From positions 1,922,001-1,986,000 of the forward strand of contig NZ_CP163528.1 in NCBI RefSeq assembly GCF_041081105.1: DNA of 64,000 bases. The letters are read 5' to 3'. Under the pieces are notes generated by a model, which did no database searches, was not told the origin of the DNA, and was given only the letters and a program-made list of their open reading frames with translations. This stretch comes from Promicromonospora sp. Populi. GTDB taxonomy: Bacteria; Actinomycetota; Actinomycetes; Actinomycetales; Cellulomonadaceae. Positions 1 through 64,000 of this stretch are shown here, piece by piece (the stretch's first letter is position 1; the number at the start of each line of letters is the position of its first letter). Position numbers and translations under genes: made by a program.

Positions 1-235
1 CCACCCGGTGGACCGCTGGGTGCGGCCCGAGGAGTTCGTGGAGCTGTCCGAGACCGCCGAGCAGATCGGCTTCCTCGGCGTCATGGCGGGGCCGCTGGTG
101 CGTTCCTCGTACCGCGCGGGACGGCTGTGGGGCCAGGCCATGACGAAGCACGGCCGCGCCATCCCCGAGGCGCTCGCGCACCTCGCACAGCCCACCACCT
201 CCCGGCAGGAGGCGGCGAGCCTGCTGGCTCGCTGA
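1..235 (+). CDS. lipA: Lipoyl synthase, C-terminal end (partial)
   Basis: The gene enters from the left edge; about 77 C-terminal residues remain, in the frame of base 2. The segment with [10 protein letters not shown], then [15 protein letters not shown], is characteristic of the end of the radical-SAM lipoyl synthase LipA, which inserts sulfur into octanoyl groups on lipoyl-dependent enzymes. The radical-SAM and auxiliary Fe-S cysteines lie outside the window. The short gap to the next gene, a DUF4191 protein, is the usual actinobacterial arrangement. Identification rests on the C-terminal motif and synteny only. Confidence 0.85.
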
Positions 236-277
236 TCCGGCAACCACACCGCTCGCGGCGCCGTAGAATTGACGACC

Positions 278-1021
278 ATGGCCCGAACCTCGTCCGGAGG
301 CGACGCGCGCAACGATGTAGCAGCGTCTGCCGCCAAGCAGAAGAAGCCCAAGAAGCGCCGCTGGTATCACCAGCTGTGGGACGTCTACAAGATGACCCGC
401 AAGCAGAACCCGCTGGTCACCTGGTGGATGCTCGCCGCGTTCCTCGGAGTCGTAGCGGTAGCGCTGCTCATCGGCGTCCTCGCGGGCGCGTGGGTCTACG
501 CGCTGGTCATCGGTGTGCCGTTCGGCCTGCTGGCGGCGATGTTCATCCTGTCGCGCAGCGCCGAGAAGGCCGCCTACACGCAGATCGCCGGCCAGCCGGG
601 CGCGGCACGTGCCGCGCTCGGCACGGTCCGCGGCGGCTGGACCTTCGAGGACGAGCCCGTCGCCGTCGACGCGCGCAACCAGGACTTCGTGTTCCGCGGC
701 GTCGGCAAGGCCGGCGTGGTGCTCGTCTCCGAAGGGCCGCCGCACCGCGTGGGGCGCCTGCTGGAGCAGGAGCGCAAGAAGGTCAGCCGCATCCTGTCCA
801 ACGTGCCGGTCACGCTGATCCAGTGCGGCGACGCCGAGGGACAGGTGACGCTCACCAAGGTGGCGCGCTCCGTCAGCCGGCTGAAGTCGACCCTGACCCG
901 GGCCGAAGTGGCCGAGATCAGCAAGCGCCTCAAGGCCATCGGCGGCATGAAGCTGCCGATCCCCAAGGGTGTCGACCCGACCCGCGCACGCCCCGACCGC
1001 AAGGGCATGCGCGGCCGCTGA
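278..1021 (+). CDS. DUF4191 family membrane protein
   Basis: This 247-residue protein has a basic N-terminus (KQKKPKKRRW around residues 22-31), two adjacent hydrophobic segments at about 50-95, and a cytosolic C-terminal half. This matches the DUF4191 family found beside lipA and glnA in actinobacteria; its function is unknown. I chose ATG at 278 over TTG at 269 because a -10-like TAGAAT (264-269) lies 8 bases upstream and no ribosome binding site is visible, which fits a leaderless transcript. The basic patch and the RNA-handling neighbourhood are not enough to infer a role. Confidence 0.85.
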   Translation: MARTSSGGDARNDVAASAAKQKKPKKRRWYHQLWDVYKMTRKQNPLVTWWMLAAFLGVVAVALLIGVLAGAWVYALVIGVPFGLLAAMFILSRSAEKAAYTQIAGQPGAARAALGTVRGGWTFEDEPVAVDARNQDFVFRGVGKAGVVLVSEGPPHRVGRLLEQERKKVSRILSNVPVTLIQCGDAEGQVTLTKVARSVSRLKSTLTRAEVAEISKRLKAIGGMKLPIPKGVDPTRARPDRKGMRGR

Positions 1022-1173
1022 CCGGCCGCTGCAGAGTGCTTTTCGACCGCCGATGCGACCGTCCGATGGACGGACGCCGCCGGGCCACCTCGTGTGAGTT
1101 CTGGCACGCTGGGGAACGCTGCCGGGGCTACAACCAGCGCATCTCCCCACGGTTACACGGTCGAGAGGCGTGA

Positions 1174-1210
1174 GAAACACCCTGGCAACAATCAGTAACC
1201 CGAGAGAAAC
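1174..1210 (+). promoter_or_regulatory. GlnR-type binding box upstream of glnA
   Basis: Four half-sites are arranged GAAAC-n6-GCAAC-n5-GTAAC-n6-GAAAC at 1174, 1185, 1195 and 1206. This is close to the actinobacterial GlnR consensus gTnAC-n6-GaAAC in tandem. It lies about 105 bases before the glnA start, so glnA is probably under nitrogen control. GlnR binding itself is inferred from the pattern. Confidence 0.7.
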
Positions 1211-1315
1211 CACCTGCCCTTAGGTTCGTGGCGATCCGCGTGTGACTGTGCCCCGCTCCATCGCGGCGTGGTCCGACGGACTCCCCTGGACTTATCGAGC
1301 GAGCAAGGAGCGCAG

Positions 1316-2740
1316 ATGTTCAAAAACGCCGAGGAGGCGATCGCCTTCACCCGCAACGAGGGGGTGGAGTTCGTCGACGTCCGGTTCATCGACCTGCCGG
1401 GTGTCACGCAGCACTTCAACATCCCGGTCGAGCAGTTCGACGAGGACGCCTTCAGCGAGGGCCTCATGTTCGACGGCTCGTCCATCCGCGGATTCCAGGC
1501 GATCCACGAGTCCGACATGAAGCTTGTGCCGGACGTTGCGACGGCGTTCATCGACCCGTTCCGCAAGGCCAAGACGCTGATCGTCAACTTCTCGATCGTG
1601 GACCCGTTCACGGGCGACGCCTACGCTCGCGACCCGCGCAACATCGCGGCCAAGGCTGAGGCCTACCTCAAGTCGACCGGCATCGCCGACACCGTCTTCT
1701 TCGGTGCCGAGGCCGAGTTCTATGTCTTCGACGACGTGCGCTTCAAGACGTCCGCGAACGAGAGCTTCTACTCCATCGACTCCGTCGAGGCCGCGTGGAA
1801 CACCGGCCGCGAGGAGGAGGGTGGCAACCTCGGGTACAAGACCCGCTACAAGGGCGGCTACTTCCCCACCTCGCCGAGCGACCGCTTTGCGGACCTGCGC
1901 GACGACATGGTCAAGACCCTCGCCCAGGTCGGCCTCTCCGTCGAGCGCGCGCACCACGAGGTGGGCACCGCCGGCCAGCAGGAGATCAACTACAAGTTCA
2001 ACTCGCTGCTGCACGCCGCGGACGACCTGATGAAGTTCAAGTACGTCATCAAGAACGTCGCGTTCGAGGCCGGCAAGTCGGCCACGTTCATGCCGAAGCC
2101 GATCTTCGGCGACAACGGCTCGGGCATGCACTCGCACCAGTCGCTCTGGAAGAACGGCGAGCCGCTGTTCTACGACGAGAAGGGCTACGGCGGCCTGTCC
2201 GACCTCGCCCGCTGGTACATCGGCGGCCTGCTCAAGCACGCGCCGTCGCTGCTTGCCTTCACCAACCCGTCGGTGAACTCGTACCACCGCCTGGTGCCGG
2301 GCTTCGAGGCTCCCGTGAACCTCGTCTACTCGGCCCGTAACCGCTCCGCCTCGATCCGTATCCCGATCACGGGTACGTCCCCGAAGGCGAAGCGCATCGA
2401 GTTCCGCGCGCCGGACCCGTCGTCCAACCCGTACCTGGCGTTCTCGGCGATGCTGATGGCCGGCCTGGACGGCATCAAGAACCGCACCGAGCCGGCCGCG
2501 CCGGTCGACAAGGACCTGTACGAGCTGCCGCCGGAGGAGCACGCGCAGATCGCGCAGGTTCCGACGTCGCTCCCGGGTGTGCTCGACGCGCTCGAGGCCG
2601 ACCACGAGTACCTCACCGCCGGTGACGTGTTCACGGAGGACCTGATCGAGACCTGGATCGCGTACAAGCGCGAGAACGAGATCGACCCGATCCGCCTGCG
2701 GCCGCACCCGCACGAGTTTGAGCTTTACTACGACATCTAA
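1316..2740 (+). CDS. glnA: Glutamine synthetase, type I (GlnA1)
   Basis: This cytosolic enzyme of 474 residues makes glutamine from glutamate, ammonia and ATP. The beta-grasp domain holds the FDGSSIRGF motif, and the catalytic domain holds [19 protein letters not shown] and [25 protein letters not shown] loop places the predicted adenylylation tyrosine at about residue 402, the target of GlnE encoded downstream. Start is ATG 1316, preceded by AAGGAG at 1305-1310. The last codons (FELYYDI) coincide with an element attachment site: a second copy of this 3' end lies at 7341-7367. The present stop region was therefore supplied by the integrated element. Confidence 0.97.
2726..2738 (+). repeat. 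Attachment site attL in glnA 3' end
   Basis: The 13-base core TACTACGACATCT ends glnA here and recurs in the same orientation at 7353-7365. Flanking codons differ by synonymous changes on the upstream side (TTTGAGCTT against TTCGAGCTC). This is expected when an incoming element restores the gene's C-terminus with its own attP copy. An integrase remnant begins immediately after it. Confidence 0.8.
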
Positions 2741-3231
2741 GCCTGATCGGCTAGATTCCGGGCTTTCGGGGCCTTCTTCGACCCCTTAGTCCATGAAGAG
2801 TCCACGCGAGCCGCGATCACCTTCCCGGTGGCGGTCCGCGTGGACTCTTCTGTGTCCGGCCACAGATCCGCGTAGGTATCCAGCGTCGTCTTTGCGCTCG
2901 CGTGCCGGAGACGCGCTTGGACCACCTTCACGTCCGCCCGCTCCGAGATCAGGAGCGAGGCGTAGTAGTGCCTCAGGTCGTGGAACCGGAACTCCTCCGG
3001 CAGGCCCTCGACCTTCTCGCCCTTGGCGTCCTTGTACGTCGCAGCCTCGCGTGCCGCGCGGACCGCGCGCTGGACCTGCCACGGTCCGACTTGCCCGCCA
3101 GCGTCGTCGGCGATCATCCACGCCGACGCCGGTCGGCCGACCATCGAGGCTGACAACGCCTCGACGAGTTCGCGCGCTACCGGGATGGGCGTCTTGGACT
3201 CGTCCGTCTCGATCTCGTAGAGGTCAGTTCC
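2737..3231 (-). pseudogene. Tyrosine recombinase (integrase) C-terminal remnant
   Basis: Only the C-terminal catalytic half survives. It holds FHDLRHYYASLLI (the H-x-x-R box), VVQARLRHASAKTTLDTY and the catalytic tyrosine in DTYADLWPD. The reading frame can be followed upstream to about 3221 (DLYEIETDESKTPIPVA) and is then closed by a stop. The N-terminal SAM-like DNA-binding domain is gone. The end of the gene coincides with the glnA attachment core, as expected for an integrase that sits beside its attP. It is probably the recombinase that inserted the 2726-7365 element, now inactive. Confidence 0.8.
2796..2849. repeat. Inverted repeat, candidate integrase arm sites
   Basis: AAGAGTCCACGCG (2796-2808) is repeated perfectly inverted at 2837-2849, with a 28-base spacer. 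The inner AGTCCAC unit recurs near the other end of the element (7221-7238). The position, within 60-120 bases of the attachment core and overlapping the integrase 3' end, suits arm-type binding sites. A terminator hairpin is an alternative, but no T-run follows. Confidence 0.5.
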
Positions 3232-3360
3232 ACAATCGCTTCACATGTCCTCGCTCTACTCGCCGAGCCTATTGGCATCATGACTAATCGCGGCGCGCGG
3301 CCGATGTGGCTCTGGTGGGCAGCACCGACACCTAGCGCGAGCACGCCGGCCTCGACCGTG

Positions 3361-3595
3361 CACAGTCCGCAGATAGTCCGCAAGAGCGCCACCAAGCGCC
3401 GTCCGGGCCCAAGACCGCCAACGCTCGCGAGCCGCAGAATTCCAACGTTCTCGACCGATCCCGCCGGTCTCCCCGACAGGCCATTAGGCCTGCCGAGGAA
3501 CCCCGCGTACAGATCGGCTCGTCCGCTCTTAACGCTCTGGCCTGGGCATTCAGGCTGCGATGGAGTGCGCAGTCCGCAGAGAGTCCGCAGGAATT
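3361..3595 (-). repeat. att-like repeat, copy A (with RNase P RNA 3'-end-like core)
   Basis: This is the fullest copy of a repeat also found near 48800, 52650, 55480, 56700 and 57870. Read on the minus strand it has a pair of GTCCGCA-type direct repeats, a block resembling the conserved 3' end of actinobacterial RNase P RNA (3498-3527, GCGTACAGATCGGCTCGTCC on the plus strand), and a GC hairpin. A block GTTGGAATTCTGCGGCTCGC (minus strand) and a second pair of GTCCGCA repeats follow. Repeats on both sides, plus an adjacent integrase remnant, fit an attP. The RNase P resemblance is recalled, not searched. Confidence 0.6.
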
Positions 3596-3897
3596 GCGCC
3601 CAGGACACTGTCCACGGCCTCGCGGGTCCGGTCGTCGTCGTCCGGCCACAGGTGCGAGTAGGTGTCCAGCGTCTCGGCTGCGGACTTGTGTCCGAGCCTG
3701 GCCTGCACCACCTTCATCGACGCTCCGCGCCGGATGAGCAGGCTCGCGTAGTAGTGCCTCAGGTCGTGGAACACCATGGCACCGCGTGGCAGGTCGCCGA
3801 GCACTGCTCGTGCTGTCTCGATCAGGGTGTTGACCGACGCTCTGGATGAGCACGTTGGCGTCACTCTTGGTGAGCATGAAATCGGCCCGAACGACAC
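3550..3897 (-). pseudogene. Second tyrosine recombinase C-terminal remnant
   Basis: The catalytic C-terminus of a second integrase contains VFHDLRHYYASLLIRRG, VVQARLGHKSAAETLDTYSHLWPDDD and the catalytic tyrosine in DTYSHLW. Upstream of about 3860 the similarity stops and the frame shifts, so the N-terminal two thirds are missing. It is related to, but distinct from, the remnant at 2737-3231. Its 3' end runs directly into the att-like repeat at 3361-3595. This suggests a second element that once used a different attachment site and then integrated into, or carried, the first. Confidence 0.8.
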
Positions 3898-4598
3898 TCC
3901 CGGTGATGACGAAGTTGTGGATCTCGGGGTGTTCGTGGGCGTGGTGTCGCGGTGCTGGTCACGACGTCGGCGCGAAGAGGACGCACGAGCCCCCGGGAAC
4001 GGCTCGACCGTTCAGGTACGCAGGGCGGCGCCAGGAGTCGCCCGGCCAGGACGCGGCCGGCGATCTCCCAGGTCGTCAGCCCGGCAGGCAGACGCACTCC
4101 GAACCGTCGGCGCACGGCTGTCGCTGCCCGGCCGACCGCGTTCAGCAGGTCGCCGACGACCGTCCCGGCGGGGATGCTCACCACGGTGTCGTCGCCCATC
4201 TGGAACGACCACAGCCTGGCCCGCCCGATCAGCCCTGGTGCGTTCGCGGTGGCCCGGCGGATCCAGCGGCGCACGGTGTCCGGACAGACGCCGACCCGTG
4301 CGGCGATCTTCCGGTGCCCGACGCCGCCGTGGTGGGCCAGCAGCCCGGCCACGACCAGCTCCAGCAGGTGCGCCCGCCGCGGCAGGCTGTCCGAGGGCGC
4401 CAGCACGTGCGTGACCTCGCACCCCCGGCAGCGGGCCCGCCGCGGCCGGACCCTGCGACGGGTCCCGCCGCTCCCGTGTAGCACCCGCATCCGCGCGTAG
4501 CCCCAGGGTCGCAGCGACCCAGAGCACGAGGGGCACGACATGGTGCCAGCGGTCAGCACGTCCTCGACGTCGCTGGTCATGGCCACGAGCAGCACCAC
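3861..4598 (-). CDS. DUF6431-type HTH protein, IS-associated, C-terminus doubtful
   Basis: The N-terminal zinc-ribbon-like cysteines (CPSC at about 18-21, CRGC at about 59-62) and a helix-turn-helix around HRKIAARVGVCPDTVRRW match the DUF6431 family. This family usually precedes a DDE transposase in actinobacterial insertion sequences. GTG 4598 is preceded by GGGAGGG (4603-4609). After APPCVPERSSRSRG near 4000 the remaining 45 or so residues are low-complexity Arg/Ser sequence overlapping the integrase remnant, so the true end is probably lost. No transposase partner follows. It may be a broken IS. Confidence 0.5.
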   Translation of the reverse strand: MVLLVAMTSDVEDVLTAGTMSCPSCSGSLRPWGYARMRVLHGSGGTRRRVRPRRARCRGCEVTHVLAPSDSLPRRAHLLELVVAGLLAHHGGVGHRKIAARVGVCPDTVRRWIRRATANAPGLIGRARLWSFQMGDDTVVSIPAGTVVGDLLNAVGRAATAVRRRFGVRLPAGLTTWEIAGRVLAGRLLAPPCVPERSSRSRGLVRPLRADVVTSTATPRPRTPRDPQLRHHRECRSGRFHAHQE

Positions 4599-4796
4599 GG
4601 TTCCCTCCCACGCGTCCGATGATCCCTGCTCCACGACCAGGCCGGCAGTGGGCAGCTCGTGTTGCACGATGCCCGCCCGCAGCCCGCACGGGCAACCCGG
4701 GCGACACCACGACGACGAACTCGGCGCCGAGCGCCGACCGCCCAGGTCCGACACGTCATCGCGGTGTCGCGGCGCCATCATGAGCACGAACCATGC

Positions 4797-5070
4797 TCAC
4801 AGTGAACGACGCCACGACCCCAGATCATGCGCATAGTGAGTGGCGCTCAACATCAGGGTCGGGCTTGCATCGTCGGGCGGGACGAGACCCGCTGCTCGCG
4901 CCTGGACGACGAGCGCACCCGCCTTGGCGGTTGACGTCCCGAGAGCCTTCGCGACCGATCCGACCCGGTCCTCAGGTGAGGCGTCCAGCCACGCGAATGT
5001 CGCGAGCACCGTTCGCCGTGCTGCCGTAGGACCTTGGGCCCAGACAGATCCCGCCGCTTGACGGCTTCTT
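4797..5070 (-). pseudogene. Possible C-terminal fragment of a DNA-binding protein
   Basis: The frame between about 5055 and 4797 reads like real protein: RRTVLATFAWLDASPEDRV, VAKALGTSTAKAGALVVQARAAG, then HYAHDLGSW before the stop. It suggests a helix-turn-helix-like tail. No start codon with a ribosome binding site is found and the upstream part of the frame is low quality. I cannot name a family. It could be a remnant of a recombination- or IS-associated gene, given its position in the element. Confidence 0.25.
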
Positions 5071-5365
5071 GGGACCCCGCGCCGCGATCGAATGTGACTT
5101 ATGCCACATGTGACTCCACGCCAACACGCCGGGTGAAATTCGTACCCTGACTGCCACTTCACCCGCTCAAGAGGCGTCGAGGGTGAGAATTGTCTAGCCA
5201 TCCGCCTGGAAGGGCGCCCACCGCAGGGCGAGCCTTGGACATTTGTCCAAGTTGACCGCTTTAATGTGCTCTGCAACTATTAGTCACGAAAGTTCGTTTC
5301 ACGGCATCGCAACTCATTCAGCCTCTCGGAGCCATGGCCCCGAGAGTACTACGAGAGGAAAGCCA

Positions 5366-6049
5366 GTGAATTCGCTATTCAAGAGAGTAGGGTGGATGTT
5401 CGTTTCCCTCACCCTGATTCTGGGTTTCGGGACGATGTCCTCGGCTGTAGCGCACGCAGTGCCGACGGATGGCCCGGGAGCAATCCCAATGTCGGAAGCG
5501 GATTTCGTCGCCGGAGCTGTCAAGTACGCCGGGCTGACCGCCAGCGAGGCGCATGCCGCCTACGCCGACCCTGAGGCAATCGCTACTGTTCCGGTTCAAG
5601 TGAGCACGCAAGTCGGGAGCAGCGCTGCCCCGAGCCGCGATTCAGGTTCAAGTGCCGAAGTTAATGCCCCGGCCGTCATTGACTGCGAGGTCACCGCTTT
5701 GCAGACATTTGAGAATGTATTCGGTCATGACCTGGCGTATTATGAATTGAACAAGTGGTTTGAAGCCGAAGACGGCAGGGTTGTAGGCACCTCGACGTCC
5801 TGGCGTGGCTGGGCATCTGATCTTGGCTACCTTGGTGGCTGGGCTTACAGGGGCAACCTCGTAGCCAACACTGGTTGGCGAGGGCCCGACTATACCGAGC
5901 ACTTCAGTCAGGTGGTTGGCGATTTTGCGGACTACAACGACGCTCACTGGACACCTGAGATCGAAATAGCCGTTCATGGCGAAGGGTCATACGAAGTATT
6001 CCTGCCTGGTAGTGACCAGGAGTACTATCTGTCGCACTGCAGCGTGTAG
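5366..6049 (+). CDS. Secreted protein of unknown family
   Basis: This protein has 227 residues. The N-terminus (KR, then a hydrophobic stretch around residues 8-28 ending near SAVAHA-VP) is a clear Sec signal peptide. The mature part contains a Pro/Ser/Ala-rich linker (about 75-98) and a C-terminal domain of about 125 residues rich in Trp and Tyr (WFEAEDGR, SWRGWASDLGYLGGWAY, GWRGPDY). Two cysteines (in IDCEV and at the C-terminal SHCSV) could pair. GTG 5366 is preceded by AGAGGA at 5354-5359. Base composition is clearly lower in GC than the core genes, as for cargo of a mobile element. I do not recognise the family. Confidence 0.75.
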   Translation: MNSLFKRVGWMFVSLTLILGFGTMSSAVAHAVPTDGPGAIPMSEADFVAGAVKYAGLTASEAHAAYADPEAIATVPVQVSTQVGSSAAPSRDSGSSAEVNAPAVIDCEVTALQTFENVFGHDLAYYELNKWFEAEDGRVVGTSTSWRGWASDLGYLGGWAYRGNLVANTGWRGPDYTEHFSQVVGDFADYNDAHWTPEIEIAVHGEGSYEVFLPGSDQEYYLSHCSV

Positions 6050-6147
6050 CGAGCGAGTCGAGCAGCCTGGTTGGTGCCGCTATGGCATCAACCAGGCTGT
6101 GAGCGCCGCCCTGTCGGCCAGAACGTTGAGAGCTCTATGGAGGAAGA

Positions 6148-6396
6148 TTGACCGCCACTCCCGATTCGAGCAAGTGGAATGGTTCTGCGGTACTGACCGC
6201 CGCGATACTGTTCGTTCTCGCACAGGCAATTCCGCTATTCGTCTTCAATAGCCCACAAGTGGCCTGGATATTCCTTGCGGGATGGTTTCTAATCACCTGC
6301 GCAGTTCAATTTTGGGGAACCCGGAAGGAAAGGATTATCGCACTTGCGACTCTTGCTGCCATGGTGATCTTAATGATCATTCCGCTTGCGGTGTAG
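6148..6396 (+). CDS. Small two-helix membrane protein
   Basis: This 82-residue protein has two or three hydrophobic stretches (SAVLTAAILFVLAQAIPLFVF; VAWIFLAGWFLITCAVQF; IALATLAAMVILMIIPLAV), so it is an integral membrane protein. TTG 6148 follows GGAGGA at 6139-6144, a short spacing. It follows the secreted protein by about 100 bases on the same strand, and the two may be cotranscribed cargo. GC content is low for the genome. Family unknown. Confidence 0.6.
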   Translation: MTATPDSSKWNGSAVLTAAILFVLAQAIPLFVFNSPQVAWIFLAGWFLITCAVQFWGTRKERIIALATLAAMVILMIIPLAV

Positions 6397-6910
6397 CAGA
6401 GCAAGATCGGCCTTTCCACGCCCTGCTTGCTCAGGACATGTCAGTACTCTTGCGACTGGCGTTCTTCGTGGCCTCGTGCAAACACGATGATCCCTGTCCA
6501 GATACAACCACTCCGGCCAACAAGACGGTGTCGCCGCAGGTGCTCGCCCGGTAGACACTCGCCAGTACCTCAGCGGCTCGCAGTGAGGTTTTCTCTCCTC
6601 ATTGTTGAGTGAGGGGATTCGTCTCGGATGACAGCCGGGGTGCCAGCAGCAGCGTCGCCGTTGGAGCGCGTGTGGGTCTGACCTGCAGGTTTGCGGGTGT
6701 CGCTGCGCAGCCGGACCAGATTGACCGCGTCCGACTACGACTGCATGCAAGCCGCCAGTCTCCTTCAACGTCGGCTGTTCGACGGCAAACCCGCCGGACT
6801 GTACGCCACAAACTACGAGCCGAGACAGCTCCAGTTCGAGTGGCAGCTGACCTACCGGTACGGGGACGACTGGTGGGCCCTAGCCAGATGTTCCCTTCCG
6901 CGCTCACCGA
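6397..6910 (+). other. Gene-poor stretch with one possible coding fragment
   Basis: Most of this stretch has no convincing frame. Between about 6700 and 6895 the plus strand reads SDYDCMQAASLLQRRLFDGK, then GLYATNYEPRQLQFEWQLTY and RYGDDWWALAR. This has normal amino-acid composition and may be a fragment of a gene broken at both ends. I cannot assign it to a family. The rest looks like degraded element DNA. Confidence 0.3.
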
Positions 6911-7102
6911 TCACTTGCTCGCCGGCCAACCTGACTTTGAGCGCAAAGATGTGTAGGCAACGAGATGTTCGCCGTCGACAATTGCGATCTTGCTATCTGC
7001 GTCTACCTGCCAGGTTATGCCTCGACGGGTGCTTGCGGTGATCCGTCGGTCGGCGGCAAGCGCGACCCAATCTGCTGTGCAAATTGCTGTGGTCAGCGTC
7101 AT
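6911..7102 (-). pseudogene. N-terminal fragment of an Ntn-hydrolase-like protein
   Basis: Starting at ATG 7102 the frame gives 63 residues: MTLTTAICTADWVALAADRR, then DADSKIAIVDGEHLVAY, then a rapid stop. The pattern T-T-A-x(6)-VALAADRR-T followed by SKI resembles the first strands of proteasome-like Ntn hydrolases, in which a ready-to-act Thr or Ser follows the start. The protein is far too short to be complete, and the sequence after about residue 52 is unrelated. It is probably truncated by element decay. Family assignment is tentative. Confidence 0.35.
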
Positions 7103-7215
7103 ACATCGATAGTCCCCGAGTGCTATCGATGCGGGTGAGTGGAAAGCACGGCAGGCAGCGTTCCCACGACCTCGCCCCTCCGATCCCAGGACGGTGGCGG
7201 GGTGCTGTCGGCTCT

Positions 7216-7320
7216 CGTCGAGTCCAAGAAAAGTCCACAAGACGTCCGGCAGCCGCCGGAACTGACCGGCGCTGGCCAACGCAGAAACCGCCAGATTCCA
7301 ACGATTCCAACGCGGCCAGC
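7216..7320 (-). repeat. Right-end arm sites and weak att-like repeat (copy G)
   Basis: AGTCCA (7221-7226) and AGTCCAC (7232-7238) match the AGTCCAC unit beside the left end at 2799 and 2840. CCGCCAGATTCCAACGATTC, ending at about 7308, is a weak match to the CCGC..AGAATTCCAACGTT block of copy A. The arrangement suits the second arm of the attP that recombined with glnA. Similarity to the other att-like copies is low. Confidence 0.4.
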
Positions 7321-7340
7321 CCTGGCCGTCCCCCAGGTAC

Positions 7341-7367
7341 GACTTCGAGCTCTACTACGACATCTGA
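7341..7367 (+). repeat. Attachment site attR: displaced glnA C-terminal codons
   Basis: The bases encode DFELYYDI and a stop, the end of glutamine synthetase I, without the rest of the gene. The core TACTACGACATCT (7353-7365) is identical to that at 2726-2738. The glnA terminator follows 26 bases downstream. This is the chromosomal original 3' end, cut off by integration. Confidence 0.8.
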
Positions 7368-7392
7368 GTCGTAGCTGCTCGACCCTGTGGTT

Positions 7393-7429
7393 GGGAAGCC
7401 CCGGAATCCTCAGGATTCCGGGGCTTCCC
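7393..7429 (+). terminator. Stranded glnA terminator hairpin
   Basis: GGGAAGCCCCGGAATCC, loop TCA, and the perfect complement (7413-7429) form a 17-pair stem. It follows the displaced glnA end and lies between it and the convergent aldo/keto reductase gene ending at 7445, so it can serve both. There is no long T-run, as is common in high-GC actinobacteria. Confidence 0.75.
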
Positions 7430-7444
7430 CGCGTTCGACGGCGG

Positions 7445-8314
7445 TCAGCGAGCCGCGCCCGCCAGGGCATCCAGCGTGCGCAGCGCTTCCTCGGGCAGCT
7501 CCAGGCTCGCCGCGGCGATGTTCTCGGCCAGGTGGGCGCGCGAGGCGGTGCCGGGGATCAGCAGCATCGTCGGGGACCGGTGCAGCAGCCAGGCCAGCGC
7601 GGTCCGGCGGGTGGTGGCGCCCAGGTCCGCGGCGACGTGCTCCAGCGCCTCGGCCTGCAGGGGGCGGAAGCCGCCCAGCGGCCAGAACGGCACGAACGCG
7701 ATGCCCTGCTCGGCGCACCAGTCCACCAGGGCGTCGTCCTGCCGGAAGGCGACGTTGTAGTGGTTCTGCACCGCGACCACCGGGGCGATCTGCTGGGCGG
7801 CCTGGACCTGGGCCGTGCTGACGTTGCTGACCCCCAGGTTGCGGATCAAGCCCTGATCGCGCAGCTCGGACAGGACCGTGAACGGCTCGACGATGTCGGC
7901 CGCCTCCAGGGTGTCGGTCATGCGCAGGTTCACCAGGTCCAGCACGTCGAGCCCGAGGTGCTCCAGGTTGTCGTGCACGGCTTGGACCAGCTCGTCGCGG
8001 GAGAGCGCGGCCGGCCAGCCGCCGTCCGCGGTGCGACGGGCACCGACCTTGGTCGCTATGTGCAGCCGCTCCGGGTAGGGGTGCAGGGCTTCGCGGATCA
8101 GGTCGTTGACGACGTGCGGGCCGTAGTAGTCGCTGGTGTCCAGGTGGGTGATGCCCGCCTCGACAACCGCGCGCAGTACCGCGAGCGCCTCGTCGCGGTC
8201 ACGCGGGAGTCCGTATGCGTTCGGGCCGGCGAGCTGGAGCGCACCGTAGCCGACGCGCGTCACCGACAGGTTCTCGGACAGGTTCAGCTCGCCGCCAGGC
8301 AGGGTGATTGTCAT
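7445..8314 (-). CDS. Aldo/keto reductase family oxidoreductase
   Basis: This 289-residue protein is a single (beta/alpha)8 barrel. Three catalytic tetrad residues are visible: Asp59 in HLDTSDYYG, Tyr63 or Tyr64, and Lys89 in IATKVG. The usual histidine (..LHR..) is replaced by Asn129 in LDLVNLRM. NADPH-binding features are present near the end (LLIPGTASRAHLAENI). It would reduce an aldehyde or ketone in the cytosol; the substrate is unknown. It is divergent from the Lrp-type regulator at 8482, which may control it. Confidence 0.88.
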   Translation of the reverse strand: MTITLPGGELNLSENLSVTRVGYGALQLAGPNAYGLPRDRDEALAVLRAVVEAGITHLDTSDYYGPHVVNDLIREALHPYPERLHIATKVGARRTADGGWPAALSRDELVQAVHDNLEHLGLDVLDLVNLRMTDTLEAADIVEPFTVLSELRDQGLIRNLGVSNVSTAQVQAAQQIAPVVAVQNHYNVAFRQDDALVDWCAEQGIAFVPFWPLGGFRPLQAEALEHVAADLGATTRRTALAWLLHRSPTMLLIPGTASRAHLAENIAAASLELPEEALRTLDALAGAAR

Positions 8315-8481
8315 CAGGGATTCCTTCGTTCAGATGTCTCGGTCGCACGACGTCGGTCCGGGCGGACCGGCGCGGTGCGGTAGACCCACTGTCCCTCCGG
8401 ATAGCTCGGGCGGCCCATCAGGAGCTCTGAATGACGGCGGAAGGTCCACAGTTCGCCGGATTTGGCTCCTATACTTCCACC

Positions 8482-9483
8482 GTGGACCAGATCGACCGGC
8501 GAATCGTGCAGTGCCTGCTCCGTGACGGGCGGGCCTCGTTCCGGCGGATCGCGCAGGTGGCTCAGGTGTCCGAGCAGACCGTCGCCCGCCGCTACCGTGC
8601 CCTGGTCGCTGACGGGGCCGTGCGCGTGCGCACCCTGCCCAGCCACGAGCGGCTCGGCGAGCAGGTCTGGTTCGTCCGGGTCCAGTGCAGGCCCGATGCC
8701 ACCGGCGCCCTGGCCGACGCGCTGGCCGCGCGCGAGGACATCGCCTACGTCAGCGTCACCTCGGGCGGCTCCGAGATCGTCTGCCAGACCCGCACCGACC
8801 CTCGTCACCAGAGCGGATCAGCCCTGCACCGCCTGCCGCGCACGGCCGGGGTGCTGGGTTACAACGCGTACGCCGTCCTGCACATGCACCTCGGCGACAC
8901 CGCCAAGTGGTTCGCCTTTGACGATCCCCTCACCAGCGAGCAGGCTGCTCTGCTCCACTCTCCCGATCCACATCAGGAGCCGACGGCGCAGGCCGCCCAG
9001 GAACCCTCGGACACGGCTGCGCTGCCTGAGCGCGACCGCCGCCTGCTGGCCGAGCTCGCCATCGACGGACGCGCCGGAGTGGTCGAGCTGGCCCGCGCCA
9101 CCGGCTGGTCCAAGTCCCGCGTATCGGACCGCTTGACGGAGCTGCTCGCCAGCCAGGCCCTGCACGTCGCCGTGGACCTGGCCTACCCACGCTTCGGTTT
9201 CCATGACGCCGCGTACCTGTGGATCGCCGTCGCGCCCGGCCGCCTCGCCGCCACCGGTGACGCCCTCTCGGCCCACCCCGAGACGACCTTCACCGCCGCC
9301 GTCACAGGGTCCGCCAACCTCCTGGTCACCGTCACGTGCCGCACCCTGGAAGACCTGTACACGTACGTCACCACCAAGGTCGGCGCCCTCGACGCGGTCC
9401 AGCAGGTCGACGTCGTCCCCGTCCTGCGCCGCCTCAAGCAGGCCGGCACCCGCCTGCACAACGGCCGCCTCATTCCGACCTGA
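8482..9483 (+). CDS. Lrp/AsnC family regulator with two HTH-ligand units
   Basis: The 333-residue protein has two AsnC-type winged helices: DQIDRRIVQCLLRDGRASF near the start, and ERDRRLLAELAIDGRAGVVE at about residue 185. Each is followed by a RAM-like ligand domain, so it is a tandem duplication found in actinobacteria. GTG 8482 follows a -10-like TATACT (8470-8475) by 6 bases without a ribosome binding site, implying a leaderless mRNA. It is divergent from the aldo/keto reductase, and the 167-base gap holds GGTCCG-gg-CGGACC at 8354-8367, a possible operator. The effector is unknown. Confidence 0.85.
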   Translation: MDQIDRRIVQCLLRDGRASFRRIAQVAQVSEQTVARRYRALVADGAVRVRTLPSHERLGEQVWFVRVQCRPDATGALADALAAREDIAYVSVTSGGSEIVCQTRTDPRHQSGSALHRLPRTAGVLGYNAYAVLHMHLGDTAKWFAFDDPLTSEQAALLHSPDPHQEPTAQAAQEPSDTAALPERDRRLLAELAIDGRAGVVELARATGWSKSRVSDRLTELLASQALHVAVDLAYPRFGFHDAAYLWIAVAPGRLAATGDALSAHPETTFTAAVTGSANLLVTVTCRTLEDLYTYVTTKVGALDAVQQVDVVPVLRRLKQAGTRLHNGRLIPT

Positions 9484-9484
9484 C

Positions 9485-11451
9485 TCAGGTCGAGGTCGCC
9501 GGCTCACGCACCGGCTCGAACCGGTCGTGCTCCGTGCGGCACATCCCCTCCCCGCGCGTCAGGCCTGGCAGGTCCCGCTGCAGCGCCACGACGACCCCGG
9601 CCGGGATCTCGCCCCGCAGCACGACGATTCCGGCGCCGGCGACCCCCGCGCCCGCCGCGCGCGACTCCAGCAGCACCCCGCCCAGCCGCCCCACCAGGGA
9701 GGCCACAGGTCCGACGACGTCGTCCGGCACCTCGATCACGAACCGGTGCACCGGTTCGCACACCACAGTCCCCGCCCGCTTGACGGCGGCGGCCAGCACG
9801 CGCGGCGCGAGCCCGCGGAAGTCGGCCCCGGTGCTGGACATCGCCTTGTTGAACTTCTGGTGCATGTGGCTCTGCCGCGGCCAGTAGCCCGAATGGGTCA
9901 TGACCACCCGGGCGTCCGGGACCGGGAACCGCAGCGGCCCAAGGACCAGCTCCCGACGGACGGTGTCCTCGGTCGCGTCGAAGAAGGCCGGCGGCATCGA
10001 CCCGCGCTCGCACTCCAGCTCGAAGATCACGCCGGTCCCGGCCGGCACGGGCTCGACCCGGAGCCCGATCGTGGCCAGGAACTCGTTGTCGCCCTGCTTG
10101 ATCACCTCCAGCGCATGCCCCACGCCGACGAGCCGCTCCTCGCGCGCCGTCCGCACCTCGCCGAACCGCGCCTCGACCCCGTAGTCCCGCTGCAGGATCG
10201 CGGCCAGCACCTCGCGCTGGACCTCGCCGTACAGCGACACCGTGATCTCCTCGTCCCGCCGCCGGACCCGGATCAGCGGGTCCTGCTCAGCGAGCTCGGT
10301 GAGCGCGGAGTAGAGCCGGCCACGGTCACCAGGGTCCGCGTCCACGACAGTCTCGTACGACGGCGGTGGGAACTGGCTTCCGCGCTCGTCTCCCGGCAGC
10401 TTCGGCCCAACAACGTCGCCCACCCGCGCCGTCGTCAGACCTTGGACGACGGCGATCTGGCCGGCCCCGCCGTCGAACGAGGTTCGAGCGCCCCGCGGGA
10501 GGCGATGCGCAGCCCGGTGATCCGCTCGGACTTCCCGTGCCGCAGGTCGATCCGGTCTCGGACCCGCAGGGTGCCCGACCGCATCCGGACGAACGCCCGC
10601 TTGCGACCGCCCTCCCGGTCGATCGCGAACACGACACCGGAGGGTGTGCCCGCGTCCGGGTCCAGGTCCGGGTCGAGCGCTCCCAGGCCGGACACGTCGG
10701 GGTCGATCGCACCGGGGTCGATCACGCCAAGATCGACCGTGCCGGAGCCCGCCACGCCGTCCGCCACACCCCCGCGCGCGGCCGTGCGGCCGCCGTCCGA
10801 CACCACCGGCAAGTAGGTGCCCAGCGCCGCCATCAGATCCGGGATCCCGGCACCCGTAATCGCAGACCCGAACAGCACGGGGTGAGCGGCGCCCCGGCGC
10901 GACTCGCCTGCCAACCAGGCGCGAAGGCCGTCGTCGGGCAGAGTCTCGACCCGGGCCTCGGGCGTACCCGCGCCGAGCACCCGCTGCACGGGCAGCACGT
11001 CCGGGCTCAGCCGGCGCGCGACGGCGTCGGCCACCGCCTCAGGGCGCGCGCCGCGGCGGTCGATCTTGTTCACGAACACGATCACCGGCAGTCGGAGCCG
11101 CTGGAGGGCGCGCATCAGGACGAGGGTCTGCGCCTGCACCCCCTCGACGGCGGACAGCACGAGCACCGCGCCGTCGAGCACGGCGAGGCTGCGGTCCACC
11201 TCGGCGATGAAGTCCGGGTGGCCGGGCGTGTCCAGCACGTTCACGGTGACGTTCCCTGCGGGGAACGACGCCACCGACGCGCGGATGGTGATACCGCGCT
11301 CGCGCTCCAGCGCAAGGGTGTCGGTGGTGGTGTCGCCGCGGTCCACGCTACCGGGGCGGTCGATCACGCCCGCGTGGTGCAGCAGGCGTTCGGTCAGGCT
11401 GGTCTTACCCGCGTCGACATGGGCGACGATCCCGAGGTTGAGGTACGACAA
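9485..11451 (-). pseudogene. TetM/OtrA-like ribosomal protection GTPase, frameshifted
   Basis: The N-terminal half (11451-10435) has the EF-G-like GTPase motifs AHVDAGKTSLTERLL, DTPGHPDF and NKIDRRGA. The second half (10423-9485) has EF-G domains III-V, with YGEVQREVLAAIL and SGYWPRQSHMHQKFNK. Together they span 1967 bases, about 655 residues, the normal size for ribosomal protection proteins that eject tetracycline from ribosomes. The two frames meet at about 10470-10500. There the downstream frame reads RTSFDGGAGQIAVVQGLTT, while the upstream frame runs on to a stop at 10435. One base is lost or two gained. It is either a true pseudogene or an assembly error. Confidence 0.85.
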
Positions 11452-11632
11452 GTGCAGTCACGTCCGTGGTCAGGTGGGTCAGGGCACGGGGCGTGACAGC
11501 TGTCATCGGTGTTCCAATCTCTCGGGTTGCCCCACGATGGACCGCCGGGCGCGATCGGGGCAACGGATTTTCTGCCGACTGGAGTCAGTACGCCGGATGA
11601 ACAAGACGCCGTCGTCATGGAAGGCTTCGCGC

Positions 11633-12418
11633 ATGCACCGACGCACCGTGGACGAGCTGGGTGTGGCGCACACGTGGGGCGCAGGCACTGAGGTGATCTT
11701 CTTGAGTAACCCGCTGGCGAACCCCGTTGAGTGGTCGGGCCGCGTCCGCGACGACCTTCTCGCTCTGGGCTATCGGGTAACGACCTTCGAACACCGGCCG
11801 AGCGGCCTGGACTGGCGCAGCGCCGTCGCCTGCGTCGAGGCGTTCCTCGCTCGTAGGCGGGAGCCGGTCGCCCTCGTGGGGTGGTCTCAGGGAGCGGCGA
11901 TCGCACAGGAGGTAGCGCTCGCTGCCCCTGAGCGTGTGCGGGTGGCCGCGCTGCTTGCCACCTACGGGCGGCAGAACGAGATCGACAAGGTCTTGCAAGA
12001 ATCCTGGGACGTCCTGACGGACGCCGGATCGGACTCCCTGCGGCTTGCGCTGGGACTCTTGACCGCTTTCCCGCCAGATCGTCTTGCTGACGATTCTTTC
12101 GTGCGAAGCATGCGGGACGCGCAGTCATCGTGGGCCGGCCCGCTCGATCCACACGCGAGACGACGAGCAGCCACCTTCATCTCGACATACCAGGATCGGC
12201 TTCAGGACCTCGCGTGCGTCGCGATGCCCCGTCTGATCATGGGCTTTGAGCTCGACACCGACACCTTCGTCTCCCGGGCACGCGAGGTCGCGCAGGTGAT
12301 CCCGGGCGGAGAATATGTCGAGTTCCCCGGTCTCGGGCACGCGGCCCCGTTCAGCGACCCCGGTCTGGTCTGGCCGACCGTGGTCGGCTTCCTCAAGGAA
12401 CATCACCCTCCTGCGTGA
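11633..12418 (+). CDS. Alpha/beta-fold hydrolase
   Basis: The 261-residue protein has a nucleophile elbow GWSQGAA (Ser near residue 87), a late Asp in FELDTDTF and a final His in GLGHAAPF, the usual catalytic triad order. The oxyanion strand is near LSNPLANP. ATG 11633 is preceded by GGAAGG (11619-11624); an in-frame ATG at 11597 is less well placed. The protein is cytosolic, with no signal peptide. The substrate is not predictable. It lies downstream of and divergent from the ribosomal protection gene. Confidence 0.82.
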   Translation: MHRRTVDELGVAHTWGAGTEVIFLSNPLANPVEWSGRVRDDLLALGYRVTTFEHRPSGLDWRSAVACVEAFLARRREPVALVGWSQGAAIAQEVALAAPERVRVAALLATYGRQNEIDKVLQESWDVLTDAGSDSLRLALGLLTAFPPDRLADDSFVRSMRDAQSSWAGPLDPHARRRAATFISTYQDRLQDLACVAMPRLIMGFELDTDTFVSRAREVAQVIPGGEYVEFPGLGHAAPFSDPGLVWPTVVGFLKEHHPPA

Positions 12419-12455
12419 CGCCAGAGGTTCTGCCACTGTTCCTGACCAGCGCTGG

Positions 12456-13127
12456 TCAGTAGGCCACGGTGAAGTGCCGCGCCTCGCCCGGGTGCTCGAC
12501 CTCGTCCAGGGCCGCGACCGCCAGGTCCTCGGCCGAGATGCGCGACCGGCCGGCGGCGTCGAGCAGGAGCGTCGTCGTGCCGCGGCGGTAGGTGCCGGTC
12601 CGGATGCCCGGTTCGAGCACCGCCGGTGGGCTGAGGTAGGTCCACGCTGCGCCATGGCCCTCGCAGACTCGTAGCTGGACGAGGCTTGCGACGGCGCTCG
12701 ACCTCCACTGGGCCGGCACGAACCGCTCATCGTCGAGCACCAGAGTTGCGGGTGCGAGAGCGCTGATCAGCGGGCCGGCGCCGCCGATGAGCAACAGGGC
12801 GGTCTGGGTCTCGGCGGCGGCGTCGAGCAAGGCCCTGGTTGCCTCGGGGACGCTTGCCTCCTCGCCCGGTCGCGGGCGGACGGCGCTGATCGCGACGTCG
12901 GCGGTCCGGAGCAGGTCCGCGACCCGCGACTGGTCCCGGGCGTCGACGGCGACCGTCGAGATCGCGCCCGCTCCGGCCTCGCCGCTCGCGCCGCCGTACC
13001 CGGCGTTCCTGCCGCCGCTCCCGGCGTTCCCACGGGATGCCGCCACGACCTCATGGCCGCGCCCCGACGCCTCACTGACGAGGCGGGTTCCCACCATGCC
13101 GGTGGCCCCGAAGGTCACGATCCTCAT
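12456..13127 (-). CDS. NAD(P)-binding Rossmann-fold protein (SDR/epimerase-like)
   Basis: The 223-residue protein begins with a classic nucleotide-binding loop, TFGATGMVGTRLV. VDARDQSRVADLL and AISAVRPRP follow, typical of atypical short-chain dehydrogenases of the NmrA/YwnB type. A Gly-rich loop of about 15 residues (NAGSGGRNAGYGGASGEAG) interrupts the region after the first beta-alpha unit. The start overlaps the stop of the upstream EamA transporter by ATGA, so the two are translationally coupled. It may act as a reductase or a redox sensor; the substrate is unknown. Confidence 0.8.
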   Translation of the reverse strand: MRIVTFGATGMVGTRLVSEASGRGHEVVAASRGNAGSGGRNAGYGGASGEAGAGAISTVAVDARDQSRVADLLRTADVAISAVRPRPGEEASVPEATRALLDAAAETQTALLLIGGAGPLISALAPATLVLDDERFVPAQWRSSAVASLVQLRVCEGHGAAWTYLSPPAVLEPGIRTGTYRRGTTTLLLDAAGRSRISAEDLAVAALDEVEHPGEARHFTVAY

Positions 13128-14233
13128 CGTGCGACCTCCAGCGGTGCGAGGGCGGCGGGCAGTCCAGCCGGCAGGGGCGATTCGGTCAGGTCAGACGGAA
13201 GGGAACGCTCGGTCACTGCGGATGACGACGACGGCGCGGGCGACGCAACCGACGTCGGGACCGGAACCCCGCCCCGCCGGCCACGTTCCGGAAGCTGACC
13301 CGCGAGCACGGCGGCGAGCGCGAGCGCGAACCCGGCGGCCTGGACGGCCGACAGGCTCTCGCCGAGCACGGCGACGCCGATCACCGCCGCCACCAACGGC
13401 GACAGCGGGGACAGGAACGCGACAGACGTGACCGGCAGCCGTCCGATCCCCCGGAACCAGAGCACGTACGCGATGAGCCCGCCCACCAGGCCGAGCCAGA
13501 GGTAGCCGAGGGCCGCCCGCCCGTCGATGGCGGGTGGCGCGCCCTCCACCAGCAGGGTGACGGGAAGGAGGAAGAGCCCGCCAGCCATCAGCTGCCAGCC
13601 GCCGGCGGAGACCGGGCCGACCCCCTCCGGCCGCCCCCAGCGCTTGGTGAGGGTGACGCCGAGGGCCATCGAGACCGCGCCCGCAAGCCCGGCGACGACG
13701 CCCACCGGATCGAGCCGCGCGCCTGGCCCCAGGACGACGAGGCCTACGCCCGCCACGCCTGCGACGCCCCACGCGACCCGCCGTACCGCCAGGCGCTGAC
13801 CGAGCACCGGCACCGCGAGGAAGGTGACGACGAGCGGGCCGATCGCGCCGAGCGTGGCCGCCACGCCACCCGGCAGTCGTTCGGCGGAGATGAAGAGCAT
13901 CGGGAAGAAGAGCCCGATGTTGAGGATGCCGAGCACGGCGCTCTTCCACCACCACGAGCCCTTCGGCAGCGCCGCACCGATCCCCGTGCTGGTCCCCGTA
14001 CCGCGAGCCCTACCGGCCAGCCCGCTGATCACCATGCCGATCACCACTGCGACGAGCCCCGCGGGCAGCGCCCGCACCAGCCCGGCGAACAGCGGGTGCC
14101 CCGTGGGCAGGAGTTCGGTGGTGACGAAGTACGTGGTGCCCCAGACCATCGGGGCGAGCGCGGTGACGGCGGTCAGCGCCGCGGTGCTACCGAGGCCCCG
14201 GGTCCGGCCCGGCAGGAGCGTCGTGGTGTCCAT
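13124..14233 (-). CDS. EamA (DMT superfamily) transporter
   Basis: The 369-residue protein has about ten hydrophobic helices arranged as two EamA repeats (first with VWGTTYFVTTELLP, second with YLWLGLVGGLIAYVLWFRGI). The C-terminus adds a hydrophilic tail of about 60 residues rich in Pro, Ser and Arg. The family exports amino acids or other small metabolites. It is divergent from a LysR regulator across a 78-base gap containing a perfect palindrome, so it is probably that regulator's target. It is coupled to the downstream Rossmann-fold gene. Confidence 0.88.
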   Translation of the reverse strand: MDTTTLLPGRTRGLGSTAALTAVTALAPMVWGTTYFVTTELLPTGHPLFAGLVRALPAGLVAVVIGMVISGLAGRARGTGTSTGIGAALPKGSWWWKSAVLGILNIGLFFPMLFISAERLPGGVAATLGAIGPLVVTFLAVPVLGQRLAVRRVAWGVAGVAGVGLVVLGPGARLDPVGVVAGLAGAVSMALGVTLTKRWGRPEGVGPVSAGGWQLMAGGLFLLPVTLLVEGAPPAIDGRAALGYLWLGLVGGLIAYVLWFRGIGRLPVTSVAFLSPLSPLVAAVIGVAVLGESLSAVQAAGFALALAAVLAGQLPERGRRGGVPVPTSVASPAPSSSSAVTERSLPSDLTESPLPAGLPAALAPLEVAR

Positions 14234-14285
14234 GAGACCAGTCTTCGCGTTAGCCAGCTATGAGTCCAACACATCCTTTTCATTT

Positions 14286-14310
14286 GATCAATCGTGATAG
14301 ACGATTGATC
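14286..14310. promoter_or_regulatory. Perfect palindrome abutting the LysR start
   Basis: GATCAATCGT (14286-14295) and ACGATTGATC (14301-14310) are exact inverted repeats around a 5-base spacer. The T-n11-A motif usual for LysR boxes can be read inside it. It ends one base before the lysR start codon and lies 52 bases from the divergent EamA start. One bound dimer could repress its own translation or transcription start and control the transporter. Confidence 0.75.
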
Positions 14311-14311
14311 C

Positions 14312-15202
14312 ATGGAGCTCCAGCAGATGCGGTACGTCGTCGCCGTCGCCGAGACGGCGAACTTCACCAGGGCCGCCGAGCGCTGCCACGTGGTGCAGTC
14401 CGCCCTGAGCCACCAGATCAAGCGGCTGGAGCACGAGCTCGGAACCGCGCTCTTCGCCCGGACCAGCCGCCGGGTCCGCCTGACGCCCGCGGGCGAGGCT
14501 TTCCTGCCCGCCGCGCGGCAGGCGCTAGAGGCCGCGGAGCGCGCAGCCGCCGACGCAGCGGCCACCGTCGGGGAGGTGCGGGGGCGCCTCAGCGTCGGCG
14601 TCATCCCGACGGTCGCCGCCGTGGACGTGCTCGCGGCCCTTCGCGACCTGCGCCGTCGTCATCCGCACGTACGCGTGACCCTGCGTTCCGGCGCGAGCGA
14701 CGAGCTGACGGCCGAGGTCATCGACGGCAAGCTGGACGTGGCGTTCCTCGGTCTCCCGAGCGGCTCGCGGCCCACGGGCGTGCGCAGCCACGAGCTGGGC
14801 CGCGACCGCCTCGTCGCGGTGCTCGCGCCAGACCATCCCCTCGCGCGTGCGCGGAAGGTCAGCCTCGCGGACCTCACGACCGAGGCGTTCGTCGACTTCC
14901 CGTACGGGACCGCCGGCCGGGCCCAGACAGATCAGGCCTTCGCCCGGTCCGGGGTCAGCCGCGATGTTGCCTTCGAGGTCACGGACGCGGCGCTCATGGC
15001 CCAGGTGATCGGCCACGGGCTAGCGATCGGCTTCCTCCCGGCGGCCTACCTCCAGCGGGCCCCGGAGCTCGGCGGCCTCGCCACCGTCGCCGTGAGCGAC
15101 GCCCCGAGCCGCGTCGAGCATGTGGTGTGGGCCAGCCCCGGGCCCTCGCCCGCGACGCTTGCCTTCCTCGACGCGATCGGGCTTCCGCCGACGGCGGCGT
15201 GA
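14312..15202 (+). CDS. LysR family transcriptional regulator
   Basis: The 296-residue protein has an N-terminal winged helix (MELQQMRYVVAVAETANFTR, then SALSHQIKRLEHELGTALFA at about 35-54). A C-terminal type-2 periplasmic-binding-like effector domain starts near residue 90 (GRLSVGVIPTV). It is probably the regulator of the divergent EamA transporter and its coupled Rossmann gene. No ribosome binding site precedes ATG 14312, because that space is occupied by the palindromic operator; the mRNA may be leaderless. The inducer is unknown. Confidence 0.92.
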   Translation: MELQQMRYVVAVAETANFTRAAERCHVVQSALSHQIKRLEHELGTALFARTSRRVRLTPAGEAFLPAARQALEAAERAAADAAATVGEVRGRLSVGVIPTVAAVDVLAALRDLRRRHPHVRVTLRSGASDELTAEVIDGKLDVAFLGLPSGSRPTGVRSHELGRDRLVAVLAPDHPLARARKVSLADLTTEAFVDFPYGTAGRAQTDQAFARSGVSRDVAFEVTDAALMAQVIGHGLAIGFLPAAYLQRAPELGGLATVAVSDAPSRVEHVVWASPGPSPATLAFLDAIGLPPTAA

Positions 15203-15225
15203 CCGCTTGCGGCGCCACCGGACTC

Positions 15226-16089
15226 TCAGCGGAGACTGTCGCCCGCGCGCCAGACCCAGCGGAGCGCGTCGGGCAGCAGCACGCCCGCGTGGTTCGGGTT
15301 GTGACCGCCGTCGCCCAGGACGAGCCGGAAGTCGTAGCCGGCCTCCGCCAGGGCGGCGGCGGTCCGCAGGTTCTCCGCGAGCCAGTTGTGCTCCGGTCGG
15401 TCCCAGCCGATGTCTCGATGGCCGGCCTGCAGAAAGATCCGCAGCGGCTTGCGAGGCTCGGCCGTCAGCGCGGAGGGGTAGGGATTGCCGCCGGGCATCT
15501 GCGCGAAGCTCGACAGGAAGCCCACGACGCGGCGGAACTGGTCGGGGCGGTGCCAGGCGGCGGTGAAAGCACAGTTCCCGCCGCTGCTGCCGCCCACGAT
15601 TCCCCAGCGGTCCGGGTCGTCGCTGACGGCGTACCGGCGTCGAACCTCCGGGACGACTTCGGTCAGCAGGAACGTGGCGTATCGGTCGTCGGCCGCGTCG
15701 TACTCGGTATTGCGGTTCTTGCGCCGCGCCGGGTCCTGCTGGTCCTCGAAGACTCCTGGGTCGACAAAAACACCGATGGTCACCAGGATCTCGCCAGCGT
15801 GGACCAGGTTGTCCAGCACGATCCCGCCCCGGACTTCGCCGTCCGGGTCGAGGTACCACCAGCCGTCCTGGAACACCAGGAGCCCCGCGGGATCGGCGGG
15901 GTCGTAGGCCGCTGGGACATGGATCCATACGGTGCGAGCCGTGCCTGGGAAGACGGCGCTGTCGTTCAGGCGCAGCTCGACGGTCTCGCCCCTGGGCACA
16001 CCTGGGCGCACCGACGAGTCCGGGCCGTGCTCATAGCGGACGTCGTCGAGGTCGAGCGGCAGGGCGCGGAACGGGACACGGGCGGTCAC
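15226..16089 (-). CDS. Esterase of the enterochelin-esterase/D family type
   Basis: The 287-residue protein starts with a beta-sandwich-like segment (TVWIHVPAAYDPADPAGLLV). An alpha/beta hydrolase core follows, with nucleophile motif GGSSGGNCA (Ser near 168), Asp in the QAGHRDIGWD region and His in GDGGHNPNHAG. This matches the putative esterase family PF00756 (Fes/IroE-like). There is no signal peptide, so it is cytosolic. In siderophore systems such enzymes hydrolyse ester siderophores, but no siderophore genes lie nearby, so the substrate remains open. Confidence 0.82.
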   Translation of the reverse strand: MTARVPFRALPLDLDDVRYEHGPDSSVRPGVPRGETVELRLNDSAVFPGTARTVWIHVPAAYDPADPAGLLVFQDGWWYLDPDGEVRGGIVLDNLVHAGEILVTIGVFVDPGVFEDQQDPARRKNRNTEYDAADDRYATFLLTEVVPEVRRRYAVSDDPDRWGIVGGSSGGNCAFTAAWHRPDQFRRVVGFLSSFAQMPGGNPYPSALTAEPRKPLRIFLQAGHRDIGWDRPEHNWLAENLRTAAALAEAGYDFRLVLGDGGHNPNHAGVLLPDALRWVWRAGDSLR

Positions 16090-16143
16090 GATCCCGACCG
16101 TAGCGAGCGGGCGCTCACACGTCGCGGGATTTCCCGCCCGCGC

Positions 16144-16524
16144 TCAGGCGCCGTCGGTCTCGGGTGACTTGCGCGTCCAGGCCACGATCTGGGTCGCTCG
16201 CATCTCGACCCGGTCCGCGTCCTCGAAGGCTGCGACGATCACGTCAAGATGCACGTCGAACGCTGCGAGCAGGTCGTTGTTCGGCACGTTTCCCATCGCG
16301 ACCGCCAGCAGCCGACGCGGTCGCCCGTACAACTGGTGCGAAATGCGGAAGTCGGCGTCCTTGGACACCACCACCCGGTCCTCGATGTCAGCGAAAGCCG
16401 TCACGTCCGTATCCGAGGAACGATTGCCGTTCGGCAGCTGGGTCGTGTGCTTCGCGTCGTGCCCGGCTTTGATCAGCGCACGCGCGAGCCGTGCAGGCAG
16501 CTGCGCGTCGACCAGGAACTTCAC
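16144..16524 (-). CDS. DUF5615 PIN-like toxin
   Basis: The 126-residue protein starts MKFLVDAQLPARLARAL and contains SKDADF near residue 56. These acidic positions are typical of the Mut7-C/DUF5615 PIN-like nuclease fold, predicted to cleave RNA. The start codon overlaps the stop of the upstream DUF433 gene by 4 bases, the standard antitoxin-first layout. The C-terminal 25 residues are variable. The assignment rests on motif and pairing; activity is inferred from the family. Confidence 0.85.
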   Translation of the reverse strand: MKFLVDAQLPARLARALIKAGHDAKHTTQLPNGNRSSDTDVTAFADIEDRVVVSKDADFRISHQLYGRPRRLLAVAMGNVPNNDLLAAFDVHLDVIVAAFEDADRVEMRATQIVAWTRKSPETDGA

Positions 16525-16754
16525 GCTGCGCTGACGGACACGACAGTGTGCCCGCCCGAAGCGAGCGCCCCGTACTCCAGGGCCGCGAGCAGATCTTCTC
16601 GCTCCAGATCGGGGTAGTCCTCAAGAATCTCGTCAGGAGACATCCCGGACGCCATCAGCTCCAGGACCATCTGTACTGGGTAGCGCAGCCCGCGCACGAC
16701 CGGCTGGCCGTGGCAGACCTGTGGATCGGACGTGATGCGCTCAAGGCGGGACAT
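16521..16754 (-). CDS. DUF433 antitoxin
   Basis: The 77-residue protein carries the DUF433 signature: ITSDPQVCHGQPVVRGLRYP, then MSPDEILEDYPDLEREDL, a winged-helix DNA-binding fold. It is the presumed antitoxin and autorepressor of the DUF5615 protein that overlaps it. A -10-like TACGAT lies 6 bases before the ATG and no ribosome binding site is visible, suggesting leaderless translation. Confidence 0.87.
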   Translation of the reverse strand: MSRLERITSDPQVCHGQPVVRGLRYPVQMVLELMASGMSPDEILEDYPDLEREDLLAALEYGALASGGHTVVSVSAA

Positions 16755-16808
16755 ACAAATATCGTAACCGTGGCCTCCCGGATCCGGACGGATCTTCGAA
16801 CAGATCCC

Positions 16809-17747
16809 CTACGGCACCACCTCGATCGCCACCGTCACCGTCTGGTTCCTGGCGCGGTTCGCGTCGCTCGTGTTGGGGTACGGCGGGTCGACGGCGCCCG
16901 CGCCGGCCACGTCCACCGCGCTCAGCGGGATCCCGCTGTCCGCCGAGATGACCTGCGCCGCCGCGAGCGCCCGGGCCAGGCTCACCTCGGCGTTGTCGAG
17001 GTAGCGGCTGCCCGGAACGGGTGCGGTGTTGCTCGTGTGGCCGATGACCGTCACCTCGACGTCGGTCAGGTCACCGAGCAGCCCGGCGAGGCCCGTAAGA
17101 GCATCCGCCCCGCTCCGGGACGTCTCGGCGCCACCGGCCTGGAACACCGGGTCGCGGAACGTGACGAGGACGGAGCGCGCGTCGAGCGTCGTGGTCCAGC
17201 GCTGGTCTCCCAGCGCGTCCCGCACCTCCCGCAGGGCTGTCTCGCGCGACGTAGTTCCTTCCGACGACGACGGCGGCGGCGGCGGCGGCGGTGTGGCCGT
17301 ACGGATCTGATTCAGGTCGTGCCTCAGCTGCGCGAGCTCCTGGGCCACCGCGGGGTCCGCCTGCTGTTCGGCCGAGCGGTTCGCGAAGCCCCACCCGGCC
17401 ACGGCCCCGCCCCCGGCGAGCAGGAGGGCGGCTGCGGCGGCGCCCAGCACGAGGCCCCCGCCGGTGCGCCGTCCGCCCCACATCGCGCGGATCCGGCGGC
17501 GCCCGTCGCGGGCCCCGGCGTGCTCCGGGTCGAGGTGCTCGACGCGGGCCCAGCACGCGTCGGCCCGGGCCAGGTCGCCGCGCTGGGCGTGCACACGGGC
17601 CAGCAGGTCGAGGACCGCGACGTCGTCGCTGTGCTGGCCGCCGATCGAGTCGAGCAGGCGCCGCGCGTCGTCGTACCGCCCGGCCCGGGCTTGCAGGGCG
17701 GCGTCGGCCAGTGCGGCCTGGACTGAGGCCTCGGCGACGCGGCTCAC
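16809..17747 (-). CDS. TPR-membrane-OmpA-like protein (last gene of Hsp70 operon)
   Basis: In 312 residues there are three parts. An N-terminal TPR-like helical domain (about 5-85; ADAALQARAGRYDDARRLLD) is followed by one membrane helix (about 97-122). After a poly-Pro linker comes a C-terminal OmpA/MotB-like domain (about 190-312; VTVIGHTSN, then NRARNQTVTVAI). The OmpA part would lie outside the cytosol and may bind cell wall. GTG 17747 overlaps the stop of the Hsp70-like gene (GTGA), so the two are coupled. This gives the chaperone operon a link to the envelope. Confidence 0.8.
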   Translation of the reverse strand: MSRVAEASVQAALADAALQARAGRYDDARRLLDSIGGQHSDDVAVLDLLARVHAQRGDLARADACWARVEHLDPEHAGARDGRRRIRAMWGGRRTGGGLVLGAAAAALLLAGGGAVAGWGFANRSAEQQADPAVAQELAQLRHDLNQIRTATPPPPPPPSSSEGTTSRETALREVRDALGDQRWTTTLDARSVLVTFRDPVFQAGGAETSRSGADALTGLAGLLGDLTDVEVTVIGHTSNTAPVPGSRYLDNAEVSLARALAAAQVISADSGIPLSAVDVAGAGAVDPPYPNTSDANRARNQTVTVAIEVVP

Positions 17748-20269
17748 TGCGCACCCCCGTTGCCCAGCAGGCCGTCCCCGAGGATCGACGGCGCACTGGT
17801 ACCCCCGCCGCTCCGGTCCACGAACCGGTCGAGCCGGGCGTTGATACCGGTGAGCCGGTTCAGGTCGCCGACGGCGACCGCCGAGCGGCCGTCACCGAGG
17901 AGGCGCTGCACCTCCCGGCGCGGGTCGCCGTCCAGCTCGTTCTCCAGGGCCGCGAACCGGATCAGGGGAAGCTGCCCGTTCTCCTCGAACACGCGGATCG
18001 CGATGGACCGAACCTCGTTGGTCCGCCGTTCGATCACCGTCCGGTTGCCCTCCGCGATGGCGTCCTCCAGCTCGGCCTCGGCCCGCCGCAGCTCGTCCGT
18101 GTAGCGGCCGTTGCCGGCCTCCGCGACGACCTCGTTGGCGATCCCCTGTGCCTCCCTGCCCTCCTCGACGATCTTGGGCAGCTCCAGGAGCTCGTCCACC
18201 TCGTCGAGGGCGGAGTCGGCGTCGAGCAGCCGCGCCTGGCAGGTCGCTAGCGCGTCCGGGTCCGCCTCGGACTGGCGCAGCAGCCGGTCGATCTCCTCCA
18301 TGATGCTGTCCGTGTCCAGCCGGTCCAGCCGGGCCAGCGCCTCGGTGGCCCGGATCTGCTCACCCTGGCTGCGCAGGTCGTGGTACCTGGTGTCGAGCGC
18401 CGTGCGGGCGGCCCGCAGGTCGGCGAGCTCGGGCAGCACGGGGCGGCTGAGGTCGACGTCGATGGCGAACTCGGCGTCGAGGAACGGGACGTACGCCTCG
18501 GCCTCGATCCGGAAGCTGCTGTCGACGCGTACGACCACCTCTACCTCCGTGCCCAGGGGCAGGTCGCGCTCGATGTCGTCCGAGCGGACGACGAGCTGGC
18601 CCACCACCGTGTTGCGGTCGGCCCGCGCGTGCTCACCCGTCAGGATCGGGATGCGCATCAGGCCGTTGCCGGACCTCCGGTCGACCGCCTGCGTGGTCCG
18701 CAGGCCGTTGACGCGGCCCGTGCTCGGCAGCTCGGTGTTGCGCCGGACCAGCGGCACCAGCGTGTTGCCGACGAGGCCGACGCTGATCGAGTGGCTCATG
18801 GTCGGGGCGCCGCCCATGCCGCCGCTCTTGCGCTGGTAGGTGAAGCCCGGCTGGTAGGTCGCCTGCTCCGTGCCCGCCGGGTCGTGCACGGTCACCGTGA
18901 ACGAGTGCGTGGCGAACTCCGTGGCACGCAGCCGTACGGAGAACGACCCGTCCTGGCGCAGCGCCACGGCGCCCGTGGTCCACGGGGGTTTGGTCGTCGT
19001 GTTGCGGATCTCGACGGTCCCGCCGGTCCAGTCGGCGATGTCGTCGGCCTGGACCCGCCCGCCGAGCAACGGGTCGGCATCCAGCCCGGCTGCCGAGTAC
19101 TCGAGGTTCAGCAGCGCACGGCCCGGGACGACCGGGGCCGCTGCCCGCACCTCCTGAGGGATGCGCTGCGTCGCGGCGTAGATCGCCGCGCCGCGCGCCA
19201 CCACCGTCATCGGGTCCAGGCTGTGGTCGAGCGGGATGCCGAGGCCCTCGACCGGATCGGCCAGCATCTCGCGCACCAGGGCGAGCTGGGACGAGCCGCC
19301 GACCAGCAGCAGCCGCTCGAACGCCTCCGGGGGGATCGCGCTCTCGGACAGCGACTGGCGGCACAGCCGGATCGAGCTCGCCACCAGGGGCCGCGCGATG
19401 TCCGCCAGGTTGTCCCGCGTCAGCTCGCAGTAGAACTCGACGTCGCGGCCGGCCTCGACCCTGATCTCCGCCTCGATCTCCACGCTGTCCTGCTGCGCCA
19501 GCTCGATCTTGGCCGCCTCGGCCAGGCCCTTGAGCTGCGCGAGCACCCCCCGGTACCGGGGGTTGTCCGCAGTGACGTCGGTCAGGCCGTGGTCCTGCTG
19601 CAGCCGGGGCAGCAGGTAGTCCTCGACGATGGCCCAGTCGATCCGCTTGCCACCCAGCGAGTTGTCGCCCGCGTGGTTGACCACCATGAACTCGCCGTCC
19701 TCGATCTTGACGACGGCGGCGTCGAACGTGCCGCCGCCGAAGTCGTAGACCAGCCAGAACCCCTTGTCGGGTGCCTTGGCATCCGCCGTGTACGCCCAGA
19801 CGGCGGCGGTGGGCTCCTGCAGCAGGGGCGCGGCCTTCAGACCGGCGAGCTCGGCGGCGCGACTGGTCGCGGCCGTCTGGTCCGCGGTGAACGCGGCCGG
19901 GACGGTGATCACCGCCGTCTCGACCGGCTCGCCCGTGCGTCGCTGCACGTCGCCGCGCAACGACTTGAGCACCTCCGCCGACATCTCCTCCGGCGACATG
20001 GTGCGGCCCGACGCCTCGAACAGCTTGTCCTGGTCGCGGCGGCCCATGCGGAGCTTGAACTCGGCGCACGCGTTGTCGGGGTCGGCCACCACCCGGGCGC
20101 CGGCCTTCTGCCCGACGAGCACGCTGCCCGTTCGGCTCACATACACCGCCGACGGCGTGAACTCCACGTTCTGAGCGTTACGGACCACCTCGGCGCTCGC
20201 GCCCTTCGCCTCGGCGACGGCGCTGTTGGTGGTACCCAGGTCGATCCCGATGTCGATCGTGTCACGCAT
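17744..20269 (-). CDS. Hsp70 (DnaK)-like protein with extra beta domain
   Basis: The 841-residue protein is longer than DnaK (about 620). Residues 1-375 form an actin-like ATPase with GIDLGTTNS, VYDFGGGTFDAAV and RLLLVGGSSQ. Residues 383-480 are an inserted beta-rich segment (TGGTVEIRNTTT; HSFTVTVHDPAG). Residues 490-610 resemble the substrate-binding beta domain. Residues 611-841 are a long helical, acidic coiled-coil-like tail. The ATG overlaps the end of the GrpE-like gene by 8 bases. The dedicated kinase, J-like and GrpE-like neighbours suggest a specialised chaperone cycle distinct from housekeeping DnaK. Clients are unknown. Confidence 0.88.
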   Translation of the reverse strand: MRDTIDIGIDLGTTNSAVAEAKGASAEVVRNAQNVEFTPSAVYVSRTGSVLVGQKAGARVVADPDNACAEFKLRMGRRDQDKLFEASGRTMSPEEMSAEVLKSLRGDVQRRTGEPVETAVITVPAAFTADQTAATSRAAELAGLKAAPLLQEPTAAVWAYTADAKAPDKGFWLVYDFGGGTFDAAVVKIEDGEFMVVNHAGDNSLGGKRIDWAIVEDYLLPRLQQDHGLTDVTADNPRYRGVLAQLKGLAEAAKIELAQQDSVEIEAEIRVEAGRDVEFYCELTRDNLADIARPLVASSIRLCRQSLSESAIPPEAFERLLLVGGSSQLALVREMLADPVEGLGIPLDHSLDPMTVVARGAAIYAATQRIPQEVRAAAPVVPGRALLNLEYSAAGLDADPLLGGRVQADDIADWTGGTVEIRNTTTKPPWTTGAVALRQDGSFSVRLRATEFATHSFTVTVHDPAGTEQATYQPGFTYQRKSGGMGGAPTMSHSISVGLVGNTLVPLVRRNTELPSTGRVNGLRTTQAVDRRSGNGLMRIPILTGEHARADRNTVVGQLVVRSDDIERDLPLGTEVEVVVRVDSSFRIEAEAYVPFLDAEFAIDVDLSRPVLPELADLRAARTALDTRYHDLRSQGEQIRATEALARLDRLDTDSIMEEIDRLLRQSEADPDALATCQARLLDADSALDEVDELLELPKIVEEGREAQGIANEVVAEAGNGRYTDELRRAEAELEDAIAEGNRTVIERRTNEVRSIAIRVFEENGQLPLIRFAALENELDGDPRREVQRLLGDGRSAVAVGDLNRLTGINARLDRFVDRSGGGTSAPSILGDGLLGNGGAQ

Positions 20270-20876
20270 CGTCCTGCCCCCTCTTCTCGGCGTCTGCCCG
20301 CTCAGGCACAGCCACGATCACTTCACCCTCCTGGATGATGCGTCCCGCACGCCGGACCGACGGGCGGACCGTCTCGACCACGGTCTCCTCGGTGACGTCC
20401 GGGTCGTCCTGGTAGGCCAGCACCCGCAGGTCCATACCCACGTCGAACCGCAGCCCGTCGTGCCCCTCCACCTCGATCCCTGCACGCACGAGGCGGTCGT
20501 CGGCGGCGGCCAGGTAGCGGTTGGCCCAGCGCACGGCGCGCGGCGGGTCCTGCTCGGCCCCCGGACCGTCCACCTTGTTGCGGGCCCGCCAGAGCTCGGT
20601 CACCAGGCCGGCCACGACGTCGTCGGACAGGCCTTCGGGGCGTGCATCGAGCAGCGAGTCCGGCGCCTGCGGCGCCGTCGGCCCGGATGCAGCGGACGAC
20701 GCCGGAGCAGCTACCGGGTTGGAGACCGGGACAGGGGCCGGGTCAGAGGCCGGACCAGGGGCCGGAACTGAGGCCACCGCAGGCGGCGCGATCCGGAACT
20801 CGGCCGGGAACCGGTGCTGCCGGGACCAGGCCGACAGGCTGCCGGCGCCGGGCCGGCGTCGTGGTGCGGCGTTCAC
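20262..20876 (-). CDS. GrpE-like nucleotide exchange factor
   Basis: This 204-residue protein has an N-terminal half that is a Pro/Ala/Ser-rich disordered linker (APGPASDPAPVPVSNPVAA). The C-terminal 100 residues resemble the GrpE four-helix and beta-wing region: LVTELWRARNKVDG, then VETVRPSVRRAGRIIQEGEV and IVAVPE. GTG 20876 is preceded by AAGGAG at a spacing of 7. It would exchange ADP on the adjacent Hsp70-like protein. Similarity to canonical GrpE is weak, so partner specificity is inferred from the operon. Confidence 0.7.
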   Translation of the reverse strand: MNAAPRRRPGAGSLSAWSRQHRFPAEFRIAPPAVASVPAPGPASDPAPVPVSNPVAAPASSAASGPTAPQAPDSLLDARPEGLSDDVVAGLVTELWRARNKVDGPGAEQDPPRAVRWANRYLAAADDRLVRAGIEVEGHDGLRFDVGMDLRVLAYQDDPDVTEETVVETVRPSVRRAGRIIQEGEVIVAVPERADAEKRGQDDA

Positions 20877-20937
20877 CCATCCACTCCTTGTTTCGGTGGT
20901 GCATGTGTTGTGCGTACCGGTCTCGATGATGCCCTCA

Positions 20938-22179
20938 TCAGCGGCCGAGGTCCTGGAAGAACTCGACGACTTGCGCGACGGCGCCTATCGCCACGAATCC
21001 GCCGAAGATGGCCACCAAGGTGGACCAGATCGGTCCGATGTCGACCACGTTGTACATGAGCCACCAGGACAGCGCACCACCGATCAGGAAGGAGATCAGG
21101 AGCGGCGCGCAGCCCAGGTTGGCCTCCGCCGGAACCCCGGCTCGGCGCCCCGCCCGGTAGTTCTCGATGTCCGTGATGTTGTTGTCCAGCAGCGTCGTGA
21201 CCGACGGCGACGACGCCAGCGCACGAGCCTCGCGGAGCAGGTCCAGGACGGGGCCCGAAGACAGCGCGCCCGGCGCTTTCTCCACGTACACGTTCACGAA
21301 CCCGAGCACACAGTTGTTGACGGCGCGCGCCACCTCGTCCCGGCAGGCGCCGACCACGTCGTCGTCGTTCCCCAGGACAGCCGCGCAGGTCGCCAGCGCC
21401 GGCGTCGTCTCCTCCAGCAGCTCCGTCGCCGCGGAGAGCCCTGCGGACGGCACGGTCTGCCGTGCCGTCTCGCAGGCGTTCCGCACCCGGTCCGTGAACG
21501 GCTCGACGGCGCCGCGAGAGACGTCCCGCACCAGCCTCGGCTCGAAACCCGCCCCGCGCAGCACCTTCATCTGGGGCTCCGCAAGCTCCTGGCCGGAGCC
21601 GGCGGCCCGCACCACAAGCCCGACGGACACCCCGATGACGTGCTCCGGCAGCCGGTCACGCAGTGCGCGGAGCACCGCGACGGACAGGCGTGGGTCGTCG
21701 ATCTCCGCCGCGCGCTGGCGGACCCGCTCCCACGTCTCCTCGGCGACAAATGCCTCCGCCAGGAGGCGCAGGCCCACCCGCCAGTCGTCCCAGGTTTCCT
21801 CCTGCGCCACCCGCCCGTCGGGGGTGGTCGCCTCCAGCGCCCGGGAGTGCACAAAGACCGCGCGCTTGTGCCGGCTGTTCTGGTCCGGCCGGATCCAGAA
21901 CAGCTCGTGCACGAGCCGGGCCAGGGGATCGCGCAGCACCTCGAACGCGGCGCGCAAGGCGTCCGGGTCGTCCGACGGCGGCAGCGGCACCTCGCCGTCG
22001 GGCACCGGCGTCACGTAGTACGGGTTCTGGGTCTCCTCCCGGTGCCGGCGCACCTGCCGGTTCGACACGTCGGTGGGCAGCCCGGTGACCCGGAACGCGT
22101 TGTTCCGGTACAGGCCGTGCCCTTCGAGCGGGCGCAGCACCCGGTCGATGTCGCGCGCTACGTCGGAGGTGATGCTCAA
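20938..22179 (-). CDS. J-domain-like membrane protein
   Basis: The 413-residue protein has a degenerate J-like or DnaJ-associated N-terminal region: GLYRNNAFRVTGLPTDVS, then ALRAAFEVLRDPLARLVHEL. A helical middle follows, and two membrane helices sit near the C-terminus (APLLISFLIGGALSWWLM; TLVAIFGGFVAIGAVAQVV). I chose TTG 22179 because it overlaps the kinase stop (TTGA) and follows GGGAAGGGG. A longer in-frame start at 22221 is less likely. The canonical HPD tripeptide is not evident, so co-chaperone activity is an inference from context. Confidence 0.65.
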   Translation of the reverse strand: MSITSDVARDIDRVLRPLEGHGLYRNNAFRVTGLPTDVSNRQVRRHREETQNPYYVTPVPDGEVPLPPSDDPDALRAAFEVLRDPLARLVHELFWIRPDQNSRHKRAVFVHSRALEATTPDGRVAQEETWDDWRVGLRLLAEAFVAEETWERVRQRAAEIDDPRLSVAVLRALRDRLPEHVIGVSVGLVVRAAGSGQELAEPQMKVLRGAGFEPRLVRDVSRGAVEPFTDRVRNACETARQTVPSAGLSAATELLEETTPALATCAAVLGNDDDVVGACRDEVARAVNNCVLGFVNVYVEKAPGALSSGPVLDLLREARALASSPSVTTLLDNNITDIENYRAGRRAGVPAEANLGCAPLLISFLIGGALSWWLMYNVVDIGPIWSTLVAIFGGFVAIGAVAQVVEFFQDLGR

Positions 22180-23054
22180 CGGTCCGCCCCTTCCCCTGCT
22201 GCGTCCCGGCCGGCCTGCCACGTCGTCAGGGCCTTGCCCAGCTCGGCCGCGTCGGCGGGCCGGCGGGCCAGGTCGGGCTCGAGCGCACCGAGCACGATCT
22301 GCGCCAGGTCCAGGTCCGCGCGGCGGTTGAGGTCGTGCGGGGAGATCGGGGGCGGCCGGTGCTGGGCGCCGAACACCGTGGCCGGCACGTCCTCGTAGGG
22401 CAGCAGGTTGGTGAGCAGCAGGTACGCGACGGTCCCGACGGCGTACACGTCCCCGGCCGGGGAGGCGCCCTGGCCGTACCGCAACGCCTCCGGCGCCATG
22501 AACATGAGGGTCCCCTCGGAGCTGGTCAGCCCGGACGTGGCATCGACCCGCCGGGCCAGTCCGAAGTCGCCCACCCGCACCCGCAGGCGGTGCTGGTCGT
22601 ACCCGACCAGGACGTTCCAGGGTGTGATGTCGCGGTGGACTATCGGGGGGTCCGACCGGTGGGCCACGGCGAGCCCGGCGCAGAGCTGCACGAGGATCTC
22701 TACCGCGTCGTCGACCGGGACGGAGCCGTCCGGCCGCGAGCGCCGGTAGTCGTCGAGGTTGCCGGCGGCCACGTACTCCATGGTGAAGAAGCCGCGCTCT
22801 CCGGCCGGCGTCGGGACGGTCCCGGCGTCGAAGACCCGCACGATGTTGGGGTGGCCCAGCTTGGAGAGCAGGGTGGCCTCGCCGAGCATCCGGCGGGTCT
22901 CGGCCAGCGTGCCGACGCGCTTGAGGACCTTCATGGCCTGGCGTCCCAGGAAGCGGTGGCGCACCCGGTAGACCTCGGAGTAGGCGCCCTGGCCGAGGTA
23001 GCGCTCGATCTCGTACGTGTCGCCGATCCGGCTGCCCTCGCTGAGCAGGCGCAC
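22176..23054 (-). CDS. Cytosolic Ser/Thr protein kinase (first gene of Hsp70 operon)
   Basis: This is a complete Hanks-type kinase of 292 residues with a Gly-rich loop (YLGQGAYSEVYRV), catalytic Lys42 (AMKVLK), IVHRDITPWNVLV with Asp142 and Asn147, DFG at 163-165, and MAPEAL. There is no membrane helix or PASTA domain, unlike PknB, so it is soluble or tethered by partners. GTG 23054 is preceded by AGGAGGGA. It heads the five-gene operon and probably phosphorylates one or more of the J-like, Hsp70-like or OmpA-like products. Confidence 0.92.
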   Translation of the reverse strand: MRLLSEGSRIGDTYEIERYLGQGAYSEVYRVRHRFLGRQAMKVLKRVGTLAETRRMLGEATLLSKLGHPNIVRVFDAGTVPTPAGERGFFTMEYVAAGNLDDYRRSRPDGSVPVDDAVEILVQLCAGLAVAHRSDPPIVHRDITPWNVLVGYDQHRLRVRVGDFGLARRVDATSGLTSSEGTLMFMAPEALRYGQGASPAGDVYAVGTVAYLLLTNLLPYEDVPATVFGAQHRPPPISPHDLNRRADLDLAQIVLGALEPDLARRPADAAELGKALTTWQAGRDAAGEGADR

Positions 23055-23179
23055 TGGGTCTCCCTCCTACGACGCTGGTCGACCGAACCGTGGCACGCGC
23101 AGCTCGGGACCCCTCCCGAGGGGCGATCTCGACGAAGCCGCCGATACCTTATCGCCAGGTCCGGGTGCGTGTCGGGGAT

Positions 23180-26100
23180 TCATTCCGCGCCGTAGAACAA
23201 CCGCTCCATCACCGCCCGGGCGCGCCGGGCGAGGCGCAGGTAAAGCTCCTCCAGCTCCGGGCCGGTGCCGACGTCCCCGAGCAGGCTGGCGACGCCGGTC
23301 AGCGCGTGGCTGTCGTGCGGCAGCATGTCCACGCCGGCGCCCGTGGTGCGCCCCGACCACAGCACGATCGCTGAGCGCAGCCGCGACGCGAGCCGCCACG
23401 CCTCCAGCAGCACCTCGGCGTCGTCGTCGGTGAGCAGGTCGGCGTCCCGGGCGGCCTTCAGCGCGGACACCGTGCCGGTGGTGCGCAGGCCCGGCACCTC
23501 GAACGCGTGCTGGAGCTGCAGCAGCTGGACGGTCCACTCGACGTCGGACACCCCGCCGCGCCCGAGCTTCAGGTGCCGGGCTGGGTCCGCGCCGCGCGGC
23601 AGCCGCTCCGACTCGACGCGAGCCTTGATGCGGCGCACCTCGCGCAGCACCGCTGCGTCCGGCCCGCTCTCCGGGTAGCGCAGCGGGTCGATGAGCGCCG
23701 TGAACCGCGCGCCCAGGGACAGGCCGCCCTCCGCGCCGGGCCCCAGGTCGAGCGATTCGGCCACCGCGCCCTCGTCCGGGCCGCCCTCCGCGACCACGCT
23801 CAGCGTGCCCGACAGCGCCCGGGCGCGCAGCAGCGCCTGCGCCTCCCAGGGTGAGGACCAGCGCCCGTAGTACTTCACGTACGACTCGAAGGACCGCACC
23901 AGGGGCCCGTTGCGGCCTTCGGGCCGCAGGTCGGCGTCCACGGGCAGGGCCGGCTCGGGCCCGACGGCGGACAGGATGCGCCGCAGGTTCTTCGCCACCG
24001 TCAGGGCGTAGTCGTTGGCCGCCTTGTCCGGCGCGGCGCCCACCGCCTCGTACACGAACATGATGTCGGCGTCCGAGCCGTACCCCATCTCCTGCCCGCC
24101 GAGGCGGCCCATCGCGACGATGAGCAGGCGCGCGGGCTCGTCTCCGCGCGCGATCCCCCGCGCGGTGCGCGCCTCGTGCTCCGCGATGCGCAGCCCGCCG
24201 GCCAGGACGACGTCGGCCGCGTCGGAGATCGCCTTCGCTGCGGACACGGGCCCCAGCGCGCCCAGGACCTCCGCGACCCCGGTGCGGGCCAGCTCCCGGC
24301 GACGCAGCGCGCGCAGTGCCACGGTGGCGGCGTCCACCTCTTGGGCCCGCCCGAGCAGCGCGTCCGCCTCCGCCGCGAGCCGCCGCGCCCCGCGGGGCGC
24401 CAGCGACTCGGACTGCGCGAGCCAGCGCACCGACTCCGGGGACCGCCCGATCGCGTCGGCGAGGTAGCGCGAGGAGGACAGCACCTGGGCGAGCCGGGAG
24501 GCCGCCTCGGCGGAGTCGCGCAGCAGCCGGAGGTACCAGTGGGTGGAGCCCAGCGTGTCGGACAGCTTGCGGAACGCGAGCAGCCCCTCGTCCGGGTCCG
24601 CGCCCTCGGCGAACCAGCCGAGCAGCACCGGCAGGAGCTGGCGCTGGATGGCCGCGCGCCGCGAGACGCCGTCGGTCAGGGCATGCACGTGGCGCATGGC
24701 GCCGGCCGGGTCGCGATAGCCGGTCGCGGCGAACCGCGCCATCGCTGCCTTCGGCGCGAGGGACGCCTCGCCCGTGGACAGCAGCGCGGTGGCCGGCAGG
24801 AGCGGCCGGTAGTAGACGGCCTCGTGCAGGTCGCGCACCTCGCGCCGCACCAGCCGCCAGGTCTTGACGAGGTCGTCCGCGCCGCCCTGGCCCAGCCCGC
24901 GGGCCAGCCGCCGCAGCTCGGCCTCCGCGGTCGGCATGAGGTGGGTCCGGCGCAGCCGGAAGAGCTGGATCCGGTGCTCCAGCGCCCGCAGGAACCGGTA
25001 GCACTCCCCCATCCGGCGCGCGTGCTCGCGCCCGACATAGCCCCCGCGGGACAACGCGGCCAGGGCGTCGAGCGTGGTCCGGGACCGGATGTCCTCGTCC
25101 GCGCGACCGTGCACCAGCTGCAAGAGCTGCACGGTGAACTCGACGTCGCGCAGGCCGCCCTTGCCGAGCTTGATCTGCCGGTCGGCCTCGGCCACCGGAA
25201 CGTTGTCCTCGATGCGCTTGCGCATCGCGCGCGCGTCCTCGACGAAGTTCGGCCGCTCCACGGCCTGCCACACCAGCGGCCCGACGGCGGCGCCGTACGC
25301 CTCGCCCAGCGCCAGGTCGCCCGCGACAGGCCGGGCCTTGAGCAGCGCCTGGAACTCCCAGGTCACGGCCCACCGCTCGTAGTACGCGAGGTGGCTGGCC
25401 AGCGTCCGCACGAGCGGCCCCTGCTTGCCCTCCGGCCGGAGCGACGCGTCGACCTGCCACAGTGCCGGCTCCGCCGAAGCGCCGGAGCAGACCTGCGCGA
25501 GCCGGCCCGCGAGCCGGGCCGCGACCCGCAGGGCGTCGTCCTCGTCGCACGCCGGCGCGCCGTCGGGCAGCACACCCGGCTCGGCGACGTAGATGACGTC
25601 CACGTCCGAGATGTAGTTGAGCTCCCGGCCGCCGGTCTTGCCCATGCCCACCACCGCCAGGCGTACGCCGACGGCGTGGTCCTCCTCCTCGGAGCGCGCG
25701 ATCGCCAGCGCGCCCTCCAGCGCGGCGGCCGCCAGGTCGGCGAGCGCCGCCGCGACGGCGGGCAGCACGGCCGTGGGGTCGGGCGCCGTCACGTCGGTGG
25801 CGGCGATCCGCAGCAGCCGCGCCCGGTAGGCACGGCGCAGTTGGTCCGTGTACGACGGCGGGGCGTCCTCCGGCCTCCTCGTCGCCTGCCCGGGCCGGGC
25901 CGCGGGCACGTGGGTCCCCGCGACGGGATCGTCCGCCTCCGGGTCGGCGTCGATCGCCCGCAGCAGCTCGGCGCGGACGGCCCGGGCCGGCACGCCCGTG
26001 CCGGGGGTGGGGTCACCGATCAGGTCGAGCAGGGCCGGGTGCCGCACCAGCTCGTCGCCGAGCGCGGACGACGAGCCCAGCACCCGCAGCAGACGGTCCC

Positions 26101-26539
26101 CCACGGAGGGGCAAGGCGCGTCGGCGTCGGGGCCGCGCTCGCTGGGACCGCGCTCACCGGAACGGCGCTCGCCGGAACCCTGTTCGCCGACTTCCGGCGC
26201 TCTGGGACCAGGCGGGCCCAGGCCCTCGCCGTCGGCGATCGCGAGGACCGGGCGGAGCCGGTCCGGTGCGGCCGTTGCGAGGCGCACGAGCTGCAGCAGG
26301 GCGAGGTCGGGGTCGGCCACGGTGGCGAGCGAGCGCAGCAGTGCCGCGGGTGCGGGGTCGAGGACCACCGCGCCCCGGTCCGGACCGGCCGCGCGGTCCG
26401 CTGCCGGGCCGCCCTTCGGCCGGCTGTCCAGGACCGACACCAGGTCGGGATCCCACCAGAGCGAGGCCGACCGAGTGAGGTCGGCGAACCCAGCCCGGAT
26501 CAGGTGAGTCGTCAGGGTCTCGGGTCGGCGGCTCTGCAC
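23180..26539 (-). CDS. glnE: Glutamine synthetase adenylyltransferase/deadenylyltransferase
   Basis: The 1119-residue protein is slightly longer than usual because of a low-complexity GERGPSERGP-type stretch near residues 125-145. There are two nucleotidyltransferase domains: GKTGGRELNYISDVD at about 298-312 (adenylyl-removing half) and GRLGGQEMGYGSDAD at about 807-821 (adenylylating half). They are separated by helical domains. The enzyme controls glutamine synthetase I by modifying a tyrosine (about Tyr402 in glnA here). It lies beside glnA2 in the standard actinobacterial order. GTG 26539 has AGGGG just upstream. Confidence 0.95.
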   Translation of the reverse strand: MQSRRPETLTTHLIRAGFADLTRSASLWWDPDLVSVLDSRPKGGPAADRAAGPDRGAVVLDPAPAALLRSLATVADPDLALLQLVRLATAAPDRLRPVLAIADGEGLGPPGPRAPEVGEQGSGERRSGERGPSERGPDADAPCPSVGDRLLRVLGSSSALGDELVRHPALLDLIGDPTPGTGVPARAVRAELLRAIDADPEADDPVAGTHVPAARPGQATRRPEDAPPSYTDQLRRAYRARLLRIAATDVTAPDPTAVLPAVAAALADLAAAALEGALAIARSEEEDHAVGVRLAVVGMGKTGGRELNYISDVDVIYVAEPGVLPDGAPACDEDDALRVAARLAGRLAQVCSGASAEPALWQVDASLRPEGKQGPLVRTLASHLAYYERWAVTWEFQALLKARPVAGDLALGEAYGAAVGPLVWQAVERPNFVEDARAMRKRIEDNVPVAEADRQIKLGKGGLRDVEFTVQLLQLVHGRADEDIRSRTTLDALAALSRGGYVGREHARRMGECYRFLRALEHRIQLFRLRRTHLMPTAEAELRRLARGLGQGGADDLVKTWRLVRREVRDLHEAVYYRPLLPATALLSTGEASLAPKAAMARFAATGYRDPAGAMRHVHALTDGVSRRAAIQRQLLPVLLGWFAEGADPDEGLLAFRKLSDTLGSTHWYLRLLRDSAEAASRLAQVLSSSRYLADAIGRSPESVRWLAQSESLAPRGARRLAAEADALLGRAQEVDAATVALRALRRRELARTGVAEVLGALGPVSAAKAISDAADVVLAGGLRIAEHEARTARGIARGDEPARLLIVAMGRLGGQEMGYGSDADIMFVYEAVGAAPDKAANDYALTVAKNLRRILSAVGPEPALPVDADLRPEGRNGPLVRSFESYVKYYGRWSSPWEAQALLRARALSGTLSVVAEGGPDEGAVAESLDLGPGAEGGLSLGARFTALIDPLRYPESGPDAAVLREVRRIKARVESERLPRGADPARHLKLGRGGVSDVEWTVQLLQLQHAFEVPGLRTTGTVSALKAARDADLLTDDDAEVLLEAWRLASRLRSAIVLWSGRTTGAGVDMLPHDSHALTGVASLLGDVGTGPELEELYLRLARRARAVMERLFYGAE

Positions 26540-26592
26540 CCCCTGACCCTACGACGCAAAGGCGCCGAAGTAGAGGGCACTCAGAGCTCCAC

Positions 26593-27927
26593 TCAGAGCT
26601 GGAGGAACCGCTTGATCTCGAACGGCGTCACCTGCGCGCTGTACGCCTCCCACTCCTCGCGCTTGTTGCGCAGGAAGAAGTCGAAGACGTGCTCGCCGAG
26701 GGTCTCGGCCACGAGCTCGGACTTCTCCATGAACTGGATGGCCTCGTCGAGGTCGCGCGGCAGCGGCGCGATGCCCAGCGCGCGGCGCTCGGCCTGGGTG
26801 AGCTCCCAGACGTCGTCCTCGGTGTGGTCCAGGAGGTCGTAGCCCTCCTCGATGCCCTTGAGGCCGGCGGCGAGGATCACGGCGAACGCCAGGTACGGGT
26901 TCGCCGCGGAGTCCAGCGCGCGGTACTCGATGCGCGCCGAGTTGCCCTTGCCCGGCTTGTACATCGGCACCCGCACGAGCGCGGACCGGTTGTTGTGGCC
27001 CCAGCTCACGTAGCTCGGGGCCTCCTGCCCGCCCCAGAGCCGCTTGTAGCTGTTGACGTACTGGTTGGTGACGGCGGTGATCTCGCCCGCGTGCACCATG
27101 AGGCCCGCGATGAACTGGCGCGCCGTCTTGGACAGCTCGAACTGGGCGCCGGGCTCGTAGAACGCGTTGCGGTCGTCCTCGAAGAGCGACACGTGGGTGT
27201 GCATGCCGGAACCGGGCTGGTCGGCCAGCGGCTTGGGCATGAAGGAGGCGAACACGCCCTGCTCCAGCGCGACCTCCTTGACCACCGTGCGGAACGTCAT
27301 GAGGTTGTCCGCGGTGGTCAGCGCGTCGGCGTACCGCAGGTCGATCTCGTTCTGGCCCGGGCCGGCCTCGTGGTGGGAGAACTCCACCGAGATGCCCATG
27401 GACTCCAGCATGGTGATCGCGGCACGACGGAAGTCGTGCGTCGACCCGCGGGCCAGGTGGTCGAAGTAGCCGCCCTGGTCCACCGGCTCCAGCTTCGAGT
27501 CGGTCTTGGTCAGCTGGTTGAAGAGGTAGAACTCGACCTCAGGGTGCGTGTAGAAGGTGAACCCGCGGTCGCTCGCCTTCGCGAGGGTCCGCTTGAGCAC
27601 GTTCCGGGAGTCCGCCAGCGACGGCTGCCCCTCCGGCGTCAGGATGTCGCAGAACATGCGGCCTGTACCGTGCCGCTCGCCGCGCCACGGGAGGACCTGG
27701 AAGGTGGTCGGGTCCGGCTTCGCGACCATGTCCGCCTCGAACACGCGGGTGAGGCCCTCGATCGCGCTGCCGTCGAACCCGATGCCCTCGCTGAACGCCG
27801 ACTCGAGCTCCGCGGGCGCCACGGCTACCGACTTCAGCACACCGAGCACATCGGTGAACCAGAGCCGGATGAAGCGGATGTCGCGCTCCTCGACCGTGCG
27901 GAGCACGAACTCCTGCTGCCTGTCCAT
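26593..27927 (-). CDS. glnA2: GlnA2-type glutamine synthetase (GSI-alpha-like)
   Basis: The 444-residue protein starts MDRQQEFVLRTVEERDIRFI, as in actinobacterial GlnA2. It has FDGSAIEGL, EVEFYLFN, PGSGMHTHVS and EYRALDSAANPYLA. The adenylylation loop tyrosine of GlnA1 is absent (HTEDDVWELTQAE), so GlnE should not regulate it. ATG 27927 is chosen over an upstream in-frame start because conservation begins there. In related actinobacteria such paralogs are low-activity glutamine or gamma-glutamyl-type ligases; which activity this one has cannot be told. Confidence 0.93.
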   Translation of the reverse strand: MDRQQEFVLRTVEERDIRFIRLWFTDVLGVLKSVAVAPAELESAFSEGIGFDGSAIEGLTRVFEADMVAKPDPTTFQVLPWRGERHGTGRMFCDILTPEGQPSLADSRNVLKRTLAKASDRGFTFYTHPEVEFYLFNQLTKTDSKLEPVDQGGYFDHLARGSTHDFRRAAITMLESMGISVEFSHHEAGPGQNEIDLRYADALTTADNLMTFRTVVKEVALEQGVFASFMPKPLADQPGSGMHTHVSLFEDDRNAFYEPGAQFELSKTARQFIAGLMVHAGEITAVTNQYVNSYKRLWGGQEAPSYVSWGHNNRSALVRVPMYKPGKGNSARIEYRALDSAANPYLAFAVILAAGLKGIEEGYDLLDHTEDDVWELTQAERRALGIAPLPRDLDEAIQFMEKSELVAETLGEHVFDFFLRNKREEWEAYSAQVTPFEIKRFLQL

Positions 27928-28031
27928 GGGCCCATCTTGCACTAAACCTGTTACAGGCGCGTGTACCGGGCATGGACGCCCGGTCGTAGGCTTTCCTGCG
28001 GCACCGATGCCGCCCGAACCACAGGAGGACC

Positions 28032-28862
28032 ATGTCCGCCCACACGTCGCCCACACAGGGTCCCAAGCGCGTCCGCGTGCACCATCTCGCGGAAGCCAAG
28101 GCCCGCGGCGAGAAGCTCGCGATGCTCACCGCGTACGACGCGGTGACCGCCGCGATCTTCGACGCGGCCGGTCTGGACATCCTGCTCGTCGGCGATTCCA
28201 TCGGGAACGTCATGCACGGCCACAAGACCACGATCCCCGTGACCGTGGACGACATGATCCCGCCCGCCCGCGCCGTCGCCCGGGCCGCGCAACGCGCCTT
28301 CGTGGTGATCGACCTGCCGTTCGGCTCCTACGAGGCCGGGCCGCAGCAGGCGCTCGAGACGGCCGTGCGGATCTTCAAGGAGACGGGCACCGACGCCGTC
28401 AAGCTCGAGGGCGGCATCCGGTCCGCGGCACAGATCCGGGCGCTGACCGACGCCGGGATCCCCGTCGTCGCGCACCTGGGGTACACGCCGCAGTCGGAGA
28501 ACCTGCTGGGCGGTCCGCGCGTGCAGGGCCGCGGCGACGACGCCGTCGAGAAGCTCGCTGCCGACGCCCAGGCGATCGAGGAGGCGGGCGCTGTCGCCGT
28601 CGTCCTGGAGATGGTGCCGGTCGACGTCGCCGCGCGGATCACCGAGATCCTGCACATCCCGACCATCGGAATCGGTGCCGGGCCGCACTGCGACGGCCAG
28701 GTCCTGGTGTGGACGGACATGGCCGGGATGACGGACTGGTCGCCGCGCTTCGCCCGCCGCTACGCCGAGCTCGGCGCAGCGCTGCGCCGAGCCGCGGAGG
28801 ACTACGTCTCCGAGGTCAAGGACGCCTCCTTCCCGGACGAGGCGCACTCGTTCGAGAAGTGA
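28032..28862 (+). CDS. panB: 3-methyl-2-oxobutanoate hydroxymethyltransferase
   Basis: This is ketopantoate synthesis, the first step of pantothenate and CoA biosynthesis, using methylene-tetrahydrofolate. The 276-residue protein has the family blocks [39 protein letters not shown] and [14 protein letters not shown]. It is a cytosolic TIM barrel. ATG 28032 follows AGGAGG with ideal spacing. It is divergent from glnA2 and convergent with the small gene ending at 28864. Confidence 0.96.
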
Positions 28863-28863
28863 C

Positions 28864-29049
28864 CTACTTGTTGCGCCAGTCCTTGTCGTCCTGCTCCCAG
28901 GACTCGTTGCGCGCCTTCGCGCTGGCCAGCGCCCGCTCGGCCTCGGCGCGAGTGCTGTACGGCCCCATCAGGTTGGTCCAGGAGGAACGATGCCCCTCCT
29001 CGACCTCGCGGGTCGCGGTGTTGTACCAGTACTGCTCCTGGTTGCTCAT
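28864..29049 (-). CDS. Small SPOR-like protein
   Basis: The 61-residue protein contains [36 protein letters not shown] and a charged end ([11 protein letters not shown]). It is the short SPOR-like protein seen beside ppgK or methionine aminopeptidase genes in actinobacteria. There is no signal peptide or membrane helix. It is divergent from ppgK, with only 14 bases between the starts, so the two promoters must overlap each other's coding regions or be leaderless. Function unknown. Confidence 0.8.
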
Positions 29050-29063
29050 GAGACGATCCTGAC

Positions 29064-29810
29064 ATGAGTGACCTGGCGTTCGGCATAGACATCGGAGGTT
29101 CGGGGATCAAGGGTGCGCCCGTCGATCTTTCGACGGGCGCGTACGCGGACAAGCGCACCCGCATCCCGACCCCGAGCCCGTCCACCCCGCAGGCCGTCGC
29201 GGAGGTGCTCGCCGAGCTCGTCGAGGGTTACCACCTGCACGGCGACGTTCCCGTCGGCGTCGCCTTCCCCGCGCCGATGCAGCACGGCGTGGTCCGGTCC
29301 ATCGCGAACCTGGACCAGTCGTGGACCGGTGTGGACCTGCCGGCCCTCGTCCAGCGCGCGACCGGCCGGACCGTGATCGCGGTGAACGACGCCGATGCCG
29401 CGGGCGTCGGCGAGGTCCGCTACGGGGCCGCGCGCGACTCCGAGGGTGTGGTCCTGGTCTCCACGCTCGGCACGGGGATCGGCTCGGCCCTGGTGGTCGA
29501 CGGCGTCCTGGTCCCCAACACCGAGCTGGGGCACCTCGAGATCGACGGGCACGACGCCGAGTCCCGCGCCGCCGACTCGGCGCGGGAGCGCGAGGACCTG
29601 TCCTGGGAGGAGTGGGCCGAGCGCCTGCAGCGCTACTTCGGGGTGGTCGAGGACCTGCTGTCCCCCGACCTCATCGTCGTGGGCGGTGGTGTGAGCAAGC
29701 ACCACGAGAAGTACCTGCCGCACCTGCACCTGCGGGCGCCGATCGTTCCGGCTCAGCTACGCAACGCGGCGGGCATCGTGGGGGCCGCGGCGCTGGCCGC
29801 GGGGCGCTGA
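29064..29810 (+). CDS. ppgK: Polyphosphate glucokinase
   Basis: This 248-residue ROK-type kinase has [17 protein letters not shown] (phosphate 1), the [15 protein letters not shown] loop and [13 protein letters not shown]. These match actinobacterial PpgK, which phosphorylates glucose with polyphosphate or ATP. The C-terminal HHEKYLPHL is typical. It is cytosolic. The start at 29064 has no strong ribosome binding site, consistent with a leaderless mRNA. Confidence 0.93.
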
Positions 29811-29844
29811 CGCAGGGTTAGGCAGGTTCCTGCGCGAGGGCCGG

Positions 29845-30213
29845 TCAGGCTTCCTGCGCGAGAGCGGTGTGGGTCGGCTGCGCGAACAGCGCGTCGACGC
29901 CGAGCATCTCGATGACCGTCCGGACCACTGCCGGCGGCTCGGGCAGGCTGACGGTCAGCCCGTCCTGCGTCCCATAGGTGTACATCTGCATGAGGAACGC
30001 GACACCTGTCGAGTCCATGAACGTCACCTTCGACGTGTCGATCACTACCGCCTTGGCCCGTTCCAGGGCATTGGCTATCGCAGCACTCGACTCACCGCGC
30101 AAAGAGACATCGATCTCTCCCCACATGCTCACGACACTCGTGCGGGACTGTTCTTCGAACATGATCCCGCCCGTGCGCCCCCTGTTATCGAATTCAGTGC
30201 TGCTCACTTGCAT
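29845..30213 (-). CDS. STAS-domain anti-sigma factor antagonist
   Basis: The 122-residue protein has a SpoIIAA-like fold: SMWGEIDVSLRGESSAAIAN, then VVIDTSKVTFMDSTGVAFL. The Ser in DSTG (near residue 69) is the usual phosphorylation site that controls partner release. No anti-sigma factor or sigma gene is adjacent, so its partner is elsewhere. The C-terminus (PPAVVRTVIEMLGVDALF) is normal for the family. Confidence 0.88.
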   Translation of the reverse strand: MQVSSTEFDNRGRTGGIMFEEQSRTSVVSMWGEIDVSLRGESSAAIANALERAKAVVIDTSKVTFMDSTGVAFLMQMYTYGTQDGLTVSLPEPPAVVRTVIEMLGVDALFAQPTHTALAQEA

Positions 30214-30427
30214 CGCCCCTGTTCATTGCTCCCCGACATGGCCGCCGGAACGGGTCGCCCGACCCCCCGGGCAACTCTGGGAGATTGCAACGCCTTCGTC
30301 GCGATCACGGGCAGCCTACATCCGTGAAGATCGCAAGTGGAACAGCCTCTGAGGCTTACTTTTCTCCCTCCGGACTGTTATAAACACCTCTACTCCGGCA
30401 AACTGCAATATTTCACCCGGGCAGACC

Positions 30428-30459
30428 GGACATATAGGCGCCGAGTTGGTCATATGTCC
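30428..30459. promoter_or_regulatory. Inverted repeat in AT-rich intergenic region
   Basis: GGACATAT (30428-30435) and ATATGTCC (30452-30459) are perfect inverted arms around a 16-base spacer. They lie in an unusually AT-rich gap (30214-30479) between the STAS gene and the end of the DUF3467 gene. The gap otherwise holds no gene. The repeat could be an operator for the STAS gene or a weak 3' hairpin of the DUF3467 mRNA, which is followed by an A-run on the plus strand (T-run on the transcript). Confidence 0.4.
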
Positions 30460-30479
30460 AAGAAAAAAATTCACCGAAT

Positions 30480-30836
30480 TCATTTGTCAGCCGACCGATT
30501 CGGGCCGTCGGGCCCTTCTGAGACCCCCGGATTGCGAACGGACGGCGCGCTTTCCTTCTCCCACGCATCGAGCTGCATAGTGAGTGCCTTGGCAAGCTCG
30601 AACACCTGCTGCGGAGGAATACGCACACGGGAGACCACCCGGCCCGGCACCGTAATGGATGTGACTTCGCCCGACTCCGGGTCGGATACTGGGCTCGGCG
30701 GCTGCTTCACAGCGATGAAGTCCAGGATGAACGACGTCGGTGTGTGCCATACCGAGGCGAAGTCGGCGGGCACGCCGGTCTCCATCTCGTCGGGTACATC
30801 GATCTGGAACTCCTGGGGCAGCTCGTCGGACGACAC
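30480..30836 (-). CDS. DUF3467-like small protein
   Basis: The 118-residue protein carries EFQIDVPDEMETGVPADFAS, then TPTSFILDFIA and RVRIPPQQVFELAKALTM. This resembles DUF3467, a small cytosolic beta-type fold without known function. GTG 30836 follows GAGGAG at good spacing; a longer in-frame start at 30866 has no ribosome binding site. It is divergent from the HelD-like gene at 30921, sharing an 84-base promoter region. Confidence 0.7.
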   Translation of the reverse strand: MSSDELPQEFQIDVPDEMETGVPADFASVWHTPTSFILDFIAVKQPPSPVSDPESGEVTSITVPGRVVSRVRIPPQQVFELAKALTMQLDAWEKESAPSVRNPGVSEGPDGPNRSADK

Positions 30837-30920
30837 TGGGGCTCCTCGATTGGCCGGACGGTCCACCGACCGTACCGTGGGGCTGGTTTACGCGACAGTG
30901 GAAACGGACTCGGAGGACAA

Positions 30921-33008
30921 ATGGTCTCTGCTACACCTGTCGACGTGTCCGAGCTTGCCCAGGAGCGCGAGTTTCTCGCCGACGCCCGCTCACAGCTCGG
31001 GCGCATGCGCGACCGGGTCGCCGCCCTCGACGGCAGCAACGCCGGCAACTGGGTGAGTGCGGAGGTCCTGGAGGCCACGCTCGCGCGCCGGATGGAACAG
31101 CTCACCGACGACCCGGAGATCCCGCTCTTCTTCGGCCGCATCGACCTGGCGCCCGAGAACACCGTCGGCGAGTCCTTTCATATCGGCCGACGCCACGTCT
31201 CCGACCCGGACGGCGAGCCGATGGTCATCGACTGGCGCGCCCCGGTGAGCACCCCGTTCTACCGAGCCTCGCCCAAGGAGCCGATGGGTCTTACGGCCCG
31301 ACGCCGGTACGGGTTTGCGCGCGGCCAGCTCACCGGGTTCGAGGACGAGTCCCTCGCCGACCTGGCGGGAGCCGACGGCCTCGCGCACTCGGAGATCCTC
31401 GAGGCCGAGATCGAGCGGCCGCGCACCGGCCCGATGCGCGACATCGTCGCGACCATCCAGCCCGAGCAGGACGTCATCGTCCGGATGCCGCTCGAGCGCA
31501 CGCTCGTGGTCCAGGGCGCGCCCGGCACGGGCAAGACGGCGGTCGGGCTGCACCGCGCGGCCTACCTCCTGTACGCGCACCGCGACCAGCTCACCCGCCG
31601 CGGGGTGCTCGTCGTCGGGCCGAACAAGAGCTTTCTGCGCTACATCCGCGACGTGCTGCCCGCCCTCGGTGAGATCCACGCCAGGCAGGCGACCATCGAG
31701 GAGATCGTCGGTGACCATGCCCCGGTCCGCGCCACCGAGCCCGCGGACGTCGCGACCCTCAAGGGCGACGGGCGGATGGCCGAGGTGCTGCGGCGCGCCG
31801 TCTGGTCGCACGTCGGCACCCCGCAGGACACGCTGGTGCTGCCGCGCGGCTCGTTCCGCTGGCGGGTGCCGGCCTACGAGGCGCGCGAGGCGGTCGAGCA
31901 GATCACGGCGCGCGACGTGCGGTACAACCTGGGCGGGGCCCAGCTCCGGCATGCGCTCGCGCACCGCGTGCTCGTGCAGATCGAGGAGACCGGCGACGCC
32001 CTCGACGACAAGGCGTGGGACGTCCTGGCCCGGACCAAGCCCGTCCGGGACTACGCGACGGCGGTCTGGCCCACGGTCGAGCCGCGCAGGCTGCTCTTCC
32101 GCCTGTTCTCCGACGAGCAGTTCCTCGCCGAGTGCGCGGCGGAGATCCTGTCCGACGACGAGCAGCGCCTGCTCGCCTGGGACCGGCCGCCGCGCTCACT
32201 CGGCTCCGCCCGCTGGACCACGGCGGACCTCGTGCTGCTCGACGAGATCGCCGACCTGCTGGACCGGACCGAGTCGGTGGCGCACATCGTCGTCGACGAG
32301 GCGCAGGACCTGTCCGCGATGATGCTGCGCGCCCTCGGCCGGCGCGCCGCCACCGGTTCGCTCACCGTGCTGGGCGACCTCGCGCAGGCCACCACGCCGT
32401 GGGCGGCGAGCGACTGGGCGGACGTCCTGGGCCACCTGGCCAAGCCCGACGGGCACGTGGAGCAGCTCACCGCGGGATTCCGGGTACCCGGCGACGTGAT
32501 CGAGCTCGCCGCCCGGCTCCTGCCGAGCATCGCGCCCAGGCTTGAGCCGCCGACGGCGGTCCGCCGCGCCCGCGGCCGGCTCACCATCACCACCGCGCCC
32601 CTCGGCGAGGTCCTCGCCGGCGTCGCGGGCCTGGAGGGATCGGTCGGCCTGATCGTGCCAGACGACGCCGTGGCGCAGGCCCGCACGACGCTCACCGCCG
32701 CGGGGCTGACCTTCGCCGTCGTCGGCGAGCAGGACGACGCCGGGCCCGAGGCTGCCGGGCTCGACGACGGGCTCGACGACGCCGGGCTCGACTCCTCCGA
32801 GTTCGACGCGCACCTCGACCTGGTGCCGGCCACGCTGGCCAAGGGCCTCGAGTTCGACCACGTGGTGCTTCACGACCCGGCCGGGATCGTCGCGGCCGAG
32901 CCCACCCACGCCACCGGCCTGCGCCGCCTCTACGTCTGCCTCACCCGGGCGGTCACGTCCCTAGTCGTCCGCCACGACGACAACCTGCCGCCGGAGCTCG
33001 GCGTCTAG
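30921..33008 (+). CDS. HelD/HelR-type RNA polymerase-associated ATPase
   Basis: The 695-residue UvrD/Rep-like superfamily 1 motor starts with a coiled-coil-like arm (ELAQEREFLADARSQLGRMR). It has Walker A GAPGTGKTAVGLHR at about 199-212, DEAQDLSAMML at about 457 and a motif VI-like TLAKGLEFDHVVLHDP. This matches actinobacterial class II HelD proteins, which remove stalled RNA polymerase and in some cases give rifampicin tolerance. A helicase role is less likely. ATG 30921 follows CGGAGGA. The C-terminus overlaps the convergent histidine kinase gene by 4 bases. Confidence 0.85.
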   Translation: MVSATPVDVSELAQEREFLADARSQLGRMRDRVAALDGSNAGNWVSAEVLEATLARRMEQLTDDPEIPLFFGRIDLAPENTVGESFHIGRRHVSDPDGEPMVIDWRAPVSTPFYRASPKEPMGLTARRRYGFARGQLTGFEDESLADLAGADGLAHSEILEAEIERPRTGPMRDIVATIQPEQDVIVRMPLERTLVVQGAPGTGKTAVGLHRAAYLLYAHRDQLTRRGVLVVGPNKSFLRYIRDVLPALGEIHARQATIEEIVGDHAPVRATEPADVATLKGDGRMAEVLRRAVWSHVGTPQDTLVLPRGSFRWRVPAYEAREAVEQITARDVRYNLGGAQLRHALAHRVLVQIEETGDALDDKAWDVLARTKPVRDYATAVWPTVEPRRLLFRLFSDEQFLAECAAEILSDDEQRLLAWDRPPRSLGSARWTTADLVLLDEIADLLDRTESVAHIVVDEAQDLSAMMLRALGRRAATGSLTVLGDLAQATTPWAASDWADVLGHLAKPDGHVEQLTAGFRVPGDVIELAARLLPSIAPRLEPPTAVRRARGRLTITTAPLGEVLAGVAGLEGSVGLIVPDDAVAQARTTLTAAGLTFAVVGEQDDAGPEAAGLDDGLDDAGLDSSEFDAHLDLVPATLAKGLEFDHVVLHDPAGIVAAEPTHATGLRRLYVCLTRAVTSLVVRHDDNLPPELGV

Positions 33009-34105
33009 CTGTCGGTGCGCGACGACGGGGCGGCGGGCAGCCGCACCGTGATGCTGAGCCCTCCGGTGGTGCGCGGGGTCAGGGTGAGGGTCCCGTCGTG
33101 GGCCTGGGTGATGCTCTTGGCGATCGCCAGGCCCAGCCCGACGCCCGCGTGATCGGTGTGGATCCGTTCGGTGCCGCGCTGGAACGGCTCGGCCAGCGTG
33201 GAGATCCGAGCCGGGGTGAGCTTCTCGCCGGTGTTCTCGACGGTGAGCAGCACAGTCCCGGTGTGGCCACTGGTCGAGACCCACACGGTGCCGCCGTCGG
33301 GCAGGTTGTGGACGATGGCGTTGTGCACGAGGTTCGTGGCCAGCTGCAGCAGCAGCGCGTGCGAGCCGACGGTGGGCGTGAACCCGACGGACGTCTCGAG
33401 GGCGACTCCGCGTTTCTCGGCGAGCGGGAGCAGCGTCTCGGTGGCGTCCTCCGCGACCAGGGACAGGTCGACGACCTCCCGGGTGAAGGACCGCTGGTCG
33501 GCGCGGCTGAGCACGAGCAGCGCCTCGGTCAGCGCGATCGCCCGGGCGTTGACGACGTGGAGGCGGTCCAGGAGCTCACTTGTGTCCCGGGTGGGATCGT
33601 TGCGGATCACGTCGAGCAGCGTCTGCGATATCGCTAGCGGCGTGCGCAGCTCGTGGGAGGCGTTGGCCGCGAACCTCTGCTGTTCGGCGACCTGCGACTC
33701 GAGCCGCGCCAGCATGGTGTCGAAGCTGTCGGCAAGCTCGCGAAACTCGTCCTGAGGCCCCTCCAGCCGGATCCGGTGGGTGAGCGACCCGGTCGCGGCC
33801 CTGCGGGTGGCCGCCGTGATCCGGTTCAGCGGAGCGAGCATCCGGCCGGCGAGGATCCACCCGCCCACCAGGCCGAGCACCAGCAGGAACACCATCGCCG
33901 CGGCCGCCCGCGGAGCGAACGCGGCCTGGAGGTCGTTCCGGTTGGGCACAAATCCGCCGGGGCCGTAGATGCCCTCGTCGTTGGGCACGTACCGCAGCAG
34001 GAACACCCACACCGTCGCGAGCAGCAGGCCACCCGCGAGCATGAGGAACCCGGCATAGCTGAGGGTGAGCTTGAGGCGAACGCTCGGACCGGGTGGCCTA
34101 TCCAC
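33005..34105 (-). CDS. Sensor histidine kinase
   Basis: The 366-residue protein has two membrane helices flanking a short extracytosolic loop (YVPNDEGIYGPGGFV), a HAMP domain, and phospho-acceptor motif ANASHELRTPLAISQ. The ATPase has N-box LVHNAIVHN, G1 and GLGLAI. I chose GTG 34105, which overlaps the response regulator stop as GTGGATAG and follows GGTGGAG; longer in-frame starts lie inside the regulator gene. The pair forms a classic two-component system. The signal is unknown; the small loop suggests a membrane or small-molecule cue. Confidence 0.88.
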   Translation of the reverse strand: MDRPPGPSVRLKLTLSYAGFLMLAGGLLLATVWVFLLRYVPNDEGIYGPGGFVPNRNDLQAAFAPRAAAAMVFLLVLGLVGGWILAGRMLAPLNRITAATRRAATGSLTHRIRLEGPQDEFRELADSFDTMLARLESQVAEQQRFAANASHELRTPLAISQTLLDVIRNDPTRDTSELLDRLHVVNARAIALTEALLVLSRADQRSFTREVVDLSLVAEDATETLLPLAEKRGVALETSVGFTPTVGSHALLLQLATNLVHNAIVHNLPDGGTVWVSTSGHTGTVLLTVENTGEKLTPARISTLAEPFQRGTERIHTDHAGVGLGLAIAKSITQAHDGTLTLTPRTTGGLSITVRLPAAPSSRTDS

Positions 34106-34829
34106 GGTCTCCACCCGGGCCACTGCCTCCGTCAGGTCCACGGTCCGCGAGCGCAGGTCCGACGTCGGACGCCACGTCGATGCGGTAGCCGACACCGGCC
34201 ACGGTGGCGATGATCGCGGGTTCGCCGAGCCGTTTGCGCAGGGCCGAGACGGTGATCCGGACGGCGTTGGTGAAAGGGTCGGCGTTCTCGTCCCACGCCC
34301 GCTCCAGGAGCTCCTCCGCGCCGACGACGCCGCCCTCGGCCGCGACGAGGACCTCGAGCACCGCGAACTGCTTCCTCGTGAGCGCGACGTACCGGCCGTC
34401 CCGGAAGACCTCGCGGCGGAACGGGTCCACCCGCAGGCCGGCGATCTCGCGCACGGGCGGCCGGTTGTTGGCGCGCCGGCGGTCGAGCGCCCTGAGCCTG
34501 AGCACCAGCTCCCGGAGGTCGAACGGTTTGGTGAGGTAGTCGTCGGCGCCGAGGCCGAACCCGGTGGCCTTGTCGTCGAGCCGGTCGGCGGCGGTGAGCA
34601 TCAGGATCGGCATGCCGCTGCCGGAGGCGACGATGCTCGTGGCGATCTGGTCACCGTTCGGCCCGGGGATGTCGCGGTCCAGGACGGCGATGTCGTAGGC
34701 GTTGACGCTCAGCAGCTCCAGGGCCGTGTCGCCGTCGCCGGCGATGTCGGACGCGATCGCTTCCAGGCGCAGGCCATCCCGGATCGCTTCCGCCATGTAG
34801 GGCTCGTCCTCGACGATCAAGACACGCAC
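34098..34829 (-). CDS. OmpR/PhoB family response regulator
   Basis: The 243-residue protein has a receiver domain with IVEDEP, phospho-acceptor Asp51 (VLDRDIPG) and Lys in LTKPFDL. A C-terminal winged helix follows (ALTRKQFAVLEVLVAAEGGV, then ISALRKRL-type, VAGVGYRID). GTG 34829 starts the conserved VRVLIVEDEP. Stop and kinase start overlap, so the two genes are coupled. The short gap to the divergent gene at 34892 suggests that gene and the DsbA-like protein may be targets. Confidence 0.92.
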   Translation of the reverse strand: MRVLIVEDEPYMAEAIRDGLRLEAIASDIAGDGDTALELLSVNAYDIAVLDRDIPGPNGDQIATSIVASGSGMPILMLTAADRLDDKATGFGLGADDYLTKPFDLRELVLRLRALDRRRANNRPPVREIAGLRVDPFRREVFRDGRYVALTRKQFAVLEVLVAAEGGVVGAEELLERAWDENADPFTNAVRITVSALRKRLGEPAIIATVAGVGYRIDVASDVGPALADRGPDGGSGPGGDRG

Positions 34830-34891
34830 ACCCCCGATGCTACGAGCCGGTGCATATCGCGGGCATATCAAAAGCTAGTGTGGGGCTCGCC

Positions 34892-35302
34892 ATGAACCCG
34901 ACCCGTCGCACACGCGCCCTCGCCGCCGGTCCCCGGCGCGGGTTGGCGAGCGTGTGGACGGCTCTGTTCGTCGTGCTCACCTTCATCGGGACGAGCGGGC
35001 TGTGCAGTGGGTTTCTCGACGAGGCGTTTCTCGGCGAACACCTGCACGGTGGCCAGCCGGTGCACTCCGTGCTGGTCGGCGCGCCGGCCGGCGACGGCGC
35101 GCACGACTGCTCCGACCGCCACCCGCCGGCGGCGCAGTGCGCTCCGCTCCCGCCCGTGACGTCCCCGGGACCGGCCGCGGCGCCGGAGCCCGCCGTCCGA
35201 CAGCCCGCACTCATCCCCGTGCCCGACGACGCACCGGCCCCCGCCAACACGGCGGAAGCGACCAGGCCGTCGCTGCACGCCCTAGGGATCTCCAGGACGT
35301 AG
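34892..35302 (+). CDS. Small membrane-anchored Pro-rich protein
   Basis: The 136-residue protein has a basic N-terminus and one hydrophobic segment (VWTALFVVLTFIGTSGLC at about 21-38). A Pro/Ala-rich extracytosolic tail with His and Cys (EHLHGGQPVHS, HDCSDRHPPAAQCAP) follows. The His/Cys content may indicate metal binding. It is divergent from the two-component system and may be regulated by it. Resembles DUF6153-type proteins only loosely; function unknown. Confidence 0.65.
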   Translation: MNPTRRTRALAAGPRRGLASVWTALFVVLTFIGTSGLCSGFLDEAFLGEHLHGGQPVHSVLVGAPAGDGAHDCSDRHPPAAQCAPLPPVTSPGPAAAPEPAVRQPALIPVPDDAPAPANTAEATRPSLHALGISRT

Positions 35303-35316
35303 ACCGCCCGCAGACC

Positions 35317-35345
35317 GCCGACGCGGACCGCGTCGGCGCTTTTCG
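35317..35345 (+). terminator. Rho-independent-like terminator
   Basis: GCCGACGCG, loop GAC and CGCGTCGGC (35317-35337) form a perfect 9-pair stem followed by GCTTTT. It lies just after the small Pro-rich gene and before the DsbA-like gene, which therefore probably has its own promoter between 35345 and 35408. Confidence 0.7.
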
Positions 35346-35407
35346 CGCACCCCTGACATCGGGTGCGGACCGCGTGGCCCCATCTGACTTCGTCCCAAAG
35401 GAATCCC

Positions 35408-36121
35408 ATGACCTCCCAGCGCACTGCTGCCCAGCGCCCAAAGACCCGGAGCCCCAAGGCTCAGCCCCCAAAGACCAAGCGACTGACCACCCAGCGTCTG
35501 CTCCAGCTCGTCCTCCTGGTCGGGGTGCTCGGCCTGCTCGGCCTCCTCGTCTCGTTCATCCTCGCCACCCCCGACCGGGACGCCGCCAACGCGGAGGTCA
35601 TCCGCGAGGACAGCCACGTCCTGAACCAGGCGGCCGACGAGCAGGCGGTGCTCGTCGAGTTCCTCGACTTCGAGTGCGAGGTGTGCCGCGCGTACTACCC
35701 CGCCGTCGAACAGCTGCGCGAGGAGCATGGCGACGAGCTCACCGTAGTGATGCGCTACTTCCCGATCGCCGGCCACACCAACTCGACCAACGCCGCCGTC
35801 GCGGTGGAGGCCGCCGCCGCACAGGGACAGCTCGAGCCGATGTACCAGCGGATGTACGAGACGCAGGCCGAGTGGGGCGAGGCGCAGGAGTCCAGGGCGG
35901 ACGTCTTCCGCGGCTTCGCGCTGGAGCTCGGGCTGGACATGGACCAGTTCGACGCCGCCGTCGCCGACCCCGCGACCACCGAACGCGTCCAGAGCGACTT
36001 CAACGAAGGGCGGGCCCTCGGCGTCAGCGGCACACCCACGTTCTTCCTCGACGGCGAGCAGCTTGAGCTCACCGGTCCGGAAGGCCTGGTGCAGGCGGTC
36101 GAGGGTGTGCTCGGCGGGTAG
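35408..36121 (+). CDS. Membrane-anchored DsbA/thioredoxin-like protein
   Basis: The 237-residue protein has a basic N-terminus and one membrane helix (about 31-53). The extracytosolic thioredoxin fold carries the active site DFECEVCRAYYP (Cys90 and Cys93) and a cis-Pro loop GVSGTPTFFLDG. It is a DsbA-family disulfide oxidoreductase, acting on secreted proteins. ATG 35408 is preceded by AAAGGA. It could support folding of the Cys-containing secreted proteins in this window, but that is speculative. Confidence 0.88.
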   Translation: MTSQRTAAQRPKTRSPKAQPPKTKRLTTQRLLQLVLLVGVLGLLGLLVSFILATPDRDAANAEVIREDSHVLNQAADEQAVLVEFLDFECEVCRAYYPAVEQLREEHGDELTVVMRYFPIAGHTNSTNAAVAVEAAAAQGQLEPMYQRMYETQAEWGEAQESRADVFRGFALELGLDMDQFDAAVADPATTERVQSDFNEGRALGVSGTPTFFLDGEQLELTGPEGLVQAVEGVLGG

Positions 36122-36124
36122 GCG

Positions 36125-37483
36125 TCAGGCCTTCTCTGCCTCCCGTGTCGACGGCGTCGCGGCCTGCACGATCCTCAGCTCGTGCAGGCGCGCGCCGTCG
36201 GTGCTGATGTTCGCGGTGGCGGTGGCGATCGCGCCGATCAGGCAGATCACCGCGCAGTAGACGACCACCGGCCAGATCTGTCCGCCGACCACCGCGACCA
36301 GGGCGGTGCAGATGAAGGGCGCGAGCCCGCCACCGAGGGTGTTGGAGATCTGGTAGCCGATGTTCACCCCGGTGGTGCGGGCCTCGGGGTCGAACATCTC
36401 CGCGAGCATGGTCTGCAGCGTCGCTTGCATGGCCACACCCGGGATCACGAAGCCGAGGATCATGCCGACCCAGATCAGCACCAGGTTGCTCGTGTCGAAC
36501 AGCAGGAAAGTCGGCCAGACCAGCAGCGCGAAGCCGATGCAGCCGGCGATGTACACCTTGCGGCGGCCGATCCGGTCGGACAGCGCGCCGTACGCCGGGG
36601 CCACGAAGACCTGCAGGATGCCCACGATCATGGTCCCGGCGAAGCCCTGCCAGGCGGGGATGTTGTTCTGGTTGACCATGTAGGCGATGCCGAACGTGAG
36701 GACTACGTACCCGGCGATGCTCTGCGGCAGGCCGATGAGGATGCCCATGATCGCGTTCTTCGGGTGCCGGAAGACCTCTCTGATCGGGTTGCTCTTCACC
36801 CCGGCGTCGGCCTGGGCCTGCTTGGTCTCCTTGAACTCGTCGGACTCCTCGAGCTTGCTGCGCAGCACGAGCGCGATGATGGCGAGCACCAGGCCGAGAA
36901 CGAACGGGATGCGCCAGCCCCAGGTCATGAACCAGGACTCCGGGCCGAGACCCAGGCCGGCCATCAGGCCGGCGGACGCCACGTTCGCGATACCCGCGCC
37001 GCTGATCAGGAACGCGCCGTACATCCCGCGCTTGCCCACCGGGGCGTGCTCGACGACCATCGTCGCCGCGCCGCCCATCTCACCGCCGACGAAGAAGCCC
37101 TGGCACATGCGGAAGAAGATCAGCAGCAGCGGGGCGACGATGCCGATCGACGCCTCCGGCGGGATCAGCCCGATGCCGGCGGTGGCGATGCCCATGCCGA
37201 CCACGGTGATCATCAGCGTGGTCTTGCGGCCGACGCGGTCGCCGATGTGGCCGAACACCAGGCCACCGACGGGGCGAAGGAAGAAGCCGACCGCGAACGT
37301 CGCGAACGACGAGAGCTGCGCGACTATCGGGTCCTCGCCGGTGAAGAACACCGCGGGGAAGATCGCGGCCGACGCCAGGCCGTACAGGTAGTAGTCGTAG
37401 TACTCCATGAGCGTGCCGATAGCGCCACCGGCGATGGTGCGCTTCTGCGTGCCGCTCAGCGGCGGTGTAGCCGTCCCAGTCAC
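36125..37483 (-). CDS. MFS transporter, metabolite:H+ symporter type
   Basis: The 452-residue protein has twelve hydrophobic helices. The MHS-family features GTLMEYYDYYLYGLAS, GHIGDRVGRKTTLM and RMCQGFFVGGEMGGAATM are clear, and the second half has GALSDRIGRRKVYI. Relatives import proline, betaine, citrate or other organic acids; the substrate is not readable. It is on the same strand as the PAS regulator upstream (37575-38312), with a 91-base gap holding GTCAGA-n13-TCTGAC, a possible operator. Confidence 0.9.
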   Translation of the reverse strand: MTGTATPPLSGTQKRTIAGGAIGTLMEYYDYYLYGLASAAIFPAVFFTGEDPIVAQLSSFATFAVGFFLRPVGGLVFGHIGDRVGRKTTLMITVVGMGIATAGIGLIPPEASIGIVAPLLLIFFRMCQGFFVGGEMGGAATMVVEHAPVGKRGMYGAFLISGAGIANVASAGLMAGLGLGPESWFMTWGWRIPFVLGLVLAIIALVLRSKLEESDEFKETKQAQADAGVKSNPIREVFRHPKNAIMGILIGLPQSIAGYVVLTFGIAYMVNQNNIPAWQGFAGTMIVGILQVFVAPAYGALSDRIGRRKVYIAGCIGFALLVWPTFLLFDTSNLVLIWVGMILGFVIPGVAMQATLQTMLAEMFDPEARTTGVNIGYQISNTLGGGLAPFICTALVAVVGGQIWPVVVYCAVICLIGAIATATANISTDGARLHELRIVQAATPSTREAEKA

Positions 37484-37574
37484 TGGAACCTCCGGGTAGT
37501 CAGATCAACCTGTGTAGTCTGACCACCTTCTGAACATAACGTCTATGGCGCGAACGTTTCGTTCAGGTAAAACC

Positions 37575-38312
37575 TCAGCCCCGCTCCGACCGCATCTGGT
37601 CCAGGTAGGCGTAGGCGGTGACCTTGGAGATCCCCAGGCGCTTGGCCACGGTCTCGACCGAGCGCTTGACGTGGAACGCGCCCAGGCCGTCCAGCGTCCG
37701 CAGCACGGCGATCCGGTCGGCCTTGTCCATCATCGCCACCGGGCGGCCCACCGCCGAGACGGCGTCGGCGATCATCGTGTCGAGCAGACCCGCGATGTCG
37801 TGGGTGTGCACCTCGCGGTCGCGCTGCTCCGGCGCCGCCGACGGCAGCAGCGTGCCGAGGATGTTCTGCGCGGTCTGCAACGGCGTCAGGTCGATGTTGA
37901 TGCACAGCGCGGCGATGATCCGCCCCGACGCGTCCCGGTAGTAGACCGACGAGCAGTGCAGCTCGCGCCCGTCCGCCGTGCGGCCCGCGTAGCCGAACTC
38001 GTTGTGCTCGGCGTCCTCGTCGCGCATCGCCTCAAGGCCGAGATTTGTGGAGGGGCCGCCGACCTTCCGGCCGGTGACGTGGCCGTTGATGATCGCGTAG
38101 ATGGTGTGGTTCAGGTCGCGCTGGCTGGAATCGGGCCGGCTGGAGTCGGGCCGGCTGAGATCGTGCAGCACCACCTCGCAGTGGTCGCCGACAGCGGCCG
38201 CGATGGCCCGCATGACGGGCTCCAGCACCAGATGGGCCGCCTCGATGCTCTCGAAGCGGCCCTTCGTCACCACGGCGTGGACCCGGTCGTCCACACCCTC
38301 CTCGCTCACCAT
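37575..38312 (-). CDS. YheO-like PAS/HTH transcriptional regulator
   Basis: The 245-residue protein has an N-terminal YheO-like PAS domain (about 25-140; VVLHDLS, then HTIYAIINGHVTGRKVG) and a C-terminal DauR-like helix-turn-helix (VETVAKRLGISKVTAYAYLD). A short repeat SRPDSSRPDSSQRD interrupts the PAS domain. Such regulators often control amino-acid catabolism. Probably it regulates the MFS gene downstream on the same strand. Confidence 0.85.
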   Translation of the reverse strand: MVSEEGVDDRVHAVVTKGRFESIEAAHLVLEPVMRAIAAAVGDHCEVVLHDLSRPDSSRPDSSQRDLNHTIYAIINGHVTGRKVGGPSTNLGLEAMRDEDAEHNEFGYAGRTADGRELHCSSVYYRDASGRIIAALCINIDLTPLQTAQNILGTLLPSAAPEQRDREVHTHDIAGLLDTMIADAVSAVGRPVAMMDKADRIAVLRTLDGLGAFHVKRSVETVAKRLGISKVTAYAYLDQMRSERG

Positions 38313-38381
38313 CAGCGCTCCCGCCCGGTCATGTCGCGGTCGTGCCGCGGTCGTGTCGTGCGAGATTCTACGTGTCGAGGT

Positions 38382-41102
38382 TCACGGGGTGATGCGGAAC
38401 GCGTCGATCATGCCGACCCGGGTGCTGCGGTTGACGACGCGGATCGTGTGCTCGCCGCGGGCCAGGCCCGACCTCTGCCACACCACCTGTTGCACCTGCC
38501 GCGCGCCGCTCACGTTCAGGTTCACCGTCGCCTGGAAGGCACCGTCCAGGTAGACGTCGACATTGCCCATGTCGCTGAAGCGTTCGGACAGGTACTGGAT
38601 GCCGGTGCCGGTGAAGGTGTACGACGCCGCGGCGTCCAGGACCGTGGTGTGGTGCGTGTCGTCGTTGTAGTCGCCGTAGCCCCTGGGCGTGGTGAGGTGC
38701 CAGTTGCTGTCGTAGGTGGCCGCCGTGTTGTTGACGAGCCCGCTGGCCGTGGCGTTGAGGCCAAGGGTCGACGCCGTACCGCTCAGCGACTTCTCGCCCT
38801 GGTTCTGCGTGCCCGTCAGGCGGGTGGTCGTGTACGACGTCAGCGGCTTGGCCGTTCGCTCCACCACGTACGCCGTGTTGGCGGTGGTCGCGAACTCGAG
38901 CTCGGCCGCCGTCGTCGTCAGCAGTATTGAATTGTCCGCAACCCGGCGGACCCGCACCTGCTCGGTGCCCCACGGATTCACCACCCGGGCGGTGGCCCCC
39001 CACTGGCTGCGCAGCCCCACGTACTTGGTCTCGTTCGCCTCGCGTTCCGAGCTCACCAGGAACCCGTTCTTGGCGAGCAGCGTGAACTTGCCGACGAACG
39101 ACGAGCTGGTCGGCGCGGCCGGGAACACCCGGATCTTGTCGTTGTACGACTGCAGCAGCGCCTCGTTCATCGCGGACAGGTTCACGCCGTGGTACTCGAA
39201 TACCCCGTTGGTGTTGTTGGTGAACCCGTTCGGATAGTTCTGGTACTGGCGCAGCATCTGCTTCATACCGTTGAAGGTCTGGTCGCCGAGCCCTAGCCGC
39301 GCGGCTTGGACGGCGTCGTTGGCCCACACGTTGCCGTACGGGAACGGCCGGCTGTTCCAGGTGTTCACCGCGGTCTGGTAGTCGGGGGCGCCGATGCCGG
39401 TGAGGTTGTAGGGCCAGATCAGCTCGGAGGCCACGTTCTCGTTGTTGCGCGTCTGCGCGATCGGCGGCTGGTGCGGTAAATACGCGTTGTTCGCCGTCGG
39501 GTACGGCACGAGGTTGTTCAGGATGTTCTGCCACTGCGGCCGCAGGCCGGCGTCGACGCCGAGCTGCTCGGAGACCTGGATGGCGATCGGGAACAGGCTC
39601 CGCACGGCCGCGAGGTCCGTGATCGCGTTGGGCACGTTCCAGTACGTCTCGTGCGAGTTCGAGGTCGCCATGTAGTACTTGCCCGCGCCGTCGACCGACA
39701 GCATCTGCGAGTAGAACTTCGCGACCTCACGGAGATACGGGTATGCAGTGTTGCGGAGGTAGTCGACGTCGTTGGTGTACCGGTACTGCAGGTACATGTT
39801 GTACGCGGCCTGATAGCCGGTCGTGTAGATGTTCTTGGTGTAGTCGCTGTTGATCGTGCCGCGAGCGTTGCCGTCCCAGCCCATGGTCTCCGGGACCCAC
39901 AGCCCGTCGATGCCGTACCTCGTCTGCGTGTACGACTTCAGCGCTGGGTAGTTCCGGCTGTACAGGTTGTTGAAGGTGTTCAGCAGGTCTACATGGTTGG
40001 ACGCGAGGAACGAGTTGTAGACGTCGCGCTGGTTCCAGTACCAGTAGGAGTTGCTCCACTTGGTCGCGTCGCCGGTGGCGCGGAACACGCCGTTGATGAA
40101 GTGGAACGGGTAGTTTCCGTAACCGCCGGCGGCGATCATGTAGGTGCTGAGGTAGTAGACGTTCTCGAGATAGTCCGCGTCGCCGCCCAGGCCGCCGTAC
40201 TGCACGAACGACCTGGCCCAGAAGGAGTGCCACCAGTTCTGGTAGCCGGCAAGCGTGGAGGCGTAGCCGGTGGTCCTGACCGAGGCGAGCGCATTCCTGG
40301 CCTCGGTGATCGAGTTGTTGCCCGGCGCGTTGAGCCGCGTGCTGGCGGTGAACCACACCGTGTAGCTCGACGTCGGTGTGATCGTGAGGCGCACCCGGCT
40401 GTTGTTGACCACGCTCGCGGTGTAGCTCGCGCCCTCGACGGTCGCGGCGAGCGTGTAGCCGAACTTCTGCGCGTCGGTCTGGCCGCGGCTGATCCCGGCG
40501 CCCGTCGAGTCGGCGTAGCTGCTGACCGTGCGCCAGGTGTTGATGTCCGGCACGTCGCCGGAGTTGCCGAGGTTCGCGACGTCCCACAGCGACAGCTCAA
40601 GGGTCACGCTGGACACGTTGCTGCGGGTGTCCTCGACGTGGATGCCCATGACCTCCGAGCTGGGCTTGCCCATGACGGTCACGGTGCGGTTGTTGTCGTA
40701 CTTGGTGGTCAGCGTGCCGTCGTAGAGCGAGAGCCGTTGCTCGTACGTGCTGTAACCGGAGTCCATCGCGGGCGTCGTGGCGAGGTTGACCAGGCCGGCG
40801 CCGAACGCCGTCTGCTGCGAGGAGTCCACGTTGGACACCTGCATGGTGAGGCCGTTCTGCTGCCAGGCCATCGCGCCCGTGCGCCCGTTGCCGACGGTGA
40901 GCCCGTGGGCGGGGTTGGTGTTGGGCCGGTTGTAGACGACGTCGTGCTTCGACAGGTAGCTGGCGTAGTCGACGTCGAGCCGCCCGGAGGAGCCGGAGAA
41001 GGCGGCGTCGGTCGGCGACGCGACCGCGGGCGGGTCGGGCAGGGCGGGGACGAGGAGCGAGCCGGCGAGCACGACAACGGGCAGCAGGCGAATCAACCTC
41101 AT
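38382..41102 (-). CDS. Large secreted glycoside hydrolase, GH95/GH65-like fold
   Basis: The 906-residue protein has a signal peptide (about 1-28, ending PAVAS). A beta-rich N-domain (about 35-270; VGNGRTGAMAWQQNGLTMQV) is followed by an (alpha/alpha)6 catalytic region (about 290-640; YWYNQRDVY-like aromatic motifs, WVPETMGWDGNARG, NSHETYWNVPNAI). The C-terminal galactose-binding-like module (about 770-906; ASYTFTGTGIQYLSERF) may bind carbohydrate. The domain order resembles alpha-L-fucosidase (GH95) and DUF5703 proteins; the substrate is not certain. It is extracellular. Monocistronic, with about 165 bases to the divergent phosphotransferase. Confidence 0.75.
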   Translation of the reverse strand: MRLIRLLPVVVLAGSLLVPALPDPPAVASPTDAAFSGSSGRLDVDYASYLSKHDVVYNRPNTNPAHGLTVGNGRTGAMAWQQNGLTMQVSNVDSSQQTAFGAGLVNLATTPAMDSGYSTYEQRLSLYDGTLTTKYDNNRTVTVMGKPSSEVMGIHVEDTRSNVSSVTLELSLWDVANLGNSGDVPDINTWRTVSSYADSTGAGISRGQTDAQKFGYTLAATVEGASYTASVVNNSRVRLTITPTSSYTVWFTASTRLNAPGNNSITEARNALASVRTTGYASTLAGYQNWWHSFWARSFVQYGGLGGDADYLENVYYLSTYMIAAGGYGNYPFHFINGVFRATGDATKWSNSYWYWNQRDVYNSFLASNHVDLLNTFNNLYSRNYPALKSYTQTRYGIDGLWVPETMGWDGNARGTINSDYTKNIYTTGYQAAYNMYLQYRYTNDVDYLRNTAYPYLREVAKFYSQMLSVDGAGKYYMATSNSHETYWNVPNAITDLAAVRSLFPIAIQVSEQLGVDAGLRPQWQNILNNLVPYPTANNAYLPHQPPIAQTRNNENVASELIWPYNLTGIGAPDYQTAVNTWNSRPFPYGNVWANDAVQAARLGLGDQTFNGMKQMLRQYQNYPNGFTNNTNGVFEYHGVNLSAMNEALLQSYNDKIRVFPAAPTSSSFVGKFTLLAKNGFLVSSEREANETKYVGLRSQWGATARVVNPWGTEQVRVRRVADNSILLTTTAAELEFATTANTAYVVERTAKPLTSYTTTRLTGTQNQGEKSLSGTASTLGLNATASGLVNNTAATYDSNWHLTTPRGYGDYNDDTHHTTVLDAAASYTFTGTGIQYLSERFSDMGNVDVYLDGAFQATVNLNVSGARQVQQVVWQRSGLARGEHTIRVVNRSTRVGMIDAFRITP

Positions 41103-41278
41103 GGTGCACCTTCCGAGGCAGGAGTGAAGGTGAAATGGGGCGTCTCACAGGCAGTCAACATCTGCCACATACCGGACGTCAAGGTGCAAATACATGACAG
41201 CAGTACGCAATTTCCACACTTGAGCCGACCCGGTTAATCCCGGTGCGTCAATGAGGGGCGAGCCCTAGATTGCGTGGC

Positions 41279-42202
41279 GTGGACCTTTCGCATCTCGGGA
41301 CGCCGATCCAGCCGATGACCCGCGTCCACGGCGGGTACGCCAACCGGATGTACCGGCTCGACACCGACCTGGGGTCGTTCGCGGTGAAGGAGCTCAACCT
41401 CGTCGACCGCCGCTCGATCTACCACGTCGAGGACGTGTTCCGGTTCGAGCGGGCGGCCTTCGCCGCCGGCATCCCGATGCCGGAGCCGGTCTCGGCTGCC
41501 CCCGACACGCTTGTCCACCGGTGGGTCGAGGGGCGGGCGCTGCCCGAGGCGCCGGTGCCGGCCGCGTATGCGTTTGAGGTCGGTGAGATCCTCGCGGGGA
41601 TCCACGCGCTCGACGTCGAGTGGAACCACGCGTCGATCGAGGAGCCGACGGCGCACGACTGGCCCGAGCTCGCCGACCGGGCGGCGGCGACCGGACAGCC
41701 GTGGGCCGAGGAGCTCGCTGCCCACGTCGAGGCGTTCCTCGCGATCGCCCGCTTCGTCGAGACCTGCGACAGGCCGGGGCCCGTTGTGCTGACCCACAAG
41801 GACGTCCAGCCATGGAACCTGCTCGCCCGGGATGGTCGGCCGGTCCTGCTCGACTGGGAGCTCTCGGGGATGCTCGACCTGTCCGGTGAGCTCGGCTCGA
41901 CCGCACTGAGCCTCGCGAAGGGATCTGGCTTCGACAGCATCGAGCCTGTCATCTTCCGGTCGGTGCTCGACGGGTACGTCGCAGGGGGCGGGACGCTGCC
42001 GCCGTCGGGCCCGAGCTGGTTCGTCTTCATGATCGGCGGCTGGCTGGGGCACACGAGATGGAACATCCTGCGCTGCCTCGCCGGAGTCGGGGCGCTCACC
42101 GGTCCTGACCTTGCCCTGTCGCACGAGGCCGCGCGCAACGGCATTCGCGGGCTGCCCGCCATGTTCGGCCGACTTGGGGAGCTTGAGGCACTGCTCGGGT
42201 GA
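41279..42202 (+). CDS. Aminoglycoside phosphotransferase-family kinase
   Basis: The 307-residue protein has a Choline/APH kinase fold: RVHGGYANRMYRL (nucleotide loop), FAVKELN (Lys), LTHKDVQPWNLLA (catalytic Asp and metal Asn) and LLDWELSG (metal Asp). Substrates in the family include antibiotics, sugars and small alcohols, so resistance should not be assumed. I prefer GTG 41279 because a -10-like TAGATT (41266-41271) sits 7 bases before it, fitting leaderless translation. TTG 41270 is an alternative. Confidence 0.8.
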   Translation: MDLSHLGTPIQPMTRVHGGYANRMYRLDTDLGSFAVKELNLVDRRSIYHVEDVFRFERAAFAAGIPMPEPVSAAPDTLVHRWVEGRALPEAPVPAAYAFEVGEILAGIHALDVEWNHASIEEPTAHDWPELADRAAATGQPWAEELAAHVEAFLAIARFVETCDRPGPVVLTHKDVQPWNLLARDGRPVLLDWELSGMLDLSGELGSTALSLAKGSGFDSIEPVIFRSVLDGYVAGGGTLPPSGPSWFVFMIGGWLGHTRWNILRCLAGVGALTGPDLALSHEAARNGIRGLPAMFGRLGELEALLG

Positions 42203-42222
42203 CCACCCGGCCCTGCTTGCCG

Positions 42223-42912
42223 TCAGATGTAGGTCCAGTTCGGCAGCATCGAGCCCTTCGGTAGCGGCGGCGCTCCTGGGCCGTAGACCCAGTTGACGTG
42301 GGCAGGTCCGGAGAGGGCGCGCATCCGCCACGGCATCTCGTCCCCGTCGCGAAGGACGGGTTCCAGCCTGGCGAGCAGTGCCTTCATGAAGTCGTCCACG
42401 CCAACGACAAAGGCCCCTACGGGCGCGACGACCGGTTCCGCGCTCTGGCCGCCGACGAATGTCCCCGGCGGTGGCGACACGGGCACGAACCGCCCGTTCG
42501 CCAGGCCGAGCACCGCCACCCTGAAGTGCTGTCGGGTCGCCGGCCTGGTCGCGGAGGCACCGAAGGTCCGGTCGCCGAACCAGACGTCGGTCACCTCACT
42601 GAGGTTGATCGTGACCTTGTCACCCCGGCCGAGGTGGAGGTGGTCATCGGTCAGGCGAAAGTGCGCCCGGTCGATGAAGCGCGTGATCTTCGGATGCGCC
42701 CACCAGATCGCCAGAACCACGGCTGCGATCCAGACGACGGTGCCGACCACCGCGAACACGGGTTGCGCGGACGATTCTCGGACCGCAACCAGCGGCAGCG
42801 CCGTAACGAGTGTGCCAACCATGCCGCCAAGAACCGCGGCCGCGACGTACATGAACCAGAACGTGGGCCAGCCGAAGACACCTGGCCGGACCTGTGCGAT
42901 CTCGTCGCTCAT
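42223..42912 (-). CDS. Membrane protein of unknown function
   Basis: The 229-residue protein has two membrane helices near the N-terminus (FWFMYVAAAVLGGMVGTLV; VFAVVGTVVWIAAVVLAIWW). A cytosolic domain resembling a PH-like fold follows (FRLTDDHLHLGRGDKVTINL, SEVTDVWFGDRTF). ATG 42912 is chosen because the longer frame upstream overlaps the neighbouring gene and lacks membrane-protein character. It follows the gene at 42992-43414 on the same strand and may share its transcript. Confidence 0.65.
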   Translation of the reverse strand: MSDEIAQVRPGVFGWPTFWFMYVAAAVLGGMVGTLVTALPLVAVRESSAQPVFAVVGTVVWIAAVVLAIWWAHPKITRFIDRAHFRLTDDHLHLGRGDKVTINLSEVTDVWFGDRTFGASATRPATRQHFRVAVLGLANGRFVPVSPPPGTFVGGQSAEPVVAPVGAFVVGVDDFMKALLARLEPVLRDGDEMPWRMRALSGPAHVNWVYGPGAPPLPKGSMLPNWTYI

Positions 42913-42991
42913 GAGGTGAAGGGTGCCACTGAACTGCCCGAGAATCGACGGAAGTAGGGCTCGATGCAGGGTCCAGCTACGGCCCGCCAGA

Positions 42992-43414
42992 CTAAGCGGT
43001 GAGATCTGCGCGATTTCGCGCTGCACGGTTCCGTAGGTCGCCGACCAGGATCCCGACGGCGAATACCAGCCAGGTGGGGACCTGCACGCCGATGGCCACC
43101 TCGAAGAAGAGCATGTCCCAATCGTCACCCTCGATGCCGAGGTAGAGGATCCCCAAGATGGCTGCAACCAGCCCGAAGGCAAGGCCAAGTGCTGCCCAGG
43201 CGTTGCTGACACCCAGTGGACGGAGCAGCCCAACGGCGATGACGACTGCCGCGAGCACGGCGGCCGCCCCGACGAGCGCCACCAGCAGGGCAATGCCGAC
43301 TGCCGACCAGATGCGACTACCGGCGTCGCCCGCCCCGATGTAGATCAAGTACGCCACCGTGGTGACGACGAGTGCTACCGGGGTCAGGACGAGGAACCGC
43401 CGCATGGTCTGCAT
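42992..43414 (-). CDS. Small four-helix membrane protein
   Basis: The 140-residue protein has four hydrophobic segments (FLVLTPVALVVTTVAYLIYI; AVGIALLVALVGAAAVLAAV; LGLAFGLVAAILGILYLGI; FEVAIGVQVPTWLVFAVGIL) and a basic C-terminus (RNRAARNRADLTA). Start ATG 43414; ATG 43405 is possible. It lies upstream of the membrane protein ending at 42223. The family is not recognised. Confidence 0.65.
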   Translation of the reverse strand: MQTMRRFLVLTPVALVVTTVAYLIYIGAGDAGSRIWSAVGIALLVALVGAAAVLAAVVIAVGLLRPLGVSNAWAALGLAFGLVAAILGILYLGIEGDDWDMLFFEVAIGVQVPTWLVFAVGILVGDLRNRAARNRADLTA

Positions 43415-43470
43415 GGTCACATGATGAAGGGCCCTCGTCGGGATGACCACGAATACCCGGACGGGACCGC

Positions 43471-45306
43471 TCAGCGGCTGCTGACCTTGCCGACGAGGGA
43501 CGCGATCGGCGCGATCACCAACGGCCTCGCCGCGACGACCGCCGCGACCGCGACGACGAGACCCCCCGCGAACCAGGCGAAGCCCACCCAGCTGACCGTG
43601 TCAGAGGCCGCGAACATGTGGTTCAGGTTGCGCAGCGCTCCCGTGGCGAACACCAGGGTGACGTGCACGATCACGAACAGCACGAAGAAGAGCATCGTCG
43701 GGAAGTGGATTGCCCGAGCCACCGGCGCCGGGTAGAGCCTGTTCAGCCGATCCGCGTCCTTGGGCCACCACTCGCTCATGCGCAGCCCGGTGATCGCGGC
43801 CAGCGGGGCTGCGACGAACACCACCGTGAAGTACATGAGCTGCTGCAGGCTGTTGTAGTTCACCCAGCCGTGCTCAGTGGGCCAGTTCAGCGTGAGGTAC
43901 TGCAGCATCGCCGACGCCGCGTTCGGGAACACCTCCCACGAGGTCGGCACGATCCGTACCCAGTGCCCGGTCGCGAACAGGAGGACCACGAACGCGGCCC
44001 CGTTGGCCAGCCACAGCAGGTCGATGCCGGTGTGCAGCCACAGGTTGATGCTGATCTTCTTGCCGCCCCTCGCGGGCGTCCAGTAGGCGGGCGGGGTCTT
44101 CTGGTACCGCACCTGCAGACCCGTGCGGACGATCAGCACCATGAAGAAGAAGTTCAGGTAGTGCATCCAGTTCGCCCAGACGGGGAAGCCGACCGGGGCG
44201 GACTCGGGCAGCTCGTAGGACCCGGGGTAGCGCTCCAGGAACCCGGGCACGCCCGGCAGCGTGGTCACGCCACGAGCGGCCAGCACGATGATCCCCGCAG
44301 CGGCGACGACGCCGGCCAGCCCCCACCCGAGGATCCGCGCCCACCCACCCAGGGTGCGCGAGCCGATCCTGCGCGGCTCCCGCGCGGGCTCGGCGGGTCG
44401 TGTGGGGGCGGTCGGGCGTGCGGGCGTGCTCACGCTCACCGGCGCGGCCGGGGCCCCCGGGGCGGGTTCGACGGCGGCAGGCGGCTGGACGACCGGCGCG
44501 CTCTCGCCCTGGGCGGCGGGAGTGCTCGGTGCCAGGGCTACCGGCGCCGGCTCGGGCGCGAGTGAGCCGCTGTCGATCACCTCGGCGCGAGAGGGCTCGG
44601 CCGCGGCCGGCACAGTGACCGCGGCCGGCGCTGTAGCCGCGGCAGGCGCAGTGGCCACATCGGGAGCGACGGCGAGTCGTCGCTGGACCGCGACCGTCTC
44701 CGCCGGAGGCCAGGGCTCGCCACCGGCGATCCGTGGCAGGCCGCGGCGCAGCACCACCTCCTCCGTGACAGTGTCGGCGGTCAACCCAGCTGGCGCGGGT
44801 GCGGCCGGGGTCTCCGCGGTCGCCAGCACGGCGGCGGCCGGGGCGCCCGAAGCGGCGGGCGAGTCCGCGGTCGCGGCGTCCGCCCCCTCGCTTACGACGG
44901 CGGTACCGCCCACGGCAGGCAGGCCTACGGACGGGGTTACCGCCGGAGCCGGGGAGCGGTCCACCCGGACCAGAGCGGCCGGAGGCCAGGGCTCACCACC
45001 GGCGACACGCGGCAGGCCGCGACGCAGCGCGACCTCGACGGCGCTGTCCGGAGCCGGGACGTGCGCAGCACCAGCCGCGGGCTCGGCGACCGCCGCACGA
45101 GGAGCTGCCGCCACACCAATCGCGGGCTCGACAGCCGCCACAGCGACCGCAGGCTCAGCAGCTGCTACGGCGGGCGCGGCCTCCTGCACAGCGGTGCCGA
45201 CGGCCCCAGCCGGAGCAGGCGCCGCGGCTTCGTCGGCCGGCGGCCAGGCCGGTCCACCGGGATGACGCGGCAGCCCCTGACGAAGACCCTGGGTGAACGT
45301 CGCCAC
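43471..45306 (-). CDS. Cytochrome b-type membrane protein with PWPP repeats
   Basis: The 611-residue protein has an N-terminal region of about 330 residues that is Pro/Ala-rich and contains three copies of a motif like RGLPRxxGGxPWPP (near residues 10, 93 and 191). One isolated membrane helix follows (about 340-362). Then comes a cytochrome b561/b6-like domain with about four helices bearing histidines (WMHYLNFFFM, WLHTGIDLLW, AIHFPTMLFF, VIVHVTLVF), probably two haem b. It follows etfA by 5 bases, so electrons from the ETF may pass through it to quinone. GTG 45306. Confidence 0.78.
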   Translation of the reverse strand: MATFTQGLRQGLPRHPGGPAWPPADEAAAPAPAGAVGTAVQEAAPAVAAAEPAVAVAAVEPAIGVAAAPRAAVAEPAAGAAHVPAPDSAVEVALRRGLPRVAGGEPWPPAALVRVDRSPAPAVTPSVGLPAVGGTAVVSEGADAATADSPAASGAPAAAVLATAETPAAPAPAGLTADTVTEEVVLRRGLPRIAGGEPWPPAETVAVQRRLAVAPDVATAPAAATAPAAVTVPAAAEPSRAEVIDSGSLAPEPAPVALAPSTPAAQGESAPVVQPPAAVEPAPGAPAAPVSVSTPARPTAPTRPAEPAREPRRIGSRTLGGWARILGWGLAGVVAAAGIIVLAARGVTTLPGVPGFLERYPGSYELPESAPVGFPVWANWMHYLNFFFMVLIVRTGLQVRYQKTPPAYWTPARGGKKISINLWLHTGIDLLWLANGAAFVVLLFATGHWVRIVPTSWEVFPNAASAMLQYLTLNWPTEHGWVNYNSLQQLMYFTVVFVAAPLAAITGLRMSEWWPKDADRLNRLYPAPVARAIHFPTMLFFVLFVIVHVTLVFATGALRNLNHMFAASDTVSWVGFAWFAGGLVVAVAAVVAARPLVIAPIASLVGKVSSR

Positions 45307-45311
45307 GGTGG

Positions 45312-46274
45312 TTAAGCCTTCGCCTTCTCGATCTCGGCGATGAGCTGCGGCACGACGGTGAACACGTCGCCCACGATCCCGAAGTCGGCGATCTCGAAGA
45401 TCGGGGCGTCCTCGTCCCTGTTGATCGCGACGATGGTCTTGGCGGTCTGCATGCCGGCCAGGTGCTGGATCGCGCCGGAGATCGCCAGGGCGATGTAGAG
45501 CTGCGGCGCGACCTGCACGCCCGTCTGGCCCACCTGGGCCGACGACGGCACGAACCCGGCGTCGACCGCGGCACGCGACGCGCCGACCGCGGCGCCAAGT
45601 GCGTCAGCGAGCTGCTCGACGAGGGCGAAGTCCTCCTTCGATCCCAGGCCCCAGCCGCCCGAGACGACCTTCGCGGCACCTCGCAGATCGGGGCGTCCGG
45701 CGGTCTTCTCGGCAACTTCGACCGAACCGATCGTGGCGGCGGCAACACCGCTCGCAGCCACCTCCAGCATGATCTCGGCCAGCGGCCGCGCCTCGGCACG
45801 TGCTTCGACCGCGCCCTGACGCACCGTGATGACCGGCGCTCCGTGCGTCACCGTCGCAGTCACCGCGTACGACCCGCCATAGGCGGAGCTACGGGCGATG
45901 ACGCCCTGGTCGTCGCGGGCCACCGCGATCGCGTCGACGACCAGGCCCGAGCGGGCGCGTACCGCGAAGCGGGCGGCGGCCTCCCGGCCGTCGACCGAGT
46001 GGGACGCCAGGACGGCGTCGGGCCGGACCAGGGCCGCAGCGGCGACCAGGGCGTCGACCACGCCCACCTGACCGTCGGCCGGCGCAGGAGCGCGCAGCAC
46101 CGTGGCGGCCCCGAGCTCGGCGGCCGCCTTGGCAGCCGCATCGTCACCGAGGACGAGCGCGACCGGCGTCCCCACGGTCGAGGCCGCACCCAGCAGTGCG
46201 GCCGAGGACTTCGCCAGTCCGCCGTCGGGCGTCGTGTCGAGCAGTACCAGGATCGAGTCAGCAGCGTGAGTCAT
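45312..46274 (-). CDS. etfA: Electron transfer flavoprotein, alpha subunit
   Basis: The 320-residue protein has a C-terminal FAD-binding domain with the family signature: [10 protein letters not shown], then [28 protein letters not shown] and [20 protein letters not shown]. It forms a heterodimer with EtfB and accepts electrons from acyl-CoA dehydrogenases. ATG 46274 lies 11 bases after etfB. It belongs to the operon acyl-CoA dehydrogenase, etfB, etfA, cytochrome b. Confidence 0.95.
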
Positions 46275-46285
46275 CGTCGTCCTTC

Positions 46286-47065
46286 TCAGATCAGGTGGTT
46301 CTCGGCCAGGAAGGCCGACAGTCGGACGGCGGCGTCGCCGTCGTCGTCGGTGATCTTCACTCCCCCGCCTCGCGGAGGACGGGCGTCGATCGCGAGCATG
46401 ATCGAGCGCGACGTGCTCAGGTCGTCCGCGTCGATGCCGAGGTCGGCGAGCGAGAGCACCTCCACCGGCTTCTTCTTCGCCGCCATGATCCCCTTGAAGC
46501 CCGGGAACCGGGGGTCGGGGAGCGCCTCGGTCACCGACACGACGGCCGGCAGCGGCGCGCTCAGGCCCACCGCCGCGTCCTCCGACAGACGCGTGCCGCT
46601 GACCTCGGCGTCCCCGATGGTCACCGCAGTGAGGTTCGTCAGGCTCGGCAGGCCCAGGTGCTCGGCCACCATCGCCGGCAGCACCCCGCCCATGCCGTCC
46701 GTGGACTGGTTGCCGGCGAGCACCAGGTCGTACCCGACCCGGCCCAGCGCCGCCGCGATCACCTCGGCCGTCAGCCCGAGGTCCGCGCCGACGAGCCCGC
46801 CGTCGACGACGTGCGTTGCACTCGCCGCACCCATCGCGAGGCACTTGCGGATCGACGTCGTCGACTCCTCGGGACCGACGGCCAGCACGTGCACGTCAGT
46901 GCCCTCGTGTGCGTCGGCGTAGGTGAGCGCGACCTCGAGGGCGCGCTCCCCGATCTCGTCGGCTACGAGAGCTGCCGTAGCGCGCTCGGCGAGCCCCGTC
47001 TCCAGGCTGAGCGTCCGCTCAACGTTGGTGTCGGGCACGACTTTCACCAGGACGACGATCCTCAT
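46286..47065 (-). CDS. etfB: Electron transfer flavoprotein, beta subunit
   Basis: The 259-residue protein starts [20 protein letters not shown] and has the ETF beta pattern [20 protein letters not shown] with [10 protein letters not shown], which binds AMP. It is cytosolic, second in the operon after the acyl-CoA dehydrogenase (42-base gap) and before etfA. Confidence 0.95.
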
Positions 47066-47107
47066 GGGCGAACTCTGCTCTTTCCTCGGACTACTGACGT
47101 GGGAAGA

Positions 47108-48274
47108 CTACTTGCGGCCGGTGATGCTGCGGGCGACGATCTCGCGCATCACCTCGTTCGTGCCACCGTAGATGCGGTGCACGCGGGCATCGAGGAAGGC
47201 ACGCGCGATCGGGTACTCCAGGATGTAGCCGTACCCGCCGTGCAGCTGGACGCCCTGGTCGAGGATCTCCCACTCCCGCTCGGTGCACCAGAACTTCACC
47301 TTCGCGGCCTCGTCCGCGCTGAGCTTGCCCTGCCGGTAGAGGTTCATCGCGCGGTCGATGTAAGCCCACATGACGTCCACCGTGGTGGCCATCTCCGCCA
47401 GCCGGAACCGGGTGTTCTGGAAGTCGATGACCGGCTTGCCGAACGCCTCGCGGCTCGTCGTGTAGTCGATCGTCCACTCCACCGCGGCCTCGCCCACCGC
47501 GGCGGCGACGGCACCGATCGAGAGGCGCTCCAGCGGCAGGTTCATCATGAGATGCACGAACCCGCGGCCCTCGACGCCGCCGATCAGGTTCTCGTCCGGC
47601 ACGAAGACGTCGCTGAAGCTCAGCTCGGCCGTGTCGTGGCCCGGGAAGCCCATCTTGTGCAGCTTCTTGCTGTGCTCGAAGCCCTCCATGCCGTCCTCGA
47701 GGATGACGAGGCTGAAGGCGTCCGGGCGGTTGCCCTCACCGGTCTTGACGAACGTGACGACGATGTCCGCCGTCTTGCCGCTGGAGATGAACGTCTTGGC
47801 ACCGTTGACGATGTAGCCGCCGTCCACCTTCTTTGCGGTGGTCCGCGCGGCCCGCAGGTCGCTGCCCGCACCCGGCTCGGTCATCGCGAGCGCGCCGAGC
47901 ACCTCGGCCGTGGCCATCTTCGGAAGCCACTTCGCCTTCTGGGCGTCGGTGCCGAAGTGGGCGATGTACGGCACCGCGAGGTCGTCCTGGATCCCCGCGG
48001 CCCCGGCCAGCGCCGACCCGTGGCCGCTGCGGATGAGCTCCTCGTTCACCACGCTGCGGAAGCGGTAGTCCATCAGCATCCCGGCGCCGCCGAACTCCTC
48101 CGGCACCGAGAGCCCGACGATGCCGTGCTCCGCCGCGGCCTTCATGGTGGCGCGGTCGACCTCACCGTCGGCGTCCCACTGCTTCGCCTTCTCCGAGGTG
48201 ACGTAACGCTTGACGAACTCCTTCACGACCTCGCGGAACGCTTCGTGGTCCTCGTCGTAGATGTCACGCTGCAT
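47108..48274 (-). CDS. Acyl-CoA dehydrogenase family protein
   Basis: The 388-residue protein has a typical FAD-dependent fold with ALAMTEPGAGSDLRAARTTA, TFISSGKTADI and the C-terminal HGGYGYILEYPIARAFLDAR and IYGGTNEVMREIVAR. It introduces a 2,3-double bond in an acyl-CoA, passing electrons to ETF. Chain length or branching preference is not readable. ATG 48274 is preceded by AAAGG. First gene of the ETF/cytochrome operon. Confidence 0.92.
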   Translation of the reverse strand: MQRDIYDEDHEAFREVVKEFVKRYVTSEKAKQWDADGEVDRATMKAAAEHGIVGLSVPEEFGGAGMLMDYRFRSVVNEELIRSGHGSALAGAAGIQDDLAVPYIAHFGTDAQKAKWLPKMATAEVLGALAMTEPGAGSDLRAARTTAKKVDGGYIVNGAKTFISSGKTADIVVTFVKTGEGNRPDAFSLVILEDGMEGFEHSKKLHKMGFPGHDTAELSFSDVFVPDENLIGGVEGRGFVHLMMNLPLERLSIGAVAAAVGEAAVEWTIDYTTSREAFGKPVIDFQNTRFRLAEMATTVDVMWAYIDRAMNLYRQGKLSADEAAKVKFWCTEREWEILDQGVQLHGGYGYILEYPIARAFLDARVHRIYGGTNEVMREIVARSITGRK

Positions 48275-48450
48275 GGCTTCGCCTTTCGTTGGGCCGGGCG
48301 GCTGTGGTGCCCGGCGCGTCCTGCTCGTCGTCGAGCGTCTCGTGCGTCGGCGTCGCGCCGCCACCGGGCTTTGGCGAGTATGCCTGAGACGCAGTATCAG
48401 ATCAAGCGTTGTCACTGGCGAGCTCACGCAGTCTTTCGTGAGCTCTGAGA

Positions 48451-48732
48451 TCAGTCTGTCCTGTCGGAGTGCCCCAGGGATCTGCCGGGAGCGATGATGT
48501 CCCGCACGCGGCGTTTGAGCTCCGTGATCTCAGGAAACCCGCCGTCGCGTTTGCGGTTCCACACCCGCTCGTCCCCGACCTCGATCCGGAACACTCCACC
48601 CGAGGACGGCACGATCGCCACCTCACCGATCTCGTCCGAGAACGTCTGCAACAGCTCCCCGGCGTACCACTGGGCGCGCAACTGCCAGCGGCACTGGGTG
48701 CAGTAGGTGATCACGATGCGTGGCGTGGGCAT
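48451..48732 (-). CDS. SelT/SelW/SelH-type Rdx family protein
   Basis: The 93-residue protein has a thioredoxin-like small fold with ITYCTQCRWQLRAQWYAGEL. Its CxxC motif replaces the CxxU of selenoproteins. VAIVPSSGGVFRIEVGDERV and RDGGFPEITELKRRVRD complete the pattern. A redox role is likely but undefined. ATG 48732 is chosen as the conserved start; the same frame upstream is att-like repeat (copy B), not protein. Confidence 0.88.
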   Translation of the reverse strand: MPTPRIVITYCTQCRWQLRAQWYAGELLQTFSDEIGEVAIVPSSGGVFRIEVGDERVWNRKRDGGFPEITELKRRVRDIIAPGRSLGHSDRTD

Positions 48733-48754
48733 GCGGTCACTTTGCCATGCGCGT

Positions 48755-48865
48755 CGTACGACCCCGCCAGAACCCCCATTACGCGCCGTCGACACCCAAA
48801 CCGCCAACGCTCGCGGGCCGCAGAATTCCAGCGTTCGCCGGATGCCACCCGCTGGCCGGCCAGTC
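48755..48865 (-). repeat. att-like repeat, copy B (degenerate)
   Basis: CCGCCAACGCTCGCGGGCCG, starting at 48801 and followed by CAGAATTCCAGCGTT, matches copy A at 3416-3452 with few changes. The flanking GACGGCGC-type block is also recognisable. It is in the same (minus) orientation as copy A. The RNase P-like part and GTCCGCA arms are missing. It separates the Rdx gene from the duplicated secretion leader. Confidence 0.6.
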
Positions 48866-49183
48866 GCTTGTATTTTCTGGCGAGTCACGGCAGGATTGAC
48901 GTTACGTTGCGTCATCACCAGTGACGGAGGCCATCATCGCCAGTCCGGAGCCGACCGCAGGCCTACTTCTGAACAAACGCAACCCAGGACTTGGCGAACA
49001 GGTAGGCGGCCACCGCGGGGCTCTACGTCTTCACGCCGAGCGTCTTTGACGACCTGTCCGTGACCCGGTCCTGCTCGCGCTCGAGCGGTTGATTCGCGCG
49101 AGCCCCCCAGTTGTGCGGCCCGAGAGCCGGGCCGTCGAGACGGACGAGAGTCCGTCGGAAGATGAAATGAAGGAGGGAACTAC
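48866..49183 (+). promoter_or_regulatory. Duplicated secretion leader, copy 1
   Basis: The distal part (about 48868-48985) matches the region upstream of the second lectin gene, including GTTACG-TTG-CGTCAT and GGAGGCCATCAT motifs. The proximal part (about 49095-49183) matches the region upstream of the first lectin. It holds GGCCCG-rich and GACGGAC-GAGA-GTCCGTC (49139-49156) hairpins, then AAGGAGG at 49170-49176. The middle (about 48985-49095) is not shared. It probably contains promoter, operator and 5'UTR for the lyase-like gene. Confidence 0.6.
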
Positions 49184-50263
49184 ATGTTCGCATCATTGAT
49201 CAGCCGCGTTCGAATGGCAGCGGCAGTTGCAATCACGGCAGGAATGACACGATCACAGACCTCGACCCTGAGTCAACGTGCTCGACGAATGACGGCCATC
49301 ACCCTGGCGGCAACCCTGACCGCCTCGCTGGGCGTCGCCGCGGTGGCGACCACGCAACCCGCCAGCGCGGCAGACAGTGCGGTAGTAGAGGTCCCCAGCT
49401 ACGCGATGGGTATCCCAGGTAGGACCTGGGAGATCCAGAAGCCCTCCCTGTGCGGTGCGGAGATCGGCGCCGGCGGCAACCTATTTGAGAACGGACGGAC
49501 GTACGACGGCAGGTGTCAGGGTGCGGGCCAGGTGCCCACCATCACGGGGACCGCGGAAGCACCGGCGCTGACGTTCCGCACGAAGCATGACTTCAGGTAC
49601 CCGGGCGCCATCCTTGAGAACGCAGAGATGAACACCTGGGTGGGCTCCGACGGCAAGCGGCTCCGGGACCGCACCGAGCTCGCGACGACGAGGGGAACTC
49701 TGCCGTTCAACACCAACGTGTGGGTCGGGTTCGACATCCGCATCCCCGCGGGCGTCGATGACGTGACCGGCAGCGGGGCGTACGTGATGCAGCTGTGGCA
49801 GTGCAACGCGAACCCGATCGGCGGCGTGCGCATCCAGTCGGGCGCCGGCAACGGGCACAACCTCCAGTTCACACGCCGGGGCGACGACCCGACCGTGAGC
49901 GACACGTACTACAACACGTCGATGGCAACCCAGAGCATCGGCACCGACGAGTGGCACTCCTTCGTCATCAAGTACCACGTGACGCCGTACAGCGCCGGCG
50001 GGGCCAAGGGGCTCATCGAGGTCTGGCACAGGAGGGTCGGAGCGACCACCGTCGAGACGAAGATCCTCGAGCAGGAGGACTACTTCGGCTACCGACCGAA
50101 CACGACGTGCGACGACGGCGAGGACATCTACTACGACGACTCCTTCCGGATCAAGTACGGCATGTACAAGGACTACCAGCCGGGCGCGACGTTCCGGGCC
50201 GACTACCGGAACGTGAGGATCGGCGCCAGCAAGGCTGAGGTACAGCCCTACTACCGCGACTGA
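49184..50263 (+). CDS. Secreted polysaccharide-lyase-like protein
   Basis: This 359-residue protein has two stacked N-terminal signals. The first 20 residues (MFASLISRVRMAAAVAITAG) are shared with the two lectins at 52854-53899. A second hydrophobic signal (MTAITLAATLTASLGVAAVA from residue 36) ends near PASAADS. The mature domain is a jelly-roll type resembling heparin lyase I-like polysaccharide lyases (VWVGFDIRIPAG; DEWHSFVIKYHV; RIKYGMYKDYQPG). The substrate is unknown. It appears that a native start at Met36 was extended by fusion to a transferred leader. Confidence 0.7.
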   Translation: MFASLISRVRMAAAVAITAGMTRSQTSTLSQRARRMTAITLAATLTASLGVAAVATTQPASAADSAVVEVPSYAMGIPGRTWEIQKPSLCGAEIGAGGNLFENGRTYDGRCQGAGQVPTITGTAEAPALTFRTKHDFRYPGAILENAEMNTWVGSDGKRLRDRTELATTRGTLPFNTNVWVGFDIRIPAGVDDVTGSGAYVMQLWQCNANPIGGVRIQSGAGNGHNLQFTRRGDDPTVSDTYYNTSMATQSIGTDEWHSFVIKYHVTPYSAGGAKGLIEVWHRRVGATTVETKILEQEDYFGYRPNTTCDDGEDIYYDDSFRIKYGMYKDYQPGATFRADYRNVRIGASKAEVQPYYRD

Positions 50264-50347
50264 CCTCCTGATCTGTCTGCGGTGATAGAGGCCGCCTTTA
50301 CAACCACCGCTTCCCCGAAAGGCCGTTCCCTGAAGGCGGGTTCTACC

Positions 50348-50388
50348 GATCCCCGCAACACCCTGGATTTCAGGGAGTTGCGGGGATC
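50348..50388 (+). promoter_or_regulatory. Long hairpin immediately before transposase start
   Basis: GATCCCCGCAAC (50348-50359) pairs with GTTGCGGGGATC (50377-50388), and inside it CCCTG pairs with CAGGG around GATTT. The 3' arm ends one base before the GTG start at 50389, so in transcripts entering from outside the start region would be held in structure. Such hairpins in other IS families limit read-through expression of transposase. Confidence 0.7.
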
Positions 50389-51771
50389 GTGGTTTCTGAG
50401 GAGTTGAGAGCGAGGTTCTTCGAGGCCTTGGACCGGGAGAATGGCAGCATCTCGGGTGCTGCTCGGGTTGTCGGTGTGAACCGCGCGACGGCGGGCGGGT
50501 GGGCGCGCAGGGCTGGTGTTCGCGGGCGTGGCAAGCCCGGCAGGGCCGGGCATCCGCGGCGGGCGGAGTACGACCGGCTTCGCGCGGCCGGTGTTCGACG
50601 ACGTGATGCTGCAGCGCAGGTCGGGGTCCATGAGCGCACGGCCGAGGACTGGGACCACGGGATCCGCAAGGGTAAACACACGCGCCTGCGCCCCGACGGT
50701 CGTCTGATCGACTACAAGACCGGTGTGACCACCATCGTCCCCACGTCCTTGGCGCCGTCTCTCGCGGCCCTCGAGGCGCAGCTGCATCCCCGGTTCCTGA
50801 CGGTGGCGGAACGGGAACAGATCGCGGATCTGCGTCGACGAGGTCAGTCGCTGCGGGCGATCGGGCGGGCGCTGGGCCGGCCGGCGTCCACGATCAAGCG
50901 CGAGCTCGACGCCCGCTCGACCCAGGGTGACTACCGGCCGCACCGGGCGCAGCGGGCGTGGGCGACCAGCCGCGCACGGTCCAGGACGTCCAAGCTCGCC
51001 CAGGACGGTCCGCTGCGCGACTATGTCGCGGCCCGGCTGGCCGAGCAGTGGTCGCCCGAGCAGATCTGCCACGCTCTGGTGCAGGAGTTTCCCCACGACG
51101 AGAGCATGCGGGTGAGCACGGAGACGATCTACCAGGCGATCTACGTCCAGGCCCGTGGCGGGCTACGACGTGAGGTCACCGATGCGCTGCGCACCGGACG
51201 CACTCGCCGCAAACCGCACAGGAGCCCAGAGCAGCGCGCGCCCCGGTTCGTCGACGAGATGGTCATGATCTCCGAGCGCCCTGCCGAGGTCGCCGACCGG
51301 GCCGTGCCCGGCCACTGGGAAGGCGACCTGATCGTCGGCACCGGCTCCCAGTCCGCGATCGTGACTCTCGTTGAACGCTCGACGCGCTACGTGATGCTCG
51401 GGCACCTACCCGGCGGGCACACCGCCGAGGAAGTCCGCGACGTGCTCGTGCCGCTGATCAAGACGTTGCCCGAGCACCTGCGCGGGTCGCTGACCTGGGA
51501 CCAGGGCTGCGAGATGGCTGCGCACAAGCAGTTCACCGTGGCGACCGGCGTGCCGGTCTACTTCTGCGACCCGCACTCTCCATGGCAGCGCGGCAGCAAC
51601 GAGAACACCAACGGGCTCCTGCGCCAGTACTTCCCCAAGGGCACCGACCTGTCAGTCCACACAGCCACAGACCTCGAGCGTGTCGCCCAGCGACTCAACG
51701 GCCGACCACGCAAGACGCTCGACTGGAGAACTCCAGCCGAGCGTCTGCGTGATCTACTGACAGCCGTCTAG
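50389..51771 (+). CDS. IS30-family transposase
   Basis: The 460-residue protein has N-terminal helix-turn-helix regions (GAARVVGVNRATAGGWARRA; REQIADLRRRGQSLRAIGRA) and a DDE catalytic core. The core contains HWEGDLIVGTGSQSAIVTLV, WDQGCEMAAHKQF and SPWQRGSNENTNGLLRQYFP, which carry the three acidic residues. Length is normal for actinobacterial IS30 members (about 450). GTG 50389 follows the hairpin directly, and no conventional ribosome binding site is free. Confidence 0.95.
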   Translation: MVSEELRARFFEALDRENGSISGAARVVGVNRATAGGWARRAGVRGRGKPGRAGHPRRAEYDRLRAAGVRRRDAAAQVGVHERTAEDWDHGIRKGKHTRLRPDGRLIDYKTGVTTIVPTSLAPSLAALEAQLHPRFLTVAEREQIADLRRRGQSLRAIGRALGRPASTIKRELDARSTQGDYRPHRAQRAWATSRARSRTSKLAQDGPLRDYVAARLAEQWSPEQICHALVQEFPHDESMRVSTETIYQAIYVQARGGLRREVTDALRTGRTRRKPHRSPEQRAPRFVDEMVMISERPAEVADRAVPGHWEGDLIVGTGSQSAIVTLVERSTRYVMLGHLPGGHTAEEVRDVLVPLIKTLPEHLRGSLTWDQGCEMAAHKQFTVATGVPVYFCDPHSPWQRGSNENTNGLLRQYFPKGTDLSVHTATDLERVAQRLNGRPRKTLDWRTPAERLRDLLTAV

Positions 51772-52015
51772 GACCATCAGGTGTTGCGAAGACCGCTAGA
51801 AACCGCCGAAGGGAACGGCCTTTCGTAGGCGGCAACCCGGAGATCATTCGGCATGGTTGTGCCTACTGCCCGGCACGACTATCGATCATCTATCGACGCC
51901 GCTGGAGCCCTGGCGAAACTCGACACTCAGGCGATCGGACGGTGGAGGCTAACCAGGCCCAGCGCGCTCCGAATTTGTGTTGATCCTCAGCAGAGGTTCC
52001 CCGGAGAGTGTCGGG

Positions 52016-52561
52016 ATGCTGATCAGACAAGAAGGTCCGTCCGACGCCGAAGCGATCCGGGCAGTCACCGCGGCGGCCTTCGGTAGGGTCGCGCACGCCG
52101 CGCCACCGATCGAGCCCGATGGTGCACCCGGCGAGGCCACCCTGGTCGGATGGCTGCGCGACGACCCCGGGTGGGTGCCGCAGCTGTCACTGGTCGCCGG
52201 GCCCGGGCTTTCCAGCACGGAGGTGGTCGGTCACGTGATCGCCACCCACGGACGGCTCGCGGATCGGCCCGCGCTCGGGCTCGGGCCGCTCAGCGTGGAT
52301 CCCAAACACCAGGGCCGCGGGATCGGGTCCGCCTTGATGCACACGATCCTCGGCGCCGCTGATGCCCTGGGCGAACCGGTGGTGGTGCTGCTCGGCGAGC
52401 CGGCGCTCTACTCGCGGTTCGGCTTCGTACCTGCGCGCAGTCTCGGGATCGAGGCACCCGACCCTGCCTATGGCGACTACTTCCAGGCACGCACACTGAG
52501 CGCGTGGCGTGCGGAGTACGCGGGACGGTTCCGCTACGCCGCAGCGTTCGACCGACTCTGA
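52016..52561 (+). CDS. GNAT family N-acetyltransferase
   Basis: The 181-residue protein has an acetyl-CoA binding signature GLGPLSVDPKHQGRGIGSAL and a C-terminal YSRFGFVPA block typical of YhbS-like GNATs. ATG 52016 is preceded by CCGGAGAG. The acceptor is unknown. It lies between IS30 and att-like copy C and may be cargo. Confidence 0.88.
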   Translation: MLIRQEGPSDAEAIRAVTAAAFGRVAHAAPPIEPDGAPGEATLVGWLRDDPGWVPQLSLVAGPGLSSTEVVGHVIATHGRLADRPALGLGPLSVDPKHQGRGIGSALMHTILGAADALGEPVVVLLGEPALYSRFGFVPARSLGIEAPDPAYGDYFQARTLSAWRAEYAGRFRYAAAFDRL

Positions 52562-52587
52562 CCCCTATTTAGCAGCGTGAGCATGAC

Positions 52588-52714
52588 GCCCAGGCCGGAG
52601 CGTTAGAAGCGGACGAGCCAGCCTGTACGCCGGGTCCCCCGACAGGCTCTATGGCCTGTCGGGGAACCCGGCGGGATCAGCCGAGAACGCTGGAATTCTG
52701 CGGCCCGCGAGCGG
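52588..52714 (+). repeat. att-like repeat, copy C
   Basis: Read on the plus strand it matches copy A on the minus strand over about 125 bases. The complement of 52610-52662 contains CCCCGACAGGC hairpin arms and GCGTACAGGCTGGCTCGTCC, resembling the RNase P RNA 3' end. GAACGCTGGAATTCTGCGGC (52684-52703) follows. The GTCCGCA arms are absent on this copy. Confidence 0.65.
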
Positions 52715-52853
52715 GCGGCCATCGGTGTTCCCGGCAACCACCGCCGGCAACGTCAGTCGTCTGCTCGTCGGTCGGGACAGGTCTCGACAAGCTCGACCAA
52801 CCTCCGCATGCGTAGCGGCGGGCGACCACGCCAGAGGCATGGCCGCCCGCGAT

Positions 52854-53321
52854 CTACGACTGGTACCACCTCTGGTAGTCGGTGTTGTTACAGGTGTTGA
52901 GACGCACCCCTTGACTGATACTGCCGTCGAGACACGTTCTCGTACCTACGTTGAGCACCCGGTACCCGGTAGACCCGAGCGCCAACTCCCACCGCTGATA
53001 CTCGCTGCCGTTACAGGTGTTGAGACGCACCCCTTGACTGATACTGCCGTCCAGGCACAACCCAGTCTCATCGTGATGAAAAGTGTAGATACCGCCGGAA
53101 CCTGTGACGTTCCACTCCTGATAGTTGCTCCCGTTGCACCCATTGAGACGCACACCCGCGGAGATGCTTGCGTCCATGCACTGCAGCGTCGCCACGTTGG
53201 TCAACGGGTAACCAGCAGCACGAGCGGGGGCAGCGACGAACACCGACATGGACAGAGCAATCATTGCCGTGATTGCGACTGCCGCTATCGTTCGAACGCG
53301 GCTGATCGATGATGCGAACAT
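52854..53321 (-). CDS. Secreted ricin-type beta-trefoil lectin 1
   Basis: The 155-residue protein has a signal peptide of about 36 residues (MFASSISRVRTIAAVAITAM, ending APARAAG). Three trefoil repeats follow, each with a Cys pair and a QxW-type end: CMDASISAGVRLNGC, then two CLDGSISQGVRLNTC, closing with NYQEW, EYQRW and DYQRW. This is a complete single beta-trefoil, likely to bind galactose-type or other glycans outside the cell. No enzymatic domain. ATG 53321 follows AAGGAGG. It is a tandem paralog of the next gene. Confidence 0.88.
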   Translation of the reverse strand: MFASSISRVRTIAAVAITAMIALSMSVFVAAPARAAGYPLTNVATLQCMDASISAGVRLNGCNGSNYQEWNVTGSGGIYTFHHDETGLCLDGSISQGVRLNTCNGSEYQRWELALGSTGYRVLNVGTRTCLDGSISQGVRLNTCNNTDYQRWYQS

Positions 53322-53410
53322 GTAGTTTCCTCCTTCATTTCATCTTCCGACGGACTCTCGTCCGTCTCGACGGCCCGACTCTCGGGCCGCACAACTGGGG
53401 GGCTCGCGCC
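53322..53410 (-). promoter_or_regulatory. Duplicated secretion leader, copy 2 (proximal part)
   Basis: The proximal leader shared with copy 1 contains hairpin GGCCCGA-GAG-TCGGGCC (53372-53388), hairpin GACGGAC-GAGA-GTCCGTC (53349-53366) and AAGGAGG (53329-53335) before the lectin 1 start. The second lectin gene ends only 10 bases upstream at 53420, so lectin 1 is either read through from lectin 2 or has a promoter within it. Confidence 0.6.
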
Positions 53411-53419
53411 ATCTACGGC

Positions 53420-53899
53420 TCAGAACCACCTCTGATACTCGCTGTTGTTACACCTCTTGAGGCGCACGCCTTCGCTGATGCTGCCGTCAAGACACTGCGC
53501 CTCATCGATCGTTCTCGTACCTACATGGAGAAATGCAGACGCGGTAGACCCGGTTCGCCACTGCCACTCCTGATACTCGCTGCCGTTACAGGCATTGAGA
53601 CGCACCCCGTTCGAAATACTCGCGTCCAGGCACTTCCCAGTCGCGTCGTGGCGAAACACGACATAGGGACCGCTTTCTTCTGTGCTCCAGTCCTGATACC
53701 CGTCCGTGTTGCACGCAACTAGACGCACACCCTGGGAGATACTTCCATCCAGGCACAGCGAGGTCGCGACGTTCATGAGGCCGCCTGGAATAGTGGCACT
53801 AGCAGGGGCCCCGACGAACACCGACATGGACAGAGCAATCACTGCCGTGATTGCGACTTCCGCTGCCATTCGAACGCGGTTGATCGATGATGCGAACAT
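53420..53899 (-). CDS. Secreted ricin-type beta-trefoil lectin 2
   Basis: The 159-residue protein has a signal peptide nearly identical to lectin 1 (MFASSINRVRMAAEVAITAV, ending APASAT) and three trefoil repeats: CLDGSISQGVRLVAC, CLDASISNGVRLNAC, CLDGSISEGVRLKRC with GYQDW, EYQEW and EYQRW. It ends right after the last QxW motif, so the fold is only just complete. It is a duplicate of lectin 1 with diverged loops, suggesting altered sugar preference. ATG 53899 follows AAGGAGG. Confidence 0.88.
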   Translation of the reverse strand: MFASSINRVRMAAEVAITAVIALSMSVFVGAPASATIPGGLMNVATSLCLDGSISQGVRLVACNTDGYQDWSTEESGPYVVFRHDATGKCLDASISNGVRLNACNGSEYQEWQWRTGSTASAFLHVGTRTIDEAQCLDGSISEGVRLKRCNNSEYQRWF

Positions 53900-54070
53900 G
53901 TAGTTTCCTCCTTCATTTCATCTTCCGACGGACTCTCGTCCGTCTCGACGACCCGGTGTTCAGGAGTAGGCCTGCGGTCGGCTCCGGACTGGCGATGATG
54001 GCCTCCATCATGGGTGTGACGCAACGTCACGTCAATCCTGCCGTGACTCGCCAGAGAATTCAAGCGACTG
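53900..54070 (-). promoter_or_regulatory. Duplicated secretion leader, copy 3
   Basis: On the minus strand: GTGACG-TTG-CGTCAC and ATGATGG-AGG-CCATCAT, two perfect inverted repeats at about 54015-54029 and 53995-54011, then the hairpin GACGGAC-GAGA-GTCCGTC (53927-53944) and AAGGAGG (53907-53913). The inverted repeats are better preserved here than in copy 1. They are candidate operators for control of the secreted lectins. Confidence 0.6.
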
Positions 54071-54293
54071 CGACGGTGAATTCAACGCAGTGCCAGGCCG
54101 CGGACCTGCGTGTGTGTAGTGCCGCCGTCGTCCGCGCGCACTGGCCGTGACTCAGCTTCGTCGTCAGACATCGCTACCGCTCGCCCGCAGTCGATGCCGA
54201 TGCCGACCTCACCGGTGAGCTCGTACCCGGTCCGAGCCCAAGAGCCGGATGATGGGCTGGATCGCCGTACTCACCCCTCCCTCGCCTCGCCGC

Positions 54294-54377
54294 TGATAAG
54301 TTCGATTGGGTCGGCTCCTCGTGTATCAACCGGAGGTGTCATTGATAAGATCCATTGGGTAGCGATCTGGTGTATCA
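54294..54377 (+). promoter_or_regulatory. Two 35-base direct repeats upstream of fic
   Basis: Each unit runs TGATAAG-n4-ATTGGGT-n10-TGTATCA (54294-54328 and 54343-54377), so its ends are inverted (TGATA and TATCA). The second unit ends 3 bases before the AGGAGA ribosome binding site. The spacing between unit starts is 49 bases. They look like a two-site operator covering the fic promoter. Confidence 0.65.
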
Positions 54378-54389
54378 GTCAGGAGAAAC

Positions 54390-55406
54390 ATGGCGCGCGG
54401 GAGACCCTCACGGGCAACGGTGTACGCACGGCTTGAAGGCGCGATCGGCGAGCTCAACGAGCGCCTCGGGGGCCTTCCCTCCCCGAAGGAGTCGGAGTTC
54501 GTCTGGTCCGACATCTGGCACCTCGAGGCGCACCACTCGACTGCACTCGAAGGCAACACCCTCGTTCTGCGCGAGGTAACCGCACTGCTGGACGACGGCC
54601 GCGCAGTGGGAGCCAAGCCCCTCAAGGAGTACATGGAAGTCCAGGGGTACGGCAACGCCGCGCAGTGGGTCTACGGGCACGCGCTGGAACCCGGGGACTG
54701 GCACGACGGCAACCTGATCAGCATCTTCGAGGTGCGCCAGGTGCATCAGCGGACGATGAGCCCCGTGTGGGAGGTCGCACCACATCCGGATGCCACACCC
54801 CGCGAGGCGCCGGGGCAGTTCCGGGAACACGACATCCACCCGTTCGGGGCTGGCATGCAGCCCCCCGACTGGCCACTGGTCCCAGTCATGGTCCAGGACT
54901 GGGTCGACTCCGTGAACGCCGCACGGGACGAACTGCGAGACCGGACCAGCCAAGCTCCGTGGCCCGAACGCCTCGCAGAGATCCACAACCAGTTCGAGCG
55001 CGTCCACCCGTTCATCGACGGCAACGGACGCACGGGTCGCCTCCTGCTCAACCTCATCCTGGTCCGTCTTGGCTACCCGCCGGTCATCGTGCTCAAGCGC
55101 GAACGTCCCGCCTACCTGTCGGCGATGCAGAGATCGGACGGGGGCGAGCACGGGCCCCTAGGCGAGCTCCTCGCGCGTGCCATGTACGACAACCTCAACC
55201 GGTTCATCGTCCCGGCCGTGGCAGGCCCGGCCCGCCTGGTACCACTCGCATCGCTGGTAAACAAGGACTTCAGCTTGGCCGCACTACGCCAGGCCGCACA
55301 GCGTGGCCGACTCGACGCAATCCAAGGACCCGACGGCATCTGGCGATCGAGCCGAAAGGCCGTCCAGGCCTATCAGCGCAACAAACGGTCCCGCGCCAAG
55401 CGGTAG
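54390..55406 (+). CDS. Fic family protein with built-in inhibitory motif
   Basis: The 338-residue protein has an N-terminal inhibitory motif STALEGN (Ser50 to Asn56, (S/T)xxxE(G/N) class II), and the Fic active site HPFIDGNGRTGR at 206-217 with catalytic His206. A C-terminal winged-helix-like region follows (SLAALRQAAQRGRLDAIQGP). Such enzymes AMPylate target proteins when Glu54 is displaced. ATG 54390 follows AGGAGA. Downstream is att-like copy D; upstream the paired repeats probably bind its own C-terminal domain. Confidence 0.92.
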   Translation: MARGRPSRATVYARLEGAIGELNERLGGLPSPKESEFVWSDIWHLEAHHSTALEGNTLVLREVTALLDDGRAVGAKPLKEYMEVQGYGNAAQWVYGHALEPGDWHDGNLISIFEVRQVHQRTMSPVWEVAPHPDATPREAPGQFREHDIHPFGAGMQPPDWPLVPVMVQDWVDSVNAARDELRDRTSQAPWPERLAEIHNQFERVHPFIDGNGRTGRLLLNLILVRLGYPPVIVLKRERPAYLSAMQRSDGGEHGPLGELLARAMYDNLNRFIVPAVAGPARLVPLASLVNKDFSLAALRQAAQRGRLDAIQGPDGIWRSSRKAVQAYQRNKRSRAKR

Positions 55407-55410
55407 CCAG

Positions 55411-55545
55411 GAAAGCGGACGAGCCGGTCTGTACGCCGGGTTCTCCCGGAGGGTGTACCGCTCTGTCTCGCGGTGTCCGACGAGTTCGTTGGGCACCGCG
55501 AGAACGTTGAAATTTCGCGGTTCTGCCGGGTCCACAGTGCGTTGG
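55411..55545 (+). repeat. att-like repeat, copy D (variant stem)
   Basis: AAAGCGGACGAGCCGGTCTG (55413-55432), then TACGCCGGGTTC, matches the RNase P-like end of copy C. The central hairpin is replaced by a different sequence, and then GAGAACGTTGAAATTTCGCG (55499-55518) matches the second block. It starts 5 bases after the fic stop. The remaining 55546-55839 has no gene or further structure that I can see. Confidence 0.55.
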
Positions 55546-55839
55546 CGAGGCTGGCGTTAGATGGGCTCAGACGGCGGTCATGTGTACCCAATGTGTACCG
55601 CGCACCCGTAGCCGACGCCGCCGCCAACTTCGCCAGTAGGCTCTCCCCCGGTCCTCGCTCAAGGCGCGCTGGCTCCGGATGACCGCGCCCAATTGGAGAG
55701 GGTGGCAGCCCGTTCAAGCCGGGCCGAGTCCGGGGGTGCCCGTCATCGCACGGGGCACCCCAGCCTCGGGCCGACTCGGCTATTACCCGCCAACGGCACG
55801 TGACGATCAACGCGCCAATGAGGCGGCTACGGTGCCCCC

Positions 55840-56226
55840 ATGAGTTACGACATCCTCGCATTCGACCCGGCAGCGGTCGCCGACGCCGACTTCCCCGAAT
55901 GGTGGGAGATGCAGTCCGAGTGGTCCGAGGACCACTCGTATGACTACCCAGAAGTGACAACGGTGAATCTCAGGTCCTTCTACTACGAATTGATCGGGAC
56001 CTACCCACCGTTGAACGGTCCGGGCGCACCGACGGAGGAAGCCTGGCATCATGACGTCGAGCTCCTGAGCCGGATGTCGGACTACAGCATCGGCACCTCG
56101 CTGGTCTACGTGGCGTTCTCCTGGAGCCAGGCAAGGACGGCGCGAGTCACCTTCACCGCGCTGGCCGCCAAGCACGGAGTAGCTGTCGCCATGGTCAGCG
56201 ATGACAGTTCAATCCTGCGGCCGTGA
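55840..56226 (+). CDS. Small acidic protein, immunity-protein-like
   Basis: The 128-residue acidic, Trp/Tyr-rich protein (MSYDILAFDPAAV; WWEMQSEWSEDHSYDYPE; YVAFSWSQARTA) has no signal peptide. Length, composition and its place in an accessory zone resemble small immunity proteins, but no toxin partner is visible. Its stop overlaps the next start by GTGA, so the two genes are coupled. Family not identified. Confidence 0.6.
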   Translation: MSYDILAFDPAAVADADFPEWWEMQSEWSEDHSYDYPEVTTVNLRSFYYELIGTYPPLNGPGAPTEEAWHHDVELLSRMSDYSIGTSLVYVAFSWSQARTARVTFTALAAKHGVAVAMVSDDSSILRP

Positions 56227-56552
56227 CGGAAGCCCGCCCGCAGATTGTGTGCCTGTGCGGCTCGACTCGATTCACCGACGAGTTCCGCACGGTGAATCGT
56301 GATCTCACCCTCGCCGGGACGATCGTCGTCGCGCCCGCTGAGTTCGAGCACGCCGGCGACCAGATCACCAACGAGCAGAAGGCTGCGCTCAGTGCGCTGC
56401 ACTTCGCGAAGATCGACCTTGCCGACCGCGTCATGGTGGTCAACCCAGGCGGGTACATCGGGGAGTCCATGCGACGCGAGATCCGCTACGCACATCAGAC
56501 CGGAAAGCCGGTTGAGTACACCGACGCACTCGACGGCGTCGTCAACCCCTGA
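56223..56552 (+). CDS. Nucleoside 2-deoxyribosyltransferase-like protein
   Basis: The 109-residue protein has IVCLCGSTRFTDEFRTVNRD near the start, and the family residues LADRVMVVNPGGYIGES with R-E-I at MRREIRYAHQTGKPVEY. This matches DUF4406 or nucleoside deoxyribosyltransferase-like folds, often encoded by phages and defence islands, which cleave or exchange nucleotide bases. GTG 56223 overlaps the preceding gene. Confidence 0.8.
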   Translation: MTEARPQIVCLCGSTRFTDEFRTVNRDLTLAGTIVVAPAEFEHAGDQITNEQKAALSALHFAKIDLADRVMVVNPGGYIGESMRREIRYAHQTGKPVEYTDALDGVVNP

Positions 56553-56659
56553 CCACGCCCATCGGCGCAGAGCCCCTTATCGCCACCGATGCCGACGATA
56601 GTTGGTGGATTGCAGTCCGGACTTTGGCACAGTGTGGCAGGAGTGACAAAGGCTAGGTT

Positions 56660-56745
56660 CGTTGGAATTCCAACTGTCCCGGCCGTTGGTCGTGCTGGGG
56701 GCGGATGGGCTCGTGCGGACCTCTTGCGGACTATCTGCGGACTGC
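56660..56745 (+). repeat. att-like repeat, copy F (arm side only)
   Basis: GTTGGAATTCCAACTG starts the block at 56661, and CTCTTGCGGACTATCTGCGG (56721-56740) repeats the GTCCGCA arms of copy A exactly in reverse complement. The RNase P-like part is absent. It lies between the deoxyribosyltransferase gene and the minus-strand gene ending at 56778. Confidence 0.6.
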
Positions 56746-56777
56746 ATGTTGCGCATGGTTCGATGATCGCGCTGTGG

Positions 56778-57170
56778 TCAGCGACGTCGGGAACGGTCTT
56801 GGTATGCGCGGACGGCAGCGGCAATGCTGTCGGCCTGGACATCCCAGCGGCCCTCGACTAGTTCAACGCTGCCTAGGAGCCGCAATACCGAGCCCACCTG
56901 CTCGATCAGGCCACCCTTTCGCCGACGTGCAAGCTTGACGCCCGCGGGTGTTAGCTTGAGTCGATCGGGCGTTGCGTGTTGCATCAGGCCGGAGGCGACC
57001 AGCCGCCCAACGCCAACGGCAAGTTCCTCGTCGGTGAAGATCGCGTGGTTGCACGCGTCGCCGGAAGCGATCACGTCAGTCAGCGTGTGTCCCGCGCCTG
57101 CGACGGCGGTCATGACCCATGCGTCCGCGTGGGTCCATGCTGCTGGCACCGATGAATCCTGGTCCTTCAC
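56778..57170 (-). CDS. Winged-helix-like small protein
   Basis: The 130-residue protein has the form of a winged helix (THADAWVMTAVAGAGHTLTD; FTDEELAVGVGRLVASGLMQ; PDRLKLTPAGVKLARRRKGG). It may be a DNA-binding regulator or a fragment of a larger one. GTG 57170 has a GGGAG site 9 bases upstream. It stops 36 bases before the next minus-strand gene would begin reading, so the two are probably independent. Function unknown. Confidence 0.55.
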   Translation of the reverse strand: MKDQDSSVPAAWTHADAWVMTAVAGAGHTLTDVIASGDACNHAIFTDEELAVGVGRLVASGLMQHATPDRLKLTPAGVKLARRRKGGLIEQVGSVLRLLGSVELVEGRWDVQADSIAAAVRAYQDRSRRR

Positions 57171-57206
57171 AGTCGAATACTCCCAGCCCAGCCCACCGGG
57201 GCTGTG

Positions 57207-57722
57207 TCATCTCAGCGGAATCTTGCCATCGGGACCGGTCTCGTCGATGACGAGGACGGTGTGACCGGTGGCGATTTGGTCGATGCGGAGATCGGAGAAG
57301 ACGAGCTCGATGTCGTGAGCGTTCGTCTCCACGCGCGCCGTATGGAACGGGACGCCCAACTCGGACGACCAGTGTCCCGCCTCCGTGGACTCCGGTAGGA
57401 GACGGATTCCTGGGTAGAGGGCCTGCCACCGCACACCCCAGACGTACCCGTCCGGCTCGCCGGCCCGCTCCCACTCGGAGAAGTCGGTGAACTCGTCGCC
57501 GAGTGACACTGCCCAGGAATCGTGCCGCACAGCGGTCGTGACGGTCGCGCGAACACAGTGAGTGAAGCGGTAGCGCAGGTGTTCCGGCGAGATTCCGGTG
57601 CGTGGATCCGCCGTCGCGTAGACGTAGAGGTCGTAGTCCCTCATGTGATCGGCGAAGCCATGGAAGATCAGGGCCTGGTCCAAGATCTCGTCGAACGAGT
57701 TCTGAAGGTGCTCGCGATCCAC
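57207..57722 (-). CDS. Hypothetical protein, unrecognised
   Basis: The 171-residue protein has NSFDEILDQALIFHGFADHM, RDYDLYVYATADPRTGI, EFTDFSEWERAGEPDGYVWG and ELVFSDLRIDQIATGHT. It is acidic and cytosolic, resembling immunity- or defence-associated YxiG-like proteins only in general form. GTG 57722; the longer frame upstream is att-like repeat. Its position between copies F and E suggests it is cargo. Confidence 0.65.
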   Translation of the reverse strand: MDREHLQNSFDEILDQALIFHGFADHMRDYDLYVYATADPRTGISPEHLRYRFTHCVRATVTTAVRHDSWAVSLGDEFTDFSEWERAGEPDGYVWGVRWQALYPGIRLLPESTEAGHWSSELGVPFHTARVETNAHDIELVFSDLRIDQIATGHTVLVIDETGPDGKIPLR

Positions 57723-57787
57723 GCTGCACCCTAACGCCTTGGGGACGAGCAGGATCCGCGCGGTAGTCCGATCAGGCCAATGCGAAC

Positions 57788-57960
57788 TATGAGCCGCTTT
57801 GTACGCCCGGTTTCCTCGGCAGGCTTTACGGCCTGTCGGGGTACCTGGCGGGATCAGCCGAGAACGTTGGAATTCTGCGGCTCGCGAGCGTTGGCAGCTT
57901 TGGGGTCCGACGGCGTTTGGTGGGGCTCTTGCGGACTCCCTGCGGACTGGGTGCGGACCG
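57788..57960 (+). repeat. att-like repeat, copy E
   Basis: This copy has the hairpin block (CTCGGCAGGC and GCCTGTCGGG), GAACGTTGGAATTCTGCGGC (57861-57880) and the arm repeats (CTTGCGGACTCCCTGCGGAC). It matches copy A in reverse complement over about 165 bases. The RNase P-like end is degenerate. Any frames through it are not genes. Confidence 0.65.
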
Positions 57961-58026
57961 CCCTTCCGGTGCGACGAGGCGGTGAGAACGCTACAACCAC
58001 GCCCTCTGGCCACATGAGCCCCAGGA

Positions 58027-58050
58027 CGATGGGCACCCGGGTGCCCATCG
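58027..58050. repeat. Perfect 24-base palindrome
   Basis: CGATGGGCACCC followed directly by its exact complement, GGGTGCCCATCG, with no spacer. It lies 67 bases beyond copy E in a gene-free stretch (57961-58267). No ribosome binding site or T-run is near. It could be an operator, a hairpin or a recombination site. The rest of the stretch shows nothing clear. Confidence 0.7.
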
Positions 58051-58267
58051 GATCCGACTCCGACGGCCGCTGCGAATCGACATTTCGACTCCCGAAATCC
58101 GCGGGCACCTGGTGCGGCGTAGGCCTGGTCTAGACGGCAACTTCAATTGCCAAGCGCATCGAAGGACTTCTTCACCCCACGGGCCACCAAGTTCAGGGTG
58201 CCGAACTACGGCGGCGTGGGACGATCTAGACGTAGACCCAAATCCAGAGAGAACGGACACCACGACC

Positions 58268-58429
58268 ATGACTGAGGATCGACCCGTGCAGCGCCCGATC
58301 ACCGACCGCAGAGAGATCATCGAGCACGAGGAGAAGAGCCTGACAGGCTCGTCGTACTCCGAGATCGATGCCGCACAGGCGAGCAGTCTCGGCTTCAGCG
58401 ATTTCGACAAGGATGAGAGCGACGACTAA
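58268..58429 (+). CDS. Small acidic protein upstream of DUF6338 gene
   Basis: The 53-residue charged protein (TEDRPVQRPITDRREIIEHE; AQASSLGFSDFDKDESDD) has no membrane helix. It is 17 bases from the DUF6338 gene on the same strand. Its acidic tail suggests a partner-binding peptide. The ribosome binding site is weak (AGAGAGAA, far upstream). Reality is supported mainly by its position. Confidence 0.5.
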   Translation: MTEDRPVQRPITDRREIIEHEEKSLTGSSYSEIDAAQASSLGFSDFDKDESDD

Positions 58430-58446
58430 GGGGCTAATACCTGACT

Positions 58447-59073
58447 ATGGTGCCAAGTAGTCTCTCAGCCGTCCTGTCATTCCTCCTCCTCCTTGCCCCC
58501 GGCATAGTTTGGGAACTGCAGCGGAGCCGGTATCAAACGGCAGTCAAAGAGACGACGCTCATTGAGGCGTCACGCATCGTCCTCGCATCCCTGACAGCTA
58601 CCGGCGCCGCTAGTGTTGCTATGTCCTGGGTTTGGTTGCGTCTCTATCAGTCAGCGCGCACAGAGAACTTCGAGTCGCCCGTATCCAGCATTCCCTACAT
58701 CGGCGCTGCGATCGCAACATCCGGCGTTGCTTGTGCCCTCGTTTTGGGACTGTCCTGGGTCAGATGGTCTGGTCGACGGCCGATTACAGGAACTCGCGTC
58801 TGGGAACGTGCGTTCGTCGGCCTTCGCCCGCATCGCGACACTCCGCCGATGCTGACGGTTGTCCTCCACAATGGAACGATCTGGCAAGGAAAGTTCGCCG
58901 CATTCGACTCTGACCCCGAGGACGCACACCGCAACCTCGCTCTCGAACCGCCGCTCCGGCGCAGGTCACCCGAGGAGAGCGGCGGCTTTAAAGTCGTTCG
59001 CCAGGTCGGCTTGGTGACGCTGCCCGAGTCAAGCGTTCTATCGATTGAGGTCATCTACGTGAAGCCAGAGTGA
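58447..59073 (+). CDS. DUF6338 membrane protein
   Basis: The 208-residue protein has an N-terminal signal-anchor helix (SAVLSFLLLLAPGIVWELQR), two further helices (IVLASLTATGAASVAMSWVW; IGAAIATSGVACALVLGLSW) and a cytosolic beta-rich C-domain (LTVVLHNGTIWQGKFAAFDS; VGLVTLPESSVLSIEVIYV). This order fits DUF6338, a family often in defence islands, function unknown. Confidence 0.75.
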   Translation: MVPSSLSAVLSFLLLLAPGIVWELQRSRYQTAVKETTLIEASRIVLASLTATGAASVAMSWVWLRLYQSARTENFESPVSSIPYIGAAIATSGVACALVLGLSWVRWSGRRPITGTRVWERAFVGLRPHRDTPPMLTVVLHNGTIWQGKFAAFDSDPEDAHRNLALEPPLRRRSPEESGGFKVVRQVGLVTLPESSVLSIEVIYVKPE

Positions 59074-59199
59074 ACGAGGCGCTAATCGCTGCCGGCTCCC
59101 GACCGACACAAGTCGCCTGCATGGAAATATCGATCGACCGAACTGATGTGTCGATTTAGACGGGTCCAGTCTGAGCAGTCTCCATTGTCTGTCCGTGGA

Positions 59200-60828
59200 T
59201 CACAGGTCCGCTGGCGGCTCCGCCTCGCCCTCTCCAACAGGCTCACTCCACAAGGCCCCGTATTCGAGCGAAGGAATCTGTACGTATTCACCTTCATGGT
59301 CCTCTGGAATATTCCATGTCGCCACAAGATCAATCAGGTACAGATATGCCGAACGAGTCACCTGAAGTGCCCGGATCGCCGACCACACGAGGCCGTCGAC
59401 GTCCACGGAACTTCGTGACTGCTTCGTGGCCCCCGTCGCATCGAGTAGCGCTGCATGCACAATCCTATGCGTGCCCGCGTTCCGCAAGATCTGGGAGGAC
59501 GCGTACATTCCTCCCGGCTCCATATCCATCGCAAGTTCGGCGAGTGCGAGCACTGGAACGGCTTGCTCTGGGGCCTTCGCCAGGCCAGCGCGCAATACGC
59601 CACCGGCGTGCCAGAATTTCCGGAAAGAAACACTGCTCGGGCTGTCGCCAATCTTGAAGTACTCGTTCGCCACAACCGCCGTCTTATCCAGCACATCCAA
59701 TGTCGACCTCTGGGCGAGAATCAGTTTCGCATATTGAGTGCCAAACAGTGAGAAATCCTCGGCATCGACATAGAATCCAGTATCGCTATCCAATTGCACG
59801 AGACCCGACGACAAAATTTCCGAGACGCCTTCGAATGCGAGGCGACGTGAGACGAGAAAGTCCGCCTTGAGGACATTCATGTGCGCTATGATCGGCGGGT
59901 TTATATCGTCATCCGGGCCGCCATACAAGACCTCGATGACGGCGTTGTCCCAGTGCGGATCGTCGGTGCCCAAACCCTCAACAGCGGGAGACAGCGCCAA
60001 CCTGTGGCCAGCAACCCACGACCGATATGCGTCGGGCGGACCGTCCAGACCGTGCGAGAGATGGCCCTCGCTTTCGGTAAGCTCCAGGGCATCCCAGCGC
60101 TCGGCTGTACTGGCGCCTGCATATTCAACCGTCCCGGCTCGCAACTGTTTCGCGAGATTGACGTACTTGTCATATACCGCAGCGATGTGCCCTGTCTGCC
60201 CAATCCCTAGTTCGATTCGAGTCAGAAGCAGCCGCGCCAGATTACCAGCAGCGTTTCCGTTTCTGGGATCGACGTCGAGCGCACTAAGATAATAGTCAAA
60301 AGCTTCTGCCCACCTACCAGAGTGGTCCAGGCTGTTGGCCAGATTGCAGAAGGCGCGCGACCGTGTGGACGCATCGGCTATTTCGGAGGTCGCGACCTCG
60401 TAGTAGTACAACCTTGCCGCCCGAAGGGCCGCACGATTATCAAGCCGGTTCGCAACTCTATGGACCGCGGTTTCGGCGTTTTCGCCACCCTCAAGGCCCA
60501 TGTCGGCGAGGGCCGATATGGCATTTGCGATGTTGTATAGAATCTGGAAACGAAGAGGTTCGTCTTCTGGCGTGCCATCGAGCGCGCCCTCAGCGATCTG
60601 CTTCCCGGCCTGCAAGAGAGGCTCACTGTCGAGCCGGGAGCCGCAATTGATCACGACCGAAGAACACATGAAGAGCAACGCCGCACGTTCGACCACAATG
60701 GCTGTCTGCTCCACCTGTGAAACCAGCGCCCGTACGGCAGACGCGGTGCCGCCAGGGTCTTCATCCTGAGCCGCGCCGAGAAGCAGGATCTCTCGGGCCA
60801 GCTGCTGGTACTCCTCGGACGGCTCCAT
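59200..60828 (-). CDS. TPR-HEPN protein, LA2681-like predicted RNase
   Basis: The 542-residue protein has an N-terminal all-helical TPR domain (about 95-205; FCNLANSLDHSGRWAEAFDY). Its long C-terminal region resembles the LA2681 HEPN domain, with the R-x4-H active-site motif RNAGTH at Arg449 to His454. Many HEPN proteins are RNases activated in phage or stress defence. There is no signal peptide or helix in the membrane. It is monocistronic, convergent with the DUF6338 gene. GC content is lower than that of core genes. Nuclease activity is inferred from the motif. Confidence 0.72.
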   Translation of the reverse strand: MEPSEEYQQLAREILLLGAAQDEDPGGTASAVRALVSQVEQTAIVVERAALLFMCSSVVINCGSRLDSEPLLQAGKQIAEGALDGTPEDEPLRFQILYNIANAISALADMGLEGGENAETAVHRVANRLDNRAALRAARLYYYEVATSEIADASTRSRAFCNLANSLDHSGRWAEAFDYYLSALDVDPRNGNAAGNLARLLLTRIELGIGQTGHIAAVYDKYVNLAKQLRAGTVEYAGASTAERWDALELTESEGHLSHGLDGPPDAYRSWVAGHRLALSPAVEGLGTDDPHWDNAVIEVLYGGPDDDINPPIIAHMNVLKADFLVSRRLAFEGVSEILSSGLVQLDSDTGFYVDAEDFSLFGTQYAKLILAQRSTLDVLDKTAVVANEYFKIGDSPSSVSFRKFWHAGGVLRAGLAKAPEQAVPVLALAELAMDMEPGGMYASSQILRNAGTHRIVHAALLDATGATKQSRSSVDVDGLVWSAIRALQVTRSAYLYLIDLVATWNIPEDHEGEYVQIPSLEYGALWSEPVGEGEAEPPADL

Positions 60829-60939
60829 CGCCGCACTCTATGGCGGGCTGCCGATGCCAGTCTCGGCCGTGCGCGAAGTTCATCCTGTCCTAGGTCGCTG
60901 CGGCGGACGGTCGTGGAAGAGCGGACCGCCCATGCAAAG

Positions 60940-61437
60940 TCAGGACTGAGGCTCTTCGCTCCTGGCGGGGGCGAAATAGTCGCCAAGCATCTCCGAGACC
61001 CATGACGGCTGGCGAACCTCCCCGCGCGGTCCCATCTCCGCGAACCAGGGCTTGATGTCGAGGACAGGCGTCCCGTCGACAACATCAAGGTCTTCGATGT
61101 GCAGGTCCAGGCCGTCGATCGACACAAGTCGGCAGCGCGAAACGCCAATCCAGTTCTGGCGACGCATGTTGCGGTGTCCGAAGATCCCGACCTCGGGCCA
61201 GTCCGGGTTGTTACGCGGACGACGCGCACCGGGATCGAGATCGGACTGGTCAGTCAGATGAAAGAAGAACGCGACTTCGAGGTGAGAGAACTCATCAAGA
61301 CCAGCAACTGACGCCTCGGTATAGGCGTCCGGGTCGATCCGGAGGATCGAACGAGTTCCGCCCCAGTAGTCATCAGTCGGCTCGACGCGCCCGCCAACAA
61401 CGTGAGCGACTGGGGTCATGACGATGGGGTCGGTCAA
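60940..61437 (-). CDS. TrmO/TsaA-like methyltransferase family protein
   Basis: The 165-residue beta-barrel protein has the family pattern SHLEVAFFFH, then RNNPDWPEVGIFGHR, NWIGVSRC and DGTPVLDIKPWF. E. coli TrmO methylates tRNA t6A37 with S-adenosylmethionine; shorter homologues have other or unknown acceptors. There is no C-terminal extension. It follows the XRE/TPR regulator by 14 bases on the same strand. Confidence 0.85.
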   Translation of the reverse strand: MTDPIVMTPVAHVVGGRVEPTDDYWGGTRSILRIDPDAYTEASVAGLDEFSHLEVAFFFHLTDQSDLDPGARRPRNNPDWPEVGIFGHRNMRRQNWIGVSRCRLVSIDGLDLHIEDLDVVDGTPVLDIKPWFAEMGPRGEVRQPSWVSEMLGDYFAPARSEEPQS

Positions 61438-61451
61438 CGTTCCTCCGCGGA

Positions 61452-62855
61452 TCAGTTCGTGGCTGCAAGATAGGCGCTGGCGCGCTCGTCGAGGATAGCC
61501 GCGTCAGAACTGGTCGCTCTGTAGGTCGCCAGTGCAGAGCGCATCTCGATGATGGTCTGGCGAGCCCTGGCCGATTGCACCCCGTCCATCGCGTCGAGCG
61601 CCACGTTCCAGGTCGCGATTGCATGCTCAAGTTCCCCGCGCCTGGCCTGCACGTCGCCGAGATATCCCAGCGTGACGGCGTGGGTCCGCTTGAAGGTAGA
61701 CGCCTTGCGGGTCACGACGGAGTGCTCCAACTGCTGCTCAGCTCCGGCAAGGTCTCCGATATCCCGGAGGGTATTGCCGGTCTCGTGCGCGAGGGAAGCT
61801 TCCCCGAAGAAGAAGACCCGCGTGGGCTCGTCGCCGCCAGGCGTCGCGGCGGCAAGGTCCCGTTCGGCCAGGAGCAGCGCGGATGACGCCGCGCTCTTCT
61901 GACCGGTCGCGGCAAGAGCGCGGGCGTGGACCACGCCGAGGAGTGCACGTTCTCGTGGCGCGGCGGCCTGGTAACGGTCACCGTCCACCGAGGCTGCCGC
62001 AAGTTCCTGAGCCTGGGTCGGGTGGCCGAGGTCGATCGCCTGGTGCGCCATCGCGCGCAGAGTGTGCCCTGCCATCGCGGGATCGTCGGCTTCAGCCGCC
62101 AGCTTGACCGACGAGGTGAACAGTCCCTGGGCGATACCGTGCTCAGCGTTGTCGAAGGCCATCCAGCCGGCGACGTAGGCCAACTCGGAAGCGGCAGAGA
62201 ACATCTCGCTCCTGAGGGCATCGTTCGCGAAGGAGCCGTTCAGGAGCCGCTGCACGTCATCGGTGAGGTACTGCATGGCGGCCGCCCGTGCGTGCCCGCC
62301 ACCGTGCCGTTGGTCCATCCGAGAGAAGAACGCGACCGACTCACGGACTGCTTCCAGGTCGCCATTTCCGACCGAGCGGACGCCGCGTGCGGCACGCTCG
62401 GCGGAGCGGCGAACCACCTCGGTCCACCACGACTCATTGGGCAGTGCGGCGGCGACCGTCGAGTAGGCCGCCAGACCGAGCAGGCCCCGTCGAGTGAGGT
62501 CCACGTACTTGCTCCCCAGGTCGGCCAGCCCGGTTAGCGTATCCATCTCCCACGTCGACAAATGACCAATTTCTCGCGCCGCGCTCCCGCGCTTGGTCGG
62601 GTAGAACCCGATCTCGGCATCCGTCGCGACACCGAGGACGGCACGCAGACCGTCGCGATACTGCTGCCCAGGCCAGCGCGACTGGCCGCGCTCGTAGCGA
62701 GCTATCGCATGGGCATCAAGGGCGATGCGCTGCCCGGTCATCGCCCAGACATGGGCGTTCACGGCTTCCGCGAGCTCGCCACGTGACATGGGTTCGCCGG
62801 GGCGCACGTGCGAGGGCAGGGCCGCGCGCAAGTCGCGGAGCAAATCGTTGCCCAT
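61452..62855 (-). CDS. XRE-type HTH regulator with TPR domain
   Basis: The 467-residue protein has an N-terminal lambda-type helix-turn-helix (GEPMSRGELAEAVNAHVWAM; DAHAIARYERGQSRWPG) and a C-terminal helical TPR array (AHETGNTLRDIGDLAGAEQQ; GYLGDVQARRGELEHAIATW). It is of the actinobacterial type that senses a peptide or small molecule through TPRs. ATG 62855 follows GGGAGGG. It is divergent from the small gene at 63014. Confidence 0.85.
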   Translation of the reverse strand: MGNDLLRDLRAALPSHVRPGEPMSRGELAEAVNAHVWAMTGQRIALDAHAIARYERGQSRWPGQQYRDGLRAVLGVATDAEIGFYPTKRGSAAREIGHLSTWEMDTLTGLADLGSKYVDLTRRGLLGLAAYSTVAAALPNESWWTEVVRRSAERAARGVRSVGNGDLEAVRESVAFFSRMDQRHGGGHARAAAMQYLTDDVQRLLNGSFANDALRSEMFSAASELAYVAGWMAFDNAEHGIAQGLFTSSVKLAAEADDPAMAGHTLRAMAHQAIDLGHPTQAQELAAASVDGDRYQAAAPRERALLGVVHARALAATGQKSAASSALLLAERDLAAATPGGDEPTRVFFFGEASLAHETGNTLRDIGDLAGAEQQLEHSVVTRKASTFKRTHAVTLGYLGDVQARRGELEHAIATWNVALDAMDGVQSARARQTIIEMRSALATYRATSSDAAILDERASAYLAATN

Positions 62856-63013
62856 CGCTCGATCCCCTCCCCCGTTAGCAGTCTGTCTGGGCGGACGTTC
62901 TGCAGATTGTCCCGTTGATTGCCCTGCCCGGGCGAGCGAATCGCAACAAGAGTAGCGAGGAGACACATCCCCGCGACCGATCCCAGACGGCCAGGCAGAC
63001 TTCGGAGAGTCCC

Positions 63014-63364
63014 GTGAACCGGATAGCAGCAAGGACGCGACGCCTTGAATCACACACTCCAACGCAGGGCGCGACCGGTAGCCAGCGGCGGCTCCTGATA
63101 GACATAAACGACGGACTCATAGCGGCGTCACGGTTTCTCGACCTCGTCGGGGCTGACCACATCGAACTGGTGACCGTGACCAGTAACCGTGTCAGCCTCC
63201 AGCCCGCCGACCTGAACGAGGGCGAGCAGATCGCCCGCGCACTGGGGCTGAACAACCCCATGGATCACCGAATGTTCGTGCCCGGCAACACGCTGTGGAC
63301 CGGTGAACGCCACGGCCTGGAAGTCCAGGTCCGATCGGTGCTGCGCGGAGCAGTGACCCGATGA
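63014..63364 (+). CDS. Small hypothetical protein
   Basis: The 116-residue protein reads RRLLIDINDGLIAASRFLDL, then GADHIELVTVTSNRVSLQPA and GLNNPMDHRMFVPGNTLWTG. It has no signal or membrane helix. GTG 63014 follows CGGAGAG. Stop overlaps the next start by ATGA, so it is coupled to the HAD gene. The family is not recognised. Confidence 0.6.
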   Translation: MNRIAARTRRLESHTPTQGATGSQRRLLIDINDGLIAASRFLDLVGADHIELVTVTSNRVSLQPADLNEGEQIARALGLNNPMDHRMFVPGNTLWTGERHGLEVQVRSVLRGAVTR

Positions 63365-64000
63365 ACGCCGCGACCACTACTTGCACCCGCACGCTCGTGG
63401 CGCTCGACATCGATGGGACGCTCGTAGATGACGGGAACAAGATCCCATCCGGCACAGTCGACGCCCTGGACCTGGTCCGTGCTGCCGGACACGAGATCGT
63501 GCTCGCCACCGGTCGATCACTGATCGGACTGATGCCGATCGCGGTCCGGCTGGGGCTGACCGATGGATGGGGTGTGTGCTCCAACGGCGCTCTGACCGTG
63601 CGGCTGGACCGTTCCGCACCTTCCGGCTTCGACGTCGTTACGGCTCGCACCTTCTATCCGGGGCCGGTGATCCGCCGGGCAATGGAGATGGTTCCGGTAG
63701 TGCGGATCGCGGTCGAAGAAGTCGGTTGGGGTTGGCGCACCAACACTCCGTTCGAGCCCGGCGAACTCAACGGTCAGCAGAAACTCGTCCCACTGGGCGA
63801 TCTGGTGGCCCAACCCGCCACCCGGGTCGTGCTCGTCGGGCCGGGTATTCGCCGGTTCACGGACGCGCTGCAGGCGACCGGGGTCACGGTCACCCCGATG
63901 GGGCCGGACTGGCTGGACGTCGGGGCACGGGACGTGAACAAGGCGGTCGCGCTCGATGGCGTGCGAATGGGTCTGGACATCCCGGCCGAGCGCACACTGG
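63361..64000 (+). CDS. HAD-IIB (Cof-type) hydrolase, partial
   Basis: The gene runs off the right edge; 213 residues are visible. It has the HAD nucleophile motif VALDIDGTLVDDGN (Asp near residue 16), motif II ATGRS and the cap region (GVCSNGALTVRLDRSAPSGF). Such enzymes dephosphorylate sugar phosphates or cofactors. ATG 63361 overlaps the preceding stop. Confidence 0.88.
   Translation, partial: MNAATTTCTRTLVALDIDGTLVDDGNKIPSGTVDALDLVRAAGHEIVLATGRSLIGLMPIAVRLGLTDGWGVCSNGALTVRLDRSAPSGFDVVTARTFYPGPVIRRAMEMVPVVRIAVEEVGWGWRTNTPFEPGELNGQQKLVPLGDLVAQPATRVVLVGPGIRRFTDALQATGVTVTPMGPDWLDVGARDVNKAVALDGVRMGLDIPAERTL

Follow-up and report, generated by a model that had tools for sequence, protein, structure and literature searches.

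The mitochondrial import motor is made up of mtHsp70, Mge1, Pam18, Pam16 and Tim44, among which Pam16 has a docking role, and the threonine-phosphorylation pathway of type VI secretion includes ClpV and the OmpA-type TssL. The nearest published description to the locus analysed here is the HSP70/GrpE theme of the GAP1-N2 conflict systems, whose core is a GTPase with GAP1 (Kaur et al. 2020, eLife, PMC7159879). In the portions of that study dealing with this theme, an HSP70 and a GrpE occur close to the membrane together with a partner fused to DnaJ or TPR and with peptidoglycan-binding domains, features that our locus shares; some of the systems have a second HSP70 without a peptide-binding domain, as one of our loci (L043) may too, and another theme includes a kinase (PMC7159879).

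Here we describe a module of five genes in the window, by which we mean the whole 64,000-nucleotide stretch of DNA from the soil actinobacterium Promicromonospora sp. Populi that was analysed (contig NZ_CP163528.1, positions 1,922,001 to 1,986,000; genome of 5.22 Mb in a single contig). The module is a real, conserved and uncharacterised accessory unit with an unusual Hsp70. The core of the nearest published theme is absent from it: GAP1-N2 was found neither in the genome of the window nor, in a search that detected the positive control, in the window itself or any of the 52 related loci described below. GAP1-N2 was present in 3 of 296 sampled genomes; around the four matches inspected, in three genomes, our GrpE-like and J-like profiles matched nothing, one match was accompanied by a weakly matching Hsp70-like protein and two by kinase matches.

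The module resembles the housekeeping DnaK-DnaJ-GrpE system in having an ATPase domain with the checked residues, an SBD-beta, a GrpE-type C-terminal part and a J-like domain, and differs from it in a linker insert, the lack of an HPD motif, a membrane hairpin, a kinase and a wall-binding partner, and an accessory distribution. With the mitochondrial import motor it would share a membrane-held Hsp70, a GrpE-type factor and an HPD-less J-like protein; however, the five genes include no HPD-bearing Pam18 equivalent, no adjoining translocon was seen, and a kinase and a wall-binding-type domain are added. A kinase, FHA proteins, Clp ATPases and an OmpA-like domain also occur near one another as in type VI secretion, mostly not all in one locus, but the core here is an Hsp70, and in the recurrent neighbour clusters that we looked at we recognised neither sheath nor tube genes. 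We found no description of the five-gene module in the PMC literature searched, in agreement with an earlier sequence-only reading of this DNA, which knew of no characterised system with this set.

The module consists of five minus-strand ORFs running from window position 23054 down to 16809, in the 5' to 3' order kinase, J-like, GrpE-like, Hsp70 and TPR-TM-OmpA (Table 1). Upstream lie two genes that we take, from their own sequences, to be glnA and glnE, the latter separated from the kinase ORF by 125 nt. Taking the longest J-like ORF, the kinase and J-like genes overlap by 46 nt; with TTG 22179 as the J-like start, which we prefer because homologues have shorter N-termini, the overlap shrinks to 4 nt (TTGA). 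A 61-nt gap separates the J-like and GrpE-like genes, the GrpE-like and Hsp70 genes overlap by 8 nt (ATGCGTGA), and the Hsp70 and OmpA-like genes overlap by 4 nt (GTGA), confirming from the sequence the earlier claim of five same-strand genes with three overlapping junctions, out of four. Since this order recurs in many genomes, the run does not represent chance ORFs. Housekeeping dnaK, grpE and dnaJ are present elsewhere in the same genome.

Table 1. Features of the five-gene module and its flanks, in window coordinates.
Feature	Position	Strand	Basis
Putative esterase, module flank, non-member	15226..16089	-	Pfam Esterase 5.8e-16
TPR-TM-OmpA protein, 312 aa	16809..17747	-	Pfam OmpA 3.3e-10, TPR_19 1.8e-07, both above cut-off
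Divergent Hsp70, 841 aa	17744..20269	-	Pfam HSP70 PF00012 1.2e-72, above cut-off, residues 7-367
SBD-beta of Hsp70, residues about 487-606	18452..18811	-	Profile 487-631 aligns with DnaK 367-502, i-E 3.3e-5
Inserted stretch of Hsp70, ATPase domain to SBD-beta, residues about 370-486	18812..19162	-	115-130 residues in 49/49 relatives
GrpE-like protein, 204 aa	20262..20876	-	hhalign 95.7% (E 9e-9) against housekeeping GrpE, over residues 93-188
J-like helical membrane protein, up to 427 aa	20938..22221	-	AlphaFold2 pLDDT 92.4, pTM 0.80; likely start TTG 22179
C-terminal two-helix membrane hairpin of J-like protein, residues 367-423	20953..21123	-	Hydropathy and AlphaFold2 model
J-like domain, residues about 41-112, no HPD	21886..22101	-	hhalign 91.6% (E 8e-7) against housekeeping J-domains
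Soluble Ser/Thr kinase, 292 aa, starting with GTG	22176..23054	-	Pfam Pkinase 3.7e-37, above cut-off
glnE, module flank, non-member	23180..26539	-	Same site in relatives; empty sites found; module gained or lost just downstream

The most unusual part of the module Hsp70 lies between its two conserved domains. The protein consists of an ATPase domain, an inserted stretch, an SBD-beta and a C-terminal tail of about 230 residues (219-241 across the family), and it scores under the DnaK equivalog cut-off (252 versus 822.55 bits). When a profile of 49 module Hsp70 sequences was compared with DnaK (2v7y), two stretches aligned, 8-361 with DnaK 5-347 and 487-631 with DnaK 367-502, leaving 125 profile positions between the domains against 19 residues in DnaK. 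About 105 extra residues therefore stand at the place of the DnaK interdomain linker in all 49 aligned relatives. The linker of DnaK is short and hydrophobic and carries the motif LLLDV, which none of the 49 module Hsp70s contains; seven checked positions of the ATPase domain are identical in every one of them. Ig-type Pfam matches in the inserted stretch (Big_9, 0.0012; Big_6, 0.0017) were both under the cut-off, and the stretch is perhaps an Ig-like beta-sandwich. From the insert we infer that coupling between the ATPase and substrate domains must differ from that in DnaK. The Hsp70 had been called divergent before, and we describe it likewise.

The two putative co-chaperones were related to their housekeeping counterparts through family profiles. 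Taken alone, the window GrpE-like protein had no Pfam match and an NCBIfam GrpE match below threshold (E 0.002), and Pfam GrpE was matched by 11 of 38 family members, the window copy not among them. Against 32 housekeeping GrpE sequences (31 different, that of the own genome included), hhalign gave the probability listed in Table 1, with the relationship spanning the C-terminal beta domain, and when the GrpE-like profile was run against PDB sequences, a GrpE chain came second, at only E 0.12. Likewise, no Pfam family matched the window J-like protein alone, and Pfam DnaJ matched none of 49 J-like family members. The N-terminal family profile nevertheless aligned with 30 housekeeping J-domains (28 different) at an hhalign probability of 91.6% (E 8e-7), the crossed controls gave 3.5% and 0.9%, and the PDB sequences matched by the J-like profile were headed by DnaJ chains (best E 6.6e-4). 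Both labels, J-like and GrpE-like, which the sequence-only reading had assigned, were thus upheld by the family profiles. An HPD motif is present in the J-like region of one member, within a stretch where its close kin differ; with 48 of 49 relatives without it, the window protein appears better called J-like than a J-domain protein.

The AlphaFold2 model of the J-like protein contains short helices at residues 36-46, 54-64, 86-97 and 99-107, which fit the order of J-domain helices I-IV, followed by a long helical array; the matches listed by the VIA structure comparison were mainly in this array (residues 226-366). The model ends in a helical pair (372-393 and 397-426), and hydropathy confirmed the two helices claimed earlier for this protein, placing them at the C-terminus. 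By the same measure, 44 of the 49 J-like proteins have a transmembrane segment and five have none, and Sel1 or HEAT repeats were found in three. All 35 J-like relatives found are annotated as 'hypothetical protein' or are unnamed, and because they carry no informative name, the module is hard to spot in annotation.

At the upstream end of the module, the kinase, which is one of the genome's 17 listed stretches with a Pkinase match, has a GQGAYSEV glycine loop, the motif HRDITPWN and a DFG; with no transmembrane segment by hydropathy and a confident Pfam match, it is the soluble Ser/Thr kinase that had been proposed. Of the 45 loci that could be tested, 32, from different phyla, have it upstream, and it is the component most often missing, the 13 loci without it comprising six from Verrucomicrobiota, three from Myxococcota and two each from Actinomycetota and Pseudomonadota. 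Thirteen actinobacterial copies, and that of the window, have HRDxT where 15 others have HRDxK, HLD stands in place of HRD in the kinases of L027, L028 and L033, and in P. umidemergens an internal in-frame deletion takes out the catalytic loop, the other four genes remaining open. The absences, the HRDxT and HLD variants and the loss of the catalytic loop weaken the case for kinase control. In PADLOC-DB, the kinase matched 33 models, the best 25 of which are kinase-type or kinase-bearing (for example mad6, 2.9e-52); those matched, such as PD-T4-6 and mad6, are generic.

The fifth protein, at the other end of the module, contains TPRs (residues 21-76), a single transmembrane segment detected by hydropathy (95-122) and an OmpA-like domain (189-308; PF00691, 40.6 bits versus a cut-off of 27.2), so that Pfam and hydropathy agree with the earlier account of a TPR, a helix and an OmpA-like domain. 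By sequence, the OmpA region resembles chains of MotB, PomB and TssL; its best NCBIfam match was TssL, far under the cut-off, and in PADLOC-DB the protein weakly matched ZorB (3e-7). Peptidoglycan-binding residues of OmpA-like domains are the Asp of GHTD and the Arg of the next helix; the window domain has GHTS and the Arg of LARA, and several relatives have GHTD or GHTE. A transmembrane segment is present in 39 of 42 fifth proteins of other loci, and the three without one are 114-184 residues long and may have been shortened by gene calling or broken sequence.

Among the 25 long forms of the fifth protein that were aligned, that of the window included, all except L039 and L056 follow the OmpA region. 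A Pfam scan of the outer domain, covering ten loci, found LysM above the cut-off in L039, L043 and L056, OmpA above the cut-off in L048 and below it in L028 and L045, and only TPR matches, with neither OmpA nor LysM, in the shorter proteins of L042, L060, L061 and L062. OmpA and LysM are unrelated wall-binding folds occupying one position, which argues that wall binding is the purpose of that domain. The shorter forms without an outer domain leave the TPR and the transmembrane segment as the constant part, and wall binding, as judged from these domain assignments, would not be universal in the module.

To describe the distribution of the module, we scanned 84,980 species with an Hsp70 C-terminal alignment and two peptide patterns. 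This gave at least 52 loci, a lower bound, with representatives in Actinomycetota, Verrucomicrobiota, Acidobacteriota, Chloroflexota, Pseudomonadota and other phyla; the set includes an identical Hsp70 pair (L045 and L046), a near-identical pair (L028 and L033), a locus with its Hsp70 split over several frames (L063) and several Promicromonospora. Of the 42 loci whose two flanks are both long enough, 24, belonging to different phyla, have all five genes in the same order, a count made by script rules that overlook the GrpE-like genes of L019 and L043 and kept as the stricter figure. A GrpE-like gene lies directly upstream of the Hsp70 in 41/49 loci, a J-like gene lies upstream in 38/45 and anywhere in the locus in 43/45, and a TPR-TM gene is present in 40/48, most partners being absent from the most distant loci (L064, L066, L068 and L069); the partner HMMs behind these counts were iterated inside the loci themselves, with the GAP1-N2 loci as the sole outside check. 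The sequence-only reading had suggested looking for the five genes in order in actinobacterial genomes; they are conserved there, but other phyla carry the module as well, and the actinobacterial scope was too narrow. The first outcome that it had named as refuting, a lack of co-conservation in other genomes, was thus looked for and not observed.

Distances between genes were correlated for all ten pairs (rho 0.36-0.79, Mantel p <= 0.002 each), which could also come from shared descent alone. In a tree of the Hsp70 (51 rows), most sequences cluster with others of their phylum; those of Pseudomonadota, Chloroflexota and Myxococcota are scattered, and mis-binned metagenome contigs may cause part of this scatter. 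At closer range, a sample of 396 genomes from the phylum yielded the module Hsp70 type once, in the genome of the window, and the type was found in 7 of 221 family genomes and in 6 of 13 genus genomes; the best four candidates per genome were scored in the phylum sample and the best seven in the family sample, and the genus sample, with every candidate scored, yielded the same six genomes. Among 59 near relatives searched for the J-like protein, seven had a match at E 0.001: six belong to the same genus, counting the window's own genome, and the seventh match is weak. The best matches carrying an organism name were Promicromonospora. Four relatives have all five genes in the same order, from kinase to OmpA-like, one of them with an extra J-like gene in front and one with a shortened kinase, and a fifth agrees up to the end of its contig.

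In relatives the module occupies the same site next to glnE. Of eight stretches from same-genus genomes without it there, five show glnE followed directly by the esterase or by the LysR/EamA genes, and in one of the five the module lies elsewhere in the genome; of the remaining three stretches, L122 and L126 were without marker genes and L129 ends with its contig. The putative esterase downstream of the window module adjoins glnE in two genomes without the module at that site. These empty sites indicate that the module is a cleanly gained or lost accessory unit.

Two further kinds of gene recur beside the module. One cluster of 12 loci, none of them a named actinobacterial locus, encodes either a Clp-type ATPase or a small protein, some 150-250 residues long. 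Clp ATPases occur directly after the fifth gene in L040 and fused to a cyclase domain in L067, and sequence-similar ones in L047 and L063, on the opposite strand in L046, and truncated by the end of the locus in L048. Seven of the small proteins matched the N-domains of four of the Clp-type ATPases (99.7%); that of L037, scanned alone, had no Pfam match. Both L043 and L044 have genes for an FHA domain plus a winged helix ahead of the kinase, in L044 at a distance of two ORFs, and in L032 an FHA protein stands beside a second kinase; an FHA match was below the cut-off in L018 and L020, and none was found in L022 and L024. Phospho-signalling and protein unfolding would both agree with such neighbours, which only a minority of loci have.

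Taken together, we consider that the five genes probably specify one accessory, envelope-tethered Hsp70 machine at the inner face of the envelope, coupled to Ser/Thr-kinase signalling. The Hsp70 would cycle ATP as usual with the GrpE-like protein as its nucleotide-exchange factor, which, resting on homology, is the safest part of the mechanism. The J-like protein would be held in the membrane by its C-terminal hairpin, with the J-like domain and helical array facing the cytoplasm, and since HPD is absent, it would more likely dock or position the Hsp70 than stimulate it. In the membrane orientation that we infer for it, the TPR-TM-OmpA protein would tie the cytoplasmic machine, through its TPRs, to the peptidoglycan outside; membrane docking by the J-like protein and wall anchoring by OmpA or LysM are both suggested by the architecture of the proteins. 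The kinase may switch expression or assembly of the machine, its output being read by FHA-domain regulators in some lineages, and its position and the FHA neighbours are consistent with such control over the chaperones. A Clp-type unfoldase or a lone Clp N-domain may join in several lineages, and these partners point to unfolding or disaggregation of envelope proteins. The physical complex itself, its topology, its clients, the docking role and the kinase control would all be predictions of this model. The earlier wording, a phosphorylation-controlled chaperone machine at the envelope, was right in outline: the Hsp70, J-like and GrpE-like proteins, the membrane segments and the wall-binding-type domain stand, and phosphorylation, given a kinase missing upstream in 13 of 45 loci, was put too firmly, just as the taxonomy was drawn too narrowly.

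How far the kinase belongs to this machine is a matter of degree. That it merely rides along with a functional unit of four chaperone genes, a view overlapping with the best explanation, is rather unlikely in our judgement: it would account for the missing upstream kinases, the deleted catalytic loop in one relative and HLD in three, but not easily for a kinase retained upstream across phyla whose distances track those of the Hsp70 (rho 0.66). An ordinary extra dnaK-grpE-dnaJ operon, with the kinase and OmpA genes adjacent by chance, is very improbable. Hsp70 paralogues are common, and the Hsp70 and GrpE homology is real; yet the linker insert in 49/49, the lack of HPD in 48/49, an order kept across phyla and a housekeeping set elsewhere in the genome speak against it, and the co-conservation largely refutes it.

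The patchy occurrence of the module raises the question of conflict, in which the Hsp70 machine, triggered by the kinase, would sense or remodel at the membrane a protein of a phage or a competitor, along the lines of the NTP-dependent conflict systems (Kaur et al. 2020). The module is rare, patchy and accessory, with empty sites, and yet spans phyla; its kinase matches the PD-T4-6 and mad6 models; and the Sel1 or HEAT repeats in three J-like proteins recall the superstructure-forming repeats treated in parts of PMC7159879. Those kinase models, however, are generic, GAP1-N2 is absent, the Pfam scan found no toxin or nuclease domain in the five proteins, and the Hsp70, GrpE-like and J-like proteins matched no PADLOC-DB model at E 1. 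Among 145 flanking genes, only kinase-type PADLOC models recurred (2 or 3 genes, with no control set), PDC-S24 and GajB being matched by one gene each; nor did the window J-like protein have a plasmid or phage match, and no viral contig was confirmed. The neighbours lend a defence role no support, and we regard an anti-phage or conflict system as unlikely. Less probable still is a dedicated export or envelope-assembly motor, in which a membrane-held Hsp70 would pull substrates or keep them competent in the manner of PAM: the Hsp70, the GrpE-type factor, the HPD-less J-like protein at the membrane and the membrane tether correspond in outline to PAM parts, but the recurrent neighbour clusters looked at held neither a recognisable translocon nor a cargo family. 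The envelope-tethered machine coupled to kinase signalling remains our preferred reading. A bolder form of it, which we put forward tentatively and with somewhat less than even confidence, is an undescribed Hsp70 machine of sufficient age to occur in several bacterial phyla, with a domain replacing the linker and hence a coupling of ATPase and substrate unlike that of DnaK, a clamp holding all of it between membrane and peptidoglycan, a dedicated kinase/FHA switch and a Clp partner, acting as a wall-sensing, phospho-gated unfoldase, possibly in defence or competition.

The accepted picture of Hsp70 allostery centres on a linker that is short and conserved, and more than 100 residues at this place, with the checked ATPase residues kept and in several phyla, amount to a natural experiment on domain crosstalk. 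If the proposed machine is real, it would be a bacterial Hsp70 tied simultaneously to the membrane, the wall and a Ser/Thr kinase, and a deletable accessory locus with natural module-less relatives offers a handle on the function of an envelope-tethered chaperone.

Among the relatives' loci recovered by our genome scan, we observed several variants of the module. In the locus of Promicromonospora umidemergens (L026), an in-frame shortening of the kinase gene has removed the catalytic-loop stretch, while the other four module genes remain open; the product is a natural kinase devoid of its catalytic loop. In Promicromonospora panici (L031), the kinase gene is flanked by two J-like genes, with another kinase-like gene downstream.

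The Hsp70 genes also varied. Locus L043 encodes, between its GrpE-like gene and that of the full Hsp70, a second Hsp70-type protein of 403 aa, approximately the size of an ATPase domain alone, and the Hsp70 of L063 is broken across several reading frames, reflecting either decay or sequencing error. In L067, a gene for a cyclase-Clp fusion follows the TPR-TM gene; next comes a J-like protein that is very large and carries HEAT repeats.

Coordinates of variant features, by locus
Locus	Position	Feature
L026	~6254-6904	Shortened kinase gene
L031	4594-13861	Region with the J-like and kinase-like genes
L043	7631-8839	Second Hsp70-type gene
L045	4082-5179	Phage-type integrase gene
L063	8412-11754	Broken Hsp70
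L067	12241-15195	Clp-type ATPase fused to a nucleotide-cyclase domain

The integrase gene of L045 immediately precedes the module on its upstream side; the Hsp70 of L046, a locus binned to a different phylum, is identical to that of L045, and the gene coordinates of the two loci are the same. L028 and L033 are almost identical, although their records bear the names Kibdelosporangium aridum and Rhodococcus rhodnii, which points to either recent transfer or a mislabelled assembly.

In two Myxococcota loci (L064 and L066), a pair of related Hsp70s occurs together with a J-like gene and a number of additional genes, three of which, scanned in L066, gave no Pfam match above the cut-off. This gene set constitutes a different arrangement, possibly sister to the module.
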